From Aggregicoccus sp. 17bor-14 (GTDB taxonomy: Bacteria > Myxococcota > Myxococcia > Myxococcales > Myxococcaceae), in contig NZ_VJZZ01000002.1 in the NCBI RefSeq assembly GCF_009659535.1, positions 372,001 through 436,000 of the forward strand: 64,000 nt of DNA, written 5' to 3'. The notes under the pieces were generated by a model. The model did not search any database. It was not told the origin of the DNA and saw only the letters and a program-made list of their open reading frames with translations. Shown piece by piece: positions 1-64,000 of the stretch. Each line of letters opens with the position of its first letter. Positions within the stretch are counted from its first letter, which is position 1. A program made the translations under genes and the position numbers.

Positions 1-536
1 CCATCGTCGCGCTGGTGCTCGCGAGCATCCCCGCGTGCCTGCTCAACGTGGTGGGCATCGTGCTCGGCGTGGTGGCGCTCAACGAGATCAAGCGCCAGCC
101 GGCGCTGCAGGGCCGCGGCCTCGCGAAGGCGGCGATCATCGTCGGCAGCGTGTGGCTCGCGTTCATGCTCGTGGGCGTGGGCGCGGCCATCGCCATCCCC
201 AACTACATCAAGTTCCAGGCGCGCTCGAAGCAGGCCGAGGCGAGCAGGAGCCTGCGCGCGCTCAACGTGCAGCTGGAGCAGGCCGGCGGCGAGGTGCAGT
301 CCTTCTCGCAGCTGAGCTGGTCCCCCGGCGACAAGCGCCGCTACTCCTACTTCCTCGCCGACGACGCGCTCCCGGCCACGCTCGGCGGCCCCTACTCGCT
401 GCCCGACGAGGACGCGCTGCCCGAGGGCTGGCGCGCGGTCGCCGTGGGCAACGTGGACAACGACGACACGCTCGACGTGTGGGTGGTGGAGTCCGACGGG
501 ACGCTCTCGCACCCGGTGGACGACCTGACGGAGTAG
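1..536 (+). CDS. DUF4190/type IV pilin-like membrane protein (5' partial)
   Basis: The reading frame is open from the first bases of the window, so the true start lies upstream; the visible part is about 178 codons. Two hydrophobic segments (the second is AIIVGSVWLAFMLVGVGAAIAIP) flank a short polar turn, as in DUF4190 proteins. The second segment runs into IPNYIKFQARSKQAEA, the same arrangement as the N-terminal helix of type IV pilins. The C-terminal ~100 residues are soluble, with VGNVDNDDTLDVWVVESDG near the end resembling the terminal strand of pilin-like minor subunits in myxobacteria. A role in the cell envelope, possibly pseudopilin-like, is inferred. No prepilin peptidase site can be judged because the N-terminus is missing. 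Confidence 0.75.
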   Translation, partial: IVALVLASIPACLLNVVGIVLGVVALNEIKRQPALQGRGLAKAAIIVGSVWLAFMLVGVGAAIAIPNYIKFQARSKQAEASRSLRALNVQLEQAGGEVQSFSQLSWSPGDKRRYSYFLADDALPATLGGPYSLPDEDALPEGWRAVAVGNVDNDDTLDVWVVESDGTLSHPVDDLTE

Positions 537-541
537 GCCTT

Positions 542-1009
542 TCAGAGGCTGCGCTTCATCCCCTCGTGGCTCGCCTCGAAGCCGAGCCGCGCGTAGAAGC
601 GGTGTGCGGCCTCGCGGCGCTTGTCCGTGGTGAGCTGGATGAGGCCGCAGCCGCGTGCCCGGGCGCGCGCCATCGCGTCCTGCATCAGCTGCTCGCCCAG
701 GCCCTGGCCGCGCAGGTCCGCGCGCACGCGCACCGCCTCCACCAGCGCCCGGCGCATCCCGCCGCGGCTCAGCCCCGGGATGTACGTGAGCTGCAGGCAG
801 GCCACGGGCGCGCCGCTCGGGTCCCCCTCGAGCTCTCCGACAATCAGCTCGTTGTTCGGGTCGCGCGAGATCTCCTCGAACGCCGCCTGCACCGCGGCGG
901 AGGGCTCGGCCGCATAGCCACGGCGCTCGCGGGCGATGGCGTCGTCGGCGAGCAGGGCGAGCAGGGCGGGGAGGTCGGAGGCGGTGGCCACGCGCAGGCG
1001 AAGGGACAT
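542..1009 (-). CDS. GNAT family N-acetyltransferase
   Basis: A 155-residue single-domain GNAT acetyltransferase. The acetyl-CoA-binding motif A is visible as VRVRADLRGQGLGEQLMQDA (R/Q-x-x-G-x-G pattern), followed by the typical C-terminal stretch GLIQLTTDKRREAAHRFYARLGFE. It should transfer an acetyl group from acetyl-CoA to an unknown small molecule or protein amine in the cytoplasm. The ATG at 1009 is chosen because MSLRLRVATASDLPALLAL is the normal GNAT N-terminus; the frame stays open far upstream only through GC-rich shadow sequence. It converges with the pilin-like gene (6 bases between stops). Confidence 0.88.
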   Translation of the reverse strand: MSLRLRVATASDLPALLALLADDAIARERRGYAAEPSAAVQAAFEEISRDPNNELIVGELEGDPSGAPVACLQLTYIPGLSRGGMRRALVEAVRVRADLRGQGLGEQLMQDAMARARARGCGLIQLTTDKRREAAHRFYARLGFEASHEGMKRSL

Positions 1010-1426
1010 GCGGCCATCGTGGCGCACGCCCGCGCGCGGGGGCAGCCCCTTGTGCGCCGAGGCCCGCGCTTCGTGCACGGCCGACCCGAGCGGCTCCCAC
1101 TCCCGGCCTCTGTCGCTCGCCCGGCGGGCGTCCTCCTTCGGGACGACGGTGGACGCTGCGTGCGCCCGGCCGCAGCCACGCAGGGCGAGCGACCAGGCGC
1201 CGGAGGCCCGGGAATGCGGGCGACGGAGCAGGCGCGGCACCCGGAGGGGCGAGGGGAGGACAGTCAGGCGGCCAGCCCCGGGCCTTTGGTCAGGGCAGCT
1301 TGTCGCTGGGCGCAGGCACGCGAGATTGACGAGGACGGCCCGCATCGGGCCCGTCCACCGGCGCGGCTCCGCGCTCTCCCGGCCGGAGGGGCGTGGACGG
1401 GACGCGGGCCGGCAAGGGGGTCGGAG
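1010..1426. other. Intergenic region between divergent genes
   Basis: About 417 bases without a convincing gene; the open frames across it are codon-biased shadows. It should carry divergent promoters for the GNAT gene and the membrane-protein gene, but no clear -35/-10 pair was found. An 11-base inverted repeat (GTCGCTCGCCC at 1112-1122 and its complement at 1183-1193) is separated by 60 bases, which is long for a simple hairpin. Confidence 0.4.
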
Positions 1427-3049
1427 ATGGAAGAGAGCGAGGGGCCGGAGCGGGGCACGATGCTCTCGCTGCGCGCCTTCCCCCTGGGGGCACAGGCCGA
1501 GGCGCTGCCCTCCCCCCGGCAGGAGGCCCGCGTCGTCCCGCTTCCCCTGTGGGCACGGCGGCGGCCCGCGCTGCTGCTGCTCAGCGCTGCGCTCGTGGCG
1601 CTGCCCTTCCTCGTGGTCACCTTCCCGCCCGTCACCGACCTGCCCCAGCACGTGGCGCAGGTGCGGCTGCTGCACGAGGCGCTGGGCGCGCACGGCGCGG
1701 GGCCCAGCCCCTACCGGATCCAGCCCTTCACCCCGTACTGGAGCGTGTACGTGCTCCTCACGGGCCTGTGGGCGCTGCTGCCGCCGCTGCAGGTGGGGCG
1801 CATCGGGGTGCTGGCGCTGGGGCTGCTGTGGGTGGGCGGCGTGCACGCGCTCGCCTGGCGCCGGGGGCGCGCCGCCGAGGCCGCGGTGCTCGCGAGCCTG
1901 CCCTTCTTCAACCACACCCTGTACTGGGGCTTCTGCAGCTTCCTGGTGGGCTGGCCCGTCTTCCTCCTCTGGCTGCAGCGCGTCTCGCGGCCGCCCGCGC
2001 GCACCGTGGGTACCTGGCTCGCGCACGCGGCGCTCGCCGCGCTGCTGTTCTGGTCTCACGCGCTGTGGTTCGCCGCCGGGGGGCTGACGCTCGCGATGCA
2101 GTGGGCGCTGCAGCACCGCGGGCGCGACTGGCGCTCGGTGCTCCTGCAGGGCAGCGCGGTGCTGCCCACGGCGGGGCTCGCGCTCTGGTGGTACCCGCAG
2201 CTGGCCGAGCGCGGCTTCGACTCGCCCACGGCCTGGTTCAGCGGCTTCTACCAGCGCCTCAGCCTCGGGTGGATGAGCAACGCCACGTTCGGCGGGCTGC
2301 ACGACACCATCGAGGGGCCCCTCTTCCTCGCGCTGCTCGCCTGGCTGGGCGTGGGGCTGTGGCAGGCGCGCCGCGAGCTGCGCGCGCGCGTGGACGTGCC
2401 GCTGCTGGGCACCGCGCTGCTGCTCTTCGCGCTGGTGCTGGTGCTGCCCAACGAGCACAGCAACACCATCCGGCTCGCCGAGCGCTGGATGCCCTTCAGC
2501 GCCGCGCTCTTCCTGCTCGCCCTGCCGGCGCCGCGCCTGCGCCCGCACGCGCGCGCCGCCGTGGCGCTGGGTCTCTCGCTGCTGCTGTCAGTGGCCACGG
2601 CGCTCGCCTGGCACCGCTTCGAGCGGCGCGACCTCGCGGGGCTCCCGGCCGCGCTCGCCGCGCTCCCCGAGCACCCGCGCGTGCTGGGGTTGGACTTCCT
2701 GCGCACCAGCAGCAGCGTGAAGGGGCGCCCCTTCCTGCAGACCTTCGCCTACGCGCAGGTGCTGCGCGGCGGGGAGCTCGCCTTCTCCTTCGCGGACTTC
2801 GCCCCCAGCCCGGTGGTGTACCGGGACACCGGGCGGCGCACCTGGACGAAGGGGCTGGAGTGGTACGCCGCGCGGGTGAAGCCCGCGGACCTCGAGCGCT
2901 TCGACTACGTGCTGCTGGGCGCGAGCCCGAAGGACCAGGACACCGTGCCCGGGCGCTGGCCCTCGCTGGTGCCGGTCACCACCGAGGGGCGCTGGCGGCT
3001 GTACCGGGTGGTTCCGGCGGCGGACGCCGCGGACGGCGCCACGCCGTGA
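1427..3049 (+). CDS. Multi-pass membrane protein, GT-C glycosyltransferase-like
   Basis: A 540-residue protein with roughly ten or more hydrophobic segments. Immediately after the first membrane segment is VTFPPVTDLPQHVAQVRLL, an acidic residue (D71) at the start of the first periplasmic loop, the position where GT-C lipid-sugar glycosyltransferases keep their catalytic aspartate. The C-terminal ~130 residues are soluble. I do not recognise a named family, so glycosyl transfer is an inference from topology. Start: ATG 1427, with ATG 1460 (MLSLRAF) an equally possible start. Its 3' end overlaps the convergent YfhO-like gene by 74 bases. The gene is about 3 kb from the cluster predicted to make a polyprenyl-phospho-pentose donor, which would suit such an enzyme. 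Confidence 0.75.
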   Translation: MEESEGPERGTMLSLRAFPLGAQAEALPSPRQEARVVPLPLWARRRPALLLLSAALVALPFLVVTFPPVTDLPQHVAQVRLLHEALGAHGAGPSPYRIQPFTPYWSVYVLLTGLWALLPPLQVGRIGVLALGLLWVGGVHALAWRRGRAAEAAVLASLPFFNHTLYWGFCSFLVGWPVFLLWLQRVSRPPARTVGTWLAHAALAALLFWSHALWFAAGGLTLAMQWALQHRGRDWRSVLLQGSAVLPTAGLALWWYPQLAERGFDSPTAWFSGFYQRLSLGWMSNATFGGLHDTIEGPLFLALLAWLGVGLWQARRELRARVDVPLLGTALLLFALVLVLPNEHSNTIRLAERWMPFSAALFLLALPAPRLRPHARAAVALGLSLLLSVATALAWHRFERRDLAGLPAALAALPEHPRVLGLDFLRTSSSVKGRPFLQTFAYAQVLRGGELAFSFADFAPSPVVYRDTGRRTWTKGLEWYAARVKPADLERFDYVLLGASPKDQDTVPGRWPSLVPVTTEGRWRLYRVVPAADAADGATP

Positions 3050-5357
3050 GCGCGAGCGTGAGCAGCAGGCCGAGCGCTCCCAGCCCGAAGGCGAGCCCCA
3101 GCCCCGGCTCGCGGTAGCGCAGCTCCACCCGGTGCTCCCCGGGCTCGAGCCACACTCCCATCGCCGCGAGGTCCACGTGCACGAGCGGCGCGGGCCTGCC
3201 GTCCACCCACGCCCTCCAGCCCGGGTGGCTCGCGGTGGCGAAGACGAGGAGGCTGCCGTCCGCCGGCACCTGGGCGCGCACGGCCGCGAAGCCCGTGCCG
3301 TGCGCCGCGTCGCTCAAGGTGGCGGGGGCGAGCGGGCCCTGCCGTGGCGGAGCACCGCCGGCAACTTCGACGACGGCCTCCGTGAGCGGATCGAAGCCCG
3401 GCGCGGCGAGCAGCCGGGCTGCCTCGTCCTCGGAGTGTGCGAGCTGCACGCGCGCGGGGCTGCGCAGGCGCGCGGGGCAGTCGCGCAGCAGCCACAGGCT
3501 GGCCTTCAGCTCGGGCCACGCGGCCACCTGCTGCACGCGCGGGTTCTTCGCGAGCACGGGGGCGTGCGGCGCGGTGAGCAGGAAGCAGGCGTTGAGCAGC
3601 TGGGCGAGCCGCAGCTCCTGGCCCTTCAGCGCCTGCACCAGCGCCGCCTCGCGCGCGAGCTGCACGGCGCCGTAGCCGCTCAGCTCCTCGAGACCGAAGA
3701 GGCTCGCGAGGTTGCTCTTGAGCGTGGCGCGCTCCCACGCCCGCGCCTGCTCCAGCGCGCCCCGGGTGTGCAGCTCGGGCACCGCGCCGCGCAGGCCCAG
3801 CGTGTCGCGCCAGAGGCGGAAGGGCCCCGCGGGTGCGTGCGCGCGCACCGCCTCCGCCACCGGCGAGGGCGCGCGAAACAGCGCGGGGTCGCCGAACCAC
3901 ACGATGCGCCGCGCGGCGAGCAGCAGGTCCAGCGCGAGCACCGCTCCGAGCAGCGCGCGCGCGGGCCACGCGCCGGGCCGCCGGCGCAGCAGCGCGAGCG
4001 CCCCCAGCGCGAGCGCGCCGAAGCCGAGCGCCTGCGCGAGCGCGGGGCGCAGCGCCGCGGCCGGCGCGTCGGCAGAGAGTGCCTTGCTGCTGCCGCTCGC
4101 GCGCAGCGCCCACGCGCCCGCCTCGCGCGCGCCGCCGGGCCACAGCGCGAGCAGCGCGAGCAGGGCCCCTGCCAGCCCGAGCCCGAGCGCGAGCAGGCCG
4201 AGGCGCCGGCGCGGCAGGGGCGCAGGCTCCAGGGCCCGCGCGAAGCCCAGCCCCACCAGCACCGCCCAGCCCAGGGTGGCGAGCACCGCGTACTTCTCCG
4301 GGTAGCGGAAGAAGCGGAAGGGCGGCAGCCGCGTGTGCAGCGCCCCCAGCCCCACGTGCGAGCCCAGCGCGAGCAGCAGGCCGCCCAGCAGGAGCACGAG
4401 TCCGAAGCGCGCCCAGGGTGAGCCGCGGCGCAAGCCCAGCAGCCCCAGGGGCAGCGTGGCGGCGCCGAGGTAGAGGCTGAGCGAGAAGGGCAGGGGCGCG
4501 GGGCCCTCCACGGCGAAGCGCGCCCAGAAGGCGGGCGTCTCCAGGTGCCCGCCCAGCGCGAAGGGCAGGAACAGCTCCAGCAGGCGCACCGGGTGCAGCG
4601 TCCACTGCGCGAAGTCCGCCCCCGGCGCGCTGCGCGTGGACAGCCGCAGCGTGTTCCAGGCGGGCAGCAGCTGCGGCGCGGCGAGCAGCGCCGCGAGCGC
4701 GAGCCCCGCGCCGGCGACGAGGAGCCCCTCCTTGCGCTCGCGCGGCGCGGGGCGCGTGGCCACCCACGCGAGCGCGGCGAGCGCGGCGTAGAGCACCGAC
4801 TGCGGGTCTCCCGAGAGCGCCTGCAGCGCGCCGAGCGCCGCGAGCCCCGCCACGCGCCGCGCCGGGCGCGCCGTCCCCGAGAGGACGACGAGGAACCAGG
4901 GCACGTACGCGAGCCCCGCCATGAGGGGGCCCGCGGTGGCGAGCCCCACCACGTGCCCCGCGGCCATGAAGCACAGGGCCGCGGCCGCGCCCGCCCACGC
5001 CTGCCCCGTCGCGCGGCGCAGCAGCACGTACAGCCCGAGCCCGGCGGCCGCGTGGTGCAGCGCGAGGGTCCACGCGTACGCGCGCGGGAAGGGCAGCAGC
5101 AGGTAGAGGAGGTTCGGGGGGTAGAGCACCGCGGCGTGGGGGTCACCCAGCAGCGGCACGCCGGCGAACTGCCCCGGGTTCCACTGCGGCAGCGCGCCTG
5201 CGCGCCACGCGGCGCTCGCCGCCTCCCGGGTGGGGGCGTAGTAGTGCAGGATGTCGCGGAAGTAGAGGGCGCGCTCGAGCACCAGCGCGGCGCCGAAGAG
5301 CACGGCGCTCACGCCTGCGACCAGCGCGCACGGCCCCAGCCATCGCCTCAGCCCCAC
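2976..5357 (-). CDS. YfhO-like membrane protein (GT-C superfamily)
   Basis: A 793-residue protein with about twelve membrane segments and a soluble periplasmic C-terminal part, the layout of the bacterial YfhO family, whose characterised members act in glycosylation of envelope polymers from undecaprenyl-linked sugars. After the first membrane helix comes LYFRDILHYYAPTREAA, with D35 in the catalytic GT-C position, then LPQWNPGQFAGVPLLGDP, a motif common in this family. The last visible helix is followed by a short basic tail. The start is a GTG at 5357; no in-frame ATG fits better. The 3' end overlaps the convergent neighbouring membrane-protein gene by 74 bases. Substrate unknown. Confidence 0.82.
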   Translation of the reverse strand: MGLRRWLGPCALVAGVSAVLFGAALVLERALYFRDILHYYAPTREAASAAWRAGALPQWNPGQFAGVPLLGDPHAAVLYPPNLLYLLLPFPRAYAWTLALHHAAAGLGLYVLLRRATGQAWAGAAAALCFMAAGHVVGLATAGPLMAGLAYVPWFLVVLSGTARPARRVAGLAALGALQALSGDPQSVLYAALAALAWVATRPAPRERKEGLLVAGAGLALAALLAAPQLLPAWNTLRLSTRSAPGADFAQWTLHPVRLLELFLPFALGGHLETPAFWARFAVEGPAPLPFSLSLYLGAATLPLGLLGLRRGSPWARFGLVLLLGGLLLALGSHVGLGALHTRLPPFRFFRYPEKYAVLATLGWAVLVGLGFARALEPAPLPRRRLGLLALGLGLAGALLALLALWPGGAREAGAWALRASGSSKALSADAPAAALRPALAQALGFGALALGALALLRRRPGAWPARALLGAVLALDLLLAARRIVWFGDPALFRAPSPVAEAVRAHAPAGPFRLWRDTLGLRGAVPELHTRGALEQARAWERATLKSNLASLFGLEELSGYGAVQLAREAALVQALKGQELRLAQLLNACFLLTAPHAPVLAKNPRVQQVAAWPELKASLWLLRDCPARLRSPARVQLAHSEDEAARLLAAPGFDPLTEAVVEVAGGAPPRQGPLAPATLSDAAHGTGFAAVRAQVPADGSLLVFATASHPGWRAWVDGRPAPLVHVDLAAMGVWLEPGEHRVELRYREPGLGLAFGLGALGLLLTLALTAWRRPRRPPPEPPGTAASAPRW

Positions 5358-5473
5358 GCCCCGTCCACCTCGGCTCCACGCAGGGCTGTATGCCCCGCGT
5401 GCGCGGCATGCTGTGCTGCCCGCGCGCCCGGGCTCCAGCCCCTTCGGCGCGCGGTGTCGCTCAGCCTACGGGG

Positions 5474-5929
5474 CTAGTAGGTGCCCGCGTCCCGGTGCGC
5501 GCCCTTGTGGGTGCGAGAGCTGCCGCCGTCCATCCCGCCCATCCCGCCGTCGCTCATGCTGCCCGAGCCGCCCATGCCGCTCGTGTCGCTCATCGAGCCC
5601 GAGCCGCCGGTGCCGGAGGTGTCGCTCATGCTGCTGCCCGAGCCGCCGGTGCCACTGGTGTCGCTCATGGAGCCCGAGCCACCCGTCCCGCTCGTGTCGC
5701 TCATGCTCCCCGAGCCACCGGTCCCGCTCGTGTCGCTCATGCTGCCCGAGCCGCCGGTGCCACTCGTATCGCTCGCGCTGCCGCTGCCGCCCGTGCCACC
5801 GCTGCTGCCGGTACCGCCGCTGGCTCCGGTGGTGCTGGTGCCGCGCTGGCGGTTGTCCGAGCAGGCCGGGGCGAGCAGCAGGGCGGACGCGAGCACGCCC
5901 GCGAGGGTCCAACGTCCCGAGATCGTCAT
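5474..5929 (-). CDS. Putative lipoprotein with Ser/Gly-rich tandem repeats
   Basis: A 151-residue exported protein. Residues 1-22 form a signal sequence ending in LLLAPAC, a lipobox-like site (C23) with a non-standard residue at -3. Residues 51 to about 134 are seven units of a 12-residue repeat, consensus SMSDTSGTGGSG, one with an extra Ser and the last two diverged; this corresponds to 36-base DNA repeats. The C-terminal residues SRTHKGAHRDAGTY are basic. No enzyme domain is present. A flexible surface linker or spacer is plausible, but function is unknown. The ATG at 5929 begins the signal peptide; longer upstream extensions lack one. Confidence 0.75.
   Translation of the reverse strand: MTISGRWTLAGVLASALLLAPACSDNRQRGTSTTGASGGTGSSGGTGGSGSASDTSGTGGSGSMSDTSGTGGSGSMSDTSGTGGSGSMSDTSGTGGSGSSMSDTSGTGGSGSMSDTSGMGGSGSMSDGGMGGMDGGSSRTHKGAHRDAGTY
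5528..5779 (-). repeat. 36-bp in-frame tandem repeat array (about 7 units)
   Basis: Encodes SMSDTSGTGGSG units in the lipoprotein gene. Units differ mainly at third codon positions, with one Ser codon inserted in the fifth unit, so the array is old enough to have drifted but may still vary in copy number by slippage. Confidence 0.8.
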
Positions 5930-6074
5930 GGTGTCTCTCCGCGTGAAAAGGTCCGCGGAAGAAGTGCCTACGGCCGCGCCCGATGGCATCCGGCCTGGAA
6001 CGCGGGGACGGGGTTGCCTGCGCGGCCGTCGCGCAGCGGAGCGCGGGGCGCGCGCGCGCACGCTCCCTGGGCCG

Positions 6075-6812
6075 CTACAGCTTCAGCCGCTTGAAGAGCC
6101 GCTCGGGCACGCAGCGGATGACGAACATGATGAGCCGCCAGAAGCCCGGCAGGTACACCACGTCGCTGCCGCGCTCGGCCGCCTTGACGATGCCGCGCGC
6201 CACCTGCTCCGGCGTGGCGAAGAGGGCGTTCTTCTTCACCCCCGCGGTCATCGGTGTGTCCACGAAGCCCGGCTTCACCGTCACCACCGCCACGCCCGAG
6301 CGGCTGAGCCGGTTGCGCAGGCCCTGCAGGAACACGCTCAGGCCGCCCTTGGAGGTGCCGTACACGTAGTTGCTCTGCCGGCCGCGGTCGCCCGCCACGC
6401 TCGAGATGACCACCAGCGTGCCCTTGCGCTGCGCCTCGAAGCGGTTGGCCAGGTGGGTGAGCAGCGAGACGGGGCCCAGCAGGTTCGTGGTGAGCACGGC
6501 GCGGGTGGGCGCGAAGTCGCGCTCGCACGCAGCCTGGTCCCCCAGCACGCCGTGCGCGAGCAGCACCCCGTCCAGCCCGCCCAGCGCCGCTTCCGCGCGC
6601 GCGACGAGCGGCCCGTGCGCCTCGAAGTCGTCCAGGTCCAGCGCCTCCGCCTCCGCCCGCGCCGCGCCGCGCGTGGCCGCATCCTGCGCCACCGCCTGCA
6701 GGTTCTGCGCGTTGCGCGCCACGAGGTAGAGCGAGGCGCCGCGCGCGGCGTAGAGCCGCACGCAGGCCTGGGCGATGCCGCTGGTGGCGCCGAGGACGAG
6801 GATCTTCTTCAT
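6075..6812 (-). CDS. SDR oxidoreductase, DprE2-like
   Basis: A 245-residue short-chain dehydrogenase. The NAD(P)-binding motif GATSGIAQA (residues 8-16) starts the Rossmann fold; the catalytic set is Ser137/138, Tyr151 and Lys155 (YGTSK). The family match is to decaprenylphospho-beta-D-erythro-pentofuranosid-2-ulose 2-reductase (DprE2), which reduces the keto-sugar made by DprE1 to polyprenylphospho-arabinose. That assignment rests on the neighbours: it lies 11 bases downstream of a DprE1-like oxidase, which follows a UbiA-type phosphoribosyl transferase. The C-terminus WRLIMFVIRCVPERLFKRLKL is hydrophobic and basic, consistent with attachment to the inner membrane where the lipid substrate sits. 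Confidence 0.85.
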   Translation of the reverse strand: MKKILVLGATSGIAQACVRLYAARGASLYLVARNAQNLQAVAQDAATRGAARAEAEALDLDDFEAHGPLVARAEAALGGLDGVLLAHGVLGDQAACERDFAPTRAVLTTNLLGPVSLLTHLANRFEAQRKGTLVVISSVAGDRGRQSNYVYGTSKGGLSVFLQGLRNRLSRSGVAVVTVKPGFVDTPMTAGVKKNALFATPEQVARGIVKAAERGSDVVYLPGFWRLIMFVIRCVPERLFKRLKL

Positions 6813-6823
6813 GGGGCCCCTCT

Positions 6824-8182
6824 CTAGCGCGCGGCGGCCGCCGCGTCAGCGCCCTTCACCCGCCGCCAGAACGCGGAGGAGAAGGCGGGGTCCACGAAGC
6901 GCGCGAAGGCGCCCACCTGCGGGAACGAGGCCTGGAAGGTCTCCGGCTCCATGCGCGCGTCCTTCGCCGGGTACACCGCGCCGCCCGCCTCGCGCGTCAC
7001 CCGCTCGAGCTCGTGGAAGAGCCGGTAGGTGCGCTCGCCTGCGTTGGCGAAGTCCAGCGCGAGCGTCACCCCGGGCCGCGGGAACGAGAGCAGGCCCGGG
7101 CTCGGCGCGCTGCCGAACTTCTTGAGCACCGCGAGGAAGCTCGCGAGCCGGCTCGCCGCGATGCGCTCGAGGATCTCGCGCATCGCGCCGCCGCCGACCT
7201 CGTGTGGCACCACGCACTGGAACTGCAGGAAGCCGCGCCGCCCGTAGATGCGGTTCCAGGCGTGCACGCTGTCCAGCGGGTAGAAGAAGGGGTCGTAGTG
7301 CGTGAGGTGCGTCTTGCCCGCGCCCAGCCGGTTCTTGCCGTAGTACAGCGCGTTGAAGGCCGCCACGGTGAGCCGGTTGAGGGTGAAGGAGGGCAGGTCG
7401 AAGGGCACCGAGAGCCCGCCCTTGCGCGACAGGTGGCTCTTGGCGAGCGGGAGCGCATCGAACTGCGGCGGGGCGTGGTTGCCGCGGAAGTAGAGCCCGC
7501 GCCCCAGCTTGCGGCCGCGGCTGAGGCAGTCCACCCACGCCACCGTGTACTCGAAGTCCGCGTCGCTCTCGGCCGCGGCCTGGAAGAAGCCGTCCAGGTT
7601 CGCGAAGGGCAGGGTGTCCTGCTGGATGTACGGGTTGCTCATCCGGCGCAGCTGCACCTCGGCCCAGAGGATGACGCCGGTGAGCCCGAGGCCGCCGATG
7701 GTCGCCGCGTACCAGTCCGCGTTCTCGGTGGGGCTGCACACGAGGCGGCGGCCGTCCGAGCGCAGCAGCTCGAAGCGCCGCACGTGCCGCCCGAAGGTGC
7801 CCATGCGGTGGTGGTTCTTGCCGTGCACGTCGTTGGCGATGGCGCCGCCCACGCTCACGAACTTGGTGCCCGGCGTCACCGGCAGGAACCAGCCCTGCCA
7901 GGTGGCGAGCCGCAGGATGTCCTCCAGCGTCACCCCCGCCTCGCAGGTGAGCACGCCGCTCGCCGGGTCGAAGCCGAGGAAGCGGTCCAGCCCCGCGGTG
8001 GTGAGCACCGTGCCGCCCGGGTTGAGGCAGGAGTCGCCGTAGCTGCGCCCCTGCCCGTAGGGCAGCAGCGGGCCCTGCAGCCCCTGGGGCAAGGGCTCTC
8101 CCACCCACACCAGCGGGTGCGCCCTCTGGGTCACGCGGGGGTAGCGCCCCCAGCTCTGCAGCGCCTTGCTCATGGGAGGCAT
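6824..8182 (-). CDS. FAD-dependent oxidase, DprE1-like
   Basis: A 452-residue FAD-binding oxidoreductase. The PCMH-type FAD fold is visible as PYGQGRSYGDS (residues 41-50) and GGAIANDVHGKNHH (112-125), the latter almost the signature of mycobacterial DprE1, which oxidises decaprenylphosphoryl-ribose at C2'. Length matches DprE1 (about 460). It sits between the HAD-UbiA gene (19 bases upstream) and the DprE2-like gene (11 bases downstream), giving the order expected for epimerisation of a polyprenyl-phospho-ribose. Two ATG codons nine bases apart (8182 and 8173) could serve as start. The exact lipid chain and product cannot be read from sequence. Confidence 0.87.
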   Translation of the reverse strand: MPPMSKALQSWGRYPRVTQRAHPLVWVGEPLPQGLQGPLLPYGQGRSYGDSCLNPGGTVLTTAGLDRFLGFDPASGVLTCEAGVTLEDILRLATWQGWFLPVTPGTKFVSVGGAIANDVHGKNHHRMGTFGRHVRRFELLRSDGRRLVCSPTENADWYAATIGGLGLTGVILWAEVQLRRMSNPYIQQDTLPFANLDGFFQAAAESDADFEYTVAWVDCLSRGRKLGRGLYFRGNHAPPQFDALPLAKSHLSRKGGLSVPFDLPSFTLNRLTVAAFNALYYGKNRLGAGKTHLTHYDPFFYPLDSVHAWNRIYGRRGFLQFQCVVPHEVGGGAMREILERIAASRLASFLAVLKKFGSAPSPGLLSFPRPGVTLALDFANAGERTYRLFHELERVTREAGGAVYPAKDARMEPETFQASFPQVGAFARFVDPAFSSAFWRRVKGADAAAAAR

Positions 8183-8201
8183 CGGAAGCTCGGGACCCGG
8201 C

Positions 8202-9659
8202 TCAGGCGGCCAGCAGGATGACGAGCGTGGCGGCCAGCCCCACCGCGTAGCTCACCTTGTCGCGCAGGGCAAAGACGAGCGGGTCCTCGTTCACCTCGCC
8301 CCGGTGCGCGAGCAGCCACACGCGGCTCACCCAGTAGAGCATCACGGGGCAGAGCAGCCAGAGGCGCTCGGGGTGATCGTAGAGCCGGCGCACCTCCTCG
8401 CTCGAGATGTAGAGCGCGAGCACCAGCACCGCGAGGTAGCCGCTCGAGGTGCCCAGCTGCCCCAGCTGCTCCAGGTCTCCGGCGAAGTAGCCGCGCCCGT
8501 GCGCCACCTCCTGCTTGCTCATGCGCAGCCTGCGCACCTCGCTCAGCCGCTTCACCAGCGCGAGGCTGAGGAAGAGGAACATGGAGAAGCTGAAGAGCCA
8601 GCTCGAGGTGCGCACCCCCACCGCGAGCGCGCCGCCCAGGATGCGCACCGTGTACAGCCCGGCGAGCACCAGCACGTCCAGCACCATCACCTGCTTGAGG
8701 TAGAACGAGTACGCGAGCGTCACCGCGTAGTACGCGCACAGCAGCAGCACGAACTCGCGCGGCAGCCACGCGAGCGCGATGCCGAAGCCCGCCACCAGCA
8801 GCAGGGGCGCGAGCACGAGGCCCACCTTGAGCGGCAGCAGCCCGCAGGCGAAGGGGCGGCGGCACTTGCTCGGGTGCTGCCGGTCCGCCTCCAGGTCCAG
8901 CAGGTCGTTGAGCACGTACACGCTGGAGGCGCAGAGGCTGAAGGACGCGAAGGCGAGCGCCGCGTGCACGAGCAGCGCGGGCTCGCGCACCCGGTGCGCG
9001 GCGAGCAGCGGCACGAAGAGCAGCAGGTTCTTGGCCCACTGGTGCACGCGCACCGCCTTGAGCCAGGTGCGCGCGCGGGCCCGGGGGCCCTGGAACACCT
9101 GCACGGGGCGGCCCAGCGCCTGCGCCGCGCGCACCACTCCGCCCGGCGCGTTCACCACCACGCTGCCCGCGCACTCGCGCCACACCGCCAGGTCGTCGCG
9201 CTCGTTGCCCGCGTAGTGGAAGTCCGCGCCGAGGCTGCTGCGCAGGCTCGCGAGCTTGCGCGCACCGCGCAGGTTCACGCCGCCCTCGCTCGCGTGCACG
9301 CGCTCGAAGAGGCCCAGGTGCTGCGCCACCGCGTCCGCCACGCGCCGGTCCGCCGCGGTGGCCAGCACCAGGCGCCGGCCGCGCGCGTGCTCCGCGCGCA
9401 GGTACGCGAGCAGCCCCTCGTCGTAGGGCAGGTGCGCCGCGTCCGGCACCACGCGCCGCGCGAGCTCCGCCTTCAGGTGCGCCTTGCCCTTGAGCAGCCA
9501 GAGGGGCACCAGCAGCACCAGCAGCGGGTGCTGCTTGAGCAGCAGCAGCAGCGACTCGTGCAGCGTGTCCGTGCGGGTGAGCGTGCCGTCCAGGTCCACC
9601 ACGAGCGGGAGCCCGGGCGGGAGGGGCGCGGCAGCGAGAGTCTCGGAGGGAGGGTTCAC
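8202..9659 (-). CDS. HAD phosphatase-UbiA prenyltransferase fusion
   Basis: A 485-residue bifunctional protein. Residues 1 to about 195 are a HAD hydrolase: nucleophile motif VDLDGTL (D22, D24), a motif II Thr in LATAADRR, and GNERDDLAV as motif IV. Residues about 200-485 are a UbiA-type polytopic transferase with NDLLDLEADRQHPSKCRRP (N252, D253, D256, D260) binding Mg-diphosphate. With DprE1/DprE2-like genes downstream, the UbiA half probably transfers phosphoribose from PRPP to a polyprenyl phosphate (as mycobacterial Rv3806c does), and the HAD half may remove the 5-phosphate, which mycobacteria do with a separate enzyme. The GTG at 9659 is preferred: a TATAGGGT -10-like element ends 10 bases upstream. 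GTG 9671 is the alternative. Confidence 0.85.
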   Translation of the reverse strand: MNPPSETLAAAPLPPGLPLVVDLDGTLTRTDTLHESLLLLLKQHPLLVLLVPLWLLKGKAHLKAELARRVVPDAAHLPYDEGLLAYLRAEHARGRRLVLATAADRRVADAVAQHLGLFERVHASEGGVNLRGARKLASLRSSLGADFHYAGNERDDLAVWRECAGSVVVNAPGGVVRAAQALGRPVQVFQGPRARARTWLKAVRVHQWAKNLLLFVPLLAAHRVREPALLVHAALAFASFSLCASSVYVLNDLLDLEADRQHPSKCRRPFACGLLPLKVGLVLAPLLLVAGFGIALAWLPREFVLLLCAYYAVTLAYSFYLKQVMVLDVLVLAGLYTVRILGGALAVGVRTSSWLFSFSMFLFLSLALVKRLSEVRRLRMSKQEVAHGRGYFAGDLEQLGQLGTSSGYLAVLVLALYISSEEVRRLYDHPERLWLLCPVMLYWVSRVWLLAHRGEVNEDPLVFALRDKVSYAVGLAATLVILLAA

Positions 9660-9669
9660 GGTCCGGTGC

Positions 9670-9675
9670 ACCCTA
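9670..9675 (-). promoter_or_regulatory. TAGGGT -10-like element before HAD-UbiA gene
   Basis: Reads TATAGGGT on the minus strand, with 10 bases to the GTG start. It suggests that this cluster has its own promoter and not only read-through from the methyltransferase gene. Confidence 0.45.
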
Positions 9676-9703
9676 TACGATGGGGCCGCCCCCGGAAGGC
9701 CCG

Positions 9704-10810
9704 CTACCCCCGTCTGTCGTCCGGGGAAGCAACCACCAGCGACTGCAGCGGCAGGCGGCGCACCGGGCGCACGCGCTCCACCCGGAAGCCCGCCTCCTCG
9801 AGCTGCGAGCGCAGCTGCCCGAGGGTCCATGCCGCCGCCCCCGAGGTGAGGAAGAAGTGCAGCCCCACCAGGCTGGAGGCGTCCTCCCCCCCGTCGGCCG
9901 CCTGCTCGCCTGCTCCCTCACGCAGGTACTCGAGCACCGCGAGCCGCCCCCCGGGCGCGAGCGCGCGCCGCACCCGGACGAGCAAGGCCACCCCCTGCTC
10001 GCGCGACAGGTGGTGCAGCACCTGGAAGAGCAGCACCAGCCCGGGCGCCTCGCCCGCGGGGCCCGTGAGCGCGGTGGCCGGGTCCAGCAGGTCGACCTCG
10101 CGAAAGGCCATGCGCGCGGAGAGGCCCGCGGCCGCCACGATCTCCCGCCCCACGCGCGCGCTGCCCGGCAGGTCCAGCACCGTGGCCCCGAGGCCCGGGT
10201 GGCGCCGCAGCAGCTCGGCGGCGAACCAGCCGTGGCCGCCGCCCAGGTCCAGCACGTGGCCCTGCACCGCGCGGCCGCCGGGCGCGCGCGGCAGGGGCAG
10301 GGCGCGCGCCACCTCGGGCGCGGCGAGGCGCGCGAGCTGGTGCAGGCCGTGGATGTAGTCGCTCCAGCGCGGGTCCTCGGGCGCGAGCCGGTGGATGTCC
10401 ACGCCCTTCCCCGAGCGCACCACCTCCTCGAGCCCACCCCACCAGTCCCACTGCGCGTAGTTGAAGTCGAGGTAGCCGCCCACGTAGGTGGGGCTGTGCG
10501 GGTCCAGCCAGCGCTCGGCGCGCGGCGCGAGCCGGTACAGCCCGCCGCGCCGCAGCTGCACCGCCTCGCAGGCGCGCAGCGCCTCGAGCAGCGCGCGCGT
10601 GCCCGCGGCGCTCAGGCCCAGCCGCACGGCGAGCGCGTCCGGGTGCGCGGGGCCCTCGGCGAGCGCCCGGTACACGCCGAGCCGGCTGCCGGCCATCAGC
10701 GTGCGCGCCGCCATCATCCCGAAGAAGGCCTGCGCGAGCGGCTGCGGCGCGAGGTTGAGCCAGCCCGCAATCCGCTCCAGCAGGTTGTCCGCCCTGAGGC
10801 CCAGCCGCAT
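9704..10810 (-). CDS. SAM-dependent O-methyltransferase family protein
   Basis: A 368-residue methyltransferase of the acetylserotonin/hydroxyneurosporene O-methyltransferase type. The N-terminal ~110 residues form a winged-helix dimerisation domain (MMAARTLMAGSRLGVYRALAEG, then a helix-turn-helix-like stretch). The SAM fold follows, with motif I VLDLGGGHGWFA and the downstream LLFQVLHHLSREQ and APGGRLAVLEYL motifs. It should methylate a hydroxyl group on a small cytoplasmic substrate, but the substrate is unknown. It lies 44 bases upstream of the HAD-UbiA gene on the same strand, so it may be the first gene of the cluster; a link to glycan or lipid modification is only inference. Confidence 0.82.
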   Translation of the reverse strand: MRLGLRADNLLERIAGWLNLAPQPLAQAFFGMMAARTLMAGSRLGVYRALAEGPAHPDALAVRLGLSAAGTRALLEALRACEAVQLRRGGLYRLAPRAERWLDPHSPTYVGGYLDFNYAQWDWWGGLEEVVRSGKGVDIHRLAPEDPRWSDYIHGLHQLARLAAPEVARALPLPRAPGGRAVQGHVLDLGGGHGWFAAELLRRHPGLGATVLDLPGSARVGREIVAAAGLSARMAFREVDLLDPATALTGPAGEAPGLVLLFQVLHHLSREQGVALLVRVRRALAPGGRLAVLEYLREGAGEQAADGGEDASSLVGLHFFLTSGAAAWTLGQLRSQLEEAGFRVERVRPVRRLPLQSLVVASPDDRRG

Positions 10811-10857
10811 CGCTCGCTCCCCCTCGTGTGTACTGCGTGCGGCGCGCCCTGGGCGCC

Positions 10858-11241
10858 CTAGCGGCGGCGCCGGGCAGTGGCCACCAGCCCCAGCCCGATG
10901 AGCGCCACCGTGCCCTCGGGCCCGAGCATGCAGCCCACGCGCTTCGCCTCGCGCGTGCCCTGGTAGCGGCAGCGGCCACTGTCGCACGCGAAGCGCGGGC
11001 TGCAGTCCGCCGTCACCCGGCACACCTCCACGATGTGTCCGGTGGTGTCCTCGTCGGGCGGCTCCTCGCCCGCGTCCGGCGTGGGGCCGGGCAGGCTCCC
11101 CGCGTCCGGCTCCTCGTCCACCTGCGCGAGCGCGGCGCGGGGGTGCGCCACGGCGAGCAGCGCGAAGAGGAGCCCGAGGGTGGGGAGCAGGGTGCGGAGG
11201 GGGAGGCGCACGGGGGAGAAGCGGCTGCAGATGCGGTTCAC
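10858..11241 (-). CDS. Small secreted protein with MYXO-CTERM-like tail
   Basis: A 127-residue exported protein. A long basic signal peptide (to about residue 40, ending RAALAQ) is followed by an acidic, Pro-rich linker with DAG motifs. A compact Cys-containing middle (CRVTADCSPRFACDSGRCRY, four cysteines) probably forms disulphides outside the cytoplasm. The C-terminus is a Cys-containing MYXO-CTERM-like tail: GPEGTVALIGLGLVATARRRR, a hydrophobic helix followed by an Arg cluster, which in myxobacteria directs proteins to surface anchoring. I believe this matches a small myxobacterial MYXO-CTERM family, but I cannot check. The start is a GTG with a TAGGGT element nine bases upstream. Confidence 0.75.
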   Translation of the reverse strand: MNRICSRFSPVRLPLRTLLPTLGLLFALLAVAHPRAALAQVDEEPDAGSLPGPTPDAGEEPPDEDTTGHIVEVCRVTADCSPRFACDSGRCRYQGTREAKRVGCMLGPEGTVALIGLGLVATARRRR

Positions 11242-11250
11242 GGGGGGCGC

Positions 11251-11256
11251 ACCCTA
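11251..11256 (-). promoter_or_regulatory. TAGGGT -10-like element
   Basis: Minus-strand TAGGGT with a 9-base gap to the GTG start of the small MYXO-CTERM protein. There is no ribosome binding site in the gap. It faces away from the response-regulator promoter at 11351. Confidence 0.45.
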
Positions 11257-11298
11257 CGCCTCCTCGGCCCCGCGTGCACCTGGGTCGGTTGCACTCAC

Positions 11299-11308
11299 AT
11301 CGGCCGAT
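11299..11308. promoter_or_regulatory. Perfect 10-bp palindrome in divergent intergenic region
   Basis: ATCGGCCGAT lies between the divergent small MYXO-CTERM gene and the response-regulator gene, about 60 bases from the start of each. It could be an operator, but chance palindromes of this length occur in GC-rich DNA. Confidence 0.25.
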
Positions 11309-11350
11309 ACCCATGTAGGTGAAACCTGTGGGTGCAGCCGCGGGCTTTGC

Positions 11351-11356
11351 TAGGGT
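11351..11356 (+). promoter_or_regulatory. Extended -10-like element TGC-TAGGGT
   Basis: TTTGCTAGGGT with a 9-base gap to the response-regulator ATG. The TGC before TAGGGT resembles an extended -10. No -35 is evident and no ribosome binding site separates it from the start codon. Confidence 0.5.
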
Positions 11357-11365
11357 GAGGCGGCG

Positions 11366-12694
11366 ATGGCCCCCCGAATCCTCGTCGTCGACGACAACCA
11401 GGAGCTGCTCTCGCTGCTCACGCAGCTCTTCGAGGATGCGGGCTACGAGGTGCTCGGCGCCAGCCGCGGCAAGCAGGCACTGGAGGCCGCGCGCGCCCAG
11501 CCGCCCGGCGTGGCGGTGCTCGATATCCTGCTGCCCGACATGATGGGCTACCACCTGGCGGACGCGCTGCGAAAGGAGCAGCCGCAGCTGCCGCTGCTCT
11601 TCATCACCGGCGTCTTCAAGGGCGGCAAGCACGCGCTCGAGGCGCGCCAGAAGTACGCGGCCGCCGGCTACTTCGAGAAGCCCTTCGAGGCGCAGAAGCT
11701 GCTCGAGGCGGTGACGAAGCTCTTGCCCGCCGAGAAGCGCACCCCCAGCCCCGCGAGCCTCCAGGACGCCTTCGAGGTGGAGCTGGACCTGGACGTGGAG
11801 GAGGAGGGGCCGCAGGACCCCATGGAGCTCACCGGCCGCATCAAGGTGACGGGCGGGGAGAACCTCAGCGCCGAGCTGCGCGGGGCGAACCTCACCGCGA
11901 GCCCACTCGCCAAGGGCGCCGCCGCGCTGCCGCGCCCCGCGGGGCAGGTGCGCCCCGCGGCCACCGGCAGCCCGCTCGCCTCGAGCGCCCCGGGCGCGCG
12001 CCGCGGCGACCTGCGCGACAACCTGCCCAGCCTCATCACCGCCTTCTACCTCTCGCGCGAGACGGGCGAGCTGGGTGTGCAGCGCGGCAAGGTGAAGAAG
12101 GTGGTGTACTTCGAGCGCGGCACGCCCGTGTTCGCGCTCTCCAACCTGCTCGCGGACCGCTTCGGCCAGTTCCTCGTGCGCGTGGGGAAGATCCGCCCCG
12201 AGCAGCTCGCGGACGCGAGCGCCGTGGCCAGCGCGGGCGGGCGGCGCACCGGCGACGTGCTGGTGGAGCGCGGCCTGCTCAAGGACACCGAGCGCCTGTA
12301 CTACGTGGGCCAGCAGGTGAAGGCGATCATCTACTCGCTCTTCGCGTGGGAGGACGGCACCTACGTCATGTCCTTCAAGGAGCGCGCGAGCGCCGAGTCC
12401 ATCAAGCTGGACATCCACCCCGCGAGCCTCATCACCCGCGGCATCAAGAAGCTCTACAAGCCCGAGCGCCTGCGCCGCCTGCTGCGCCCCGAGGACCGGC
12501 TGCTGCCCGCGGTGGCGCCGTCCTACCCGCTCAACGAGGTGGAGCTGGAGCGCTGGGAGGCGGAGCTGCTGCCGCGCGTGGACGGCACCCGCACGGTGGC
12601 CGAGCTGCTCGCGCTGGCGAACCGCCCCGAGCACGTGCTGCACGGCTTCCTCGTGGCGATGCTCTCGCTGGGGATTCTCGAGCGGCGCGAGTAG
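11366..12694 (+). CDS. Response regulator with DUF4388 (PATAN) output domain
   Basis: A 442-residue protein. Residues 1-125 are a receiver domain: acidic pocket D9/D10, phospho-acceptor D53 (VLDILLPD), switch Thr in LFITGVF and Lys in YFEKPF. A Pro/Ala/Glu linker follows, then from about residue 210 a DUF4388/PATAN domain (GDLRDNLPSLITAFYLSRETGELGV, then KVKKVVYFERGTPVFA), a protein-interaction module common in myxobacterial gliding and signalling proteins. No DNA-binding or enzymatic domain is visible, so it probably acts by protein contact when phosphorylated. No histidine kinase is next to it. The stop is 3 bases from the stop of the convergent NicO-like gene. Confidence 0.9.
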   Translation: MAPRILVVDDNQELLSLLTQLFEDAGYEVLGASRGKQALEAARAQPPGVAVLDILLPDMMGYHLADALRKEQPQLPLLFITGVFKGGKHALEARQKYAAAGYFEKPFEAQKLLEAVTKLLPAEKRTPSPASLQDAFEVELDLDVEEEGPQDPMELTGRIKVTGGENLSAELRGANLTASPLAKGAAALPRPAGQVRPAATGSPLASSAPGARRGDLRDNLPSLITAFYLSRETGELGVQRGKVKKVVYFERGTPVFALSNLLADRFGQFLVRVGKIRPEQLADASAVASAGGRRTGDVLVERGLLKDTERLYYVGQQVKAIIYSLFAWEDGTYVMSFKERASAESIKLDIHPASLITRGIKKLYKPERLRRLLRPEDRLLPAVAPSYPLNEVELERWEAELLPRVDGTRTVAELLALANRPEHVLHGFLVAMLSLGILERRE

Positions 12695-12697
12695 CGG

Positions 12698-13333
12698 CTA
12701 GCGCTGCGCGACCATCCAGAACAGGCCGAGCCCTCCGGAGACCAGCGCGACGCCCCGGTGCACCCAGGGCGCGAGCCGGTGCCCCACGCGGCTGAGCCCC
12801 TCGGCGAAGAGCAGCCCGACGGCGCCCATGCCCAGCAGGATGCCCAGCGCGAAGCCCGGCAGGTAGCTCCAGCCCGCGTGGTTCATGCTGCCGCCCACGA
12901 GCAAGGGGGGCAGCGCGAGCAGCAGCGCGCGCACGCCGCTCACCGCCATCAGCGCGCCGGCCGCGGTGCTCACGTGCACGTGCGCGTGCGGCTCCTTGTC
13001 GTGCCCCGGCAGGTGCGGGTGGCCGTGCGAGACGCTGCTGGGAAAGAGCAGCGCCGTCACCGCGAGCGCCACCAGCACGCCGCCGCCGAACACCTCCGCC
13101 CAGCGCGTGAAGGTCTCCGAGAGCCCGAGCCCCGCGAGCAGGCACACCGCCGCGACCCCGCCCAGCATCGCCGCGTGCCCCAGCGCGAAGCGCAGCGCCG
13201 TGGCGAGCACGCTCTTGCGGCGCCCGCCGTTCAGCGTGCCCAGCGTGGCCATGGCCGCGCAGTGGTCCGGGCCCAGGGCGTGGACGAGGCCCTGCGAGAG
13301 GCCGAGTGCGAAGGCGAGGAGGGCGTGGGACAC
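12698..13333 (-). CDS. NicO/UreH-like metal transporter-type membrane protein
   Basis: A 211-residue protein with about six membrane segments. The first carries HALGPDHCAAM (H18, D23, H24), the H-x4-DH type signature of nickel/cobalt NicO/RcnA/UreH-like proteins. A His-rich loop at residues 103-121 (eight histidines, including HGHPH and HAHVHV) would lie on one membrane face and bind metal. Transport or efflux of Ni/Co or a related divalent ion is inferred. The start is GTG 13333, with TAGGGT eight bases upstream. It is divergent from the small lipoprotein gene, with only 60 bases between the starts. Confidence 0.8.
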   Translation of the reverse strand: MSHALLAFALGLSQGLVHALGPDHCAAMATLGTLNGGRRKSVLATALRFALGHAAMLGGVAAVCLLAGLGLSETFTRWAEVFGGGVLVALAVTALLFPSSVSHGHPHLPGHDKEPHAHVHVSTAAGALMAVSGVRALLLALPPLLVGGSMNHAGWSYLPGFALGILLGMGAVGLLFAEGLSRVGHRLAPWVHRGVALVSGGLGLFWMVAQR

Positions 13334-13341
13334 GGCGGCGG

Positions 13342-13347
13342 ACCCTA
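13342..13347 (-). promoter_or_regulatory. TAGGGT -10-like element before NicO-like gene
   Basis: Minus-strand GGGTAGGGT with an 8-base gap to the GTG start. It forms a back-to-back pair with the TAGCCT element at 13381 that serves the divergent gene. Confidence 0.45.
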
Positions 13348-13380
13348 CCCGCGCGCCGAGCCGAGGGCCAGCGGAGTTGC

Positions 13381-13386
13381 TAGCCT
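13381..13386 (+). promoter_or_regulatory. Extended -10-like element TTGC-TAGCCT
   Basis: TTGCTAGCCT with a 7-base gap to the GTG start of the lipoprotein gene, the same geometry as the other TAnnnT elements in this window. Confidence 0.4.
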
Positions 13387-13393
13387 CTGTCCC

Positions 13394-13933
13394 GTGCACC
13401 GCTCTCCGCTCGCCGCCTTCTCCCTCCTCGCGCTGCTCGGCCCGCTGCTGCTGCTCCCCGCCTGCAAGGGGGACGAGGGGCCCGAGCGGCTCGCCCGCGC
13501 GGACGCGCGCTACGAGGCCCTGGTGGAGTCGGGCCTGCAGGCCGCGCCCCAGGCCGCGGGGCCCGACCCGCGCCTCACCGCGCTCATCCAGGAGTACGAG
13601 GCCATCCCCCGCGACTCGAAGGCCTGGCCCCAGGCGCAGAAGCGGCTCGAGGCGCTGCGCGCGCTCTCGCACCGCCCGCCGCCGCGGCCCCTCGCGGTGC
13701 CCGGCGCCACGGGCCCCGGCGCGAGCGCCGCCGACCTGCAGCGCGCCGCCTGCGCGCGCCTCGCCGAGCAGCTGGGCGCAGCGCCCCCGGGAGGCCGCCC
13801 CGCGCTCGAGAAGGCCCTGGGCGAGTGCCGCGAGCGCCAGGCCCGCTACGAGGCCCACGAGCACGCGGAGGACGAGGGAGCCGCGCACCCCGCGCTCCCG
13901 GACGGCGGCGCCGCGCCGCACCCGGCGCCCTGA
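13394..13933 (+). CDS. Putative lipoprotein, unknown function
   Basis: A 179-residue protein. The signal sequence ends in a lipobox-like LLLLPAC, so it should be lipidated and face the periplasm or surface. The mature part is Ala/Pro/Arg-rich and mostly helical, with four cysteines counting the lipid anchor, and ends in a low-complexity His/Asp/Gly tail. I do not recognise a family. The GTG at 13394 is the only start that gives the complete signal peptide. A hairpin with CACGTG arms lies 22 bases after the stop and could end its transcript. Confidence 0.7.
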   Translation: MHRSPLAAFSLLALLGPLLLLPACKGDEGPERLARADARYEALVESGLQAAPQAAGPDPRLTALIQEYEAIPRDSKAWPQAQKRLEALRALSHRPPPRPLAVPGATGPGASAADLQRAACARLAEQLGAAPPGGRPALEKALGECRERQARYEAHEHAEDEGAAHPALPDGGAAPHPAP

Positions 13934-13955
13934 GGCGCCCCCCGGCCGGCTGTCG

Positions 13956-13981
13956 CCCACGTGCAGTTGTGCGCACGTGGG
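13956..13981. promoter_or_regulatory. 9-bp inverted repeat with two CACGTG boxes
   Basis: CCCACGTGC and GCACGTGGG flank an 8-base spacer. Each arm contains a perfect CACGTG palindrome; the box centres are 17 bp apart. It sits between the lipoprotein stop and the peroxiredoxin start (43 bases before the ATG). It may be a terminator hairpin or a double operator for the peroxiredoxin gene; no T-run follows. Confidence 0.4.
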
Positions 13982-14023
13982 GCTTGCGAGCAGCCGAGCG
14001 GCTGCTTCAGCATCGGCCGCACC

Positions 14024-14944
14024 ATGCCCATTCCCCAGACTGGTGACGCCGCCCCGAGCTTCGAGCTGCAGGATCAGCAGGGCCGTTCCGTGAAGCTCTC
14101 GGACTTCGCGGGCAAGAACGTGGTCCTCTACTTCTACCCGAAGGACGACACGCCCGGCTGCACCGTGGAGGCGTGCAACTTCCGCGACGAGCACTCGGTG
14201 CTGGAGAAGGCCGGCGCGGTCGTGCTCGGCATTTCGCCCGACGACGAGAAGAGCCACCAGAAGTTCACCGCGAAGTTCAACCTGCCCTTTCCCCTGCTCG
14301 TGGACACGGACCACAAGACGGCGGACGCGTACGGCGTGTGGGGCGAGAAGCAGTTCGCCGGCCGCACGTACATGGGCGTGAACCGCGCCACCTTCCTCAT
14401 CGGCCCGGACGGCAAGCTCGCGCGCGTGTGGCCCAAGGTGAAGGTGGAGGGCCACGTGAACGAGGTGCTCGGGGCGCTCGGCCTCACGCCCTCGCGCAAG
14501 GAGCCCGAGGCTCCGCCGAGCGGCGCTGCCGGCACGGTCACCCCCGCGCCCGCCCCCCAGGCTCCGCTCGCCCCGGAGGCCGCCCCCGCCGCGCGCAAGA
14601 CCGCGGCGAAGCGCCCCGCGGCGAAGAAGGGTGGCGGCGCGAAGAAGGCGGCTGCGAAGAGGCCTGCGGCGAAGAAGGGCGCGGCGAAGAAGGCCGCGGC
14701 GAAGCGTCCTGCAGCGAAGAAGGGCGCGGCGAAGAAGGCCGCGGCGAAGCGTCCGGCAGCGAAGAAGGGCGCGGCGAAGAAGGGCGCTCCCGTGACCCGC
14801 GCCGCGAAGAAGGCCGCGGCGAAGCGCCCCGCGGCGAAGAAGGGCGCGGCGAAGAAGGGCGCGGCGAAGAAGAGCGGCCTGCGCCCCACGCTGGTGGGCC
14901 GCGCGCGCGCCATCGCCGAGCGGCTGCTGCCCCGCAAGCGCTAG
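14024..14944 (+). CDS. PrxQ/BCP-type peroxiredoxin with histone H1-like Lys/Ala tail
   Basis: A 306-residue fusion. Residues 1 to about 155 are a complete thiol peroxidase of the PrxQ/BCP class: YFYPKDDTPGCTVEAC gives peroxidatic C46 and resolving C51 five residues later, with T43 and a conserved Arg (R54) nearby. It should reduce peroxides with thioredoxin. Residues from about 195 are repeats of AAAKRPAAKKGAAKK-type units, ending in RPTLVGRARAIAERLLPRKR; this strongly basic tail resembles the C-terminal tails of histone H1-like DNA-binding proteins. A nucleoid-associated peroxidase is the inference. PrxQ proteins normally end near residue 155. ATG 14024 is chosen because MPIPQTGDAAPSFELQDQ is the normal PrxQ N-terminus. 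Confidence 0.88.
   Translation: MPIPQTGDAAPSFELQDQQGRSVKLSDFAGKNVVLYFYPKDDTPGCTVEACNFRDEHSVLEKAGAVVLGISPDDEKSHQKFTAKFNLPFPLLVDTDHKTADAYGVWGEKQFAGRTYMGVNRATFLIGPDGKLARVWPKVKVEGHVNEVLGALGLTPSRKEPEAPPSGAAGTVTPAPAPQAPLAPEAAPAARKTAAKRPAAKKGGGAKKAAAKRPAAKKGAAKKAAAKRPAAKKGAAKKAAAKRPAAKKGAAKKGAPVTRAAKKAAAKRPAAKKGAAKKGAAKKSGLRPTLVGRARAIAERLLPRKR
14600..14880 (+). repeat. Lys/Ala codon repeats in peroxiredoxin tail
   Basis: Degenerate tandem units of about 42-45 bases encoding AAKRPAAKKGAAKK-like segments. The DNA repeats are well conserved (GCGGCGAAGAAGGGC recurs), so copy number may vary between strains. Confidence 0.75.
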
Positions 14945-14953
14945 CCGTCCGAC

Positions 14954-14986
14954 GAGGGATGGACCCGCGGCCCGGGTCCATCCCTC
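14954..14986. terminator. 13-bp perfect hairpin after peroxiredoxin gene
   Basis: GAGGGATGGACCC pairs exactly with GGGTCCATCCCTC across a 7-base loop, beginning 10 bases after the stop codon. There is no T-run, but its size and position fit a terminator or mRNA 3'-end stabiliser. Confidence 0.7.
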
Positions 14987-15134
14987 ACGGTCGACGTGCG
15001 CAGCGGCCAGCCGGCCAGCCGCTCGGCCCTCCTCCCAGGACCCGTGGTCTGGGCGTCCGGGCGTGTGCATCCCTCAAGGGACGACACGCGCGTCCCCGGG
15101 GACGCTGGACGACAGAGGACGAGGGGAGAGGGCC

Positions 15135-15893
15135 ATGCACGCACACCGCTTCAACCGTTGGGGACTGCTCGGAGCACTCGCTGCGGCGGGGCTGCTCGCC
15201 GGCGCCTGCAACGGCGCCCAGGACGGCAACGGGCCGTACCCGTACCGCAACCGCGCGGGCGGCTACACGCACCACCGCCCGCGCTACAGCTCGGGTGACC
15301 CGCGCTACAACGTCACCGCGCAGCAGTCGCCCGGCAGCGTGGACCCGGTCATCCCGCAGCCCGCCACCACCACGGCGATGGAGCAGGGCACCGGCGGCAG
15401 CGGCGAGGGGAACCTCCCGGCCGTCTCGATGCGCCGCGACCCTACCGGCGGCACGGGCGCCGCCGGCACCACCGCGTCGGACCCCGCCACCTGGCGCCCG
15501 CGCGAGACGAGCCCCGAGTTCGTGCTCCAGGCGCCCGACGGCTCCTTCAAGCAGAACAACCACACCGGCGGCCCCGCGCCGCTGCTCGGCGCTCCCGCGC
15601 TTCCGGTGCCCGCGCCCCAGCCGGGCAACAGCCCGCAGGCCCTGCAGCGCCAGAGCGGCAACACCGGCCCCGAGCGCCTGCCCTCGGGCATCGGCGGCAG
15701 CGGCGCCACCGGCCCCACCCAGCCGGAGACCGGCGCGGGTGGCTCCGGGGTTCGCCAGGAGGACAACCAGACCGGCGGCAGCATGGCCGAGCCTGCCAAG
15801 AGCGGCGGCCAGGCCCAGCCGAAGGAGGGCTCCACCGGCAACACGCGGGTGCACGACCCGGACAAGCCCGGCGTGAAGGACGACTCGAAGTAA
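15135..15893 (+). CDS. Putative lipoprotein, Gly/Pro/Thr-rich, unknown function
   Basis: A 252-residue protein. The first ~28 residues form a signal sequence with LLAGAC as a good lipobox. The mature protein is low in complexity (Gly, Pro, Thr, Gln, Asn), with scattered GGSG and TGG motifs. It has no membrane segment and no recognisable domain, so it looks like an extended surface lipoprotein. The ATG at 15135 follows a purine-rich GAGGGGAGAGG ribosome binding region. An upstream in-frame start would bury the signal peptide. Confidence 0.72.
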   Translation: MHAHRFNRWGLLGALAAAGLLAGACNGAQDGNGPYPYRNRAGGYTHHRPRYSSGDPRYNVTAQQSPGSVDPVIPQPATTTAMEQGTGGSGEGNLPAVSMRRDPTGGTGAAGTTASDPATWRPRETSPEFVLQAPDGSFKQNNHTGGPAPLLGAPALPVPAPQPGNSPQALQRQSGNTGPERLPSGIGGSGATGPTQPETGAGGSGVRQEDNQTGGSMAEPAKSGGQAQPKEGSTGNTRVHDPDKPGVKDDSK

Positions 15894-15903
15894 CCCCACG
15901 GGT

Positions 15904-15933
15904 GCAACCGGGTTGCAGCTGCAGCCCGGTTGC
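15904..15933. terminator. Palindromic hairpin after lipoprotein gene
   Basis: GCAACCGGG pairs with CCCGGTTGC. The centre (15907-15930) is itself a near-perfect 24-base palindrome with a single G-T pair. Its arm ACCGGGTTGCA recurs in the hairpin at 19777. It lies between convergent genes and is probably a bidirectional terminator. Confidence 0.65.
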
Positions 15934-15990
15934 GACTCCGGAGACTCCGCACGCCGCAGTGCACCGCCTGACCGGGCGGGTGCTGCGGCG

Positions 15991-17115
15991 CTACGCGTTG
16001 CGGGGGGCGGTCATCACCTCGGTGGGGTCCTTCCCGGCAAAGGCGCTGGTGAGCCCCTCGGCGAGGGCGCGGTGCTCGGGCGTGCCCAGGGTGGCGAGCC
16101 GGTCCTCCGGCGGGTGGGCGAAGCGCGCCTCGAGCCGGGCGAGCCGCCGGTGGGCCTCGGCGATGCGCGCGCGCGGGATGCGCCCGCTCTCCACCGCGTG
16201 CACCACGGCCTCGATGGCGCGCCGCTGCACGTCCGCGCGGTGGCACACCAGGAACAGGTCCACCCCGGCCAGCGTGCCCTGCACCGCCGCCTCCTCGACG
16301 GAGTAGTGGTCCGCGATCGCCTTCATCTCCAGGTCGTCGCTCACCAGCACGCCGTCGAAGCCCAGCTCGCGGCGCAGCAGCCCGTCCAGCACGCGCGCGC
16401 TCATGGTGGCGGGCACCCCGGGCTCGATCGCATCGAAGAGCACGTGCGCCGTCATCAGCGAGGAGAGCCCCGCGGCGGCAAAGGCGCGGAAGGGCACCAG
16501 CTCCACCGCGCGCAGCCGCTCGAGGTCGTGCGGCAGCCGCGGCAGCGTGAGGTGGCTGTCCGTGGTGGTGTCCCCGTGGCCGGGGAAGTGCTTGCCGCAG
16601 CTCGCCACGCCGCCCGCCTCGAGCCCGCGCGCGAGCGCCACGCCCAGCCGCCCCACCTCGGCGGGGTCGCGGCTGAAGGCGCGGTCGCCGATGACCGGGT
16701 TCTTCGGGTTGGTGTCCACGTCCAGCACCGGGGCGAAGTCCCAGTCGAAGCCCACCGCGCGCAGCTCGTGCGCGAGCAGCCGCCCTGCGCGCTCCACGCG
16801 CCCCGCGTCCCCGTCCGCGCCCAGCTCGCGCATCGGCGGCAGCGCCGTGAAGGGCGCGCCGCGCAGGCGCGCCACGCGGCCCCCCTCCTGATCCACCGAG
16901 AGGATGAAGGGGCGGCGCGCGCGCTCCTTCAGCTCGCGGCACAGCGCCGCCGTGGCCGCCGGCTGTCCCTCGCTCACGTTGCGCTTGAAGAGGATGGCGC
17001 CGAACACCCCCTCGTCCATGAGGCGCCCGAGCTCCTCGTCGATGCGCAGGCCGGGAAAGCCCACCATGAAGAGGCGGGCGCAGTCGCGAAACAGGGCGGA
17101 GGCGGCAGAGGGCAT
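15991..17115 (-). CDS. nagZ: Glycoside hydrolase family 3 beta-N-acetylhexosaminidase (NagZ-type)
   Basis: A 374-residue single-domain GH3 enzyme of NagZ length. The signature SVDQEGGRVARL (73-84), KHFPGHGDTTTDSH (175-188; His/Asp general acid-base loop) and VSDDLEMKAI (catalytic Asp260 or 261) are all present. It removes N-acetylglucosamine from anhydromuropeptides in cell-wall recycling. No signal peptide is seen, which agrees with a cytoplasmic recycling role. The ATG at 17115 gives MPSAASALFRDCARLFMVGFPG, close to the family N-terminus. No other recycling gene is adjacent. Confidence 0.9.
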   Translation of the reverse strand: MPSAASALFRDCARLFMVGFPGLRIDEELGRLMDEGVFGAILFKRNVSEGQPAATAALCRELKERARRPFILSVDQEGGRVARLRGAPFTALPPMRELGADGDAGRVERAGRLLAHELRAVGFDWDFAPVLDVDTNPKNPVIGDRAFSRDPAEVGRLGVALARGLEAGGVASCGKHFPGHGDTTTDSHLTLPRLPHDLERLRAVELVPFRAFAAAGLSSLMTAHVLFDAIEPGVPATMSARVLDGLLRRELGFDGVLVSDDLEMKAIADHYSVEEAAVQGTLAGVDLFLVCHRADVQRRAIEAVVHAVESGRIPRARIAEAHRRLARLEARFAHPPEDRLATLGTPEHRALAEGLTSAFAGKDPTEVMTAPRNA

Positions 17116-17299
17116 GAGGGCGACTCTCGCACGCGGCCCCGGCCCACCGAAGCGCGCCGTGGAGCCGCTGCCGCGCTGCGTCCACGACTGCCCGCTTGCT
17201 CCTGCCGGGGGCCATCGAGTGGTCCCAACCCCTCGTCATCACAAGGATTACAGTGAGGGGCTAGCAGGCCTACATGCGGCCGCTGCAGGCTCTCTCGCC

Positions 17300-17812
17300 A
17301 TGAACAACCGACTCCGCCTCTTCGCAGCTGTCGTGGTTCTCGGCTCCAGCGCCGCCCTGGCACAGGTCTCCGTGGACGTGCGCCTGCCCAGCATCCACTT
17401 CGCGGTCCGCCCCCCCGTGGTCACGGTGGAGCCGGGCGTGCAGGTCGTCGAGGACTGCGACGACGAGGTCTACTACGTCAACGAGTACTACTACGTGCGC
17501 CAGGGGCCGAACTGGTACCGCACGCGCGACCACCGCGGGCACTGGGTGCGCGTGGAGGAGCGCTACGTGCCGGTGACGGTGGTGCGCGCGCCTCCGGGCA
17601 AGTATCGCCGCTACCACCACCGCGACGAGCGCGAGGTGCGCGTGATCCGCGAGGAGCCTCGCCGCGAGGTGAAGACCGTGTACGTGCGCCAGGAGCGCGA
17701 GCCCGTGCGCAAGGTGGTCTACGTGGAGGAGCGCCGCGGTGACGACCGCCGCGACGACGACCGCGACGACCACCACGACCACGGCAAGCACAAGGGCCAC
17801 GGCAAGCACTAG
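17300..17812 (+). CDS. Exported basic protein, unknown function
   Basis: A 170-residue protein. A clear signal peptide (residues 1-22, cut after AALAQ) is followed by VSVDVRLPSIHFAVRPP and a Tyr-rich segment (EVYYVNEYYYVRQGPNWYRTRDHRGHWVRVEERYVPV). The remainder is highly charged (Arg, Glu, Asp) and ends in a His/Asp/Lys-rich tail, DDHHDHGKHKGHGKH, which could bind metal. The Tyr/Trp segment resembles those of small periplasmic YXWV-type proteins in Proteobacteria, but no named domain is assigned. Confidence 0.72.
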   Translation: MNNRLRLFAAVVVLGSSAALAQVSVDVRLPSIHFAVRPPVVTVEPGVQVVEDCDDEVYYVNEYYYVRQGPNWYRTRDHRGHWVRVEERYVPVTVVRAPPGKYRRYHHRDEREVRVIREEPRREVKTVYVRQEREPVRKVVYVEERRGDDRRDDDRDDHHDHGKHKGHGKH

Positions 17813-17830
17813 CCGCAGCAGGGCCCGCGC

Positions 17831-18373
17831 CTACCAGCTCACCGCGTAGGCGCAGGCCTCGTCGCCGCGCTTGCGGCAGTCGCCCGGCGCGTGCTCCACG
17901 CGCACGCGCAGCGAGTGCAGGGGGCGGCTCTTCTCGGCGACCGCCTCCACCAGCCCCAGGTCGAAGTCGCAGGGGTAGGGATTCACGCACACCATGCGGC
18001 CGCTGCGCGGGCCCGTGCGCTCGAAGCGGTAGTGGCCGATGTCCCCGTTGCGGTGGTTCGTCTCGTAGGCCACCTGCAGGGCCTGCAGCGCCTCCTCGAT
18101 GGCGCCGGGCGCCGTGCGCGGGAAGACGGCCCACTCGGGCACCTTGCGCCCGATGGCGCGCACCGTGCTCGGCCCGATGCGCTCGAAGATGTTGCGGAAC
18201 ACGTCCAGCACCGGCTGCTGCGCGTACCAGCGGTGGGGCTCCATCGGCGTCAGCCCCTGCTCGGCGAGCAGCTCCAGCGCCCGCACGCGGTTGTTCTCCA
18301 TGCCCCCGACGATGGCGAGCACCGACTGGCCCAACACCTCGGCTGTGCTCGAGAACGCCCTGTACTGCGCCAT
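17831..18373 (-). CDS. Conserved hypothetical, V4R/4VR-like sensor domain
   Basis: A 180-residue soluble protein. The C-terminal GDCRKRGDEACAYAVSW resembles the Cys-containing end of 4-vinyl-reductase (V4R) and heme-NO-binding-like sensor domains (typically CRxxGDxxCxFxVxW). The body has alternating helices and strands of about the right size for one such domain. It may sense a small ligand or metal; this is inference from the C-terminal motif only. Myxobacteria carry many paralogous proteins of this size. The ATG at 18373 is followed by a normal N-terminus. No functional partner is apparent next to it. Confidence 0.6.
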   Translation of the reverse strand: MAQYRAFSSTAEVLGQSVLAIVGGMENNRVRALELLAEQGLTPMEPHRWYAQQPVLDVFRNIFERIGPSTVRAIGRKVPEWAVFPRTAPGAIEEALQALQVAYETNHRNGDIGHYRFERTGPRSGRMVCVNPYPCDFDLGLVEAVAEKSRPLHSLRVRVEHAPGDCRKRGDEACAYAVSW

Positions 18374-18525
18374 GTCCGCTCCTGACCTCCGGTAGGTCGA
18401 GCCCCTCCAGCCCGTACTCCTATAGCGCCGCTCGCGCGGTGCCTGGACGAAACGCGCGCGCGCAGGCTCGCCGCACGCAGGGCAGCCAGCCACGTGCACT
18501 CCCGCGCCCGCCGGGGGCCGCGTGC

Positions 18526-18531
18526 TATGGC
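18526..18531 (+). promoter_or_regulatory. Extended -10-like element TGC-TATGGC
   Basis: GTGCTATGGC with a 10-base gap to ATG 18542. The geometry matches the other TAnnnT sites and supports 18542 over ATG 18527, which would lie inside the element. Confidence 0.35.
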
Positions 18532-18541
18532 TGAGCGCGCC

Positions 18542-19741
18542 ATGAGCCCCACCGAGCGCCTCTACTTCGAAGATTCCTTCCTCCTCCGGTTCACCGCGCG
18601 CGTCGTGGCGCACGGGGCGTGGCAGGGCGCGCCCTCGCTGGTGCTGGACCGCACCGCCTTCTACCCGGAGGCGGGCGGCCAGATGGCGGACCGCGGCGTG
18701 CTCGGGGGCCAGGCGCTCGCGGACGTGCAGGTGGACGACGCCGGGGTGGTGCACCACGTGCTCGCGCCCGGCGCCGCGCTGCCCGCGGTGGGCGAGGCCC
18801 TGGAGGGCGCGGTGGACTGGGCGCGGCGGCGCGCGCACATGAGCCTGCACACCGGCCAGCACATGCTCAGCCGCGCGCTGGAGGACGTGGCCGGGGCGCA
18901 CACCGTGTCCTCGCGGCTCGGCGAGACGCTGTGCACCATCGACGTGGACCTGGAGGCGCTGCCCGAGGCGCAGGTGCAGGAGGCCGAGGCGCGGGTGAAC
19001 GCGGTCATCGACCAGGACGTGCCCATCCGCGCCTTCTTTCCCACGCCCGAGGAGCTCTCGCGCCTGCCGCTGCGGCGCGCGCCGAAAGTGAGCGAGAACA
19101 TCCGCGTGCTGCAGATCGGCGACTTCGACGTGTCGCCCTGCGGCGGCACGCACTGCACGCGCTCGGGCCAGGTGGGGCTGGTGCGGGTGCTGGGCGTGGA
19201 GCGCAACAAGGGCCGCGCGCGCGTGCTCTTCGACGCGGGGCCCCGCGCGCGCGCCGGGCTCTGGAGCGAGGTCGGCGTGCTGCGCGGGCTCGCGCGCGAC
19301 TTCACCTGCGGCCCGCTCGAGGTGCCGGCGGCCGTGGACAAGCTGCGGCGCGAGCTGACGGACGCGCGCGAGGCGCTGGGGCTCGTGCGCGCGCGGCTCG
19401 CCGAGGCGGCCGCCGCGGAGCTGCTGCAGCAGCTGCAGGCTTCCCCCGAGCGGCGCTGCGTGGGCGTGCTGGACGGGGGCGCGGAGCTGCTGCGCGCGGT
19501 GGCCGCGCGCCTCGGCTCACAGGAGCGCGCGGTGGTGCTGCTCGCCGGGCGCACGCCCGAGGGGCTCGCGGTGCTGGTGGCGCGCGGGCCGGGCTCGGAC
19601 TTCGCGTGCGGCGCCTTCCTCAAGCGCGCCGCGGAGGCTGCCGGCGGCCGCGGTGGGGGGCGCCCGGAGGCTGCCGAGGGGCGCCTGCCCGCGGGCACCG
19701 ACTGGCCCGCGCTCGTGTCGCGGTTGCTCGGCGCGAGCTAG
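18542..19741 (+). CDS. Alanyl-tRNA editing protein, AlaX-L type
   Basis: A 399-residue trans-editing enzyme that hydrolyses mischarged Ser- or Gly-tRNA(Ala). FYPEAGGQMADRG (40-52) and the zinc-site motifs HTGQH (H103, H107) and CGGTHC (C200, H204) are those of the AlaRS editing domain. The C-terminal ~150 residues carry a helical stretch and a DHHA1-type domain (ending FACGAFLKRAAEAAGGRGGGRPEAAEG), so this is the long AlaX class and not a short AlaX. ATG 18542 gives MSPTERLYFEDSF, the usual start; ATG 18527 is an alternative. The gene ends at a strong hairpin shared with the convergent Ig-repeat gene. Confidence 0.9.
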   Translation: MSPTERLYFEDSFLLRFTARVVAHGAWQGAPSLVLDRTAFYPEAGGQMADRGVLGGQALADVQVDDAGVVHHVLAPGAALPAVGEALEGAVDWARRRAHMSLHTGQHMLSRALEDVAGAHTVSSRLGETLCTIDVDLEALPEAQVQEAEARVNAVIDQDVPIRAFFPTPEELSRLPLRRAPKVSENIRVLQIGDFDVSPCGGTHCTRSGQVGLVRVLGVERNKGRARVLFDAGPRARAGLWSEVGVLRGLARDFTCGPLEVPAAVDKLRRELTDAREALGLVRARLAEAAAAELLQQLQASPERRCVGVLDGGAELLRAVAARLGSQERAVVLLAGRTPEGLAVLVARGPGSDFACGAFLKRAAEAAGGRGGGRPEAAEGRLPAGTDWPALVSRLLGAS

Positions 19742-19776
19742 AGCGGTGGAGACCGTGCTCGCGCCGCCCAAACGAA

Positions 19777-19807
19777 ACCGGGTTGCATCTGGAAGATGCA
19801 ACCCGGT
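19777..19807. terminator. 14-bp perfect hairpin between convergent genes
   Basis: ACCGGGTTGCATCT and its exact complement flank a 3-base loop (GGA). It lies 36 bases after the AlaX stop and 27 bases from the stop of the convergent Ig-repeat gene. It is a bidirectional terminator candidate; the arm shares 11 bases with the hairpin at 15904. Confidence 0.8.
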
Positions 19808-19833
19808 CGGGTAAAACGCTGACTGCGTGGTGA

Positions 19834-22758
19834 CTACGCCGTGCGACGGCGGCGGCGAATCATCAGCGCGAGCGCACCGAGGCCGAGCACCTGCAGCCCG
19901 CCCTGGGTGTCACCCGTCTGGGAGCAGCCCCCGCCCTTCGCCGGCGTGGTCGGCGTCGTCGGCGTGCTCGGAGTGGTCGGCGTCACCGGAGCCGCGCTCA
20001 CGGTGAGGGTGCGCTCGAGGCTCGCCGTCTGCTCGCCGTCCTTCGCATTCACCTTCACGGTGAAGGTGCCCGTCTGGGAGGGCGTGCCGGAGAGCACGAA
20101 GTCGCCGGCCTCCTCGCGCAGCTGCATCCCGGCGGGCAGCGTGCCCGTGGAGCTCCAGGTGCGCGGGGTGACGCCGCCGGTGGCGGTGAAGTGCACGGCC
20201 GCGTACGCGCTGCCCTGCTGGGCGGCCGGCAGCGAGGCCGGCGCGCCGAGCTGCAACTTCGCGCGCACGTGCACGACGGCGTCCATCGTGCTGGACAGGC
20301 CGTTCGCGTCCGTCACGGTGAGGCCCTCGAGCGTCACGTCGCCCGCCTGCGAGGCGCTGCCCTCGAGCACGAAGGCGCCGTCCTGCTGGGTGAGGGTGAG
20401 GCCCGCGGGCAGGCTGCCCGCGAAGCTCCAGGTGAAGGGCGCCGTACCGCCGGAGACGGTGAAGCTGCCCGTGTACGGAGCCCCCAGGATGGCCACGAGC
20501 GAGTCGGGCGTCTGGATGGAGGGGACGGAGAGCACCACCAGCTCGAGGGCCGCGTGCGTGGACACGCCGCGCGCGTCCGTCACCATCACGCTGTCGAGCG
20601 CGAAGGTGCCTGCCTGGGTGGGCACGCCGGAGAGCACGCCCGTGTCCGCGGCGAGCTGCAGGCCGGGCACGGGGGCCGCGCCCTCGAAGCTCCAGGTGTA
20701 GGGCCCGGTGCCGCCGCTCGCCGAGAGCGTGGCCGTGTAGGGCCGGCCGATGACGGCGACGGGCAGCTCGCCCGCCGTCTCCACCACCGGGGCCTCCACG
20801 GCCTCGATCGTGTACGCGGCCAGGGCCTGGGCGCCGTTCGCGTCGCGCACGCTGGCCTGCAGCTCGAAGGTGCCCACGGCCTGGGGCACGCCGCCCAGGG
20901 AGAGCACGCTGCTGGCCTCGCTCACCGTGAGCCAGCTGTCTTCCGGGTAGTTGACGCCGACCGAGACCGGCGCGGTGCCACCCAGGGCCTGGAGCTGTGC
21001 CTGGTACTCACGGCCCACCACCGCGAGCGGCAGGGTGGACGGCGTGAGCGAGGGGAAGGCGGCCACGCGCAGGCTCAGCGCCTGCTCCGTGTGGCGCCCG
21101 TCCGCGTCGGTGAGCTGGAAGGTCAGGGCGTAGGTGCCCGGGGCGGTGGGGGCGCCCACCAGCGCCTCGCGCTCGAAGGCGACGCCCTCGGGCAGCGCGC
21201 CGTCCTTCAGCGCGAGCGTGGTCAGGCCGGTGCCGTACTCGCCGAGGACGGGCTGCGCGTAGTTCACGCTCACGGTGGCGCCCGGCAGCTCGTGGGTGAG
21301 GAACTCCGGGGCGGCCATGGCGCGCACGTCCGCCACGGCGACGAAGCCATCCGAGCCCACGGCCACCACCTTCTCGGCACTCGCGGCGATTGCCGGCAGC
21401 GCCGCGTTGGTGCCCATCTCCACCGGGGTCCAGCCGTAGCCGGCCGAGGACACGTAAAGGGGCTGCGTCCCCGGCGACGCGAGCACGAAGCGGTCCGCGG
21501 CGAAGGTCAGCGTGGCGCCTCCGGCGTTGGGGCTGCCCACGCCGCTCGCCCAGGTGAGCCCCACGTCCTCGGAGACGAGCGGCGCAGCACTCGTGTCGAG
21601 GATGCCCACGAGGCGGCCGTGGCCCGCGACGAGCTGCGTGATGAGCCCCGCGGGCGCGGCGGGCACTTCGGTCCAGGTGAGCGCATCGGAAGAGCGCAGC
21701 ACGACGCCGTGCGGCGAGTTGGTCACCGGGTCCGTGCCGCTGCCGGTCACGACGAAGGTGCCATTCAGCTCGGCCACGGCCAGCAGGTTCGCGGTCACGG
21801 GGACGGTGGTCGGGGTCCAGGTGAGGCCGTCCGGCGAGGTGAGCACCAGGCCCTGGGCGCCCACGACGACGAACTGCCCGGCGGCGAAGGTGGCGTTGAA
21901 GAGGGCGCGGTTCTGCGCGTCCGTATAGGTGTTGGTCCAGCTCGCGCCGTCCGGCGAGCTGTAGAGCGCCGAGCTGCCGTTGGAGAAGCCCACGAACTGC
22001 CCGGCGCCGCGCACCAGCCGGCTGAAGGTCACGGGCGCGGCGGGCTGCAGCGTCCAGGTGCTCGCGTCGGTGGAGGTGAGCACGCCGTAGGGGCCCGCGG
22101 CGAGGAAGGCGCCATCGCCGGCGGCGACCACGCCGAGATCGCTGTTGTCGCCGTTGCGCACGGCCGGCCTGCTCGCAGGCGCGTACCAGTGCGAGAAGGT
22201 GCTGCGGGGCGCCTCGCCCACGCGCAGCTCCTTCACTACCGGGGTGCTGAAGCTGACGCCCTGGTAGCCCTCGGGCGTGCCCGCGTCCGCATCCGCCGGG
22301 ACGTAGTCACGGCTCGTCACGAGGTAGCCGAGCGCGTAGCGGCCGCTCGTCCCCGCCGGCACGTCCAGCTGGAAGGTGGCGCGCGCGGCGCTCTCGCCCG
22401 AGACCACCCGGTGCACCGCGGAGAGGCAGTGCCAGGCGGAGCCCGCGCGCGGCTGGCTCTGCTCGGCGAGCGCGGAGAGCTCCGGCTCCGGCGTGCCGTC
22501 CTGCTGCACGCCGTCGCCGAAGGCGTAGGTGGCGGCGGGAGCGGGCCACGCCTCGGGCAGCGACACGCAGGCGATGCCCTGCGCGTCGCGGCTGCTCGGG
22601 GTCGAGGGCGCGGGCGGATAGCGCGCGTCGAAGGCCACCTGCACGTCCACCGGGACGCGGGTGCCTGCGGCGCTCTGCGCCTCGTGGCTGACGAAGAAGT
22701 CTACGGAGCAGGCGAGGCTGCAGGAGAGCAGCCCGACCAGGGGGAGGACACGACGCAT
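19834..22758 (-). CDS. Large secreted Ig-repeat protein with MYXO-CTERM anchor
   Basis: A 974-residue exported protein. The N-terminus MRRVLPLVGLLSCSLAC is a signal sequence with a possible lipobox Cys. Residues ~190-500 contain repeated short blades of the type 'xFVxxGxxGxVxTSxDGxxWT', like the photosystem-stability/BNR sialidase-type propeller repeats. From ~530 to ~930 come five putative-Ig (He_PIG-like) repeats with 'LPxGLxLxxxxGxLSGTPxxxGTFxxxVxVTDAxG' patterns. A Pro/Thr spacer then leads to a MYXO-CTERM tail: GGGCSQTGDTQGG, a hydrophobic helix and RRRRR. It should be displayed on the cell surface, possibly as an adhesin or a carrier of glycan contacts. Confidence 0.85.
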   Translation of the reverse strand: MRRVLPLVGLLSCSLACSVDFFVSHEAQSAAGTRVPVDVQVAFDARYPPAPSTPSSRDAQGIACVSLPEAWPAPAATYAFGDGVQQDGTPEPELSALAEQSQPRAGSAWHCLSAVHRVVSGESAARATFQLDVPAGTSGRYALGYLVTSRDYVPADADAGTPEGYQGVSFSTPVVKELRVGEAPRSTFSHWYAPASRPAVRNGDNSDLGVVAAGDGAFLAAGPYGVLTSTDASTWTLQPAAPVTFSRLVRGAGQFVGFSNGSSALYSSPDGASWTNTYTDAQNRALFNATFAAGQFVVVGAQGLVLTSPDGLTWTPTTVPVTANLLAVAELNGTFVVTGSGTDPVTNSPHGVVLRSSDALTWTEVPAAPAGLITQLVAGHGRLVGILDTSAAPLVSEDVGLTWASGVGSPNAGGATLTFAADRFVLASPGTQPLYVSSAGYGWTPVEMGTNAALPAIAASAEKVVAVGSDGFVAVADVRAMAAPEFLTHELPGATVSVNYAQPVLGEYGTGLTTLALKDGALPEGVAFEREALVGAPTAPGTYALTFQLTDADGRHTEQALSLRVAAFPSLTPSTLPLAVVGREYQAQLQALGGTAPVSVGVNYPEDSWLTVSEASSVLSLGGVPQAVGTFELQASVRDANGAQALAAYTIEAVEAPVVETAGELPVAVIGRPYTATLSASGGTGPYTWSFEGAAPVPGLQLAADTGVLSGVPTQAGTFALDSVMVTDARGVSTHAALELVVLSVPSIQTPDSLVAILGAPYTGSFTVSGGTAPFTWSFAGSLPAGLTLTQQDGAFVLEGSASQAGDVTLEGLTVTDANGLSSTMDAVVHVRAKLQLGAPASLPAAQQGSAYAAVHFTATGGVTPRTWSSTGTLPAGMQLREEAGDFVLSGTPSQTGTFTVKVNAKDGEQTASLERTLTVSAAPVTPTTPSTPTTPTTPAKGGGCSQTGDTQGGLQVLGLGALALMIRRRRRTA

Positions 22759-22792
22759 GAGGACCGCCAGGGGAGGGGGGAGGCGGGCGGAG

Positions 22793-22830
22793 GTGTATTG
22801 TAATTTTCCAGTATTGGTCAATCTGCGGGG
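22793..22830 (-). promoter_or_regulatory. AT-rich promoter patch upstream of Ig-repeat gene
   Basis: A stretch around 22796-22826 is about 65% A+T in an otherwise very GC-rich region. On the minus strand it reads TTGACC, 13 bases, then TACAAT. The spacing is too short for a standard sigma-70 pair, so the exact boxes are uncertain, but this is the likely promoter zone for the minus-strand gene. Confidence 0.4.
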
Positions 22831-22885
22831 AGGTGGGCCGAGGTGGGTCGCCGCTCGCGCCTCGAGGCACGGAGTAGAACGCGGC

Positions 22886-23827
22886 ATGCTTCCCGAGAGC
22901 GCTGCCCCCGCCGTCCCTGCGGCTCCCGTCTCCCGTCCGCGAGTCTGGCCGTCGCTGCTCAGCTACCTGCTGCTCATGGTGGGGATGCTGGTCGGCTCGG
23001 CGCTGTTCTTCGGAGCCTGGCTCGCAGCGCAGGCCGCCTCGGCGTACGTCGCGGGGCAGAGCCACGACCAGGTGCTCGCGCAGCTGAGAGAGCAGGGCAT
23101 GTCGGTGGCCGCCCTGCCGCTCGTGATGGCGCTGAGCTCCCTGGTCACGGTCCTCGTGCAGCTCGCCTGCGCGCTGCTCCCCGCCGCGCTGTCCCCGACG
23201 CCGTGGCGCGAGCGGCTGGGCCTGGTTCCGGCCGGTCGCCCGAAGCCTGGCGCCCTGGGGGTGGCCTGCGTGGGCATCCTGTCGCTCGGGTGGACGATGA
23301 GCTGCGTGGCCTCCCTGCTCGGAGCGCGAAGGGAAGGCGGCCCGCTGGAGATGTTGGAGGCGCTCGCGAGGCGTGCCTCGACCGGGGAGTTCCTGCTGAT
23401 GCTCGTGGTGATGGCCGCGGGCGCGGGCCTCGCCGAGGAGCTGTTCTTCCGCGGCTACCTGCAGACCCGCCTCGTGGCGCGCTGGGGCCGGGGGGTGGGG
23501 ATCGGCCTCACGGCGCTCCTCTTCGGGCTCATGCACCTCAATCCCCTGCACGCGGTGCTGGCCACGGGCGTGGGCGCCTTCCTCGGCTGGGTGCGCGAGC
23601 GCAGCGGCAGCGTCCACGCGGGGATCGTGGCGCACGCGGTGAACAACGCGGTGGCCTTCGCAACCTCCCGGACCTGGTCCGCCTCGACCCCGTCGCGCGA
23701 GAGCCTCGCGTGGGGGCTGCTCGTGTACGGGGGCATCTTCGGCGCCTGCCTCCTCTTCCTGCGGCGCGCGCGGTGGACGGAGCCCTCCGCGCCCCGCGCG
23801 CCACTGCCCGACGTCGCGGGCGGGTAG
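22886..23827 (+). CDS. CPBP family intramembrane metalloprotease/abortive-infection-like protein
   Basis: A 313-residue membrane protein with about eight hydrophobic segments. The CPBP/Rce1-like motifs are complete: EELFFRG (E184, E185, R189), FGLMHLNP (H217) and HAVNN (H250, N254). Family members cleave prenylated or membrane substrates or act in bacteriocin immunity; the substrate here is unknown. The start ATG 22886 is the first in frame that precedes the first membrane helix. It is divergent from the Ig-repeat gene. A GC-rich hairpin follows the stop codon. Confidence 0.87.
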   Translation: MLPESAAPAVPAAPVSRPRVWPSLLSYLLLMVGMLVGSALFFGAWLAAQAASAYVAGQSHDQVLAQLREQGMSVAALPLVMALSSLVTVLVQLACALLPAALSPTPWRERLGLVPAGRPKPGALGVACVGILSLGWTMSCVASLLGARREGGPLEMLEALARRASTGEFLLMLVVMAAGAGLAEELFFRGYLQTRLVARWGRGVGIGLTALLFGLMHLNPLHAVLATGVGAFLGWVRERSGSVHAGIVAHAVNNAVAFATSRTWSASTPSRESLAWGLLVYGGIFGACLLFLRRARWTEPSAPRAPLPDVAGG

Positions 23828-23828
23828 A

Positions 23829-23847
23829 CGCCGGGAAGGGCCCGGCG
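23829..23847 (+). terminator. 7-bp GC hairpin after CPBP gene
   Basis: CGCCGGG pairs with CCCGGCG over a 5-base loop, one base after the stop codon. It has no T-run. Confidence 0.45.
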
Positions 23848-23892
23848 TACTGCCCGGGACGCGTTCCCTGCTGCCCTCCGGAGGTCTGCACC

Positions 23893-24441
23893 GTGCACGT
23901 CCGCCTCGCCTCCACCCGCGAAGACCTGCAGGACATCCTCGCGCTGCAGCGCGAGAACCTGCGCGACCACGTCTCCCCCGAAGATGCCCGCAGCGAGGGC
24001 TTCGTCACGGTGGCGCACACGCTGGAGGCGCTCGAGCAGATGCACGCGCTCGCGCCCAGCGTGATTGCGCGCGAGGGGGAGGTGCTCGCGGGCTACGCGC
24101 TCACCATGCCCCTCGAGGCGCGCGACGCGGCGCCCGTGCTCGCGCCGATGTTCGCGCTGTTCGATGCGCTCGTGTGGCAGGGGCGCCCGCTGTCCCAGTC
24201 GCGCTACTACGTGATGGGACAGGTCTGCGTGGCGCGCGCCTTCCGCGGCCAGGGCGTGCTCGACGCGCTCTACCGCGGCCACAAGGAGGCGTACGCGCAG
24301 CGCTTCGACTTCATGGTGACGGAGATTGCGACGCGCAACACGCGCTCGATGCGTGCCCACGCCCGCGTGGGTTTCCAGGTGCTCACGACCTACCGCGACG
24401 CGCTGGACGAGTGGGCCGTGGTGCTCTGGGACTGGCGCTGA
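23893..24441 (+). CDS. GNAT family N-acetyltransferase
   Basis: A 182-residue GNAT enzyme. Motif A is seen in GQVCVARAFRGQGVLDALYRGHK, and the C-terminal block MVTEIATRNTRSMRAHARVGFQV is the usual acceptor-side helix and strand. The substrate is unknown. The start is the GTG at 23893; the first residues (HVRLASTREDLQDILALQREN) form the normal first strand and helix. It lies 65 bases after the CPBP gene and could be co-transcribed, apart from the hairpin between them. It converges with the SARP regulator over a strong hairpin. Confidence 0.85.
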   Translation: MHVRLASTREDLQDILALQRENLRDHVSPEDARSEGFVTVAHTLEALEQMHALAPSVIAREGEVLAGYALTMPLEARDAAPVLAPMFALFDALVWQGRPLSQSRYYVMGQVCVARAFRGQGVLDALYRGHKEAYAQRFDFMVTEIATRNTRSMRAHARVGFQVLTTYRDALDEWAVVLWDWR

Positions 24442-24455
24442 ATCCGTCCGTTCAT

Positions 24456-24492
24456 CCCTCACCCTGACCCTCTCCCAGAGGGAGAGGGGACA
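24456..24492. repeat. REP-like hairpin repeat, copy A (bidirectional terminator position)
   Basis: A 37-base element containing CCCTCTCCC-AGA-GGGAGAGGG (9-bp perfect stem). It is repeated in inverted orientation at 32042-32078 with four mismatches. It sits exactly between two convergent stop codons (24441 and 24494). Confidence 0.65.
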
Positions 24493-24493
24493 T

Positions 24494-25306
24494 TCACGCG
24501 CTTTGCGGAACGAGTCCACCGGACATGCGCAGCACGGACGGCCACGAGGCCGCGGGAGCGTGGGCGCGCAGCGAGGCGGCGTACGCGGCCGTCTCGGCGG
24601 CCGGGGTCACGCCGAGCTCGCGCGCGAGGTGGGCGCGGAACTGCTCGTAGGCGTGCAGCGCGGCGCGCCGGTCTCCGAGCGCCGCGTGCAGGCGCATGAG
24701 GCAGTGCGCGGCGGCATCGGACTCGGGCTCCTGGCGCCGCCAGCCGTCGGCGAGCAGCAGTGCGCCGGGCAGGTCTCCGGCGCGCTCGCGGCGCTGCAGC
24801 TCCTCGCGCAGGCGGGCCCGCTGCCAGGTGGCCGTGCTGAGGCGCGCGCCGCTCACCCACCGCTCGAACTCCGGCAGGTCGCTGAAGTCCAGGCCCTCGA
24901 GCAGCTCGGAGTGGAGCGCGGAGAGCGCGCCCGCCGCGCTGCCCATGCGCGGCTCGCACAGCTCCGCCGCGTCGCAGCGGCCGCCGGCCCCGAGGCGCAG
25001 GAAGTCTCCGCTCTCGTCGCGCGCGAGCACCTCGTGCCCGCCGCTCGCGAGGCGCAGCCGGCGCTGCAGGTGGCGCAGGTTGTTGAGGCGCTGGGCGCTC
25101 TCGGTGTCGGGCCACAGCAGCGCCGCGAGCCCGCGCTTGGACGCCGTGTGCGAGAGCGCCACATAGGCGAGCGCCGCCGCTGCGCGCCGGTCCAGCCGCT
25201 GCGGCGCCTCGCCCACGCGCAGCTGCGGCGCTCCCAGGAGCCGGAGGCTCCAGCGCGCCCCCGCGGCGCCTCCGGTGTGTGCACTGCCCTCAGTCGCGCT
25301 CGTCAT
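24494..25306 (-). CDS. SARP-type transcriptional activator (wHTH + BTAD)
   Basis: A 270-residue regulator, the usual length of a small SARP. Residues ~20-105 are an OmpR-like winged helix (SLRLLGAPQLRVGEAPQRLDRR, then LAALLWPDTESAQRLNNLRHLQRRLR). Residues ~110-255 are the helical BTAD domain (LPEFERWV, LREELQRRERAGDLPGALLLADGW, CLMRLHAALGDRRAALHAYEQFRAHLARELGV). No ATPase domain follows, unlike AfsR. It should bind direct repeats near promoters and recruit RNA polymerase; the target is unknown because no secondary-metabolite genes are adjacent. The stop lies two bases from the REP-like repeat. Confidence 0.85.
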   Translation of the reverse strand: MTSATEGSAHTGGAAGARWSLRLLGAPQLRVGEAPQRLDRRAAAALAYVALSHTASKRGLAALLWPDTESAQRLNNLRHLQRRLRLASGGHEVLARDESGDFLRLGAGGRCDAAELCEPRMGSAAGALSALHSELLEGLDFSDLPEFERWVSGARLSTATWQRARLREELQRRERAGDLPGALLLADGWRRQEPESDAAAHCLMRLHAALGDRRAALHAYEQFRAHLARELGVTPAAETAAYAASLRAHAPAASWPSVLRMSGGLVPQSA

Positions 25307-25435
25307 GGCCTCGCCCCTCCGTGAGTCCTGCTCCGGTGCGGGACCCTACGGAGGAAGGCGCGCGAGGCCCCGGCCTTTGCAGCCGGCCGGCTGGCCCCCC
25401 TGGCGAAGCGGCCTGCCGGTGCCGCGAGGCGCTGC

Positions 25436-26230
25436 TCAGCCGCAGTGCTGGTCCACGTCGGGGACGCCCAGCTCCAGCTCCAGCGTGAGGATGGAGTACA
25501 CGGGGCGGAAGTCCGCCTCGGCCTGCAGCGCGCCGCGCGGGTGGGTGGTGTCGCCCTGCGCGCGCACGCACATGGGGACGATGCCGCGCTCCGGGTCGTC
25601 GTAGCGCGCGCTCACGCGGTAGCGCGCGTAGGGCACCTCGTAGACGCCCACGCCCTCGGGCCCGTTGACGGGCGGCGCGACGAGGGTGCTCCCGCTCGAG
25701 CCATCCAACAGCGGGGTGAGCGGCTCGAGCGTGACGAGCACCCGCTCCGGCTCCCACACCGAGCTGAGCCGGCCGTCGATGAACAGCGTGCCCATCGTCG
25801 CCGCGCCCGAGCCGCGCTTGCCCCCCAGCCCCGGCCACACGAAGTCGCGCACCGCGCCCTCGTTCTGCGTGAACTCGCTCGCGTCCAGGGGCTCGAAGGA
25901 GATGTCGAGCCCCTGCCCGCGGTAGCTGAAGTGGCGCTGCGCCGAGACGGAGAAGACGCCGGGCTGGGCGCGGTTGAGCGCGATGCGGTAGCGGCCGTCC
26001 GCACCCGTCACCGCGGTGCCCGTCTGGGGGATGGGGGTGAAGGCCTCGGCGAAGACGCCGATGTTCGGGAGCGGCTGCCCCTGCGCGTCCGTCACGCGGC
26101 CCTTCACCACAGAGGCCTCGAGGCCGTCCGACCCCGCGTCGCTCGGGCGCGAGGTGCCGCTGCCTCCGCAGGCGGCGAGGCCTGCGCACAGCAGCAGCAG
26201 CGAACTTCTCGGGTGCTTCGTGGGGTGCAT
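25436..26230 (-). CDS. Lipoprotein with carboxypeptidase-regulatory-like domain
   Basis: A 264-residue exported lipoprotein. The signal sequence ends LLLLCAGLAACGG, a good lipobox (C21). A Ser/Asp linker leads to VVKGRVTDAQGQPLPNIGVFAEA...GTAVTGADGRYRIAL, a carboxypeptidase-regulatory-like beta-sandwich (residues ~42-100). The C-terminal half is beta-rich but unassigned. Such domains are common in surface and cell-wall-associated proteins of myxobacteria. ATG 26230 has a GGAGG ribosome binding site on the minus strand, which fixes the start. Confidence 0.78.
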   Translation of the reverse strand: MHPTKHPRSSLLLLCAGLAACGGSGTSRPSDAGSDGLEASVVKGRVTDAQGQPLPNIGVFAEAFTPIPQTGTAVTGADGRYRIALNRAQPGVFSVSAQRHFSYRGQGLDISFEPLDASEFTQNEGAVRDFVWPGLGGKRGSGAATMGTLFIDGRLSSVWEPERVLVTLEPLTPLLDGSSGSTLVAPPVNGPEGVGVYEVPYARYRVSARYDDPERGIVPMCVRAQGDTTHPRGALQAEADFRPVYSILTLELELGVPDVDQHCG

Positions 26231-26473
26231 GCCTTCCTCCGGGTGGGCGATGGCGCCGCACCCTGGCGGCCGCGGGGGATGGCGGCGGGACGGCCTTGCG
26301 TGTGGAAGCTCCTGGACACCCCGCACGGCTGCCCTGAGAGTGAAGACATGAGCCAGGTTCCCGCAGGGTCGCCGCAGGTGCGCATCGGCAGCGGGGTGGA
26401 CAAGCGCGGCGCCTGAGCCCGCCTTCCCGCCGCGAAGTTGCACCGTGCGCCGCGCTCCTTCAGCATCCGGTGC

Positions 26474-27319
26474 ATGGCAAAGGGCAGGGGGCTGTTGCAG
26501 CGGTTCCTCACGGTGTTCGGGGACATCAAGGTGTTCCGGTGGCCGCTCTTCATGATCTACGACCCGGGCAGCTACCGGGTGAAGGGCCAGCACATGCGCG
26601 AGGTGATGAGCCGCGTGCAGCCCGGCGACATCCTGGTGCGCCGCTACGACCAGTACCTGGATGGCCACTTCATTCCCGGCTACTTCAGCCACGTGGGGAT
26701 GTACGTGGGGAAGGTGGAGCCCCGCGAGGTCGCGGCGCTCTCCCCGCAGTTCCGCGAGAACTTCGGCACGGGCGAGCAGACGGTGGTGCACGCCATCGCC
26801 GAGGGCGTACTGGCGGAGGACTTCCTCAACTTCTGCCGCTGTGACGGCCTCGTGGTGCTGCGCTTTCCCGAGCTGCTGCGGCGCACCTGGACGCAGCCGC
26901 GCGAGCTCGAGCCGGCGCTGCTCGCGGGGCTCTCGGCCGGGGAGCTGGACCTCTACGCGCGCCTGCAGCAGGGGGATGCGGTGGACTTCGCGAAGGAGGC
27001 GTGGCCCCTCATCCGCCGCGCGGTGCTCGCGAAGCTGGGCACCGGCTACGACTTCGAGTTCGACTTCCGCGACTTCTCCGAGCTCTCCTGCTCGGAGCTG
27101 GTGTTCTACGCGACGCGCTGCCTCGCGCCCTTCCTGGGGGTGATGCCCGAGGAGGAGCGCGTCCTCTTCCTGCGCCGCCAGGTCATCGCGCCGGACGCCT
27201 TCGTGCGCTCGGCCCTCGAGCTCGCGTGGAAGAGCCCCTCGCTCGCCCCCGCGCGGCTCGAGGCCCTACGGCCGGCTGCGCAGGACGCAGCCGCGCAGAG
27301 CGCGGCGCGCGCCGCATAG
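26474..27319 (+). CDS. YiiX-like permuted papain-fold (NlpC/P60 superfamily) enzyme
   Basis: A 281-residue protein. Residues ~48-125 contain PGDILVRRYDQYLDGHFIPGYFSHVGMYVG, where H73 is the candidate catalytic His, and ~195-215 contain FSELSCSELVFY with the catalytic Cys (C206). The His-before-Cys order is that of circularly permuted YiiX/YaeF-type NlpC/P60 enzymes. These may act as amidases or hydrolases of lipid- or peptide-linked amides. No signal peptide is seen; the N-terminal LLQRFLTVFGDIKVFRWPLFMI is hydrophobic and may bind the membrane. The ATG at 26474 is chosen as the first Met near this helix. Confidence 0.82.
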   Translation: MAKGRGLLQRFLTVFGDIKVFRWPLFMIYDPGSYRVKGQHMREVMSRVQPGDILVRRYDQYLDGHFIPGYFSHVGMYVGKVEPREVAALSPQFRENFGTGEQTVVHAIAEGVLAEDFLNFCRCDGLVVLRFPELLRRTWTQPRELEPALLAGLSAGELDLYARLQQGDAVDFAKEAWPLIRRAVLAKLGTGYDFEFDFRDFSELSCSELVFYATRCLAPFLGVMPEEERVLFLRRQVIAPDAFVRSALELAWKSPSLAPARLEALRPAAQDAAAQSAARAA

Positions 27320-27392
27320 CCTGGGCGCCTGCTCCACGGAGCGGCGGACGAGCTCTCCCACGCCGCGGGTCTCCAACCGCGCGCACCGTCAC

Positions 27393-27398
27393 TAGCGT
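27393..27398 (+). promoter_or_regulatory. TAGCGT -10-like element
   Basis: CACTAGCGT about 32 bases before the ATG of the DksA-like gene. Unlike the leaderless examples, an AGGAGA ribosome binding site (27419-27424) lies between it and the ATG. Confidence 0.3.
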
Positions 27399-27430
27399 GT
27401 TCCTGGGGGAATCGCCCCAGGAGACCGCAC

Positions 27431-27814
27431 ATGGCCCAAGCCACACAGCTCACCCCTCAGGACGTCGAGCGCCTCACGGAGAAGCTGCGCGCCGAGCATG
27501 ACCGGCTGCTGGCGATGTACGCCGACGCCCGCCCGGACAGCGAGGACCCCATCGCGGAGCCCGGTGACACGGCGGACATGGCGCAGGGGGAGAGCGAGGT
27601 CAGCGCCTCGCTCTCGCGCGCCGAGGTCGACCACCGCCGCCTCGCCCAGGTGCGCCGCGCGCTGCGCAAGCTCGAGGAGGGGACCTACGGCATCAGCGAC
27701 CTCACCGAGGAGCCCATCCCGCTCGCCCGCCTCGAGGCCATCCCCTGGGCCACCGCGAACGTGGAGGAGATCAGCGATCGCGACTCGACGCCCGCGGGCG
27801 CGCGCACCATCTGA
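27431..27814 (+). CDS. TraR/DksA-like protein lacking the zinc-finger cysteines
   Basis: A 127-residue protein. The N-terminal coiled-coil region (LTPQDVERLTEKLRAEHDRLL) and the C-terminal EEGTYGISDLTEEPIPLARLEAIPWATANVEE follow the DksA/TraR layout, in which the last part is normally TYGxCxxCGxxIxxxRLxAxPxAxxCxxC. Here none of the four zinc cysteines is present; there is no Cys in the whole protein. Family members bind the RNA polymerase secondary channel and modulate transcription, often with ppGpp; non-zinc DksA-like proteins are known in other bacteria. An AGGAG ribosome binding site supports the ATG. Confidence 0.85.
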   Translation: MAQATQLTPQDVERLTEKLRAEHDRLLAMYADARPDSEDPIAEPGDTADMAQGESEVSASLSRAEVDHRRLAQVRRALRKLEEGTYGISDLTEEPIPLARLEAIPWATANVEEISDRDSTPAGARTI

Positions 27815-27891
27815 GCGCCTAAGAGGAATCCCGCAGGGTTGGACCCCCCCTCCCCCTGCCTCGCCCGGGATGCGAGAGTGCGGCCCTCCGC

Positions 27892-30800
27892 ATGCGCTCG
27901 ACCCTGCTGGCCGCCCTCGTCCTCGTCACTCCCGCCTCCTCTGCCCTCGCCGCCGCGCCCGCCACCAAGGCGGCTGCGGCGCCCGCTGCGCCCTCGCCCT
28001 GGGAGGGAGCGCCCTTCTCGGCGACCGCCGCCGACGTCGCGCGCGCCGTCGCGGCGCTGCCGGTGCCGCAGGACGCGTACGCGGAGCTGCTGCTCGAGGA
28101 GACGCACCTCTCCTTCGACGCGAAGGGCGTGGAGAGCTACCGCTACCGGCGCGTGTTCCGCGTGCTCTCGCAGGAGGGCGCGCGCGGCTGGGGCCACGTG
28201 GACGTGCCGTGGTCGCCCTGGTACCAGGAGCGCCCCGAGGTGCGCGCCCGCGTCATCAACCGCGACGGGCAGGAGCACGTGCTGGACGCGGGCACGCTGA
28301 TGGAGGCCGGCGACGACGAGCGCTCCACGGACATCTTCAGCGATCGCCGCGCGCTGCGCGGGCCCCTGCCGGCGGTGGCCGAGGGCAGCGTGGTGGAGCT
28401 GGAGATCCAGGTGCGCGGCAAGGACAGCCTCTTCAGCGCGGGCACCTCCGGGCGCGTGGCGCTGGACGACCGGATGCCGGTGCGCAAGGTGCGCGTCGTC
28501 CTCGAGGCGCCGCGCGCGCTGCCGCTGCGCGCGGAGCTGCGCGGCCTGAAGCTCTCGCCCAGGCGCGAGGAGAAGGAGGGCCGGGTGCGGCTCACCTGGG
28601 AGGCGGGCCCCCTCGCCGCGCGCGCCGAGGCCGAGCCCTACCTGCCGCCCGAGCTGCCGCAGGGCGCGGCGCTCTCCTACGCGACGGGCAAGGACTGGCA
28701 GAGCCTCGCGCAGCGCTACCACCAGGTGGTGGAGGAGCAGCTCGCGGGCGCGGACCTCGCGGCGCAGGCCGCCGAGGCCGCCGGGAGCGAGACGCGCCCC
28801 GAGCGCGTGGCCGCCCGGGTGATGGCCTGGGTGCATGCGCGGGTGCGCTACACCGGGCTGTACTCCGGCGCCGCCGCGGTGGTGCCGCGGCCGCCGGGTG
28901 AGACGCTCTCGCGCCGCTTCGGCGACTGCAAGGACCTGGCGACGCTGGTGGTGGGGATGCTGCGCGCGCGCGGCATCCCTGCGCACGTGGCCCTGCTGCG
29001 CGTGCGCGACGCGGAGGTGGAGCCCGACTTCCCGGGCCTCGGCCGCTTCGACCACGCCATCGTGTACGTGCCGGGCACGCCCGCGCTGTGGGTGGACGCC
29101 ACGGACCCGTACACCGCGGTGGGCGAGCTGAACCTCGGCGTGCAGGGGCGGCTCGCGCTGGTGGCCGCACCCGGCACGCGCGCGCTGCAGCGCCTGCCGG
29201 AGGCGCGCTCCACCGCCAACTCGCTGCGCATCACCCGCACGGTGCTGCTCGCCGAGGACGGGCCCGCGCGCGTGCGCGAGGCCACCGACGCCACCGGCTC
29301 CATCGCCGCGACCTACCGCAGCTACTTCGCCGCCACGCCCCCGGACAAGCTCAAGGAGGGCTTCGAGCGCTACGCGCAGAGCGGCCTGCGCGAGGCGAAG
29401 CTGGACGGCGCGGTGCGCCCGCGCGAGCTCGCCACCGGGGAGCTGCCCTTCCACCTGGACCTGGAGGTGACCGGCTCGAAGCTCGCCGAGACCGACGGCG
29501 CGCGCGCCGTGGTGCGCATCTCCCCGTACCCCGCCATCACCCGCATGCCGGATGCGCTGCGGCCCAGCGAGGAGGAGGACGGGGAGGGGGAGAAGCGCAA
29601 GGCGCGCACCCAGGACCTGCTGCTGCCCGAGGCCTTCGTGCACGAGCTGAGCTACCGGGTGGTGCCGCCGGAGGGCTACCGCGCAGCGACGCTGCCGGCC
29701 GCGCGCGAGGTGACCTTCGGGCCCGCGAAGCTCTCCTGGCGCTTCGAGCAGCAGGGGCGCGACGTGCTCGCGCGCATCCGCTTCGACACCGGCAAGCGCC
29801 GCTACAGCGCCCAGGAGGTGGAGGCCTTCCGCACCGCGGTGCAGGCCTTCGGCAAGGAGGACGCCCCCTGGCTCACGCTGGAGAGCGAGGCCCACGCGCT
29901 CATCGCCGAGGGCAAGGTGCGCGAGGGGCTCGAGCAGCTGCGCGCCCGCGCCGCCCGCCACCCCACCGAGGCCCTGCACCACCTGCAGCTCGCCGAGGCG
30001 CTGCTGAAGCTGGGCATGGGGGAGGACGCGCGCGCCGAGGCGAAGGCCGCGGCGGCGCTCGAGCCCAAGAGCGCCGAGGCCCAGCGCACGCTCGCGCGCA
30101 TGCTGATGCACGACACGCTGGGGCGCGAGCTGATGCCGGGCTTCGACGGGCCGGGCGCGGTGGCCGCGCTGCGGCGCGCGAAGGCGCTGGACCCCAAGGA
30201 GCCCAACGCGCGCCTCGCGCTCGCGCGGATGCTCTCGCGCGGCACGGATGGCGAGCTGTACGGCGCGGGGGCGCGGCTGCCCGAGGCCATCGCCGAGTAC
30301 CAGGCGCTGCGCACGGAGCTGGACAAGAAGGACTGGGACGGGGAGCTGCGCGCGGCGCTGTGGCAGGCCGAGCGCTTCGGGGACTTCCTGCAGCTCGCGG
30401 GCAAGGGCGAGGAGGCGCGCAGCGCGGATGCGCTCGCGGCGCGCGCGGTGCTCGAGGGCGTCCCGGCGGCGCTGCGCGAGGCCCAGGCGCGCATCAGTGA
30501 CCCGGAGGCGCGGCGCAGCACGCTCGCGCGCGCGTCCCTGCGGCTGATGGGGCTGCGGCGCTACCCGGAGTGCACCGCGCTGCTGCGCGAGCTCGCGGGC
30601 AGCGGCAGCGCGCAGCTGCAGACGCAGCTGGCGATGATGGCCAAGGTGCGCCGCGTCGAGGCGAAGGACCTGACGGACGGAGATCCGCTCAACGTGGTGA
30701 AGCGGATGATGCTCGCCTCCGCCGACCCCTCGCTCGTGGACGTGCGCACGCTGTTCTCGCGCTCTGCGCTCGCGGAGGACAAGGACTTCGAGAAGGGCTT

Positions 30801-32034
30801 CCTCGCGGGCCTGCGCTACGGGACGCGCGCGCTGCAGAAGCAGTCCGGCGGGCTGCCCGCGCGCGTGGCGATGGAGGTGGGCCTCTCCATCATGGAGCTC
30901 AAGTCGGACGGCGATGCGCGCACGGGCGTCCGGGTGCGCATGCCGAAGATGACCGGCGGCGAGGGCGAGCAGGCCTTCTTCCTCGTGAAGGAGGGGGCGG
31001 CGTGGCGGGTGCGCGCGGTGGCGCCCTCGCTGGGCTCGCTGGGGACCGAAGCCCTCACGCGCCTGGATGCGGGGGACGTGGCCGGGGCGCGCCAGTGGCT
31101 CGACTGGGCGCGCGAGCAGGTGCCCCAGGTGGTCGCCGAGAACCAGCCCTACGCGCACTTCGCGCGCCTGTGGCCGCGCGGCAGTGAGACGCCGCGCGAG
31201 CCCGCCCGCATGCGCGTGGCCGCCGCGGCGCTCGCCTCCCACGGGAGCAAGAGCCCGCAGCTGCGCACCTTCCTGGAGCAGGAGCGCGCCCGCGCCACGA
31301 GCGACTCCGAGCGCGAGCTCTTCGACCGCGATATCGCGTTCGCCTCGCTGGTGAGCCAGGACAAGCCCCGGCTGCTCGCGGCGGCGGACCGGTTGCTCGC
31401 GCTGCACCCGGATGACGAGAGCGCCTTCGCGCAGGTGGGCCTCGCGCTGAGCGCGCTCGAGCGCTGGGACGAGCTCGCCACCCGCGCGCAGGCCCGGCTC
31501 GCGCGCCTGCCGGACGACGACGACGCGCTCAACGCGCTCGCGACCGCCAAGGTGGGCAAGCACGACTACGAGGGCAACCAGCGCACGCTGCGCCAGCTGG
31601 TGACGGCGGGGAAGGCGAACCCGAGCACGTACAACAACCTGGCCTGGTACGCGCTCTTCACCGGCGCCGAGGTCTCGCCCCAGACCATCGAGGATGCCGA
31701 GCGCGCCGCGACCCTGAGCAAGTACGAGCGGCCGAGCGTCCTCAACACGCTCGCCACCGTGTACGCCGAGGCCGGCCGCGGGCCGCAGGCGCACGAGCTG
31801 CTGCTCAAGTACATGGCGCAGTCGGACGAGCGCAGCGAGCCCACGCCGTCCGACTGGTACGTGCACGCCCGCGTGGCCGAGGGCTACGGCCTGCTCGACA
31901 CCGCGCGCAGCGCCTACCAGAAGGTGCGCGAGGAGAACCCGAGCCCCAGCAGCGCCGTGCACCTGGCGAAGCGGCGCCTGGAGAACCTGGGCAAGGCCAC
32001 CCCGGCCCGCGTCGCCGCGCCCGCGGCTCCTTGA
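27892..32034 (+). CDS. DUF3857/transglutaminase-like/TPR exported protein
   Basis: A 1380-residue protein, the largest in the window. A signal peptide (residues 1-22) is followed by a DUF3857 beta-domain (~60-260) and a transglutaminase-like domain with a complete triad: C346 in FGDCKDLATLVVGML, H388 in RFDHAIVYV and D402 in WVDATDPY. A second beta-rich region follows (~430-650). From ~680 to the end come TPR-like helical repeats (for example EALHHLQLAEALLKLGMGEDARAEAKAAAALEPKSAEAQ). It is probably periplasmic, either cross-linking or hydrolysing peptides, or acting as a scaffold. A REP-like hairpin follows the stop. Confidence 0.85.
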   Translation: MRSTLLAALVLVTPASSALAAAPATKAAAAPAAPSPWEGAPFSATAADVARAVAALPVPQDAYAELLLEETHLSFDAKGVESYRYRRVFRVLSQEGARGWGHVDVPWSPWYQERPEVRARVINRDGQEHVLDAGTLMEAGDDERSTDIFSDRRALRGPLPAVAEGSVVELEIQVRGKDSLFSAGTSGRVALDDRMPVRKVRVVLEAPRALPLRAELRGLKLSPRREEKEGRVRLTWEAGPLAARAEAEPYLPPELPQGAALSYATGKDWQSLAQRYHQVVEEQLAGADLAAQAAEAAGSETRPERVAARVMAWVHARVRYTGLYSGAAAVVPRPPGETLSRRFGDCKDLATLVVGMLRARGIPAHVALLRVRDAEVEPDFPGLGRFDHAIVYVPGTPALWVDATDPYTAVGELNLGVQGRLALVAAPGTRALQRLPEARSTANSLRITRTVLLAEDGPARVREATDATGSIAATYRSYFAATPPDKLKEGFERYAQSGLREAKLDGAVRPRELATGELPFHLDLEVTGSKLAETDGARAVVRISPYPAITRMPDALRPSEEEDGEGEKRKARTQDLLLPEAFVHELSYRVVPPEGYRAATLPAAREVTFGPAKLSWRFEQQGRDVLARIRFDTGKRRYSAQEVEAFRTAVQAFGKEDAPWLTLESEAHALIAEGKVREGLEQLRARAARHPTEALHHLQLAEALLKLGMGEDARAEAKAAAALEPKSAEAQRTLARMLMHDTLGRELMPGFDGPGAVAALRRAKALDPKEPNARLALARMLSRGTDGELYGAGARLPEAIAEYQALRTELDKKDWDGELRAALWQAERFGDFLQLAGKGEEARSADALAARAVLEGVPAALREAQARISDPEARRSTLARASLRLMGLRRYPECTALLRELAGSGSAQLQTQLAMMAKVRRVEAKDLTDGDPLNVVKRMMLASADPSLVDVRTLFSRSALAEDKDFEKGFLAGLRYGTRALQKQSGGLPARVAMEVGLSIMELKSDGDARTGVRVRMPKMTGGEGEQAFFLVKEGAAWRVRAVAPSLGSLGTEALTRLDAGDVAGARQWLDWAREQVPQVVAENQPYAHFARLWPRGSETPREPARMRVAAAALASHGSKSPQLRTFLEQERARATSDSERELFDRDIAFASLVSQDKPRLLAAADRLLALHPDDESAFAQVGLALSALERWDELATRAQARLARLPDDDDALNALATAKVGKHDYEGNQRTLRQLVTAGKANPSTYNNLAWYALFTGAEVSPQTIEDAERAATLSKYERPSVLNTLATVYAEAGRGPQAHELLLKYMAQSDERSEPTPSDWYVHARVAEGYGLLDTARSAYQKVREENPSPSSAVHLAKRRLENLGKATPARVAAPAAP

Positions 32035-32041
32035 GCGAAGC

Positions 32042-32078
32042 TGTCCCCTCGCCCTCTGGGAGAGGGACGGGGTGAGGG
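32042..32078. repeat. REP-like hairpin repeat, copy B
   Basis: Reverse complement of the 37-base element at 24456 with four mismatches. It lies 8 bases after the stop of the DUF3857/TPR gene and can fold into a short GC-rich hairpin, so it may double as a terminator. Confidence 0.6.
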
Positions 32079-32192
32079 TGTTGGGCGAAGCTGCGTCCCC
32101 GCGACGCCCAACACCCCTGCTACCCCGGAGGACAGCCAGGGCTTCGGGACGCGGAGAGTAGGGTGGCCGGTGCCCCTCTCCGCGGAGTCCCC

Positions 32193-32540
32193 ATGCCAGC
32201 CCGAAAGCCCGCGTCCGCCCGAACGAAGCGTGCCAGCGCCGCACGTCCCCGGCGCCCGCCGGGAGGCGGCGCCACCGGGTGCACGTACGAGCAGACCTGG
32301 ACGCAGCTCACCAACACGCGAGGCTACGTGCAGGTGTGGGTGCGCGAGGAGCAGTACGAGAAGATCGCGAAGCACCTGCTGAAGAGGACGAAGGAGAAGT
32401 ACGCGCGCACGCTGCTGCGGCAGCGGCTCGCGCCCCTGGGCGTCACGTGGAAGTGCACTGGCACCTGCGAGGGCGGGTGGTGCCAGGAGCATGTGATCGG
32501 CGAGAACACCTTCGTCTGCGAGTGCGGCTACTTCACATAG
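32193..32540 (+). CDS. Small basic protein with Cys-rich C-terminus
   Basis: A 115-residue protein of unknown family. The N-terminal ~28 residues are Arg/Lys/Pro/Ala-rich and disordered. The middle (YEQTWTQLTNTRGYVQVWVREEQYEKIAKHLLKRTKEKYAR) is alpha/beta. The C-terminal 30 residues hold CTGTCEGGWC and CECGY, five cysteines that could bind zinc or form disulphides. There is no signal peptide, so metal binding is more likely; this is inference. The ATG at 32193 follows a TAGGGT element at 32159-32164. Its last eight bases overlap the convergent DUF1801 gene. Confidence 0.65.
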   Translation: MPARKPASARTKRASAARPRRPPGGGATGCTYEQTWTQLTNTRGYVQVWVREEQYEKIAKHLLKRTKEKYARTLLRQRLAPLGVTWKCTGTCEGGWCQEHVIGENTFVCECGYFT

Positions 32541-33060
32541 GCCGGCCGGGAGCCCAGCCTGGAATCGCGGCGGCTTGCTTCACCCACTCCGCGAGCTGCG
32601 CCTCGGGGAACTCACCCTCGTGGAGGTCGAGCCACCGCGCGGCCTTGCCCGTGCCGCCCGGCGGGACGGGCCGCAGGGACGTGCCCCCGAAGAAGGTCAC
32701 CTTCACGTAGCGGTTGAAGGCGTGGAGCGCGAGGAACCAGCCCTGACCCTCGATGCCGTAGAAGGGCGAGTTCCACTTCACCGCCTTGTGCACGTGCGGC
32801 ACGGTGCGGACGATGAGCGCATCGAGGCGCTCGCCGAGCGCGCGCTTCCAGCCGGGCATCGCGGCGATGTACGCCTGCACCGGCGCATCGCCGTCCGCCT
32901 TGGCGATGCGCGGGTTGCCGCCCGAGAGGAGGACAACCTTCTCGCCTCCGCGCGCATTCTTGGCTTTCGAAGCAGTCCGTGTGGCGGGCTTGCGCGACGC
33001 GGCCGGCGTCTTCGGCTTCGCCGTGCCTGCCTTGCGCGCGGGCTTTGCGGTTGTCTTCAT
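32533..33060 (-). CDS. DUF1801 (YdhG-like) domain protein
   Basis: A 175-residue protein. The first ~40 residues are Lys/Ala/Pro-rich and basic, with TAKPKT and TASKAK, another histone-like tail, here at the N-terminus. The DUF1801 domain follows: VQAYIAAMPGWKRALGERLDALIVRTVPHVHKAVKWNSPFYGIEGQGWFLALHAFNRYVKVTFFGG. The biochemical role of DUF1801/YdhG proteins is not established. The ATG at 33060 is used. The 3' end overlaps the convergent Cys-rich gene by 8 bases. Confidence 0.85.
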   Translation of the reverse strand: MKTTAKPARKAGTAKPKTPAASRKPATRTASKAKNARGGEKVVLLSGGNPRIAKADGDAPVQAYIAAMPGWKRALGERLDALIVRTVPHVHKAVKWNSPFYGIEGQGWFLALHAFNRYVKVTFFGGTSLRPVPPGGTGKAARWLDLHEGEFPEAQLAEWVKQAAAIPGWAPGRPM

Positions 33061-33100
33061 GCGGCTCGTGCCTCCACAAGGGCTCGTGCTTCCAACGGCT

Positions 33101-33454
33101 TCAACCGAGAAGCGCAACGCGAATGACACCGGCCACGACCGCGAAGCTGATGAGCGGCGCGACGGCAAAGCACCATACGAATTGCGCGAGGTAGCAAACC
33201 GCGAGCAGAGCATCGTTCTTCGGTGAATCGACATCGCTGCGAACGTAGCGAGATAGACGCAAGCCTGCCCGATACGCCGCTACCACGGATAGGAAGCCGA
33301 GCCCCGCGCCCAGAGGTGCGCTGATCATCAGCGCGAGACGGCCTGCACCGAAGAAGAGGCCCGCAGCAAGCGCGCTGCCCAGTGCGTTGCCTCCGGACAT
33401 CAACGTCAGGAGGTCCCACAAGCTCACGGTGCCCCTGGGGATTGGCAGCCTCAT
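33101..33454 (-). CDS. Small integral membrane protein, unknown function
   Basis: A 117-residue protein with about three membrane segments (ALGSALAAGLFFGAGRLALMI; LGAGLGFLSVVAAYRAG; LLAVCYLAQFVWCFAVAPLISFAVVAGVIRVALL). No family is recognised. The gene begins 9 bases after the stop of the next small membrane-protein gene on the same strand, so the two are probably co-transcribed and may work together. Confidence 0.65.
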   Translation of the reverse strand: MRLPIPRGTVSLWDLLTLMSGGNALGSALAAGLFFGAGRLALMISAPLGAGLGFLSVVAAYRAGLRLSRYVRSDVDSPKNDALLAVCYLAQFVWCFAVAPLISFAVVAGVIRVALLG

Positions 33455-33463
33455 CGCGCGCGC

Positions 33464-33802
33464 TCAGCAGCCGTGGGCGTGGGAGCTCGCCCAGAAAAAT
33501 GCGATGACGTTCAGCAGCAGTCCGCCTACCGCGAGGGCGAGTACGGCCAGGCTCGTACCCGAGGAGGCAGACTGCTCCCGGCGCCATGCACGCCACACGA
33601 AGACCAGCTGCGCCACGCCGAGTGCGATCGAGACGGGCCAGGCGAGGATGACGTTGTAGCTCCAGTCCATCAGGACCGCGCACAGCAGCGCACCCGCGCC
33701 CGCGGCGAGGCTCGCGACGCCGAACGCCAGGTGCACGGGCTTCGCCGGAGAGACCTCTGACGCCGGCTTATGCGGCCCCTGTGCGAGCACGTTGTCGAAC
33801 AT
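33464..33802 (-). CDS. Small integral membrane protein, unknown function
   Basis: A 112-residue protein with about three hydrophobic helices after a 25-residue cytoplasmic start (LAFGVASLAAGAGALLCAVLMDW; VILAWPVSIALGVAQLVFVW; LAVLALAVGGLLLNVIAFFW) and a short tail with His and Cys. No family is recognised. It starts 21 bases after the ADOP permease stop; a TGTAGCCT element in that gap could give it its own start of transcription. Confidence 0.62.
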   Translation of the reverse strand: MFDNVLAQGPHKPASEVSPAKPVHLAFGVASLAAGAGALLCAVLMDWSYNVILAWPVSIALGVAQLVFVWRAWRREQSASSGTSLAVLALAVGGLLLNVIAFFWASSHAHGC

Positions 33803-33809
33803 GCCGCCC

Positions 33810-33815
33810 AGGCTA
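33810..33815 (-). promoter_or_regulatory. TAGCCT -10-like element
   Basis: Minus-strand TGTAGCCT with a 7-base gap to ATG 33802, the same short geometry as the TAGGGT sites elsewhere. Confidence 0.35.
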
Positions 33816-33823
33816 CACCGCAG

Positions 33824-36259
33824 CTACTCCGCCCGCAGCGCGGAGAGGGGGTTCACCCGCGAGGCCCGCCGCGCCGGCAGCCAGCTCGCGAAGAGCGCGA
33901 CCGCCACCAGCAGCAGGGCGAGGCTCCCGAGCGTGAGGGGATCCGCGGGGCTCACCCCCATCAGCATCCCGCGCAGGCCCTGGCCCACCGCGAGCGCGAG
34001 CCCCGTGCCCACCGCCACGCCGATGAGCGCGAGCCGCAGGCCCTGGCGCAGCACCAGCCCCACCACCTCGTCGCCGCGCGCGCCCAGCGCCATGCGGATG
34101 CCGAGCTCGCGCGTCCGCACGCTCACCGCGTACGCGACCACGCCGTAGAGGCCGAGGCTCGCGAGCAAGAGGCCAATGGCCCCCAGCACGCCGGCCACGC
34201 TCCCCGCGATCTGCTGCGGCAGCAGCGCCATTCCGATGTAGTGGCGCAGGGGCTCGAGCTGCAGCGCCGCCACGGTGGGCTGCTGGGCGCGCAGCGCCTC
34301 CCGCAACAGGAGCACCGCGCGCGCCTCGTCGCCGCCCTGCGCGCGCACCAGCACGGAGGTATGGGCCGAGTAGCTCTGCGCGAGCGGCACCCACACCGCG
34401 GGCCGCGGCGCTGCGCCCCAGTCGTGCACCATCGCGTCCTTCACCACGCCCACCACCTGCACGGAGTCCTTGTCCAGGGTCACGCTGCGGCCCAGCGCGC
34501 TGCCCTCAGGGAGGTAGCGCCGGACGAAGGCCTCGTTCACCACCGCCACGCGCGGCGCCCCGGGCGCGTCCGTCGTGCTCATGTCCCTCCCCGCCACGAG
34601 CGGAATACCCAGCACCGCGAAGGTGCCTGGCGACAGCTCCGCGAAGTCCACCGCGAAGCCGGGCGCACCGGGCGGAGGCGTCTGCCCGGGCACGTTCAGG
34701 ACCTCCGTCTTGCGGCCCATCTCCAGCGGCACGATGGAGGCGAGCCCCACGGTTTCCACGCCGGGCATGGCGGAGAGCCGGGCGGTGAGCTCATTGAGGA
34801 AGACAGCCCCGTGCTGCGCATCGAGCCCGCCGGTGCGCAGGTCCAGGGACGCCACCGCGACGCCATCGGGACGGAAGCCCAGCTCGAGGCCGCGCGCGTG
34901 CTGCACCGCGCGCATCAGGAGCCCGGAGCCCGTGAGCAGCACCAGCGCGAGCGCCACCTGTCCCACGACGAAGGCCGAGCGCAACCGCGAGCCGCGCCGG
35001 CTGCCCGACGCATCTCCGCGCAGCGCAGGCAGCAGGTCGCCCCGGGCCCCGCGCAGCGCCGGCAGCAGGCCGAAGACGAGACCACACGCCAGCGCAGTGC
35101 CCAGCGCGAAGAGCAGCACGCGCACGTCGGGCTGCACGTCGAGCGCGAAGCGCACCGGGATGGGCGGCTCGAGCGCGAGCAGCGCATCGGTGGCCCACAC
35201 CGAGACCAGGAGCCCCGCGGCGCCGCCCAGCGTGAAGAGGAGCAGCGCCTCGGTGAGCAGCTGGCGAATGAGCCGGCCCTGGCCCGCCCCCAGCGCGAGC
35301 CGCACCGCGAGCTCGCTGCGCCGCGACACCGCCCGCGCGAGCAGCACGCCCGCCACGTTGACGCAGGCGATGAGCAGGATGAGGCCCGCGGCGGCAAACA
35401 GCACTGCGGCCACCGCCATCACCGGCCCCTGCATCTCGGGCTCCACGCCGCCCAGGGCCTGGAGGCGGATGCCGTGGTCGCGCAGGGTGTCGGGGTGGGC
35501 GAGCGCGAGCGCCTGGCCCAGCGCGTCCAGCTCGGCGGCGGCCTGCTTCGCGCTCGTGCCCTCCTTCACCCGCGCGAGGACCTCGAGCCACACGCTCTGC
35601 CTCGACTCCAGCAGCGCGCGGCCGGGCAGGATGCGCGGCTGCTGCGACACGCTCACCCACGCGTCGCGCGCCACCGTCACGCTGGGCCCGTGGAAGCCGC
35701 GCTCCGCCACGCCCACCACCGTGAACGACTGGCCGTTGAGCCGCACGCTCTGGCCCAGCACCGAGGGACTCGCGCCGAAGCGCCGCGTCCACAGCCCGTG
35801 ACTCATCACCATCACCGCGGGCGCTCCCGGCGCGTCGTCCTCCGGCGTGAGTAGCCGTCCGAGGCTCGCCTTCGTGCCCAGCGCCTGGAAGAAGCCCGCG
35901 GACACCAGCTGCCCGGCGAGGAGCTCGGGCGCCGCCTCGCCCGCGTCACCGAGCGAGAGGGGCCGGTCCGTCCACCCGCCCACTGCCTGCAGCGTCGTCG
36001 CCTTCGCGGCCAGGTCCTGCACGGTGGCCCACGAGAAGGCGTGCGGGCCGGAGTCGCCCTTCGAGGTGGCCTGCAGCGAGACGAGCTGCTCGGGGGCGGG
36101 GAAGGGGAGTGGGCGCAGGAACAGCGCGTTGATCAGCGTGAAGCTCGACGTGAAGGCCCCGAGCCCCACCGCCAGCGAGGCGATGGTGACCAGCCCCACC
36201 AGCGGGGTGCGCACCAGGTGCCGTACGGCGAGTCGTAGATCCTGAGCTACTCCGAACAT
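33824..36259 (-). CDS. ADOP-type FtsX/MacB permease (ABC transporter permease)
   Basis: An 811-residue permease of the duplicated orphan type. Each half has an FtsX-like transmembrane block and a MacB-like periplasmic domain: the N-terminal FGVAQDLRLAVRHLVRTPLVGLVTIASLAVGLGAFTSS helix, the mid-protein ACVNVAGVLLARAVSRRSELAVRLALGAGQGRLIRQLL block, and the C-terminal YAVSVRTRELGIRMALGARGDEVVGLVL block with PARRASRVNPLSALRAE at the end. These proteins usually need a separate LolD-like ATPase, and none is adjacent. The substrate is unknown; peptide, lipoprotein or antibiotic export is typical of the family. ATG 36259 gives the standard N-terminus. Confidence 0.88.
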   Translation of the reverse strand: MFGVAQDLRLAVRHLVRTPLVGLVTIASLAVGLGAFTSSFTLINALFLRPLPFPAPEQLVSLQATSKGDSGPHAFSWATVQDLAAKATTLQAVGGWTDRPLSLGDAGEAAPELLAGQLVSAGFFQALGTKASLGRLLTPEDDAPGAPAVMVMSHGLWTRRFGASPSVLGQSVRLNGQSFTVVGVAERGFHGPSVTVARDAWVSVSQQPRILPGRALLESRQSVWLEVLARVKEGTSAKQAAAELDALGQALALAHPDTLRDHGIRLQALGGVEPEMQGPVMAVAAVLFAAAGLILLIACVNVAGVLLARAVSRRSELAVRLALGAGQGRLIRQLLTEALLLFTLGGAAGLLVSVWATDALLALEPPIPVRFALDVQPDVRVLLFALGTALACGLVFGLLPALRGARGDLLPALRGDASGSRRGSRLRSAFVVGQVALALVLLTGSGLLMRAVQHARGLELGFRPDGVAVASLDLRTGGLDAQHGAVFLNELTARLSAMPGVETVGLASIVPLEMGRKTEVLNVPGQTPPPGAPGFAVDFAELSPGTFAVLGIPLVAGRDMSTTDAPGAPRVAVVNEAFVRRYLPEGSALGRSVTLDKDSVQVVGVVKDAMVHDWGAAPRPAVWVPLAQSYSAHTSVLVRAQGGDEARAVLLLREALRAQQPTVAALQLEPLRHYIGMALLPQQIAGSVAGVLGAIGLLLASLGLYGVVAYAVSVRTRELGIRMALGARGDEVVGLVLRQGLRLALIGVAVGTGLALAVGQGLRGMLMGVSPADPLTLGSLALLLVAVALFASWLPARRASRVNPLSALRAE

Positions 36260-36723
36260 GCGGGCCTCGAGGGCAGGGGGAGAGCGCCCACACGGCGCCG
36301 GCGCTCTGCGAGGAGCGTCGGTTTGCCAGTCGCGTGCCAGGAGCATCTTCGTCTGCCGGCCCGAGGTCCATCGTCGGACGCAGCCCGCGGGAGGGCCCCG
36401 GCGCCCCGCGCCGCTGAGCGCAGGTGGGACGCGGGATTCCCGGGATTGAACAGCGCGCCCGACGGCGACTGGGCGGAGGCTTTCGCGCAGGAGGTTGGAC
36501 GCGCAGGGCGGCGCGCCTGCTTCCTCTTCACGGACCTCGCGAACCCCACCTCCAGCGCCATCCATCCGCAGGTGGGGTACCGACAGCCGAGCGAGGCGCT
36601 GCTCGAGCGCGGATGCGCTCCGGCCCGTCCGGCCGATGACGGTAGAGGCCGGAATACGGGAGAAAGCCAGTAGCCCCGCACGGCGTCGATGCGCAGGGTC
36701 CGCGCACTGGACCTGGAGCGAGC
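36260..36723. other. Intergenic region with a decayed gene fragment
   Basis: 464 bases between the divergent ADOP permease and propeller-lipoprotein genes. It contains an acetyltransferase remnant (36470-36590, listed separately). Otherwise it should hold the promoters of the two flanking genes; an A/G-rich GGAG lies 9 bases before ATG 36724. No confident promoter was identified. Confidence 0.45.
36470..36590 (+). pseudogene. GNAT acetyltransferase C-terminal remnant
   Basis: The + frame reads DWAEAFAQEVGRAG, then CFLFTDLANPTSSAIHP and QVGYRQ. This is the C-terminal signature of a GNAT subfamily (FLFTDLANPTSNxIYxxIGYRP). No start, motif A or N-terminal half precedes it, and the sequence after YRQ is not like the family end. 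It appears to be the surviving fragment of a degraded gene. Confidence 0.6.
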
Positions 36724-38829
36724 ATGCGATCCCCGTGGCTGTTCTTCGGCTGTGCGTTGTGGCTCGCGTGCTCGAGCGGAGGCAAGGCACCCGTCACGCC
36801 GCCCGACACCGGGCGCGATGCCGGCTCGACGACGGTCGAGGTCCCGGATGCCGGGTCGACCGAGGTCGAGACCGTCGAGCCGACGGGCCCTGCCTACCGC
36901 GTGGTGGAGCTGCGCAGCGAGCCTGTCCCGTACGGCTCCCCGTCCATCCTGGACATGAGTCCCGGTGGGCTGGTGCTGGTGAGCGCGTTCCCCGCGGCGC
37001 CGTGGGTCTACGACCCGAAGACCGGGACGCGCCGGGAGGTGCCGCAGAGGGTGGAGGCCATCAACGACGCGGGCGTCACCGCCGGCATCCGCACCAGCGG
37101 GAGCAAGCTGCCCCCGGGTGACTGCGACGAGCGCGAGGTGTTCCTCCACTTCCCGGATGGGACGATCCGCGGGCTCGGGAATCCGGCGCGCGGCCTGGCC
37201 GCGGAGCGGTGCATGGAGCCGGGCTCCTCCATGCGCGCCGTGCGTGCGGTGGATGGGGCGAACCGCGTCCTCGTGGACTGGGACATCTTCGAGGAGGGGA
37301 CCTTCGTCACCGCCGTCTTCCTCTTCGACGGCGCGGCCTGGCACCGGCTGCCCAGCCTCGGCGGTCACGAGGACCAGAGCGGGGGCCTCGCGAAGGGCCT
37401 CGCCGTCGGGCGAACGCTGAGCCGGAGCCTGCCCGACGCGCCCATGCGGGTGGACGCCGTGGTGTGGCGCGACGGCGTGGCCTCGGCCCTGCCGGACCTC
37501 GGAGGCTGGGGGTTTGCCCACGCCGCGAACGATGCGGGAGAGGTCGTCGGCGAGGCCACGCGCTCCGAGAGGGGTGGCTCGGGCCAGGCCGTCCTCTGGC
37601 GCGGAGGGCGGGTGACGGAGCTCGGCGCCCTGCCCGGGCACACGGCCAGCGTCGCGACGGACATCAATGCGAGCGGTCAGATCGTCGGCACCTCGAGCTA
37701 CTTCGGGTGGGAGGGGCCGGGCAGCGCGCGCGGCGTCCTGTTCTCCGGAGGGCGGGTGCTCGACCTGAACGACCTCGTCGCGGAGCACGACGCCCTCATC
37801 AGCGAGGCGCTGCGCATCTCCGACAGCGGCGTCATCGCGGTCCTCCTTCGTGGGCCGGAGCTTCGCCCGGCGCTGCTCGTGCCGACGGGGGCACCGCCGA
37901 AGCCCGACGCCGCCTGGCGCTCGAAGGGGACGGTGCTGGCCGAGGCCGAGCTGGCGTCCGCGCTCGCGCTCGACGCGGAGCGCGTGTACTGGGTCTCCCG
38001 GAAGGCGGAAGGAGGGCTCGTCATCAAGACCGTCCCGAAGGACGGCGGAGCGGTGACCACGCTCTGGAGCGCCGACACCGGCTTCGGCTACGGGTACCTC
38101 GCCGTCGACGAGCAGTTCGTCTGGTTCGACTACCTGCCCTGCGCCGACTCGCGCTGTGACTCCTCGCCCCGCGGCATCTGGCGCGTGGCCAAGAGCGGAG
38201 GCCCCGCGCAGCACATGGTCGAGGGCGACAGCCTCTTCGCGCTCGGTGGGGACTGCGTCTACTCCACGCGCCAGAGCGCCCAGTACCCGACGCCGCCCGA
38301 GGACCTCATCGCGACGCCCCGCACCGGCGGTGAGCCGGTGCTGCTCGCGGGCGCGGAGTTCCAGGGCAGCCTCGCGGCGCGCGACGGCAAGGTCTACTTC
38401 GTCGAGGGCGTCCAGATGGGCAACTTCCACCTCCGGCAGCTCAGCGTCGTGGCGGACGGGAAGAAGACCGTGCTCGTGAGCCCAAGCCTCGAGGGCGCTA
38501 CCGCTGACCTGGGATACACGCTCGCGCTCGACGACCGCTCGCTCTTCTTCGACGCCGCTTCGGGTCTCCTGCGCATCCCTCTGGAGGGAGGTGCGCCGGA
38601 GACAGTCGCCCCGGGAGTGCGCGGAGGCGGCCTGGAGGCGAGTGCAGGCTCCCTCTTCTGGACGCAGCAGCCGGATGGCAAGAAGCCCGGCTGCGTCGCG
38701 CACGTGAGCGCGAAGGGCGGAACGCCGGCGTGTCTGGACAGTGGGTACTGGCGCTACGTCTCGGCGCGCGCGGACGAGCACTTCGTCTACTTCCTGCGCG
38801 ACCTGCAGATCGTGCGGATGCCGCGGTAG
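36724..38829 (+). CDS. Lipoprotein with HAF-type repeats and propeller-like domain
   Basis: A 701-residue exported lipoprotein. The signal sequence ends LWLACSS (C16). After a Thr/Val/Asp linker, residues ~55-390 contain HAF-type repeats (VVGEATRSERGGSGQAVLW; LGALPGHTASVATDINASGQIVGTSS). The second half (~410-700) has propeller blades with 'DAERVYWVSRKAEGGLVIKTVPKDGGAVTTLWS' and 'DDRSLFFDAASGLLRIPLEGGAPETVAPG' patterns. It probably folds as two beta-propellers outside the cytoplasm. Function is unknown; ligand binding is typical of such proteins. ATG 36724 has a GGAG six bases upstream. Confidence 0.8.
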   Translation: MRSPWLFFGCALWLACSSGGKAPVTPPDTGRDAGSTTVEVPDAGSTEVETVEPTGPAYRVVELRSEPVPYGSPSILDMSPGGLVLVSAFPAAPWVYDPKTGTRREVPQRVEAINDAGVTAGIRTSGSKLPPGDCDEREVFLHFPDGTIRGLGNPARGLAAERCMEPGSSMRAVRAVDGANRVLVDWDIFEEGTFVTAVFLFDGAAWHRLPSLGGHEDQSGGLAKGLAVGRTLSRSLPDAPMRVDAVVWRDGVASALPDLGGWGFAHAANDAGEVVGEATRSERGGSGQAVLWRGGRVTELGALPGHTASVATDINASGQIVGTSSYFGWEGPGSARGVLFSGGRVLDLNDLVAEHDALISEALRISDSGVIAVLLRGPELRPALLVPTGAPPKPDAAWRSKGTVLAEAELASALALDAERVYWVSRKAEGGLVIKTVPKDGGAVTTLWSADTGFGYGYLAVDEQFVWFDYLPCADSRCDSSPRGIWRVAKSGGPAQHMVEGDSLFALGGDCVYSTRQSAQYPTPPEDLIATPRTGGEPVLLAGAEFQGSLAARDGKVYFVEGVQMGNFHLRQLSVVADGKKTVLVSPSLEGATADLGYTLALDDRSLFFDAASGLLRIPLEGGAPETVAPGVRGGGLEASAGSLFWTQQPDGKKPGCVAHVSAKGGTPACLDSGYWRYVSARADEHFVYFLRDLQIVRMPR

Positions 38830-38841
38830 GCGAGACCGAAG

Positions 38842-38857
38842 GGGACCCGCGGGTCCC
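38842..38857. terminator. GC palindrome after propeller-lipoprotein gene
   Basis: GGGACCC-GC-GGGTCCC, starting 13 bases after the stop, followed by TTC. It is a short but strong terminator-like hairpin. Confidence 0.5.
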
Positions 38858-39095
38858 TTCCGACTGCACATGTTTCGACTGCCTGCTGCCTTGCCATGCA
38901 GGCTTTCATGGTAATGTTGTCTGCACTTCCCTCCCCCAGCGAGCCTCGCTCCGGGCAACGGAAGAGCCGTCCCCCCCAGAGCTCGCAGGAGCAACGCTGG
39001 CTGCGTCCCCACGCTGCGTTGCTTCCGGCTCACCCCCTACCGAGTCCTCTTTGACCATCGCCCTTGCAGCGCAGCGTCACCCGACCGTCCGCAGC

Positions 39096-40481
39096 ATGCT
39101 CCTCTCGCTCCTCACCCTCACGCTGCTCGCGTGCGGCGGCGGCACCCCGGAGGGCAGCGGCACTGCGCCCCTCCTCTCGGGCACCACGCCCGCCGATGGC
39201 GCCACCGGCATCTCGCTCAACACGCGGGTGACGGCCACCTTCGACAGCGAGATGCAGCCGCTCTCGGCCACCACCTTCACGCTGAAGCAGGGCAGCACGG
39301 TCATCGCCAGCGCGCTCGCGCACAGCACCGACGGCACCATCGCGACGCTCACCCCCACGGTGAACCTCGCGCCCTCCACGCGCTACACCGCCACCCTCAG
39401 CACGGAGGCGAGGTCGGCCGCGGGTGACGCGCTCGCCACCGCGCGCACCTGGTCCTTCACCACCGGCACCGAGGCGGACGCCACGCCGCCGCAGGTGAGG
39501 TCCACCGGCCCCACCGCGAACGCCACGGGCGTCGCCACGAACCGCCGCCTCACGGCCACCTTCAGCGAGGCCATGGACCCCGTCTCCCTCACCTCCGCCA
39601 CCTTCACGGTGCGCCAGGGCAGCACGCCCGTCTCGGGCAACGTCACCTACGGCCCCGGCACCCTCGCCACCTTCGTGCCGGCGAGCTCCCTCGCGGTGAA
39701 TGCCCGCTTCGACGCCACGCTCTCCACGGGGGTGCGCGACCTCAACGGCAACGCGCTCGCCGCGGCCTACAGCTGGAGCTTCACCACCGGCACCACCGCC
39801 GCCCGCGGCCCGGCCCCGGTCGGCCTCGGTACTGCGGATGACTACGCCATCCTCGCCAAGACGGGCGTGTCCTCGGTGCCCGACTCCACCGTGACGGGCG
39901 ACATCGGCCTCGGGCCGGCCGCCGCCAGCTACCTCACCGGCTTCTCGCTGGTCGCCGACGCCACCAACGTCTTCGCCACCAGCACCCAGCTCGTCGGCCG
40001 CGCCTATGCCGCGAACTACGCGGTGCCCACGCCCTCCAACCTCACCACCGCCGTCTCCAACATGGAGAGCGCCTACACGGACGCCGCGAGCCGCCCCACG
40101 CCGGACTTCCTCGAGCTGGGCACCGGTAACCTCGGTGGCCGCACGCTCGCCCCCGGCCTCTACAAGTGGACCAGCAGCGTGACCGTGCCCACGGACGTGA
40201 CGCTGTCCGGTGGCGCCAACGACGTGTGGATCCTGCAGAGCACGGGCGACCTCACCCTCGCGGCGAACACCCGCATCACGCTCGCCGGCGGCGCACTGGC
40301 CAAGAACATCTTCTGGCAGATCGCCGGCCGCGCCACCTTCGGCGCGGGCGCCCACTTCGAGGGCATCCTGCTCTGCAAGACGGACGTGACACTTCAGACG
40401 GGCGCCACGATGAACGGCCGCATCCTCTCGCAGACGCAGGTGGCCCTGCAGCAGGCCACCGTCACGCAGCCCGCGCCGTAG
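39096..40481 (+). CDS. Ice-binding-like (DUF3494) lipoprotein with two Ig-like domains
   Basis: A 461-residue lipoprotein. The signal sequence ends LTLTLLACGGG (lipobox). Residues ~27-125 and ~130-233 are two Big_5-type Ig domains, each beginning with the 'P-x-x-x-A-T-G-(I/V)-(S/A)-x-N-x-R-(V/L)-T-A-T-F' pattern and ending WSFTTGT. Residues ~245-458 match the DUF3494 ice-binding fold: DDYAILAKTGVSSVPDSTVTGDIGLGP, LGGRTLAPGLYKWTSSV, and FWQIAGRATFGAGAHFEGILL. DUF3494 proteins include ice-binding adhesins, but many members in non-cold bacteria have unknown ligands, so a surface adhesion or ligand-binding role is the safer reading. Confidence 0.88.
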   Translation: MLLSLLTLTLLACGGGTPEGSGTAPLLSGTTPADGATGISLNTRVTATFDSEMQPLSATTFTLKQGSTVIASALAHSTDGTIATLTPTVNLAPSTRYTATLSTEARSAAGDALATARTWSFTTGTEADATPPQVRSTGPTANATGVATNRRLTATFSEAMDPVSLTSATFTVRQGSTPVSGNVTYGPGTLATFVPASSLAVNARFDATLSTGVRDLNGNALAAAYSWSFTTGTTAARGPAPVGLGTADDYAILAKTGVSSVPDSTVTGDIGLGPAAASYLTGFSLVADATNVFATSTQLVGRAYAANYAVPTPSNLTTAVSNMESAYTDAASRPTPDFLELGTGNLGGRTLAPGLYKWTSSVTVPTDVTLSGGANDVWILQSTGDLTLAANTRITLAGGALAKNIFWQIAGRATFGAGAHFEGILLCKTDVTLQTGATMNGRILSQTQVALQQATVTQPAP

Positions 40482-40813
40482 TCCACACGCGGGTCCAATG
40501 AATTACCCGAGGGGCAGGTCCGCACACCGGGCCTGCCCCTCTCCCTTGCGTGCGCCTGGCGCAGCTTGGACAGGGTCCGCAGAGGGACGGTGTCGGCCTG
40601 GCAGGTGAGCACCCAGCGGGTGAGCAGTGGCTCAGGGCGCGCCGGTGGGAGCCGAGTACTCGGCGGTGGGGCCACCGTCTGGACGCGGGAACGGCGAGCC
40701 GCCGCGCAGCGCTCGCCCTGCTGCAGCGGCACGGTGGTGCTCCAGAAGCCGCCGGCGAAGAACTCCACGCCCGGAGTGAGCCGGAGACGCGTCGGGCGCT
40801 GCCGCGCCCCGCC
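40482..40813. other. Intergenic region between convergent genes
   Basis: 332 bases after the ice-binding gene. The first part holds a terminator hairpin (40509-40541). The rest has open frames on both strands, but none shows a start signal, a familiar domain or codon usage better than chance. I see no gene in it. Confidence 0.45.
40509..40541. terminator. 10-bp hairpin after ice-binding-like gene
   Basis: GAGGGGCAGG pairs with CCTGCCCCTC over a 13-base loop, 27 bases after the stop, followed by TCCCTT. Confidence 0.65.
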
Positions 40814-42601
40814 TCAGGTCCCCTTCCGCGTGGCGATCCACTCCGTGACGATGCCGTCCAGCACGTCCAGCGGAACGTTGCCCGCGCCCAGCACGACGGC
40901 GTGGAACTCCCGCACGTCGAAGCGCTCGCCGAGCTCGCGCGTGGCGCGCTCGCGCAGCTCGCGACACTTCAGCGCGCCGATGCCGTAGCCCAGGTTCTGC
41001 GCGGGGAGCACGGCCCAGCGCGCCAGCGTCATGTCGAAGCGCGGTGGCGGCATCGCCACGTACTTGCGCAGGAACGCGGCGGCCTGCTCCGGCGTCCACC
41101 CCTTCGCGTGCAGCCCCGTCTCCGCCACCGCGCTCGCGTGGCTGTACACCTTCGACGTCAGGTAGAAGTTGCGTGCGGGCCCGTCCCGGTACGCCCCGAG
41201 CTCCTCGGCGAGCGACTCGGCATAAGTGGCCCAGCCCTCGTTGTACGCCGCGTTGCCGCCGAAGCGGCGGAAGGCGGGCAGCGACGTGCTCGCGCTCGCG
41301 TACTCCGCCTGCAGCATGTGCCCGGGCACCACCTCGTGGAACGCGAGCGCGGGCAGCAGGAACTTGCGCACGCCCTCCGTCTCCACGTTGTGCGTGTTGT
41401 ACAGGAAGATGCCGGCGCGCCGGCCGTCCTGGCTCCCGGGGATGAAGGCGCCGTTGGGGAACGAGGCCGCGCGGAAGGGCTCGACCGGCCTCAGCGCGTA
41501 GTCCACGCGGGGCAGGTTCGCGAACAGCTGCGGCAGCTTCGGGCGGATGGCCTCGAGGCTCTCGCGCAGGTCGCGCTCCACGGAGGCCGCGTCGAACCAG
41601 CGCTGGGCCTTGTCCTCCTGCAGCTGCGCGTTGAATGCGGCCGGGGTGCCGGCGAAGCCGAGCGAGCGCACCAGCTCCGCCCGCTCGCGCTCGGCCTTCT
41701 CGAGCTGCGCGAGGTTCAGCGCGTGGACGGCGTCGGCCGAGAGGTCCGTCGTGGTGCGCACCTTCAGGGCGTACGCATAGAGCGCGTCCCCTCGCGGCAG
41801 CGCCGACATCGCGAAGGTGGAGCGCGCCCGGGGCAGGTACTCGTCGCGCATGAAGGCGTGCAGCCGGCGGAACCCCGGCCGCACGTGCGTCTCCAGCGCG
41901 CGCACGATGGCCGCCTCCAGGCGTGCGCGCTCCCCGTCCCCGAGCCCCTCGGGGAAGCGGCGCACGGGCTCGTACAGCGGGCTGTCCGCCGCAGCCGCCG
42001 TCGCGCCGGCCTCGAGCTGCGGAAGGACGCGCTCGACGACGGCGCGCGGCTGGACCACGCCCAGCGCGATGCCCCGCCGCATGTTGTGGATGACCGCGTC
42101 CACCTGCGGCGGGAAGGCGCGCAGGCGCGCGAGGTAGTTCTCGTAGTCGCGCGCGGTGGCGAAGGGGTGGGTGGTGGGGAGGCTGAGGAGCCGGTGGTGC
42201 AGGCCCTCCATCTGGTTGAGGGGCAGGAGGATGTTCTCCTCCAGGTAGCAGTGCAGCGCCTCGCCCTCGAGCGCCAGGGCGAGCCGGCGCTGCAGGACGT
42301 CCAGGCTGACGCGGTCCGTGGGGGCGAGCGCGCGAGCGTCGATGGCGCGGGCGCGCGCGAGGAAGCGCCGCGCGGTGGCGAAGCGGCGCTGGTAGGCGCG
42401 CTCGGACTCGTCGTACAGCTTCCGGTCCGAGCGCCGGTCGCCGATGAACGTGGCGTAGCCGGGGTTGTCCGTCAGGAAGTCGTCCCAGAAGTCGCGGCTC
42501 AGCCGCTGCAGCTTCGCCGTCTCGCTGGAGGAAGGAGCAGGGGCCTGGGCGGACGCGCGGGGGGCCGCGAGCAGCGTGAGGGTCAGCAACAGCAGTCGCA
42601 T
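40814..42601 (-). CDS. DUF885 family metallopeptidase-like protein
   Basis: A 595-residue exported protein. The signal peptide (MRLLLLTLTLLAAPRASAQ) is clear. DUF885 proteins resemble M32-type metallopeptidases; here HEVVPGH (H422-H428) and EGWATYAESLAEELG (the following Glu helix) provide the probable zinc ligands. The N-terminal half (LSRDFWDDFLTDNPGYATFIGDRR) and the YLEENILLPLNQMEG segment also follow the family. It is probably a periplasmic peptidase. The minus-strand TGCTACGGT element and GGAGG upstream of ATG 42601 mark the promoter and ribosome binding site. Confidence 0.87.
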   Translation of the reverse strand: MRLLLLTLTLLAAPRASAQAPAPSSSETAKLQRLSRDFWDDFLTDNPGYATFIGDRRSDRKLYDESERAYQRRFATARRFLARARAIDARALAPTDRVSLDVLQRRLALALEGEALHCYLEENILLPLNQMEGLHHRLLSLPTTHPFATARDYENYLARLRAFPPQVDAVIHNMRRGIALGVVQPRAVVERVLPQLEAGATAAAADSPLYEPVRRFPEGLGDGERARLEAAIVRALETHVRPGFRRLHAFMRDEYLPRARSTFAMSALPRGDALYAYALKVRTTTDLSADAVHALNLAQLEKAERERAELVRSLGFAGTPAAFNAQLQEDKAQRWFDAASVERDLRESLEAIRPKLPQLFANLPRVDYALRPVEPFRAASFPNGAFIPGSQDGRRAGIFLYNTHNVETEGVRKFLLPALAFHEVVPGHMLQAEYASASTSLPAFRRFGGNAAYNEGWATYAESLAEELGAYRDGPARNFYLTSKVYSHASAVAETGLHAKGWTPEQAAAFLRKYVAMPPPRFDMTLARWAVLPAQNLGYGIGALKCRELRERATRELGERFDVREFHAVVLGAGNVPLDVLDGIVTEWIATRKGT

Positions 42602-42710
42602 GCGGCCTCCGGGAGCGGCGCACCGTAGCAGGGGCGACGGGTCCACCGCGATTCCGGAGGCCGGAGCGCCGCGGGGAGCTGCTCCACCCAGGAGTCGCCG
42701 ATGCGCTCCC

Positions 42711-43718
42711 TCAGCGCTCCGGGCAGGCGCCGAAGCCGAGGCCATTGGGGGTGGTGACCCCGCCCAGCACGCGCTGCGAGAGGTCCTCCGCGCGGATGAC
42801 GCTGAGGTGATCGTCGTCCACGTTGGCCACGTAGATGCGTCCGTCGGGCCCGCGCCGGGCGAAGATGGGGGTCTTCCCGGTGGGCAGGAAGCGCGCGGGG
42901 GCGCCTCCGGGCGGGAAGACGGCGACGCCTCCGTCGGAGAGCGAGGGGGCGACGACCGTGCCGTCGGGCAGCTGGTCCAGGTACACCAGCTGTCCGGGGC
43001 GCGGCGCCGCGAGGCGGCGGAGCACGGACAGGTCCGTGGCACGCAGGACGACGACCTCGCCACGGGCGCTGGCGAGCAGCTCACCCTCCCGGCTCACGAG
43101 CAGCCCCCGCACCGGCGACCCGACGTCGCGATGGGCCAGGATGCGCCCGCTGACCGGATCCAGCCGGGAGACGCCCCCGGCCCCGGCGAAGGTGAAGAGC
43201 GCGTCGCCGCTGCGGGAGAACACGAAGTTGTGCGTGCCCGCGGGCACGGCGAAGCGACGCAACAGTGCACCGCGCTCCACGTCGAACACGAGCATCGTGT
43301 CGCTGCCCACCTCGGCGTTGACGAACAGCTCCGCGGCGCTCGGAGGGCGCAGCTTGACGCCGTGCGGCCCGCGCACGTCCGCCGGGAGGCGGTACTCGCC
43401 CACGCGGGTGGCGCGCGCGAGGTCGATGCGCGCCACGCGCACGCCGGGGACACCGATGCGGTTGTCGTAGTCGGCGATGCCGAACAGGGACACGTAGGCC
43501 GTGCGGCCATCCGGGGAGACCTCCACCTCGTGGGGCCGCTCGCCCAGCGGGATTCGGGCCCGCACCCCTCCGCCGGGGTCCAGGATGGCCAGTCGGCCCG
43601 GCGTCTCCTCGACCGAGAGCACGCAGAAGCTGCCGTCGCCCTCCCGGGCGTGGGTGCGGCCCGCGCCTCCGAGCAGCGCGAGCAGGCACAGCGTGGTCGC
43701 ACACCGGGCTCTCTGCAT
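42711..43718 (-). CDS. YncE-like beta-propeller exported protein
   Basis: A 335-residue protein. The signal peptide (residues 1-25, ending GRTHA) precedes repeats of the YVTN/YncE type: GERPHEVEVSPDGRTAYVSLFG, GTHNFVFSRSGDALFTFAG, SPVRGLLVSREGELLASARG, GQLVYLDQLPDGTVVAPSLSDGG, and the last GPDGRIYVANVDDDHLSVI. These make a seven-blade propeller. It probably acts in the periplasm as a binding or scaffold protein. The ATG at 43718 is the natural signal-peptide start. It lies 109 bases upstream of the DUF885 gene on the same strand and could be co-transcribed with it. Confidence 0.83.
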   Translation of the reverse strand: MQRARCATTLCLLALLGGAGRTHAREGDGSFCVLSVEETPGRLAILDPGGGVRARIPLGERPHEVEVSPDGRTAYVSLFGIADYDNRIGVPGVRVARIDLARATRVGEYRLPADVRGPHGVKLRPPSAAELFVNAEVGSDTMLVFDVERGALLRRFAVPAGTHNFVFSRSGDALFTFAGAGGVSRLDPVSGRILAHRDVGSPVRGLLVSREGELLASARGEVVVLRATDLSVLRRLAAPRPGQLVYLDQLPDGTVVAPSLSDGGVAVFPPGGAPARFLPTGKTPIFARRGPDGRIYVANVDDDHLSVIRAEDLSQRVLGGVTTPNGLGFGACPER

Positions 43719-44187
43719 GGCGCCCTCTCCGGGTTCCCGACCTGCGCGGATCGCCGGCGGGTGGGCAGCCACTGTTGGCGCGTGCAGGCCCCCCGTCAAT
43801 CGCCCGGCAGGGCCGGCCTTCGGGAGGCCAGGGGCTGAGCAGCGCGCGGGCCTGGACGCGGGCTCAGCCCAGCGGTTCTCCACCTGCGGGCGCTCGAGCG
43901 CCTGCGCCCCGGGCGCGAGGGGGCATGGCGAGGGCGTTGGCCGAGAGGTACGCGTCGGCGAGCACGCGCGGCGTGCCACCGGTCTTGGGCAGGGTCATCA
44001 GGGTTCCCTCGCTGAGCGGGAGGAAGAAAGGACGCAGACCCGGAACCAGACTCCCTCTCCCTCGTGCGAGGTGAGAGAGAATGCCTCCTGGGTCGCCCGG
44101 GAAATACACCCGCGCTCCGTCCCGAAGCCGTGAGAGAGTCGTCGCCATCGGCGCGCCGCGACCGCGCCTCGCTGGAGGGCGAGATCC
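43719..44187. other. Intergenic region with possible propeller-gene remnant
   Basis: 469 bases between the divergent YncE-like gene and the DUF262 operon. On the minus strand, 43864-44148 could encode 94 residues starting MATTLSRLRDGARV. The inner part, GTLMTLPKTGGTPRVLADAYLSANALAM, looks like one blade of a propeller repeat (GxVxxVPxxGGxPxxLAxxxxxPxGLAV). The rest is GC-rich, Arg/Gly/Ala-biased sequence. I read it as a remnant or chance frame, not a functional gene. Confidence 0.35.
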
Positions 44188-45351
44188 TTGAGTGCTGAAG
44201 AGCGTGAGCGGACGGTGTCGGGCCCCCGCCAGGAGTGCTTCGACGACGCGCCGACCGACACCGAGGTCGAGGACGTGGGGCCGGGGGTTCCGGAGCGCAA
44301 GGCCCTGGACGCGGGGAAGCTGCGCATCGTCCCCAAGCCGCTCTCGGTGCGCCAGGCGCTCGACCTGGTGGACGCGGGCGACATCGCGCTCGCGCAGGAC
44401 TTCCCGCGCCTCGCGCTGTGGACGAGCCGGCAGAGGTCGCTGCTCGTCGAGTCCGTGCTTGTCGGGATTCCGCTGCCCGCCCTCTACTTCCACCAGGACA
44501 CGCAGGGCACGCTGCACGTGGTGGACGGCGTGCAGAGACTCACGGTGCTGCACCGCTTCGCGAAGGGGCTCGAGCCGCTCACGGAGCTCGAGTACTTCCC
44601 GGAGCTCTCCGGCAAGACCTTCGACACGCTGGACACCCAGTTCCGCCGCCGCTTCCAGGGGGCGCAGCTCGCCATCCACGTGCTCGAGCCCTCGACGCCG
44701 GACGAGGTGAAGTTCGACGTCTTCCGGCGCATCAACACGGGCGGCAGCCCACTCACCGCGCAGGAGATCCGCCACCTCATGGGGCGAAGCGGCTCGCGCG
44801 AGCTGCTCACGCGGCTCACCGCGCTGCCTTCGTTCGCGGAGGCCACCGGCGGCGCCTTCCAGAACGAGCGCCGCATGACCGACCGCGAGCTCGCGCTGCG
44901 CTTCTGCGCGTTCCGGGTGGCGTTCGATGAGTACCTCCCGTTTCCGGGCCTGGACGCGTTCCTCCTCGACTTCACGCGCCGCCTCGACGGTACGCACCCA
45001 CAGAAGCCCGCACTCACCGACGCGGAGCGCGAGGGGCTGGTGTCGGACTTCGACCGCGCGATGCGCAGTGCGACGGCAGTTTTCGGCGCGAGCGCGTTCC
45101 GCAAGTACCCGCCCGCTGCGACGAAGCCGGGGCCGCTGAACCGCGCGCTGTTCGAGAGCTGGGCAGTGGCGCTCGCGGACCACGCGCCCGAGGCGCTCGC
45201 GCCGCGCAGTGCGGAGATTTCCGCTGCCGCGCGAGCGCTCCTGGAGGACCCTGCCTACAGCGACGCCGTGAGTGTGAGCACCGGCGACGCACTGCGGGTG
45301 GCGCTGCGCTTCACACGGGCCCGTGAGATCCTGCAGCGGGAGACACCTTGA
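44188..45351 (+). CDS. DUF262 family protein (ParB/Srx nuclease-like fold)
   Basis: A 387-residue protein, first gene of a tight operon. The N-terminal half is a DUF262 domain: LWTSRQRSLLVESVLVGIPLPALYF, then VVDGVQRLTVL (D113, G114, Q116, R117; the usual DGQQR motif with Val for the first Gln), then FRRINTGGSPLTAQEIR (179-195). DUF262 domains occur in GmrSD, SspE and BrxU, where they use nucleotides and couple to nuclease action on modified phage DNA. The C-terminal ~150 residues are helical, with no HNH (DUF1524) domain, so a partner must supply any cutting. TTG 44188 is the start: GGAGG lies nine bases upstream, and no ATG fits. The stop overlaps the next gene's start. Confidence 0.88.
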   Translation: MSAEERERTVSGPRQECFDDAPTDTEVEDVGPGVPERKALDAGKLRIVPKPLSVRQALDLVDAGDIALAQDFPRLALWTSRQRSLLVESVLVGIPLPALYFHQDTQGTLHVVDGVQRLTVLHRFAKGLEPLTELEYFPELSGKTFDTLDTQFRRRFQGAQLAIHVLEPSTPDEVKFDVFRRINTGGSPLTAQEIRHLMGRSGSRELLTRLTALPSFAEATGGAFQNERRMTDRELALRFCAFRVAFDEYLPFPGLDAFLLDFTRRLDGTHPQKPALTDAEREGLVSDFDRAMRSATAVFGASAFRKYPPAATKPGPLNRALFESWAVALADHAPEALAPRSAEISAAARALLEDPAYSDAVSVSTGDALRVALRFTRAREILQRETP

Positions 45352-46475
45352 TCAAGACGCTGGAGATTGCCGGCTTCAAGCGCTTCGCCTCCGCCTCGGT
45401 GGAGTTCGCACCGCTCACCGTCCTCTCGGGACTCAACGGCGCGGGGAAGACCTCGGTCATCCACACGCTGCTCATGCTGCGCGAGGCGAGCCTCTTCAAC
45501 GCGCGCTCCGTCTCGCTCAACGGCCCTTACGGCCTCGAGCTGGGCAGCGTGCAGGACGTGCTCAACCTGAACACCGCCGCGGGCTCCAATGAGATCCGCG
45601 TGACGGTGCGCCCGGGCGAGGGCGAGGAGGAGCGCGCGCTCTACATCTTCGACGCCCGCGACGAGGAGCTGCTGCACCTGCCCATCAAGGAGCGCCCGCA
45701 CCCGGTGCCCACGGTGCTCGGCGGCCCCGCGCGCGGCTTCGGCTACCTGTCGGCGGAGCGGCTGGGACCGCGTGACGTGCTGCCCGCGAGCGCGCGCCCC
45801 GAGGACGACCTGGGCGTGGGCGTGCGCGGGGAGTACTGCGCGCAGGTGCTCGCGCGCCACGGGCTGAAGGAGAAGGTGCCCGTGGGCAGGCGGCACCCCT
45901 CGCTCACGGACGACGCGGATGCGTTCCTCAAGTACCAGGTCGAGGCCTGGCTCTCGGACATCGCGCGGCCCACCGAGATCGAGTCCGTGGCCTTCCCGAA
46001 CACCTCGGTGACGGCGATGCGCTTCCGCGCGCCCGGCGGCGACTGGGTGCGCGCGCCGAACATGGGCTTCGGGCTGAGCTACAGCCTGCCCGTGGTGGTG
46101 GCGGGGCTCGTCGCGCCGCAGCGGGACGCGCTGCTCATCGTGGAGAACCCCGAGGCACACCTGCACCCGGCGGGGCAGTCGCGCATGGGGACCTTCCTCG
46201 CCACCGTGGCGGCGACGGGAGTCCAGGTGCTGGTGGAGACGCACAGCGACCACGTGCTCAACGGCATCCGGCGCGCGATTGGCGAGCTCGGGCTGCTGAA
46301 GCCCGAGGACGCCCTGGTGCACTTCTTCGACGCGAAGGAGGACGGCGAGCCGCGCAACACGCCGCTGCGCTTCTCGGCTTCGGGTGGGCTGAACGAGTGG
46401 CCCAAGCGCTTCTTCGACCAGTACCAGGTGGACGTCGCCGTGCTCGCGAAGGTGCGCCGCGGGGCGGTGAAGTAG
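45348..46475 (+). CDS. AAA ATPase with DUF3696 C-terminus (COG4938-like)
   Basis: A 375-residue ATPase of the SMC/RecF-like type. The Walker A motif GLNGAGKTS (28-36) follows MIKTLEIAGFKRF; Walker B is LLIVENPEAHLHP (E266), followed by the D-loop-like VLVETHSDHVLNGIRRAI. The C-terminus FDQYQVDVAVLAKVRRG is the DUF3696 end. Such ATPases are found with DUF262 or nuclease partners in accessory regions; overcoming-lysogenisation-type ATPases are distant relatives, but there is no TOPRIM domain here. The start TTG overlaps the DUF262 stop (TTGA), so translation is coupled. Confidence 0.88.
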   Translation: MIKTLEIAGFKRFASASVEFAPLTVLSGLNGAGKTSVIHTLLMLREASLFNARSVSLNGPYGLELGSVQDVLNLNTAAGSNEIRVTVRPGEGEEERALYIFDARDEELLHLPIKERPHPVPTVLGGPARGFGYLSAERLGPRDVLPASARPEDDLGVGVRGEYCAQVLARHGLKEKVPVGRRHPSLTDDADAFLKYQVEAWLSDIARPTEIESVAFPNTSVTAMRFRAPGGDWVRAPNMGFGLSYSLPVVVAGLVAPQRDALLIVENPEAHLHPAGQSRMGTFLATVAATGVQVLVETHSDHVLNGIRRAIGELGLLKPEDALVHFFDAKEDGEPRNTPLRFSASGGLNEWPKRFFDQYQVDVAVLAKVRRGAVK

Positions 46476-46478
46476 CGG

Positions 46479-47480
46479 ATGCGCTTCGTCCTCGAGGAGT
46501 CCAGCTGGAGCTGGGACGGCAGGGACCGCGAAGGGTTCATCGAGCGGCTCGAGCAGCTGCTCGACCGCACGGACGTGGCGCGCGAGCGCGGTGAGCCCTT
46601 CGCGGCGAGCACCGAGCTGCTGCGCCAGCAGGTGCACGGCCACGAGCTCTCGGACCTGCTCTTCAACACGGAGCTGCCGCTCTCGCTCCCGCCCGAGGTG
46701 GGCCAGCGCGTGGCGGCCCTGTTCGGCTCGCTCACGCTGTGGGACGAGCAGGAGGCATGGCCCGGGCTGGAGGTGCGCATCGGTGGCGCGGAGCCGGTGA
46801 TCTCGGTCTCGGGGGCGTTTGCGCATGCGCGCACGGAGGCGGGAGTGGCCACGGCGTGCCTGCCCCTGCCCGGAGCGCTGAAGGGGCCGCAGGACGTGGT
46901 GATGGAGGGGAGGGCGACGCAGGTCCACTTCGTGGTGGACGAGGCGACGCACCGGGCCTTCTTCCGCCACGCGCTCGAGCTGGAGCGCGTGGACGAGCGG
47001 GGTCTGGAGGCGCTCGCCGAGCACGCCTTTCCGGACCTGTACTTCTACGACGGCGTGTGGCGTGGCCTCGGCGAGATGGAGGGCGGCTACGCGCGCGTGC
47101 GCGAGGCGCTGCACCAGGTGCTCGGCGTGCTGGATGACCACGGCGCGTGGGTGTTCACGGACGAGAGTGGCCGGCTCTCACGCAACGACCCCGCGCCGAG
47201 CGATGCCGAGCGCCAGCCGGTGACGAACCAGCTCGTGGGCCGGCGCTTCCAGCAGTGGGGCTGCGAGGTCGCGCCCGAGAAGCCCAACGTGCGCGAGGAC
47301 GGAGCCTGCCGGCGAGCACGGGAGCGCGAGCTGGAGGGCCGCACGCTCTACTGCGAGTGGCACTACAAGTTCGAGCGCCACACCAACCGGCTGCACTTGC
47401 ATCCGCCGGTGCCCGAGTCAGGAAACCGAGTGGTGGTGGCCATCCTCCACGGCCACCTGCCGCTGCCCGGCGACGGGTAA
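46479..47480 (+). CDS. Unrecognised 333-residue protein, third gene of DUF262-ATPase operon
   Basis: I do not recognise this family. It starts 3 bases after the ATPase stop, so it belongs to the operon. The N-terminal half is mixed alpha/beta, with acidic stretches. Residues ~180-225 contain LYFYDGVWRGLGEMEGGYARVREALHQVLGVLDDHGAWVF. The C-terminal ~80 residues are a compact block with conserved-looking aromatic/His spacing: TLYCEWHYKFERHTNRLHLH, then RVVVAILHGHLPLP. A similar W-H-x-K...N-R-x-H...H-L pattern occurs, as far as I remember, at the ends of uncharacterised proteins in defence loci. It could be the effector or the sensor of the operon; this is inference. Confidence 0.75.
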   Translation: MRFVLEESSWSWDGRDREGFIERLEQLLDRTDVARERGEPFAASTELLRQQVHGHELSDLLFNTELPLSLPPEVGQRVAALFGSLTLWDEQEAWPGLEVRIGGAEPVISVSGAFAHARTEAGVATACLPLPGALKGPQDVVMEGRATQVHFVVDEATHRAFFRHALELERVDERGLEALAEHAFPDLYFYDGVWRGLGEMEGGYARVREALHQVLGVLDDHGAWVFTDESGRLSRNDPAPSDAERQPVTNQLVGRRFQQWGCEVAPEKPNVREDGACRRARERELEGRTLYCEWHYKFERHTNRLHLHPPVPESGNRVVVAILHGHLPLPGDG

Positions 47481-47894
47481 GGCGCAGCAGCGCTACTCCG
47501 ACTCAATGCTGTGCTCTGCGGACGCCTATTCGCTAGCGCGTGAAAGCATCCAACTGCGCTAAGGACACTGACTACGTCAAACTGCGGTGCGTCGGCCAAC
47601 CGCAACCCCCAGAGGCGCTTCGCCAGCGTACTCATATGCCTTTGAGAGCCCCAGCAAGACCGTCTCCCGATGGCGTCCTGCCCTACTCGGATTACGCAGC
47701 CGCTAGGAGCATGAGCGGGCCTGTTTGTTCTATGGTTCCACCGAGTTCACGTTCGATCTTCTCTCCACGGGATGGTCGGTAGTGCCCCCCAACCAGTCGC
47801 GCAGAGCAAGAGCTGCCCTATCTATCCCGTGTACCTCACCCCGAAGGTCATCTCCTCTCGAAAGCCGACAGGGATGTCGGTCGGAGCACCAACA
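47481..47894. other. Low-GC junction region before SHOCT gene
   Basis: 414 bases whose base composition falls clearly below that of the flanking genes. Short frames on both strands show no start signal or familiar domain. It marks the upstream edge of the AT-richer segment. No attC, direct-repeat att pair or tRNA end was recognised. Confidence 0.45.
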
Positions 47895-48176
47895 ATGGCA
47901 AATAGCTCATTTAAGCGAACCATGATCGGCGCCGTCATCTTCGTTATCGGAGCTGCAATGGCAACCGAAAGCGATATCGCGCTGCTGGGAGCTCTAGTTG
48001 CTCTCGGAGGGCTCGGCTATGGCCTGAAGCCACTAGCAGATGAGTTTGTCAAGAATCGAGACAAAACGCGGGCTCAAGCCGAGTTGCTGACATGCAAAAA
48101 GTTATTCGACGAGGGCATCCTGAGCCAGAGTGAGTACGACCGGAAAACGGAGGAACTAAAGAAACTCATCTTTTAG
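47895..48176 (+). CDS. Small membrane protein with SHOCT domain
   Basis: A 93-residue protein. Two hydrophobic stretches (residues ~10-25 and ~29-45) are followed by a polar helix and a C-terminal SHOCT motif, CKKLFDEGILSQSEYDRKTEELKKLIF, a short domain usually at protein ends that mediates oligomerisation. Codon use and base composition are clearly different from the core genes around it. ATG 47895 is chosen because GGAG lies eight bases upstream; a longer frame to 47772 lacks a ribosome binding site. Its role is unknown; small TM-SHOCT proteins occur beside defence and mobile genes. Confidence 0.7.
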   Translation: MANSSFKRTMIGAVIFVIGAAMATESDIALLGALVALGGLGYGLKPLADEFVKNRDKTRAQAELLTCKKLFDEGILSQSEYDRKTEELKKLIF

Positions 48177-48246
48177 AACGCCGTCGTCCCTCAAGAACGG
48201 AACGGGCAATACGTAAGGCGATTGAGACCGGACCATGGTCCGGCCT

Positions 48247-49597
48247 TCAGAACAGGCCGCCCCCTGTTCGTCCAAAGCCGAAGCCAATGCCTGAGCCATA
48301 TAGCGAGTGAGGCAACGATGCTCGCTCGTAGAGTTTAGGTAGTTCAGTCTTTGGGTCGGGCCGGACGTTCGAAGCGCCCTTTCGGATGAATAATTCATTC
48401 GCTTTGCCCGAATAGGGACGGTCATCTCCTGTCTCGACTCTGACCATAATTACACGATGGCCCGAGACGCCGACGAGCTCGATATTGAAGGGGGGGCACA
48501 GGCTTCACCCGCTCTCTAAAGAGTGAGTCCAAGTAGGCCAAGTACCTGTCTTCGTCTTCAGGTTTATCTCCCTGGATGACTCGGCGAAAGGTTTGCTCGC
48601 CCTCCGGCTCACCATCGTTTCTGACGCCAATGTACAGGCGCCCTCCCACGGTGTTGGCGAAGGCAATAACGGTCGCAATAAGCTCAGACTCCTTGTCGCT
48701 TTTGGGGTTGACGAAGGGCTTGTATTCGACACGATCGTTCTCTCCGTCCGCCAAGTCGCGTTCAGCTTGCTCGGATGGGGGAAGTTGCCTCGCCGGATCT
48801 ACTAGAGTCGCTCCAGGAGATAGGTTTGCCATGCCCATGAGGTCTCGGCTGGAATGTACGAGATAGACGTCAGCACCTCGGGCGTCGACTGGGGTCTCCC
48901 AGCTAAAAGCTGAAGGCGCTGGCCTCAATGGAGGCAGCACAAGTCGACCCGTATCCGTGGCAATCGCGGCTTGAATTTCAAGCTCGTCATTCTCGCTCGA
49001 GGAATGCACCGTCCCCGACAGTCGATTGCCCTCCCATCGGACGCTGCCGAGCATTCCCCTCGTATCCGGAACGACGACTAGCATCTCACCGAGATGGCGT
49101 GCTTGCCCATCTCGTTGAACTAGTCGTTCGCCCCATACCCAATCTTCGACTGCTCGATGAAAAGAGGGAAACGGAGGCAGACCGTGGGCTACAGCGACAC
49201 CAGAGGTGAGTCCGTGATCGTGACGTCGACTCTGCTGGCTTGCCTCAAGCACCCACTCAGACCAGCCGGAGAGGCTGTCCGAACGACTAACTCGCCGTTC
49301 GATTCTCCCGTAGTCGAACGAGCCGAAGTTAAAGCTGCCGGTCCCATCAGTGGGGTGCACTAGCGCAGACCGCAAGCTCGGCACGGCCTGTTCTATGGGC
49401 AGCCACACCTCGCGGAGGCGGAGTTCGCCGTAGTCCCGGCCTTCCCGCGGCTCGCGATGCTCGTCAACAAAAAGCCAGCGCGCAGTAAGGAATCCCTTTG
49501 CGCCTTCTGCCCAAGTCACTAGCGCACCCAGTGGCGCGCGATTCCGACGGACAAAAGTTTGCTCAAGCTGAGAGACCGCCTCAAGAAGCGAATCCAT
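48247..49597 (-). pseudogene. Schlafen/AlbA_2 domain protein, frameshifted in a G7 run
   Basis: The intact first frame runs from ATG 49597 for 391 codons to 48422. Residues 1 to ~280 are unassigned. Residues ~283-330 carry NDRVEYKPFVNPKSDKESELIATVIAFANT, then GGRLYIGVRNDGEP, an AlbA_2 (Schlafen) domain (E291 corresponds to the family's EFK/EYK acidic residue). At 48490-48496 a run of seven G (seven C in the mRNA) shifts the frame. With six, the domain continues as FNIELVGVSGHRVIMVRVETG and NELFIRKGASNVRP, to a stop at 48247, giving about 449 residues. The C-terminal part thus exists in the alternative frame. It could be a pseudogene, a phase-variable gene, a programmed frameshift or a sequencing error. 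AlbA_2 proteins are RNA-binding or RNase-like and occur in phage defence. Confidence 0.78.
48490..48496. repeat. Homopolymer G7 run at the frameshift point
   Basis: Seven G residues on the plus strand. Removing one base restores the AlbA_2 reading frame across the whole domain. Confidence 0.8.
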
Positions 49598-49812
49598 ATG
49601 TACCTAGATCCTTCAGAGCAGAAAATCCCTGAAGCGGGAAAACGTTGCTCCGGCATGTTCCTAGTCACGAACTGACGTAGACCTTTTGCGATGGCAGATC
49701 GCGTCTAGCGTCTAGTCGCGAGGTTGCACGAGGGAGAGGCAATTCTCGGGCTGACAATCTCGCAGTTCGAAAATTTCGCGACAGGCCGGCCGGCGAGTAG
49801 CGAATGTAGCCA

Positions 49813-51489
49813 TTACGCACCAGAGTTGGCGACGCCACATGCGCTCAACAGCGCTTCTAAGAATGCCTTCGCATACTTCAGGTCGTCTTCAAGAAGTCCT
49901 TTACGGACCAAATCGAACGCGCGATTCTTGAAATTCGGCGCATCTTTCTTTGGCAGAAACCTCTTCCCTTTGAGAACGCCCAAGACGCCAAGCGCTTGAT
50001 CAACTTCATCGATGATGCGGTCTGGGTAGAAGCGTTCCACTCCACGGAACGTATCATCGAGATGCGGATTCGCGCTGCTCTCGTCCCAGACAACCACATG
50101 TGCGCAGTCGAGCCCGTGGAAAAGTTTCTCAATATCCTTCTTCCTCGACAGTGAATCCCAGTCGAGAACGACGACGATCGGTGCCGTCTTCAGTCGGGTT
50201 CGAATCGCAGGCATGTGGGTTTTGAGATATTTGATCATGTCGTCGATGCCTCCCGTCGCTCCACCGCCTTGGAGCTCCTCGAGGGTTGCGACACGAAAGA
50301 CGCTGTCGGGGGCCGAAATCCGAAGTGCGGCTTCGATAAAGGCTTTGTCGTGCTTGCCTTCGACAAAGATCACGGGGTCGAGCGGGAACGACAGAATAGG
50401 ATGCACCCATCTGGAGATCCCCGTGCGAGCAGCTTCGTGCAAAGCCTCCAGTTTGGACGTCGGGGCCGATAGTGAACTAGCTCCGTCTTCATGCGAGACC
50501 AAAATGGGTTGGTCTGAGTACTGGAGGACTAGGTCCGAGTGCGTAGTCGAAAAGATTTGAAGGCGCCCATTCTCCTCGCTGGATACATCCGCAAGGTATC
50601 GCGCGACCTGTGCTTCCAGAGCCGTATGTAGGGATGACTCGGGCTCTTCCAGGGCCCACACGGTGGCTTGTTTCCAGCCAAACTTACGGTTGTAGTCTCG
50701 GTCGATCAGCGCCAGCGTCTCAAGCATCAACAGGCTTTGGATTCCGGAGCCTTGAAACTTGTCGTCGGTTTCATGTTCGCCGCTGCCAAGTCGATAGCCA
50801 AAAGCAAAGACCATGTCCTGCAGAGAACGAGGCGTGGCAAGCTTGACCTCCCCAATCCCAGGACATGCCTCGCGCACATGCTTGCTCAAGTCCTGAGTGA
50901 GCGAAACGGATATCTGCTCTAAAGCCTGAAAGGCCTTTTCTTGATCAATCGTTTTGCCCGCCATACGTCGGACTATGACGTCCCGCAGTGCGTGGTGTTC
51001 TGAACGAATAATTTCAAGCGGCAGGACTCTGTTGGGGATGTATCGAAAGGAAATCAGCGACAGGAAACGATTTATGTATTCTCGTTCGTCCAGGTCGTTG
51101 ATTTCTTTCCCGTTGAGTTCCAAGCTTGGTGTTAGTGAGTCGAGGGTCCACTCCTTCGCGATCGAAAAGGTACTTCCCCCAAGAAAAGACTCGACGTTCT
51201 TGATGGTCTTTTGGAACTTGAAATTGCTAGGGAGTGAGAAGTTTAGCGCGACTCTAATTCTCTTCTTCTTGCCCTTGGGGGCATTCGGGCCTCGGTGATA
51301 GTCAGACTCAATGTTGATATTGAGGTTTTGATCCGACTGGCCGGTGAAGAAGAGGTTTAGGGCGCGAAGTACATTCGACTTTCCAGAGTTGTTGAGGCCC
51401 GCAATGGCATTCAAGCTCCCTAGGTGCTCAAGCTTTCCCTTGTTGATTGAGCGGAAGCCGCTGATGTCGATGCCGGTAATAAGCTTCAC
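49813..51489 (-). CDS. OLD-family ATP-dependent endonuclease
   Basis: A 558-residue protein with an N-terminal ABC-type ATPase and a C-terminal TOPRIM domain. The ATPase has Walker A GLNNSGKSN (31-39), Walker B VWALEEPESS (277 onward) and FSTTHSDLVL. The TOPRIM has VIFVEGKHDKAFI (E377) and VVVLDWDS (D443, D445), the metal-binding acidic residues of OLD nucleases. This is the architecture of GajA and other class 1 or 2 OLD enzymes, which cut DNA in phage defence. There is no UvrD-like partner next to it; the broken Schlafen gene is downstream on the same strand. Base composition is low-GC, as in neighbouring accessory genes. Confidence 0.88.
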   Translation of the reverse strand: MKLITGIDISGFRSINKGKLEHLGSLNAIAGLNNSGKSNVLRALNLFFTGQSDQNLNINIESDYHRGPNAPKGKKKRIRVALNFSLPSNFKFQKTIKNVESFLGGSTFSIAKEWTLDSLTPSLELNGKEINDLDEREYINRFLSLISFRYIPNRVLPLEIIRSEHHALRDVIVRRMAGKTIDQEKAFQALEQISVSLTQDLSKHVREACPGIGEVKLATPRSLQDMVFAFGYRLGSGEHETDDKFQGSGIQSLLMLETLALIDRDYNRKFGWKQATVWALEEPESSLHTALEAQVARYLADVSSEENGRLQIFSTTHSDLVLQYSDQPILVSHEDGASSLSAPTSKLEALHEAARTGISRWVHPILSFPLDPVIFVEGKHDKAFIEAALRISAPDSVFRVATLEELQGGGATGGIDDMIKYLKTHMPAIRTRLKTAPIVVVLDWDSLSRKKDIEKLFHGLDCAHVVVWDESSANPHLDDTFRGVERFYPDRIIDEVDQALGVLGVLKGKRFLPKKDAPNFKNRAFDLVRKGLLEDDLKYAKAFLEALLSACGVANSGA

Positions 51490-51707
51490 AGGTTTCCTCT
51501 CGACCCCAAATGGAGCCCTTCACAAGTCGAAGGTGAAAGTATTGCGATGCACCTAGTTCTTGCTCGGGACACTGGGGATGCCCCTAACTGCGCCTACTGC
51601 CAAGGCTGTTCGCGAAATCATGACCCAGACAAGGGTGTGGCGTCACGCATTGCCGGGTTTGCAGTGAGGCCATCTCGTGCGCAGGGATGAGCACTGCGCC
51701 TTAGCCT
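51490..51707. other. Low-GC intergenic edge of accessory segment
   Basis: About 218 bases upstream of the OLD gene, carrying its promoter region. No gene or repeat was recognised. Base composition returns to the high-GC background just beyond 51700, so this is the other edge of the AT-richer segment. Confidence 0.4.
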
Positions 51708-53794
51708 TTACTTCCGCAGCAGCGTGCCCTCCAGGAAGAAGGCCACGGCGGCGGCCACGATGAGCCAGGTCCACACCGGGACCTCGGGCTTCTGGGCGTC
51801 GCCGTTCGCGGCCTTCACCGTCTCCTCGCCGAAGTAGGCGGTGAGCGATTCTTGCGGGATGCGGGTGAGGTCGCTCTCCGCCGGGTCCAGCGCCACCGCG
51901 AAGGCGAGGGCGGGCACGGGCTTTCCGGCCGCCTCCAGCACCTGGTGCACGCCGGGCTCCGCGAGCGGTCCCGCGCTGAAGCTGCCGTCTCCCTGCGCCT
52001 GCAGCGCGAGCTCGCGCCCATCCGGTGCGCGCACCGCCGTGAGGCGCTCGCTGCCCTCCGGCCGCACGCTCACGTTCTCGCCCACCCGAACGCGCTGCTC
52101 CTGCCGCTCCTCGAGCGCTCCGGCGAGGTACGCCGACATGCGCTGCATCAGCGGCAGGAAGCTCGTGCGGATCGCGAAGTCGCTCCAGTCTCGGTCCACC
52201 GTCGAGGTGAACAGCGCGACGCGCCCCTTGCCCCGCCGCGCCACCGCGAGCGCAGGGGCGCCGTCCTCGTAGGTGGCGAGCACCTCGCTGGCGCCCGGGC
52301 CTTGCGCCTCCAGGAGCACGTAGCGGTAGAAGCGCGCGGAGAGGAGCCCCTCGCCCGCGGCCCCTGCGAAGGGGCTGAACAGCGGGTGCTCCACGGCCAC
52401 GCGCGCGAGCTTCGCCGCCTTCCGGTCCGCGTCCGTGTCGTCGCGCTCGGCCGCCGTGCGCACCAGGCGCAAGGGGCGGGGCAGGAGCGCCTTGAGCCTC
52501 GCGTTGTAGGCCTCCGTCTCCACGCGGTCTCCCATGCTGAGGAAGAGCCCGCCGCCCGCTTCCACGAAGGCGCCCAGGCGCTGCGCTACATCCGCGTCCG
52601 GCGCGGGCACGTTGAGCAGCAGCACCACGTCGTACTGGCCGAAGTCCTCGCGCAGGCCCGCCTCCGCGTCGCGCACGCTCGCCTGCACCGGTGAGCCCGG
52701 GGCACTCAGGGCCGCCTCCACGAAGAAGGCTTCATCCCGATAGCGCGTGGCATTCGGCGCGCCGTTCACCACCAGCGCCTTCAGGGCCCGCGGCACCGGC
52801 AGCACGAAGCCGCGCTTGTCGTCCTCGGCGAGCGCGTCCGGCGCGAGCGTCACCTCGCCCGCGATGACGCCCCCTTGTGCGAAGCGCACCGTGAGCGCCT
52901 TCTGCGCCGTGCCCCCGGCCGCCACGTCCACGAAGCCCTTGGCGAGCACCGTCTCGCCCGTGCGCACCGTGGCCGCCAGGTCCTTCACCGCCTCCGTCGA
53001 GTAGTTCTTCACGGTGAAGGTGAACTGGTAGGCGCGCGGGCCCGCCTGCAGCGCGGGCTCGACCTTGAGATCCACGAGCGCGTGGTTGGACAGCGCCTTG
53101 CCGCCGGCCGCATCGCGCAGCACCACCTCGGGGCGCACGCTACGCCCGTCCGGCGCCTTCACGGTGGGGGCGGGGCTCTCCAGGCGCAGAGAGCCTTGCG
53201 TGAAGTCACTCACCACCACCAGGCGCTTGCCGGCGACCGGGCTATCCTCGAGCGCGCGCGCCGCGAGCTCCAGGCAGCGGCTCAGGTCCGCGGGGGCATA
53301 AGTCGGCTTCGCCTCGTCCAGCTCCCCGCGCATGCGCCCGCGGTCGAAGCCGAGCGCGTGCGGGGCCTGGGGGGCGTCCGTGCACACCAGCACCGTGGCG
53401 GGCTCCTCGGCGCGCAGGTCCGCGAACGCGTCGCGCGCCTCGTCCTGCGCGCGCTCGAAGAGGCTGCGGCCTCCGTCGCGGTAGCGCATGGAGAGGCTCG
53501 CATCCAGCACCACCACGGTGGCCGCGGGACCGCGCGCGCTCTGCGCCGCCACCGCCTCCGAGGCGCACTGCGGCCTCGCGAGCGCGAGCGGGATGAGCAG
53601 CAGGATGAGGGTGCGCAGCGTGTAGAGGATGAGGCGCTTGAGCTTGAGCCGGCTCGCGGTGCGCTTCTGGCTGCGCAGCACGAAGGAGAGGGGCCCGAAG
53701 GGGTGGGGCCTCGGCCGGCGCCGGTCGAAGAGGTGCACCAGCAGGGGGATGAGCGCGGCGGCCATCCCCAGCAGCATCCACGGCTGGGCGAAGC

Positions 53795-53798
<4 letters not shown>
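51708..53798 (-). CDS. BatA-type membrane protein with VWA domain
   Basis: A 696-residue protein. The N-terminal BatA region (MSFAQPWMLLGMAAALIPLLVHLFDRRRPRPHPFGPLSFV) is a membrane hairpin; a second helix follows at ~55-75 and a last one near the C-terminus (VWTWLIVAAAVAFFLEGTLL). A VWA-like domain starts at residue 94, with the MIDAS motif VLDASLSMR (D99, S101, S103). A glutamine-amidotransferase-like domain lies around 340-560. The gene follows DUF58 (4-base overlap) and MoxR genes; these modules chaperone or activate protein complexes at the inner membrane. Confidence 0.87.
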
Positions 53799-54676
<878 letters not shown>

Positions 54677-54688
54677 CCCTACGCCCGG

Positions 54689-55702
54689 CTAGCCCTTCAC
54701 CTGCGCGAGCAGCTGGTCCACCAGCTTCACGCTGGTGATGCCCTCGCTCTCGGCGGTGAAGTTGGGCAGCACGCGGTGGCGCAGCACGGGGCGCGCAAGG
54801 GCGCGCACGTCCTCCACCGTGGCCACGAAGCGCCCGGAGAGAATCGCGCGCGCCTTGGCCGCCACCACCAGGTACTGGCTCGCGCGCGGCCCTGCGCCCC
54901 ACGACACGTTCTTCTGCACGAACTCCGGCACGCCCGGCTCCTTGGGGCGCGTGTTGCGCACCAGGTCCACCGCGAAGCGCACCACGTGGTCCGGCACCGG
55001 CACGCGGCGCACCAGCTCCTGCAGCGCCAGGATCTTCTCCGGCGAGAGGATGCGCTGCAGCGGGCGCTGCGCCGCGCCGGTGGTGCTCTTGACGATCTCC
55101 ACCTCTTCTTCCGCCGTGGGGTAGCCCACGTCGACCAGGAACATGAAGCGGTCCAGCTGCGCCTCGGGCAGGGGGTAGGTGCCCTCCTGCTCGATGGGGT
55201 TCTGGGTGGCGAACACCAGGAAGGGCAGGGCGAGCGGGTAGGTGCGCCCGCCGGCGGTGACCCGGTACTCCTGCATCGCCTGCAGCAGCGCGGCCTGGGT
55301 CTTGGGCGGGGTGCGGTTCACCTCGTCCGCGAGGATGATGTTCGCGAACAGCGGTCCCTCCATGAAGCGGAAGGCGCGGCGCCCCGTGGCCTTGTCCTCC
55401 TCCAGGATGTCCGTGCCCGTGATGTCGCTGGGCATCAGGTCCGGGGTGAACTGGATGCGGTTGAAGGAGAGGTGCAGCACGTCCGCGAGCGTGCTGATGA
55501 GCAGCGTCTTGGCGAGGCCCGGCACGCCCACGAAGAGGCAGTGGCCGCGGCTGAAGAGCGCGATGAGCAGGTGCTCCACCACCTCGCGCTGGCCCACCAC
55601 GCGCTTCTCGATCTGCTCGAGGATCTGCCGCTTGGCCTCGGCGAGCTCCGCGACCGCCTGCAGGTCCGCGCTCGTGGGCTCAGAAGGGGAGAGGCTTTCC
55701 AT
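54689..55702 (-). CDS. MoxR family AAA+ ATPase
   Basis: A 337-residue MoxR ATPase. Walker A GVPGLAKT (59-66), Walker B IILADEVNRTPPKTQ, sensor 1 FATQNPIEQEGTYPLPEAQLDRF and the C-terminal lid are complete. It is thought to work with the DUF58 and BatA products as a chaperone-like complex. ATG 55702 is the natural start, since MESLSPSEPTSADLQAVAELAEAKRQI leads into the family. The gap of 167 bases to the upstream Hsp70 cluster suggests a separate promoter. Confidence 0.92.
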   Translation of the reverse strand: MESLSPSEPTSADLQAVAELAEAKRQILEQIEKRVVGQREVVEHLLIALFSRGHCLFVGVPGLAKTLLISTLADVLHLSFNRIQFTPDLMPSDITGTDILEEDKATGRRAFRFMEGPLFANIILADEVNRTPPKTQAALLQAMQEYRVTAGGRTYPLALPFLVFATQNPIEQEGTYPLPEAQLDRFMFLVDVGYPTAEEEVEIVKSTTGAAQRPLQRILSPEKILALQELVRRVPVPDHVVRFAVDLVRNTRPKEPGVPEFVQKNVSWGAGPRASQYLVVAAKARAILSGRFVATVEDVRALARPVLRHRVLPNFTAESEGITSVKLVDQLLAQVKG

Positions 55703-55869
55703 GAGAGAGGTTCTTATCCGCCAGGGGCAGTGGGAACCAACGCTTTCGGGCCGCTGCCCCTCCGGACCGTAGAGGGCGAACGGTTGGGTGCCTGCCGTAT
55801 TCCGGGTGGGCACCCTCCCTCCCTGCCTCCTGGGCGTACGGCCAGGTGCGCCTGGGGCCTGCCCCCGTG

Positions 55870-57348
55870 CTACCAGCCGACGCGGACGTTGCGCTCCTGC
55901 GTGGTGATGGACGGGCCGTGCCCCACCGTGCGCGCCTCCTCCAGGAGGAAGCGGAAGATGGCGTTGCCGAAGGGGCGCTGCGACTCGACGTTGAAGAGCT
56001 GCACGCCGTAGTTACAGAGCCGATCGTGCGTCTCGTAGAAGGCGGCGCGCCGGTCCGTGGAGTGCGTCTCGGCGAGCTGCTGGTAGAGGGCGCGCACCCG
56101 GCGGAAGTCGCGCCACTCCTCGTGCGGCTCGAGCAGCTCGCCCTCTTTCGCGCGGTGCTCCATGGCGGTGAGCGAGCGGCGCAGCTCCTCGTAGAGGCGC
56201 TCGCGCTGCTGCCAGGCCGCCGCGTGCAGCAGCGAGCCCTGCGGGGCGCGGATGTCCAGCACCGTGCCCTGCGCCTCGGCGAGCGCCGCGAGGTCCGCGC
56301 CCGCCGCCTCGCGCAGCCGCAGCATCACCCCCTCCGCGCCCGGCACGCCCAGCTCCGCGGCGCGCTGGAAGAAGCGCGTGCGGGCTCCCTCGTCCGCGAG
56401 CGCCGCGTCCCAGCGCGCGCCCACCGTCCCCAGTGCGTCTGCGCCGCCCGCCGCGCGCCACAGCCCGACGTGCAGGGCAAAGGCGACGGTCTCGGGAGCG
56501 CCCGTGGGGGCCGCGGGCGTGGGCTCCGGCCAGGGCAGGGGGCGCGCGAGCTGCCGCACGAACCCGAAGGTGCGCCACCACCCCCCCGCGAGGACCCAGC
56601 GCGCCCAGAGCGAGGCAGGCGAGGGTGCACGGCGCTTCCCCAGCGCGCGCGACGCGAGCGCGGAGAGCAGCCACAGGTTCGGACAGCGCCGCGGGCCCTG
56701 CGCGCACAGCTGCAGCACGCGCTCCCAGTCTCCGGCCTCGGCCGCCTGCGCTGCGAGCCAGGTGCTCGCCGTGCGCAGCACGAGGGGAGGGCACACCCGC
56801 TTGTCGAAGGTGTCCAGGCCCTCGAGGAGCACGCGCGCCCGGGCCTCGTCGCCCTGCGCGACGGCGAGGAGGCCGCGCGCGAGCAGCAGCGTGGGGCGCA
56901 GCTCCTGCACCTCGCCCAGCTTTCGCTCCAGCCAGGCCACTTGCTTGGGAGTGGGCGGGCTGCGCCGGTAGAGCAGCGCCCACGCGGCCGCGAGCGCCTT
57001 GCGGCCCGTGCCGTCGCGCAGGAAGCGCAGGTCCGGAGGCGCCGCGAGCCAGTACGCGAGCCGCGGCATTCCGAGGGGCACCACGAGGTGGCGCACCCCC
57101 GTCCAGGGCGCGAACATCAGCGCGGCGACGAGCCACCACACGGCCTCGGCCCCCGCGGCCAGGTCCCCCGCCGAGTGGGCCACGAGGTTGAGGACGAGCA
57201 CGAGGCCCGCGAGCACGTACCAGACGACGCCGAGCAGGGTTAGGTCCTGCCCCACCCCGTAGGTGCGCGCCACCCGCCCGGCCTGAGGGCCCTGGCGGCT
57301 CTGCGCGGCGCGGACGGCGAGCCAGATGAGGGGACCGATGGGAATCAA
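55870..57348 (-). CDS. Membrane protein with TPR-like helical body, third gene of Hsp70 operon
   Basis: A 492-residue protein. The N-terminus has three membrane segments (IPIGPLIWLAVRA; LTLLGVVWYVLAGLVLVLNLVAH; AVWWLVAALMFAPW). The rest is a soluble, Leu/Ala-rich helical body with TPR-like spacing (KQVAWLERKLGEVQELRPTLLLARGLLAVAQGDEARARVLLEGL). I do not recognise a named family. It starts at TTG 57348: GGAGG lies five bases upstream, and its TTGA overlaps the J-like gene stop. Its position as the last gene of an Hsp70 operon suggests a chaperone adaptor that tethers the system to the membrane. Confidence 0.78.
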   Translation of the reverse strand: MIPIGPLIWLAVRAAQSRQGPQAGRVARTYGVGQDLTLLGVVWYVLAGLVLVLNLVAHSAGDLAAGAEAVWWLVAALMFAPWTGVRHLVVPLGMPRLAYWLAAPPDLRFLRDGTGRKALAAAWALLYRRSPPTPKQVAWLERKLGEVQELRPTLLLARGLLAVAQGDEARARVLLEGLDTFDKRVCPPLVLRTASTWLAAQAAEAGDWERVLQLCAQGPRRCPNLWLLSALASRALGKRRAPSPASLWARWVLAGGWWRTFGFVRQLARPLPWPEPTPAAPTGAPETVAFALHVGLWRAAGGADALGTVGARWDAALADEGARTRFFQRAAELGVPGAEGVMLRLREAAGADLAALAEAQGTVLDIRAPQGSLLHAAAWQQRERLYEELRRSLTAMEHRAKEGELLEPHEEWRDFRRVRALYQQLAETHSTDRRAAFYETHDRLCNYGVQLFNVESQRPFGNAIFRFLLEEARTVGHGPSITTQERNVRVGW

Positions 57349-57704
57349 GGTGCCCTCCGGCGGCCGAAGCCGAGCGCCGCCGGGGCGCCGCGCCACGGCG
57401 TGGCGGTGCGGGGTGCAGGGTCCGCGGGCGCCAGTGCGGCGGCCTGACGCGCCACCCACTCGTGCAGCAGGCGGCGGGCCGGGTCGCGCAGGTCCGCGAG
57501 CGCGCGCCGCACGCGCTCGGGGGTGCGCGGCTCCGGCCCCAGCGGGGTGGCGAACTGCGCCGCGTCCTGCAGCTTCAGCTCGAGCGCCGCGAGCAGGCGC
57601 GCGCCCTCGCGCTCCACCTCCATGCGGCTGCAGCCCGGGGCGAGCCCCAGGACCAGGAAGGCGTTCTCACGCACCAGCTCGGCCAGCAGGGGGGCGCCGC
57701 TCAT
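57345..57704 (-). CDS. Degenerate J-domain-like small protein, Hsp70 operon
   Basis: A 119-residue protein. VRENAFLVLGLAPGCSRMEVEREGARLLAALEL and the helical RVRRALADLRDPARRLLHEWVAR resemble the helices of a J-domain (FxVLGLxPxAxxxEI), but the catalytic HPD tripeptide is absent. It is therefore J-like, probably a structural partner of the neighbouring Hsp70 and not a stimulating co-chaperone. The ATG overlaps the Hsp70 stop by 4 bases, and its own stop overlaps the next gene's TTG. Confidence 0.72.
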   Translation of the reverse strand: MSGAPLLAELVRENAFLVLGLAPGCSRMEVEREGARLLAALELKLQDAAQFATPLGPEPRTPERVRRALADLRDPARRLLHEWVARQAAALAPADPAPRTATPWRGAPAALGFGRRRAP

Positions 57705-60160
57705 CGCAGCCCCGAGCGGTGGGCGAGCTGCTGCGACTGCGCATCCACCGGCAGCAGGCTGCGCAACTCGCCGACGACGTCGCGCAGGCGGCCCGCATCC
57801 TTGCGCGCGAGCGCCTCGCGCCCCGCGCTCACCAGCGCCTGGGCGCGCGGCAGGTCGGTGGCGTCGTCCGCGCGGCTCGCGGCGTCCTCGAACATCCACT
57901 CCCACGCCTTCGGGTGGCGGAAGAAGGCCGCGTTGCCCAGCCGCACCACCGCGCGGCGCTGGCGCTGCAGCTCGGCCACCTGGCGCGCGGTGCGTGCGCG
58001 CTCGAAGGCCGTCACGGTGTCGCGCAGCAGCTGCTGCTCCTCGGGGGTGCCGAAGCTGGACACCCAGTCGATGCACCAGGCGACGTCCGCGCGGGCCTCG
58101 GCCTCCAGCTCGGGCCACATCCGCTCGGCCTCGAGCGCATCCAGCGCCGCCTCCAGCTCCAGCAGCGTGCGGCGCGCCTTCTGCCCTGCGTCCGCGTCGC
58201 CTCCGCTGGCCGCCGCCGCATCGCGCTCGGCGTCCAGCAGCTGCTCGTCCGCGCTCGCGAGCAGGGCGAGCGTGGGCGCCGCCGCGCTGCGGAAGGCCGC
58301 CTGCCGCGCGCGGGCGAGGCGCGTGCGCAGCCCGCGGGCGAGCTCCGCTAGGGCCTCGGGGTCCGCATCCGGGACGAGCAGCCGCGCCACCTCCTCGAAC
58401 ACCTGCCCCGTCGCGGGCAGCAGCGCGCGCGCCGAGAGGCGCCCGCCGCGGTCCAGCTCGAGGGTGAGCTCCACGGGGCTGCCTGCGGACAGCGTCGCGC
58501 CCAGCTTGTCGCCGCGCACCTCGAGCACGCCGACCTCGCGGCACAGGTGCGCGAGCTCGTACTCGCCCTGGATGATGGGGATGCGCACCAGCGCGCCCGC
58601 GGCGCCCTTGGCCACCGCCTGCACGGTGTGGTGGCGGAAGGTGCGGCGGCTGGGCAGGGGCGTGCCGCGCTCGAAGTACACGCGCACCCGGTCGTCCGCG
58701 AGCGCCACGCCGAGCGTGCGCGAGAGGGGCGGGTCGCTCAGCGTGAGCCCGTGCACGATGCTGAAGCGCGAGGGGCGCAGCGCCACCGGCTCGCCGCGCG
58801 CGCCCGTACCCGTCACGAGGAAGGTGCTGCGCTGGCGCACCCGCAGCTCCACGGGTGCCGCGAACGCACCCTCGGCGCTCAGGGGCAGCGGCGGGCTCGT
58901 CCAGCCCCCGTCCTCGCGCGCGAGCTGCACCGTCGCGGGCGCAGCGCCGCCCGTGGCCTCCGCGAGGCGGCCGAGCACGTAGGGGGTGGGGTCCGCGGTC
59001 ATCGCCGGGTACTGCAGCCACAGCGCGCGCCCCGTCTCGGCCTCCTTCGGCGCGGGCCGCGCGTCCAGGCCCGCGGTGCCGGCGTAGAGCGCGGCCCCCT
59101 GGCCCACGAGGGTCATCGGGTCCAGCTGCTCCTGGAAGGGGACGCCCAGCAGCTCCGCGAGCCGCTCGCGCACGAAGGGCGCCTGCGTGGGGCCGCCCAC
59201 GAGCACGAGGCGCGACACCTGCGAGGGCTCGAGGCCGTGCGCCTTGAGCAGCCGCAGGCAGACTGCGACCGAGCGGTCCACGAGCGGCGTGCACGCCTCG
59301 CGCACCGCCTCGCGGGTGAGCACCGTGTCCAGGTCCACCGCGCCGCTCCCGGTGCGGAAGAGGCCGGGCAGCAGCAGCGGCACCTCGGGGGCGCGGCTCA
59401 GCTCGATCTTCGCCTCCTCCACCGCGAGCTTCAGCTGGCGCAGGGCCGCCGCGTGCGCAGGGTCCGCGCGGCTGATGCGCACGCCCTGCTGCGCCTCGAG
59501 CTCCGCGAGCAGGCGGTCCACGAGGCTCCAGTCGAAGTCACGCCCGCCCAGGAAGTTGTCACCATCGTGGCCCACCACGCGCAAGAGCCCCTCGCGCGTC
59601 TCGAGCAGCGAGGCGTCGAAGGTGCCACCGCCCAGGTCGTAGACGAGCCAGGCGCCCACGTCCTCGCCCGCGCGCCACCCGGCGGCGATGGCCGAGGCCA
59701 CCGGCTCCTGGATGAGCTCCACGCGCTCGAAGCCCGCGAGCCGCGCGGCCTCCGAGGTGGCGGCGCTCTGGGGCAGCTCGAAGAGCGCGGGCACCGAGAT
59801 GACCGCGCGCTCGGGCGCCACGCCGAGCTGCTGCTGCACGTCCGCGCGCAGCGAGCGCAGGACCTCGGCCGCGAGCTCCTCGGGGCGGCGCGTGAGCTTC
59901 GCCGCGGGGAACTCCAGCGCCTGGGACGTGCCCATCAGCCGCTTGAACTCGGAGCGGGTGTTGGCGGGGTCGGTCTCCAGCAGCCGGCGCGCCTTGTGCC
60001 CCACCGTGGTGCGGCCCGCGGCGTCGATGCGCACCACGGAGGGCGTGAGGGCGGTGCCCAGCGCGTTGCGCACCAGGGTCACCTCCTCGCCGTCGAAGAC
60101 GGCCGCGGTGGAGTTGGTCGTACCGAGGTCGATGCCAAGGAACAGCGGACGGGAGCTCAT
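57701..60160 (-). CDS. Hsp70 family protein (divergent DnaK-like)
   Basis: An 819-residue Hsp70, longer than DnaK (about 640). The ATPase domain is complete: GIDLGTTNSTAAVF (9-22), PALFELPQS, WLVYDLGGGTFDASLL and RLVLVGGPTQAPFVRERL. After residue ~390 the substrate domain and a long helical C-terminus diverge from DnaK (HCC-like Hsp70s of myxobacteria have similar extensions), with no EEVD-like tail. It should be a specialised chaperone ATPase for an unknown client, with the J-like and membrane proteins encoded by the same operon. ATG 60160 gives MSSRPLFLGIDLGTTN. Confidence 0.9.
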   Translation of the reverse strand: MSSRPLFLGIDLGTTNSTAAVFDGEEVTLVRNALGTALTPSVVRIDAAGRTTVGHKARRLLETDPANTRSEFKRLMGTSQALEFPAAKLTRRPEELAAEVLRSLRADVQQQLGVAPERAVISVPALFELPQSAATSEAARLAGFERVELIQEPVASAIAAGWRAGEDVGAWLVYDLGGGTFDASLLETREGLLRVVGHDGDNFLGGRDFDWSLVDRLLAELEAQQGVRISRADPAHAAALRQLKLAVEEAKIELSRAPEVPLLLPGLFRTGSGAVDLDTVLTREAVREACTPLVDRSVAVCLRLLKAHGLEPSQVSRLVLVGGPTQAPFVRERLAELLGVPFQEQLDPMTLVGQGAALYAGTAGLDARPAPKEAETGRALWLQYPAMTADPTPYVLGRLAEATGGAAPATVQLAREDGGWTSPPLPLSAEGAFAAPVELRVRQRSTFLVTGTGARGEPVALRPSRFSIVHGLTLSDPPLSRTLGVALADDRVRVYFERGTPLPSRRTFRHHTVQAVAKGAAGALVRIPIIQGEYELAHLCREVGVLEVRGDKLGATLSAGSPVELTLELDRGGRLSARALLPATGQVFEEVARLLVPDADPEALAELARGLRTRLARARQAAFRSAAAPTLALLASADEQLLDAERDAAAASGGDADAGQKARRTLLELEAALDALEAERMWPELEAEARADVAWCIDWVSSFGTPEEQQLLRDTVTAFERARTARQVAELQRQRRAVVRLGNAAFFRHPKAWEWMFEDAASRADDATDLPRAQALVSAGREALARKDAGRLRDVVGELRSLLPVDAQSQQLAHRSGLR

Positions 60161-60268
60161 GGTCGGGGCGGGCGCGCAGGATACGCAGAAATCCGGGCTT
60201 CCGGGCAGCCCCGGAGGGCGGCCGCCGGAGGCCCGGGTGGGCGCATGTCTGCACCGCGCGCAGTGCGC

Positions 60269-60274
60269 TAGGGT
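60269..60274 (+). promoter_or_regulatory. TAGGGT -10-like element
   Basis: TGCGCTAGGGT with an 8-base gap to ATG 60283, the same near-leaderless geometry as the site at 11351. Confidence 0.5.
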
Positions 60275-60282
60275 CGCTCCCC

Positions 60283-60924
60283 ATGCTCCTGCCCCTGCTG
60301 CTCACGACGCTCGCCGCCGCGACCCCGCCTGCGGAGCTGCCCGCGCCCTTGCCGCGCTCGGGCCACTTCGGCACCGGCATCAGCCTGGAGCCCCTGTCCA
60401 TCGGCGCCTTCCAGGCCAAGGGGCTGGGGGGGAGCACCTCGGGCCTGAGCCTGCAGGCGGCGCTGCAGCTGGACCTGGGCGCGCACTGGGCCTTCCGCCT
60501 TCCGCTGGACCTGAGCGCGGGTGGAAGCGACCCGATGCAGTTCACGGAGCTGGGCATCACCCCCGGGCTGCTCTACCGCTGGCGCAGCGACGCGGATCAG
60601 CACTGGGTGCCCTTCCTCGGGGCGGGCCTGCGGCTGGGCGGGGTGGGAGCGGGTCGCGGGCTGCTCGGCCAGCCGCTGGTCACCGCGCAGGGGCTGCGCC
60701 AGGCGCAGGGCTTCCATCACGACGGCGACTTCGGTGGCGGCGGGGACGACGACCCGAACCTCGAGACGAAGGGGCACGTCGCGCCGGAGCTGTGGATGGG
60801 CCTCGCGTGGCAGCCCACGCGCTGGTTCGCCGTCACGCTGAGCGGCTCGTACCTGTACACGCGCATGCTCGGCACCAACGTGCACCTGCTGCACGAGCGC
60901 GTGGGCCTGCGCTTCTCCCTCTAG
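60283..60924 (+). CDS. Outer-membrane beta-barrel-like protein
   Basis: A 213-residue protein. A short signal peptide (MLLPLLLTTLAAA) is followed by alternating amphipathic strands (GHFGTGISLEPLSIGAFQAKG; LSLQAALQLDLGAHWAFRLPLDLSAGG; LYRWRS; WVPFLGAGLRLGGV; PELWMGLAWQPTRWFAVTLSGSYLYTR) and ends with the Leu/Arg-Phe-Ser-Leu motif typical of outer-membrane barrels. A Gly/Asp loop (HHDGDFGGGGDDDPN) is inserted near residue 150. About eight strands are likely. Function unknown. Confidence 0.72.
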   Translation: MLLPLLLTTLAAATPPAELPAPLPRSGHFGTGISLEPLSIGAFQAKGLGGSTSGLSLQAALQLDLGAHWAFRLPLDLSAGGSDPMQFTELGITPGLLYRWRSDADQHWVPFLGAGLRLGGVGAGRGLLGQPLVTAQGLRQAQGFHHDGDFGGGGDDDPNLETKGHVAPELWMGLAWQPTRWFAVTLSGSYLYTRMLGTNVHLLHERVGLRFSL

Positions 60925-60927
60925 GCC

Positions 60928-61476
60928 GTGACGCCCGGGCTCCGCTCCACGCTCGTGCAGGTCGCCGCGCCCCTGGTGACGATTCTCGTCGTCGCGGGGG
61001 TCTCGCGCGCGAAGCGCCTCTCGCCGCGCGAGGACCTGCGGCTCGTGCCGCCTCCTGCGCTCGCAGGAGTCCTGTGGCTCGCGGGCTGGGGGCTGTGGGT
61101 GGCGCTGGGACAGTACGCCGCGCCCTGGCTCGGCGAGGAGCCCGTGCAGCGCTGGAGCTACACGGGGGCAGCGCTGTGGCTGCGCGCGGTGGGCATCCTG
61201 CTGTTCGCGCCGGCGGCAGAGGAGTTGCTCTTTCGCGGCCTGCTCTTCGGGCAGCTCGAGCGCACGCGGCTGGGCACTGCCGGTGCACTCGTGGTGAGCG
61301 CGGCCCTCTTCGCCGTGCTGCACCTGCAGTACGCGCCGCTCTCCATGGCGCTCATCTTCCTGGACGGGCTGGTGCTGGGCGCGGCGCGCGCGCAGGCGCG
61401 CTCGGTGCTCCTGTGCTTCCTCATGCACGCGCTGGGCAACGCGGTGGCGCTCGCGGAGCGCTGGCCCGCGGGCTGA
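60928..61476 (+). CDS. CPBP family intramembrane protease (short form)
   Basis: A 182-residue membrane protein. The motifs EELLFRG (E98, E99, R103), FAVLHLQY (H132) and HALGNAVAL (H167, N171) are all present. It lacks the extra N-terminal helices of the first CPBP protein at 22886, so the two are distinct paralogues. GTG 60928 lies 3 bases after the outer-membrane gene stop, so they are probably co-transcribed. Its stop is 3 bases from that of the convergent MFS gene. Confidence 0.85.
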   Translation: MTPGLRSTLVQVAAPLVTILVVAGVSRAKRLSPREDLRLVPPPALAGVLWLAGWGLWVALGQYAAPWLGEEPVQRWSYTGAALWLRAVGILLFAPAAEELLFRGLLFGQLERTRLGTAGALVVSAALFAVLHLQYAPLSMALIFLDGLVLGAARAQARSVLLCFLMHALGNAVALAERWPAG

Positions 61477-61479
61477 CGC

Positions 61480-62913
61480 TCACGCCGCCCGCTGTTCGCG
61501 CTGCGGCTGAGGCACCGCCCTGCCGCCGATGCCCGCGCCCGCGTCCGGCCGCAGCCGCCGGTACACCGGCCCCGCGAGCATGGACACCACGCCGATGGCC
61601 ACGAAGGGCAGCACGAAGCGACCCGGGGTGAGCGCTGCCTCGTGCCCGCCGCGCGCCACGTGCAGCATGAGGCCGCCGAAGCTGATGCCCAGGCTCACGC
61701 CCACCTGCTGCGTCACCACCGCGAGCGTGGAGGCGCTGCTGATGCTCGTGCGCGGCACGTCCGCGTAGGCGACCGTGTTGAGCGCGGTGAACTGCAGCGA
61801 GCGCACGAAGCCGCTCACCAGCAGCGCCGCCGCGATGAGCCCCATGGGTGTGCCCACCCCGAACAGCGCGGGCAGCGCGGTGAGGAGCGCGGCGACGATG
61901 TTGGAGACGAGCAGCACCTGGCGGAAGCCGAAGCGGCGGATGACCCCGGGCGCCACCGGCTTGCACGCCATCGCGCCCAGGCCGTTGCCCAGGGTGATGA
62001 AGCCGGTGAGCAGCGGGCTCCAGCCCAGGGCCACCTGGAAGAGCAGGGGCAGGAGGAAGGGGGTCGCGCCCAGGCCGATGCGTACCAGCGTGCCGCCCAC
62101 GAGGCTCGCGCGGAAGGTGTCGTACTTGAGCAGCCGCAGGTCCAGCACCGGGCGCCCCGCGCGCTTCGCGTGCCACACGTACGCCGCGCTCGCGCCGACG
62201 CCCGCTGCCGCGAGCGAGACCTGCAGCGCCACCGGCACCATGCCCGCGCCCACCGTCTCCGCCGCGCCCACGATCGCCGTGATGGCGACCGCCGAGAGCA
62301 GGAAGCCCGTGCGGTCGAAGGGCCCCGGGTGCGCCGGCTGCGTGCGCGGCACGAAGCGCTGCACCGCGAGCATGCCCAGGAGGCCCACCGGCACGTTGAT
62401 GAAGAAGATCCACGGCCAGTCCGCGACGCCCAGGATGAAGCCCGCGAGCGGCGGGCCCACCAGCGGCCCCACGAGGGCGGGCATGGTGAACCAGCTCATC
62501 GCCGAGACGAGCCGCTCGCGCGGAGCGTTGTTCACCACGATGAGCCGACCCACCGGCGTCATCAGCGCGCCACCCAGGCCCTGCAGCGTCCGGCAGGCCA
62601 CCAGCTGGGCGAGCGAGTGCGAGAAGCCGCAGAGCACCGAGCCCACGAGGAAGATGCCCATCGCCACCTGGAAGACGCGGCGCGGGCCGTAGCGCTCGGC
62701 CACCCAGCCGCTCGCGGGGGTGAGGACCGCCAGCGCGAGGAGGTACGAGGTGAGGGCCAGCTTCAGGTGCAGCGGGTCCGTGCCGAATGCTGCGGACAGG
62801 GCCGGCAGCGCGGTGGACAGGGCCGTGGAGTCGATGAACTCCATGAACAGCGCGCTGGCCACCGCGAGGGATGCGAGTCGCGCGCCGCGGGCTGAGGGGG
62901 AGGGGTCGCTCAC
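61480..62913 (-). CDS. MFS transporter, DHA2 (EmrB/QacA) type
   Basis: A 477-residue drug:proton antiporter with about 14 membrane segments. Motif A (ASGWVAERYGPRRVFQVAMG) and motif C (MPALVGPLVGPPLAGFILG) are visible, with the first helix acidic residue in FMEFIDSTALSTALPAL. It should export hydrophobic compounds from the cytoplasm. No adjacent membrane-fusion (EmrA) gene is seen. The stop is 3 bases from the convergent CPBP gene. Confidence 0.9.
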   Translation of the reverse strand: MSDPSPSARGARLASLAVASALFMEFIDSTALSTALPALSAAFGTDPLHLKLALTSYLLALAVLTPASGWVAERYGPRRVFQVAMGIFLVGSVLCGFSHSLAQLVACRTLQGLGGALMTPVGRLIVVNNAPRERLVSAMSWFTMPALVGPLVGPPLAGFILGVADWPWIFFINVPVGLLGMLAVQRFVPRTQPAHPGPFDRTGFLLSAVAITAIVGAAETVGAGMVPVALQVSLAAAGVGASAAYVWHAKRAGRPVLDLRLLKYDTFRASLVGGTLVRIGLGATPFLLPLLFQVALGWSPLLTGFITLGNGLGAMACKPVAPGVIRRFGFRQVLLVSNIVAALLTALPALFGVGTPMGLIAAALLVSGFVRSLQFTALNTVAYADVPRTSISSASTLAVVTQQVGVSLGISFGGLMLHVARGGHEAALTPGRFVLPFVAIGVVSMLAGPVYRRLRPDAGAGIGGRAVPQPQREQRAA

Positions 62914-63197
62914 CCGTACGGATATGCCGTCCCGCAGCGCCGCTGGCCACCCGTGTGTGCAGGGCTGCGATGGCCTCGGGTGATGGGAGCGCGTAGCCGG
63001 GGCCCACCCCCCTGCTCGCCTGGCCGAACGTCAGGCAGGCGTCAGCCGGGTCCGCCTCAGGCTCCCGGCCATGGACCCGCGGGACAGGGGGGGCCTTCCG
63101 GGAGTGAACCGTTGACTGCGGAAAGGGTGTTCGAGAGCCGGGGGGGCTGCACATTGTCCCCTGGCGCCCCGGTGCGCCCCGCCCTGCGAGCTCCTCC

Positions 63198-64000
63198 ATG
63201 CGCCGACCACCGCTGCTCCTCGCACTGCTGCCCCTGCTCGCCCCGCCCGCGCTCGCGCAGAGCGCGCAGCCCACCCCGCCGCCGGTGCACGTGGCGCCCC
63301 CGCCCGCGGCCGCCCAGGTGAACCTGGCCGACCTGCTGCACCGGCTCGCGTACAACACGCCGGACTCCGAGGAGCTGCTCGAGGAGCGCCTCTCCTCCTT
63401 CACCATGACCTCCTTCACCGAGGAGCTGGATGGCAAGGGGCGGGTGAAGCACAACAAGCTGCGCGTCACCCGCGTGCACCACGAGGGCGAGCGACGCGTG
63501 GCGCAGCTGGTGCACGCCGAGGACGACGGCCAGGACACCACCGAGAAGACGCGCGCCGAGCTGGAGAAGCGCGGGCAGGCGGAGGACCAGAAGAAGAACG
63601 AGAAGGGGCTCTCCTTCCCGGTGCCCTTCATCGCGCGAAGCCAGCCGCTGCACCACTTCACCCTGGTCGGGCCCGACAAGAACGACCCCACCAAGGTGGT
63701 CGTCCACTTCGAGCCCGCGGACCGCAAGGGCACGGACGTGATGGTGGGGGACGCGGTGGTGGACCCGCAGACCGCGATGCTGCAGTGGCTGCGGCTGCGC
63801 CCCACGAAGTACCAGAGCAGCCTCGTGGACCGCATCGACGTGGAGATGCGCTTCCGCGTGGAGCCCGGCGTGGGCGCCGTGGTGCAGCGCATCGTGGGCG
63901 AGGGCGACGGCGGCCTGCTCTTCGTGCGCAGACACCGCCGCTCCACCGTCACCTTCACCGACGTGGTGTTCAAGCCCGCGCGCGCTTCCGAGGGCACGCC
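63198..64000 (+). CDS. Exported protein, 3' truncated by window end
   Basis: The frame opens at ATG 63198 and is still open at 64000 (about 267 codons). A signal peptide (MRRPPLLLALLPLLAPPALAQ) is clear. The mature part begins with Pro-rich sequence, then VNLADLLHRLAYNTPDSEELLEERLSSFTMTSFTEELDGKGRVKHNK, followed by alternating charged strands (VVVHFEPADRKGTDVMVGDAVVDPQTAMLQWL). I do not recognise a named domain. Some features recall outer-membrane lipoprotein-sorting-like beta folds (a strand pattern in which substrate-facing residues are hydrophobic), but that is weak. It is divergent from the MFS gene. Confidence 0.7.
   Translation, partial: MRRPPLLLALLPLLAPPALAQSAQPTPPPVHVAPPPAAAQVNLADLLHRLAYNTPDSEELLEERLSSFTMTSFTEELDGKGRVKHNKLRVTRVHHEGERRVAQLVHAEDDGQDTTEKTRAELEKRGQAEDQKKNEKGLSFPVPFIARSQPLHHFTLVGPDKNDPTKVVVHFEPADRKGTDVMVGDAVVDPQTAMLQWLRLRPTKYQSSLVDRIDVEMRFRVEPGVGAVVQRIVGEGDGGLLFVRRHRRSTVTFTDVVFKPARASEGT

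What the first reader, a model, noticed from the sequence alone, without database searches (positions are those of the whole stretch)
48247..49597. Schlafen/AlbA_2 gene broken or switched by a G7 run
Removing one base from G7 (48490-48496) restores a domain that is otherwise cut in half, and both halves match the AlbA_2 fold. A homopolymer of seven at the break point fits three explanations: sequencing error, phase-variable expression, or programmed frameshifting. Phase-variable defence genes would be notable.
Basis: seen in the sequence. Interest (0 to 1): 0.6.

Follow-up and report, generated by a model that had tools for sequence, protein, structure and literature searches.

The report
Frameshifted AlbA_2 gene at C7 run
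A bacterial gene for a probable defence-related (Schlafen/AlbA_2-type) protein is cut in two by one surplus base in a run of seven Cs; intact relatives show this is most likely an ordinary loss-of-function frameshift rather than a designed on/off switch.

Summary
On the minus strand (49597→48247), ORF 48422-49597 carries AlbA_2 (PF04326) model positions 1-72, and the next frame (48247-48492) carries 73-116. The frames meet exactly at a C7 tract (G7 on the + strand, 48490-48496). Read through, the domain is complete and scores like intact relatives (68 bits vs 65-80). Four relatives in the same bacterial family (49% and about 27% identity) are intact single ORFs, and none has a homopolymer at that codon. 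In the nearest one the gene lies in an overlapping hsdM-hsdS-hsdR-AlbA_2-YgjP type I restriction operon.

The "switch" reading gets no positive support. The tract is only seven bases long and not conserved. G/C runs of seven are depleted in this genome, and the site has no programmed-frameshift anatomy apart from CCC-C. Systematic homopolymer miscalling is also unlikely: about 200 G/C runs of six or more in clearly coding DNA (1.58 Mb) show no intragenic frameshift.

Best reading: a recent single-base slippage mutation that inactivates an orphan, horizontally acquired defence-type gene. An isolated consensus error remains possible, and random reversible slippage cannot be excluded without reads. 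Interest is low, with a small residual for phase variation; a G6/G7 precedent exists in gonococcal NgoAV hsdS.

The parts
48422..49597 (-). Frame 1 ORF, 391 aa: N-terminal ~280-residue region without a Pfam match plus the first half of AlbA_2; the ~24 residues after the C7 run are out of frame relative to homologues
48503..48742 (-). AlbA_2 domain, first part (PF04326 model 1-72), with the E...E.K and ..D residues that align to Schlafen family proteins
48490..48496 (-). C7 run on the coding strand (G7 on +): point where the reading frame of the homology changes
48247..48492 (-). Second frame, 81 codons: rest of the gene. It has no start of its own before the homology; the frame is open from about 48504
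48361..48489 (-). AlbA_2 domain, second part (PF04326 model 73-116)
49609..49613 (-). AAGGA, candidate ribosome-binding site 12-16 nt upstream of the ATG; initiation signals look intact
   Evidence: sequence read directly
49813..51489 (-). Upstream neighbour on the same strand: OLD-like protein (AAA_15 ATPase, weak DUF3226/TOPRIM-like C-terminus), 558 aa, intact; not linked to the gene in the relatives checked
44188..47480 (+). NsnA-NsnB-NsnC (PADLOC) candidate defence genes on the other strand, full-length matches

Best explanation
This is one gene of an orphan, probably horizontally acquired AlbA_2/Schlafen-type protein (N-terminal domain of unknown fold plus C-terminal AlbA_2 domain). A single-base expansion by replication slippage in a C run took it out of frame. 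The ribosome makes a 391-residue product that keeps the putative catalytic residues but loses the last third of the AlbA_2 domain, so it is most likely inactive. Everything else in the gene is open and conserved, so the mutation is recent. Shown: split domain, exact location, intact relatives without the run. Inferred: that the base is real, that the product is inactive, that no regulated switching occurs.
For: Split and restored domain. Four intact relatives, no tract at the site. No other stop or frameshift in 1351 bp, and the second frame is as conserved (54%) as the first (49%), so decay is recent. The tract is the only G/C run over 5 in the gene. About 178 G6/C6 runs and 15-23 runs of seven or more in clearly coding DNA keep frame; every apparent frame change at a run read by eye is a gene boundary. 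GC is 54-61% in a 73% GC genome, and the gene is absent from nearly all relatives, which fits an acquired gene.
Against: No reads or second isolate were available, so the base itself is unverified. Composition could not classify the frame in this low-GC island, so the error survey does not cover such regions well. Retention of an otherwise perfect ORF could also mean that the off state is temporary.
Confidence: 0.55

Rival explanations
1. Consensus or sequencing error in the assembly: the real tract is shorter and the gene is intact.
For: A homopolymer is the commonest place for such errors. The rest of the gene is perfectly open, and all relatives are intact.
Against: No intragenic frameshift at about 200 other G/C runs of six or more, including 15-23 of seven or more, in 1.58 Mb of the same assembly. 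The assembly is large-contig and 99.95% complete. For runs of seven alone, zero broken out of 23 bounds the rate only below about 12%.
Confidence: 0.22
2. Phase variation: the C7 tract changes length by slipped-strand mispairing at a rate high enough to switch the protein on and off in the population.
For: A one-base change toggles a full-length protein. Tracts of 6-9 G vary among strains in the type I specificity gene hsdS of gonococcal NgoAV (PMC9577141), so seven is not too short in principle. The nearest relative of this gene lies in a type I restriction operon.
Against: No tract in any of four relatives. G/C runs of seven are depleted in the sampled genome, 84 seen versus 307 expected from a first-order Markov model. 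The break lies at about 82% of the gene rather than near the start. No variation data.
Confidence: 0.14
3. Programmed +1 ribosomal frameshifting (or transcriptional slippage) at CCC-CCC-C makes some full-length protein.
For: CCC-C is a known +1-prone site: up to about 1% when placed at the second codon in E. coli, higher without m1G37 (PMC4519876). The direction needed is +1.
Against: The motif is not conserved in any relative. There is no stop codon at the slip site (frame 0 runs about 24 codons on) and no Shine-Dalgarno-like sequence just upstream on reading the sequence. Relatives make the protein from one frame.
Confidence: 0.04
4. The truncated 391-aa product is itself the functional form.
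For: It retains the E...E.K and D residues aligned to the Schlafen family. Truncated HsdS1 of NgoAV is functional (PMC9577141).
Against: It loses conserved model positions 73-116, including the FxRxGxxxxRPDP region present in all relatives, from within a domain rather than between domains.
Confidence: 0.05

Closest known systems
SLFN_AlbA_2 domain proteins (Pfam PF04326)
   Same: Joined frames match the whole model (1-116 of 118, 68.2 bits), as do the intact relatives
   Different: The window copy is split; the N-terminal ~280 residues match no Pfam or NCBIfam family
AlbA_2 gene within a type I restriction-modification operon (G001, L018)
   Same: Closest homologue found, 50% identity along the read-through protein
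   Different: In G001 it overlaps hsdR and a YgjP metallopeptidase gene; in the window it is an orphan beside an OLD-like ATPase, and no HsdR above the family cut-off is found in the genome
Phase-variable hsdS of NgoAV (Neisseria gonorrhoeae)
   Same: A G7 tract truncates a restriction-system gene; one base fewer fuses the halves (PMC9577141)
   Different: There the tract varies among 92 strains and both forms can be active; here there is one genome, a different gene, and relatives without a tract

Membership tests
SLFN_AlbA_2 (PF04326) | Match above the curated cut-off (25.3 bits) | tested here: met
   Frame 1 alone 41.3 bits, read-through 68.2 bits; second part alone 19.5, below cut-off
SLFN_AlbA_2 (PF04326) | Complete domain in one reading frame | tested here: not met
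   Split at model 72/73 by the C7 frameshift; met in all four relatives
Schlafen-type nuclease | Acidic residues of the active site conserved | tested here: inconclusive
   E...E.K and a D align with human SLFN12 at E 0.07 only and are largely conserved in the five sequences; activity unknown
Phase-variable (contingency) gene | Tract length varies between cells or isolates | not testable with these tools
   No reads; no genome of the same genus among the relatives listed
Phase-variable (contingency) gene | Tract kept at the same place in relatives, or tracts enriched in the genome | tested here: not met
   No tract at the site in four relatives; G/C runs of seven depleted about 3.6-fold against a Markov model
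Programmed +1 frameshift gene | Conserved slippery site with stimulatory signals | tested here: not met
   Site not conserved; no stop codon at the site
Type I restriction-modification accessory gene | Linked to hsdM/hsdS/hsdR | tested here: not met
   Linked in G001 only; no hsd genes among the immediate neighbours in the window and no HsdR above cut-off in the genome

The most novel reading that the evidence does not exclude
The C7 tract is a genuine reversible switch for an AlbA_2/Schlafen-type defence protein, giving a mixed on/off population in a non-pathogenic environmental bacterium.
Probability: 0.12. Interest if true: 0.45.

Novelty: new member of a known kind. Interest (0 to 1): 0.15.

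Why it matters
As it stands it matters little: an otherwise intact defence-type gene disabled (or miscalled) by one base. If the tract were shown to vary, it would extend phase variation from restriction and methylation genes to a Schlafen/AlbA_2-type protein and suggest bet-hedging against a costly defence. The side result, a two-domain AlbA_2 family with one member built into a type I restriction operon with overlapping genes, is a modest lead on what these proteins do.

Tried and rejected
Single-sequence AlphaFold2 of the read-through protein gave mean pLDDT 34, so no fold search was run; relatives fetched through the genome search are not on the list of sequences allowed for folding. The genome-contig scan found only weak AlbA_2-only relatives. 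Viral contig scans and phage and plasmid searches found no full-length relative. A first codon model trained on all long ORFs was contaminated by spurious high-GC ORFs (GC3 0.75) and was discarded for one trained on high-GC3 ORFs (GC3 0.95). Apparent frame changes at other runs were read by eye and are gene ends and starts, not frameshifts. Promoter and terminator scans found nothing above chance. Co-inheritance with the OLD-like neighbour was tested and not seen. Paper searches for AlbA_2 with type I restriction, and for the Nsn system, gave nothing direct.

Full report
WHAT IS THERE. The tract G7 lies at 48490-48496 and is C7 on the coding (minus) strand. ORF 48422-49597(-) encodes 391 residues. 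Pfam finds SLFN_AlbA_2 (PF04326) model positions 1-72 at residues 286-365 (E 2.6e-10). In the neighbouring frame, 48247-48492(-), 81 codons match model positions 73-116 (E 1.5e-3). The second frame is closed by a stop just upstream of the run, so the two frames overlap only around the break. Reading through at the junction gives a 449-residue protein whose AlbA_2 match is complete (1-116 of 118, 68.2 bits), inside the range of intact relatives (65.3-79.9 bits).

RELATIVES. A search of 60 related genomes found one close homologue, in G001 (same family, another genus): 49% identity to frame 1 and 54% to frame 2, both in one frame of a single 441-aa ORF. A two-row profile over 145 genomes of the order found three more full-length relatives, G116, G106 and G120, about 27% identical and all intact. 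Wider searches (class, phylum) added only one partial match. At the codons of the break the relatives read GTC CCT TTC, TTT CCT AGC, CTG CCG AAA and ATT CCC CAG, so none has a homopolymer there. The read-through protein aligns to the G001 protein without a gap at the junction. The ancestral state is therefore one continuous gene, and the break is an indel in the run.

AGE OF THE BREAK. Apart from the run, the gene has no stop or frameshift over 1351 bp. The second piece is no less conserved than the first (54% vs 49%), and its codon-position GC pattern resembles that of the first piece, whereas the out-of-frame tail of frame 1 does not. The ATG is preceded by AAGGA. All this says the break is recent, or not real.

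IS THE ASSEMBLY ERROR-PRONE AT HOMOPOLYMERS? I sampled 1.58 Mb of the same genome and scored reading frames on both sides of G/C runs with a codon model trained on high-GC3 ORFs. With 40-codon windows, 178 runs of six and 15 of seven kept frame. With 60-codon windows, 23 runs of seven or more kept frame. Eight of the eleven apparent changes, and all of those, were read by eye; each is the end of one gene and the start of another. The other three apparent changes at runs of six (W 53804, L081 6284, L032 9446) have a stop of the left-hand frame 10-13 bases beyond the start of the run with the right-hand frame already open, the pattern of overlapping or adjacent genes; these were not read further. 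Systematic miscalling is therefore unlikely. An isolated error is still possible, because the bound for runs of seven is weak (about 12%) and the low-GC island itself was not classifiable with this model.

IS IT A SWITCH? The genome holds 350 runs of exactly seven G or C, so the tract is not special. In the sample, runs of seven are depleted (84 seen, 307 expected under a first-order Markov model), and a C7 or G7 arises in 14% of codon-order shuffles of the gene. Phase variation needs tract-length variation, which cannot be tested here. A close precedent does exist: in Neisseria gonorrhoeae NgoAV, a polyG tract of 6-9 G truncates or fuses the type I specificity gene hsdS (PMC9577141; see also PMC6789123). 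For programmed frameshifting, CCC-C is known to be +1-prone, up to about 1% at the second codon in E. coli (PMC4519876), but the site is not conserved and I saw no stop codon or Shine-Dalgarno-like stimulator at it.

CONTEXT AND FUNCTION. The stretch from about 47.5 to 51.5 kb has 48-61% GC against 73% for the window. It holds the split gene, an intact OLD-like AAA_15 protein of 558 aa upstream on the same strand, and a small ORF. NsnA-NsnB-NsnC candidates (PADLOC, full-length matches) lie next to it on the other strand at 44188-47480. In G001 the homologue is the fourth gene of an overlapping hsdM-hsdS-hsdR-AlbA_2-YgjP operon. The window copy is an orphan: no HsdR above the family cut-off is found in its genome, and the OLD-like neighbour has no strong relative in 35 related genomes, G001 included. 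The residues E...E.K and D, which align weakly to human SLFN12 (E 0.07), are in the part that is still translated. A nucleic-acid-acting defence role is therefore an inference from domain and context, not a result.

VERDICT. Observation confirmed. The most likely explanation is a real, recent, single-base inactivation of an acquired AlbA_2 gene (0.55), followed by an isolated consensus error (0.22), phase variation (0.14), functional truncation (0.05) and programmed frameshifting (0.04). Raw reads would settle most of this. Interest 0.15.

Noticed in passing
L001:1501-1520 (G000:C3:273216-273235): A G20 tract, by far the longest in the genome, lies just after a lipobox-like LSGC in a predicted lipoprotein (polyglycine linker). 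It is a much better candidate for a slippage-prone locus, or an assembly doubt, than the C7 tract.
   Followed up: partly
L018:7921-16054 (G001): A type I restriction operon with overlapping genes hsdM-hsdS-hsdR followed by an intact AlbA_2 gene and a YgjP-like metallopeptidase gene.
   Followed up: partly
44188-47480: NsnA, NsnB and NsnC PADLOC candidates (GmrSD_N-like, AAA_15 and an unannotated protein) in one operon on the + strand; no paper found under those names.
   Followed up: no
49813-51489: OLD-like ATPase with weak DUF3226 (TOPRIM-like) C-terminus, best PADLOC match AriA; no strong homologue in 35 related genomes.
   Followed up: partly
47772-48176: Small + strand ORF (134 aa) with a hydrophobic stretch and a weak SHOCT-like C-terminus beside the split gene.
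   Followed up: no
G000 sample, 1.58 Mb: Runs of seven or more G or C are depleted three- to eight-fold against a first-order Markov expectation in this 73% GC genome.
   Followed up: partly
L014:3346-4236: A reverse transcriptase gene (RVT_1; the whole ORF is in L019) lies beside the AlbA_2 homologue in G116.
   Followed up: no
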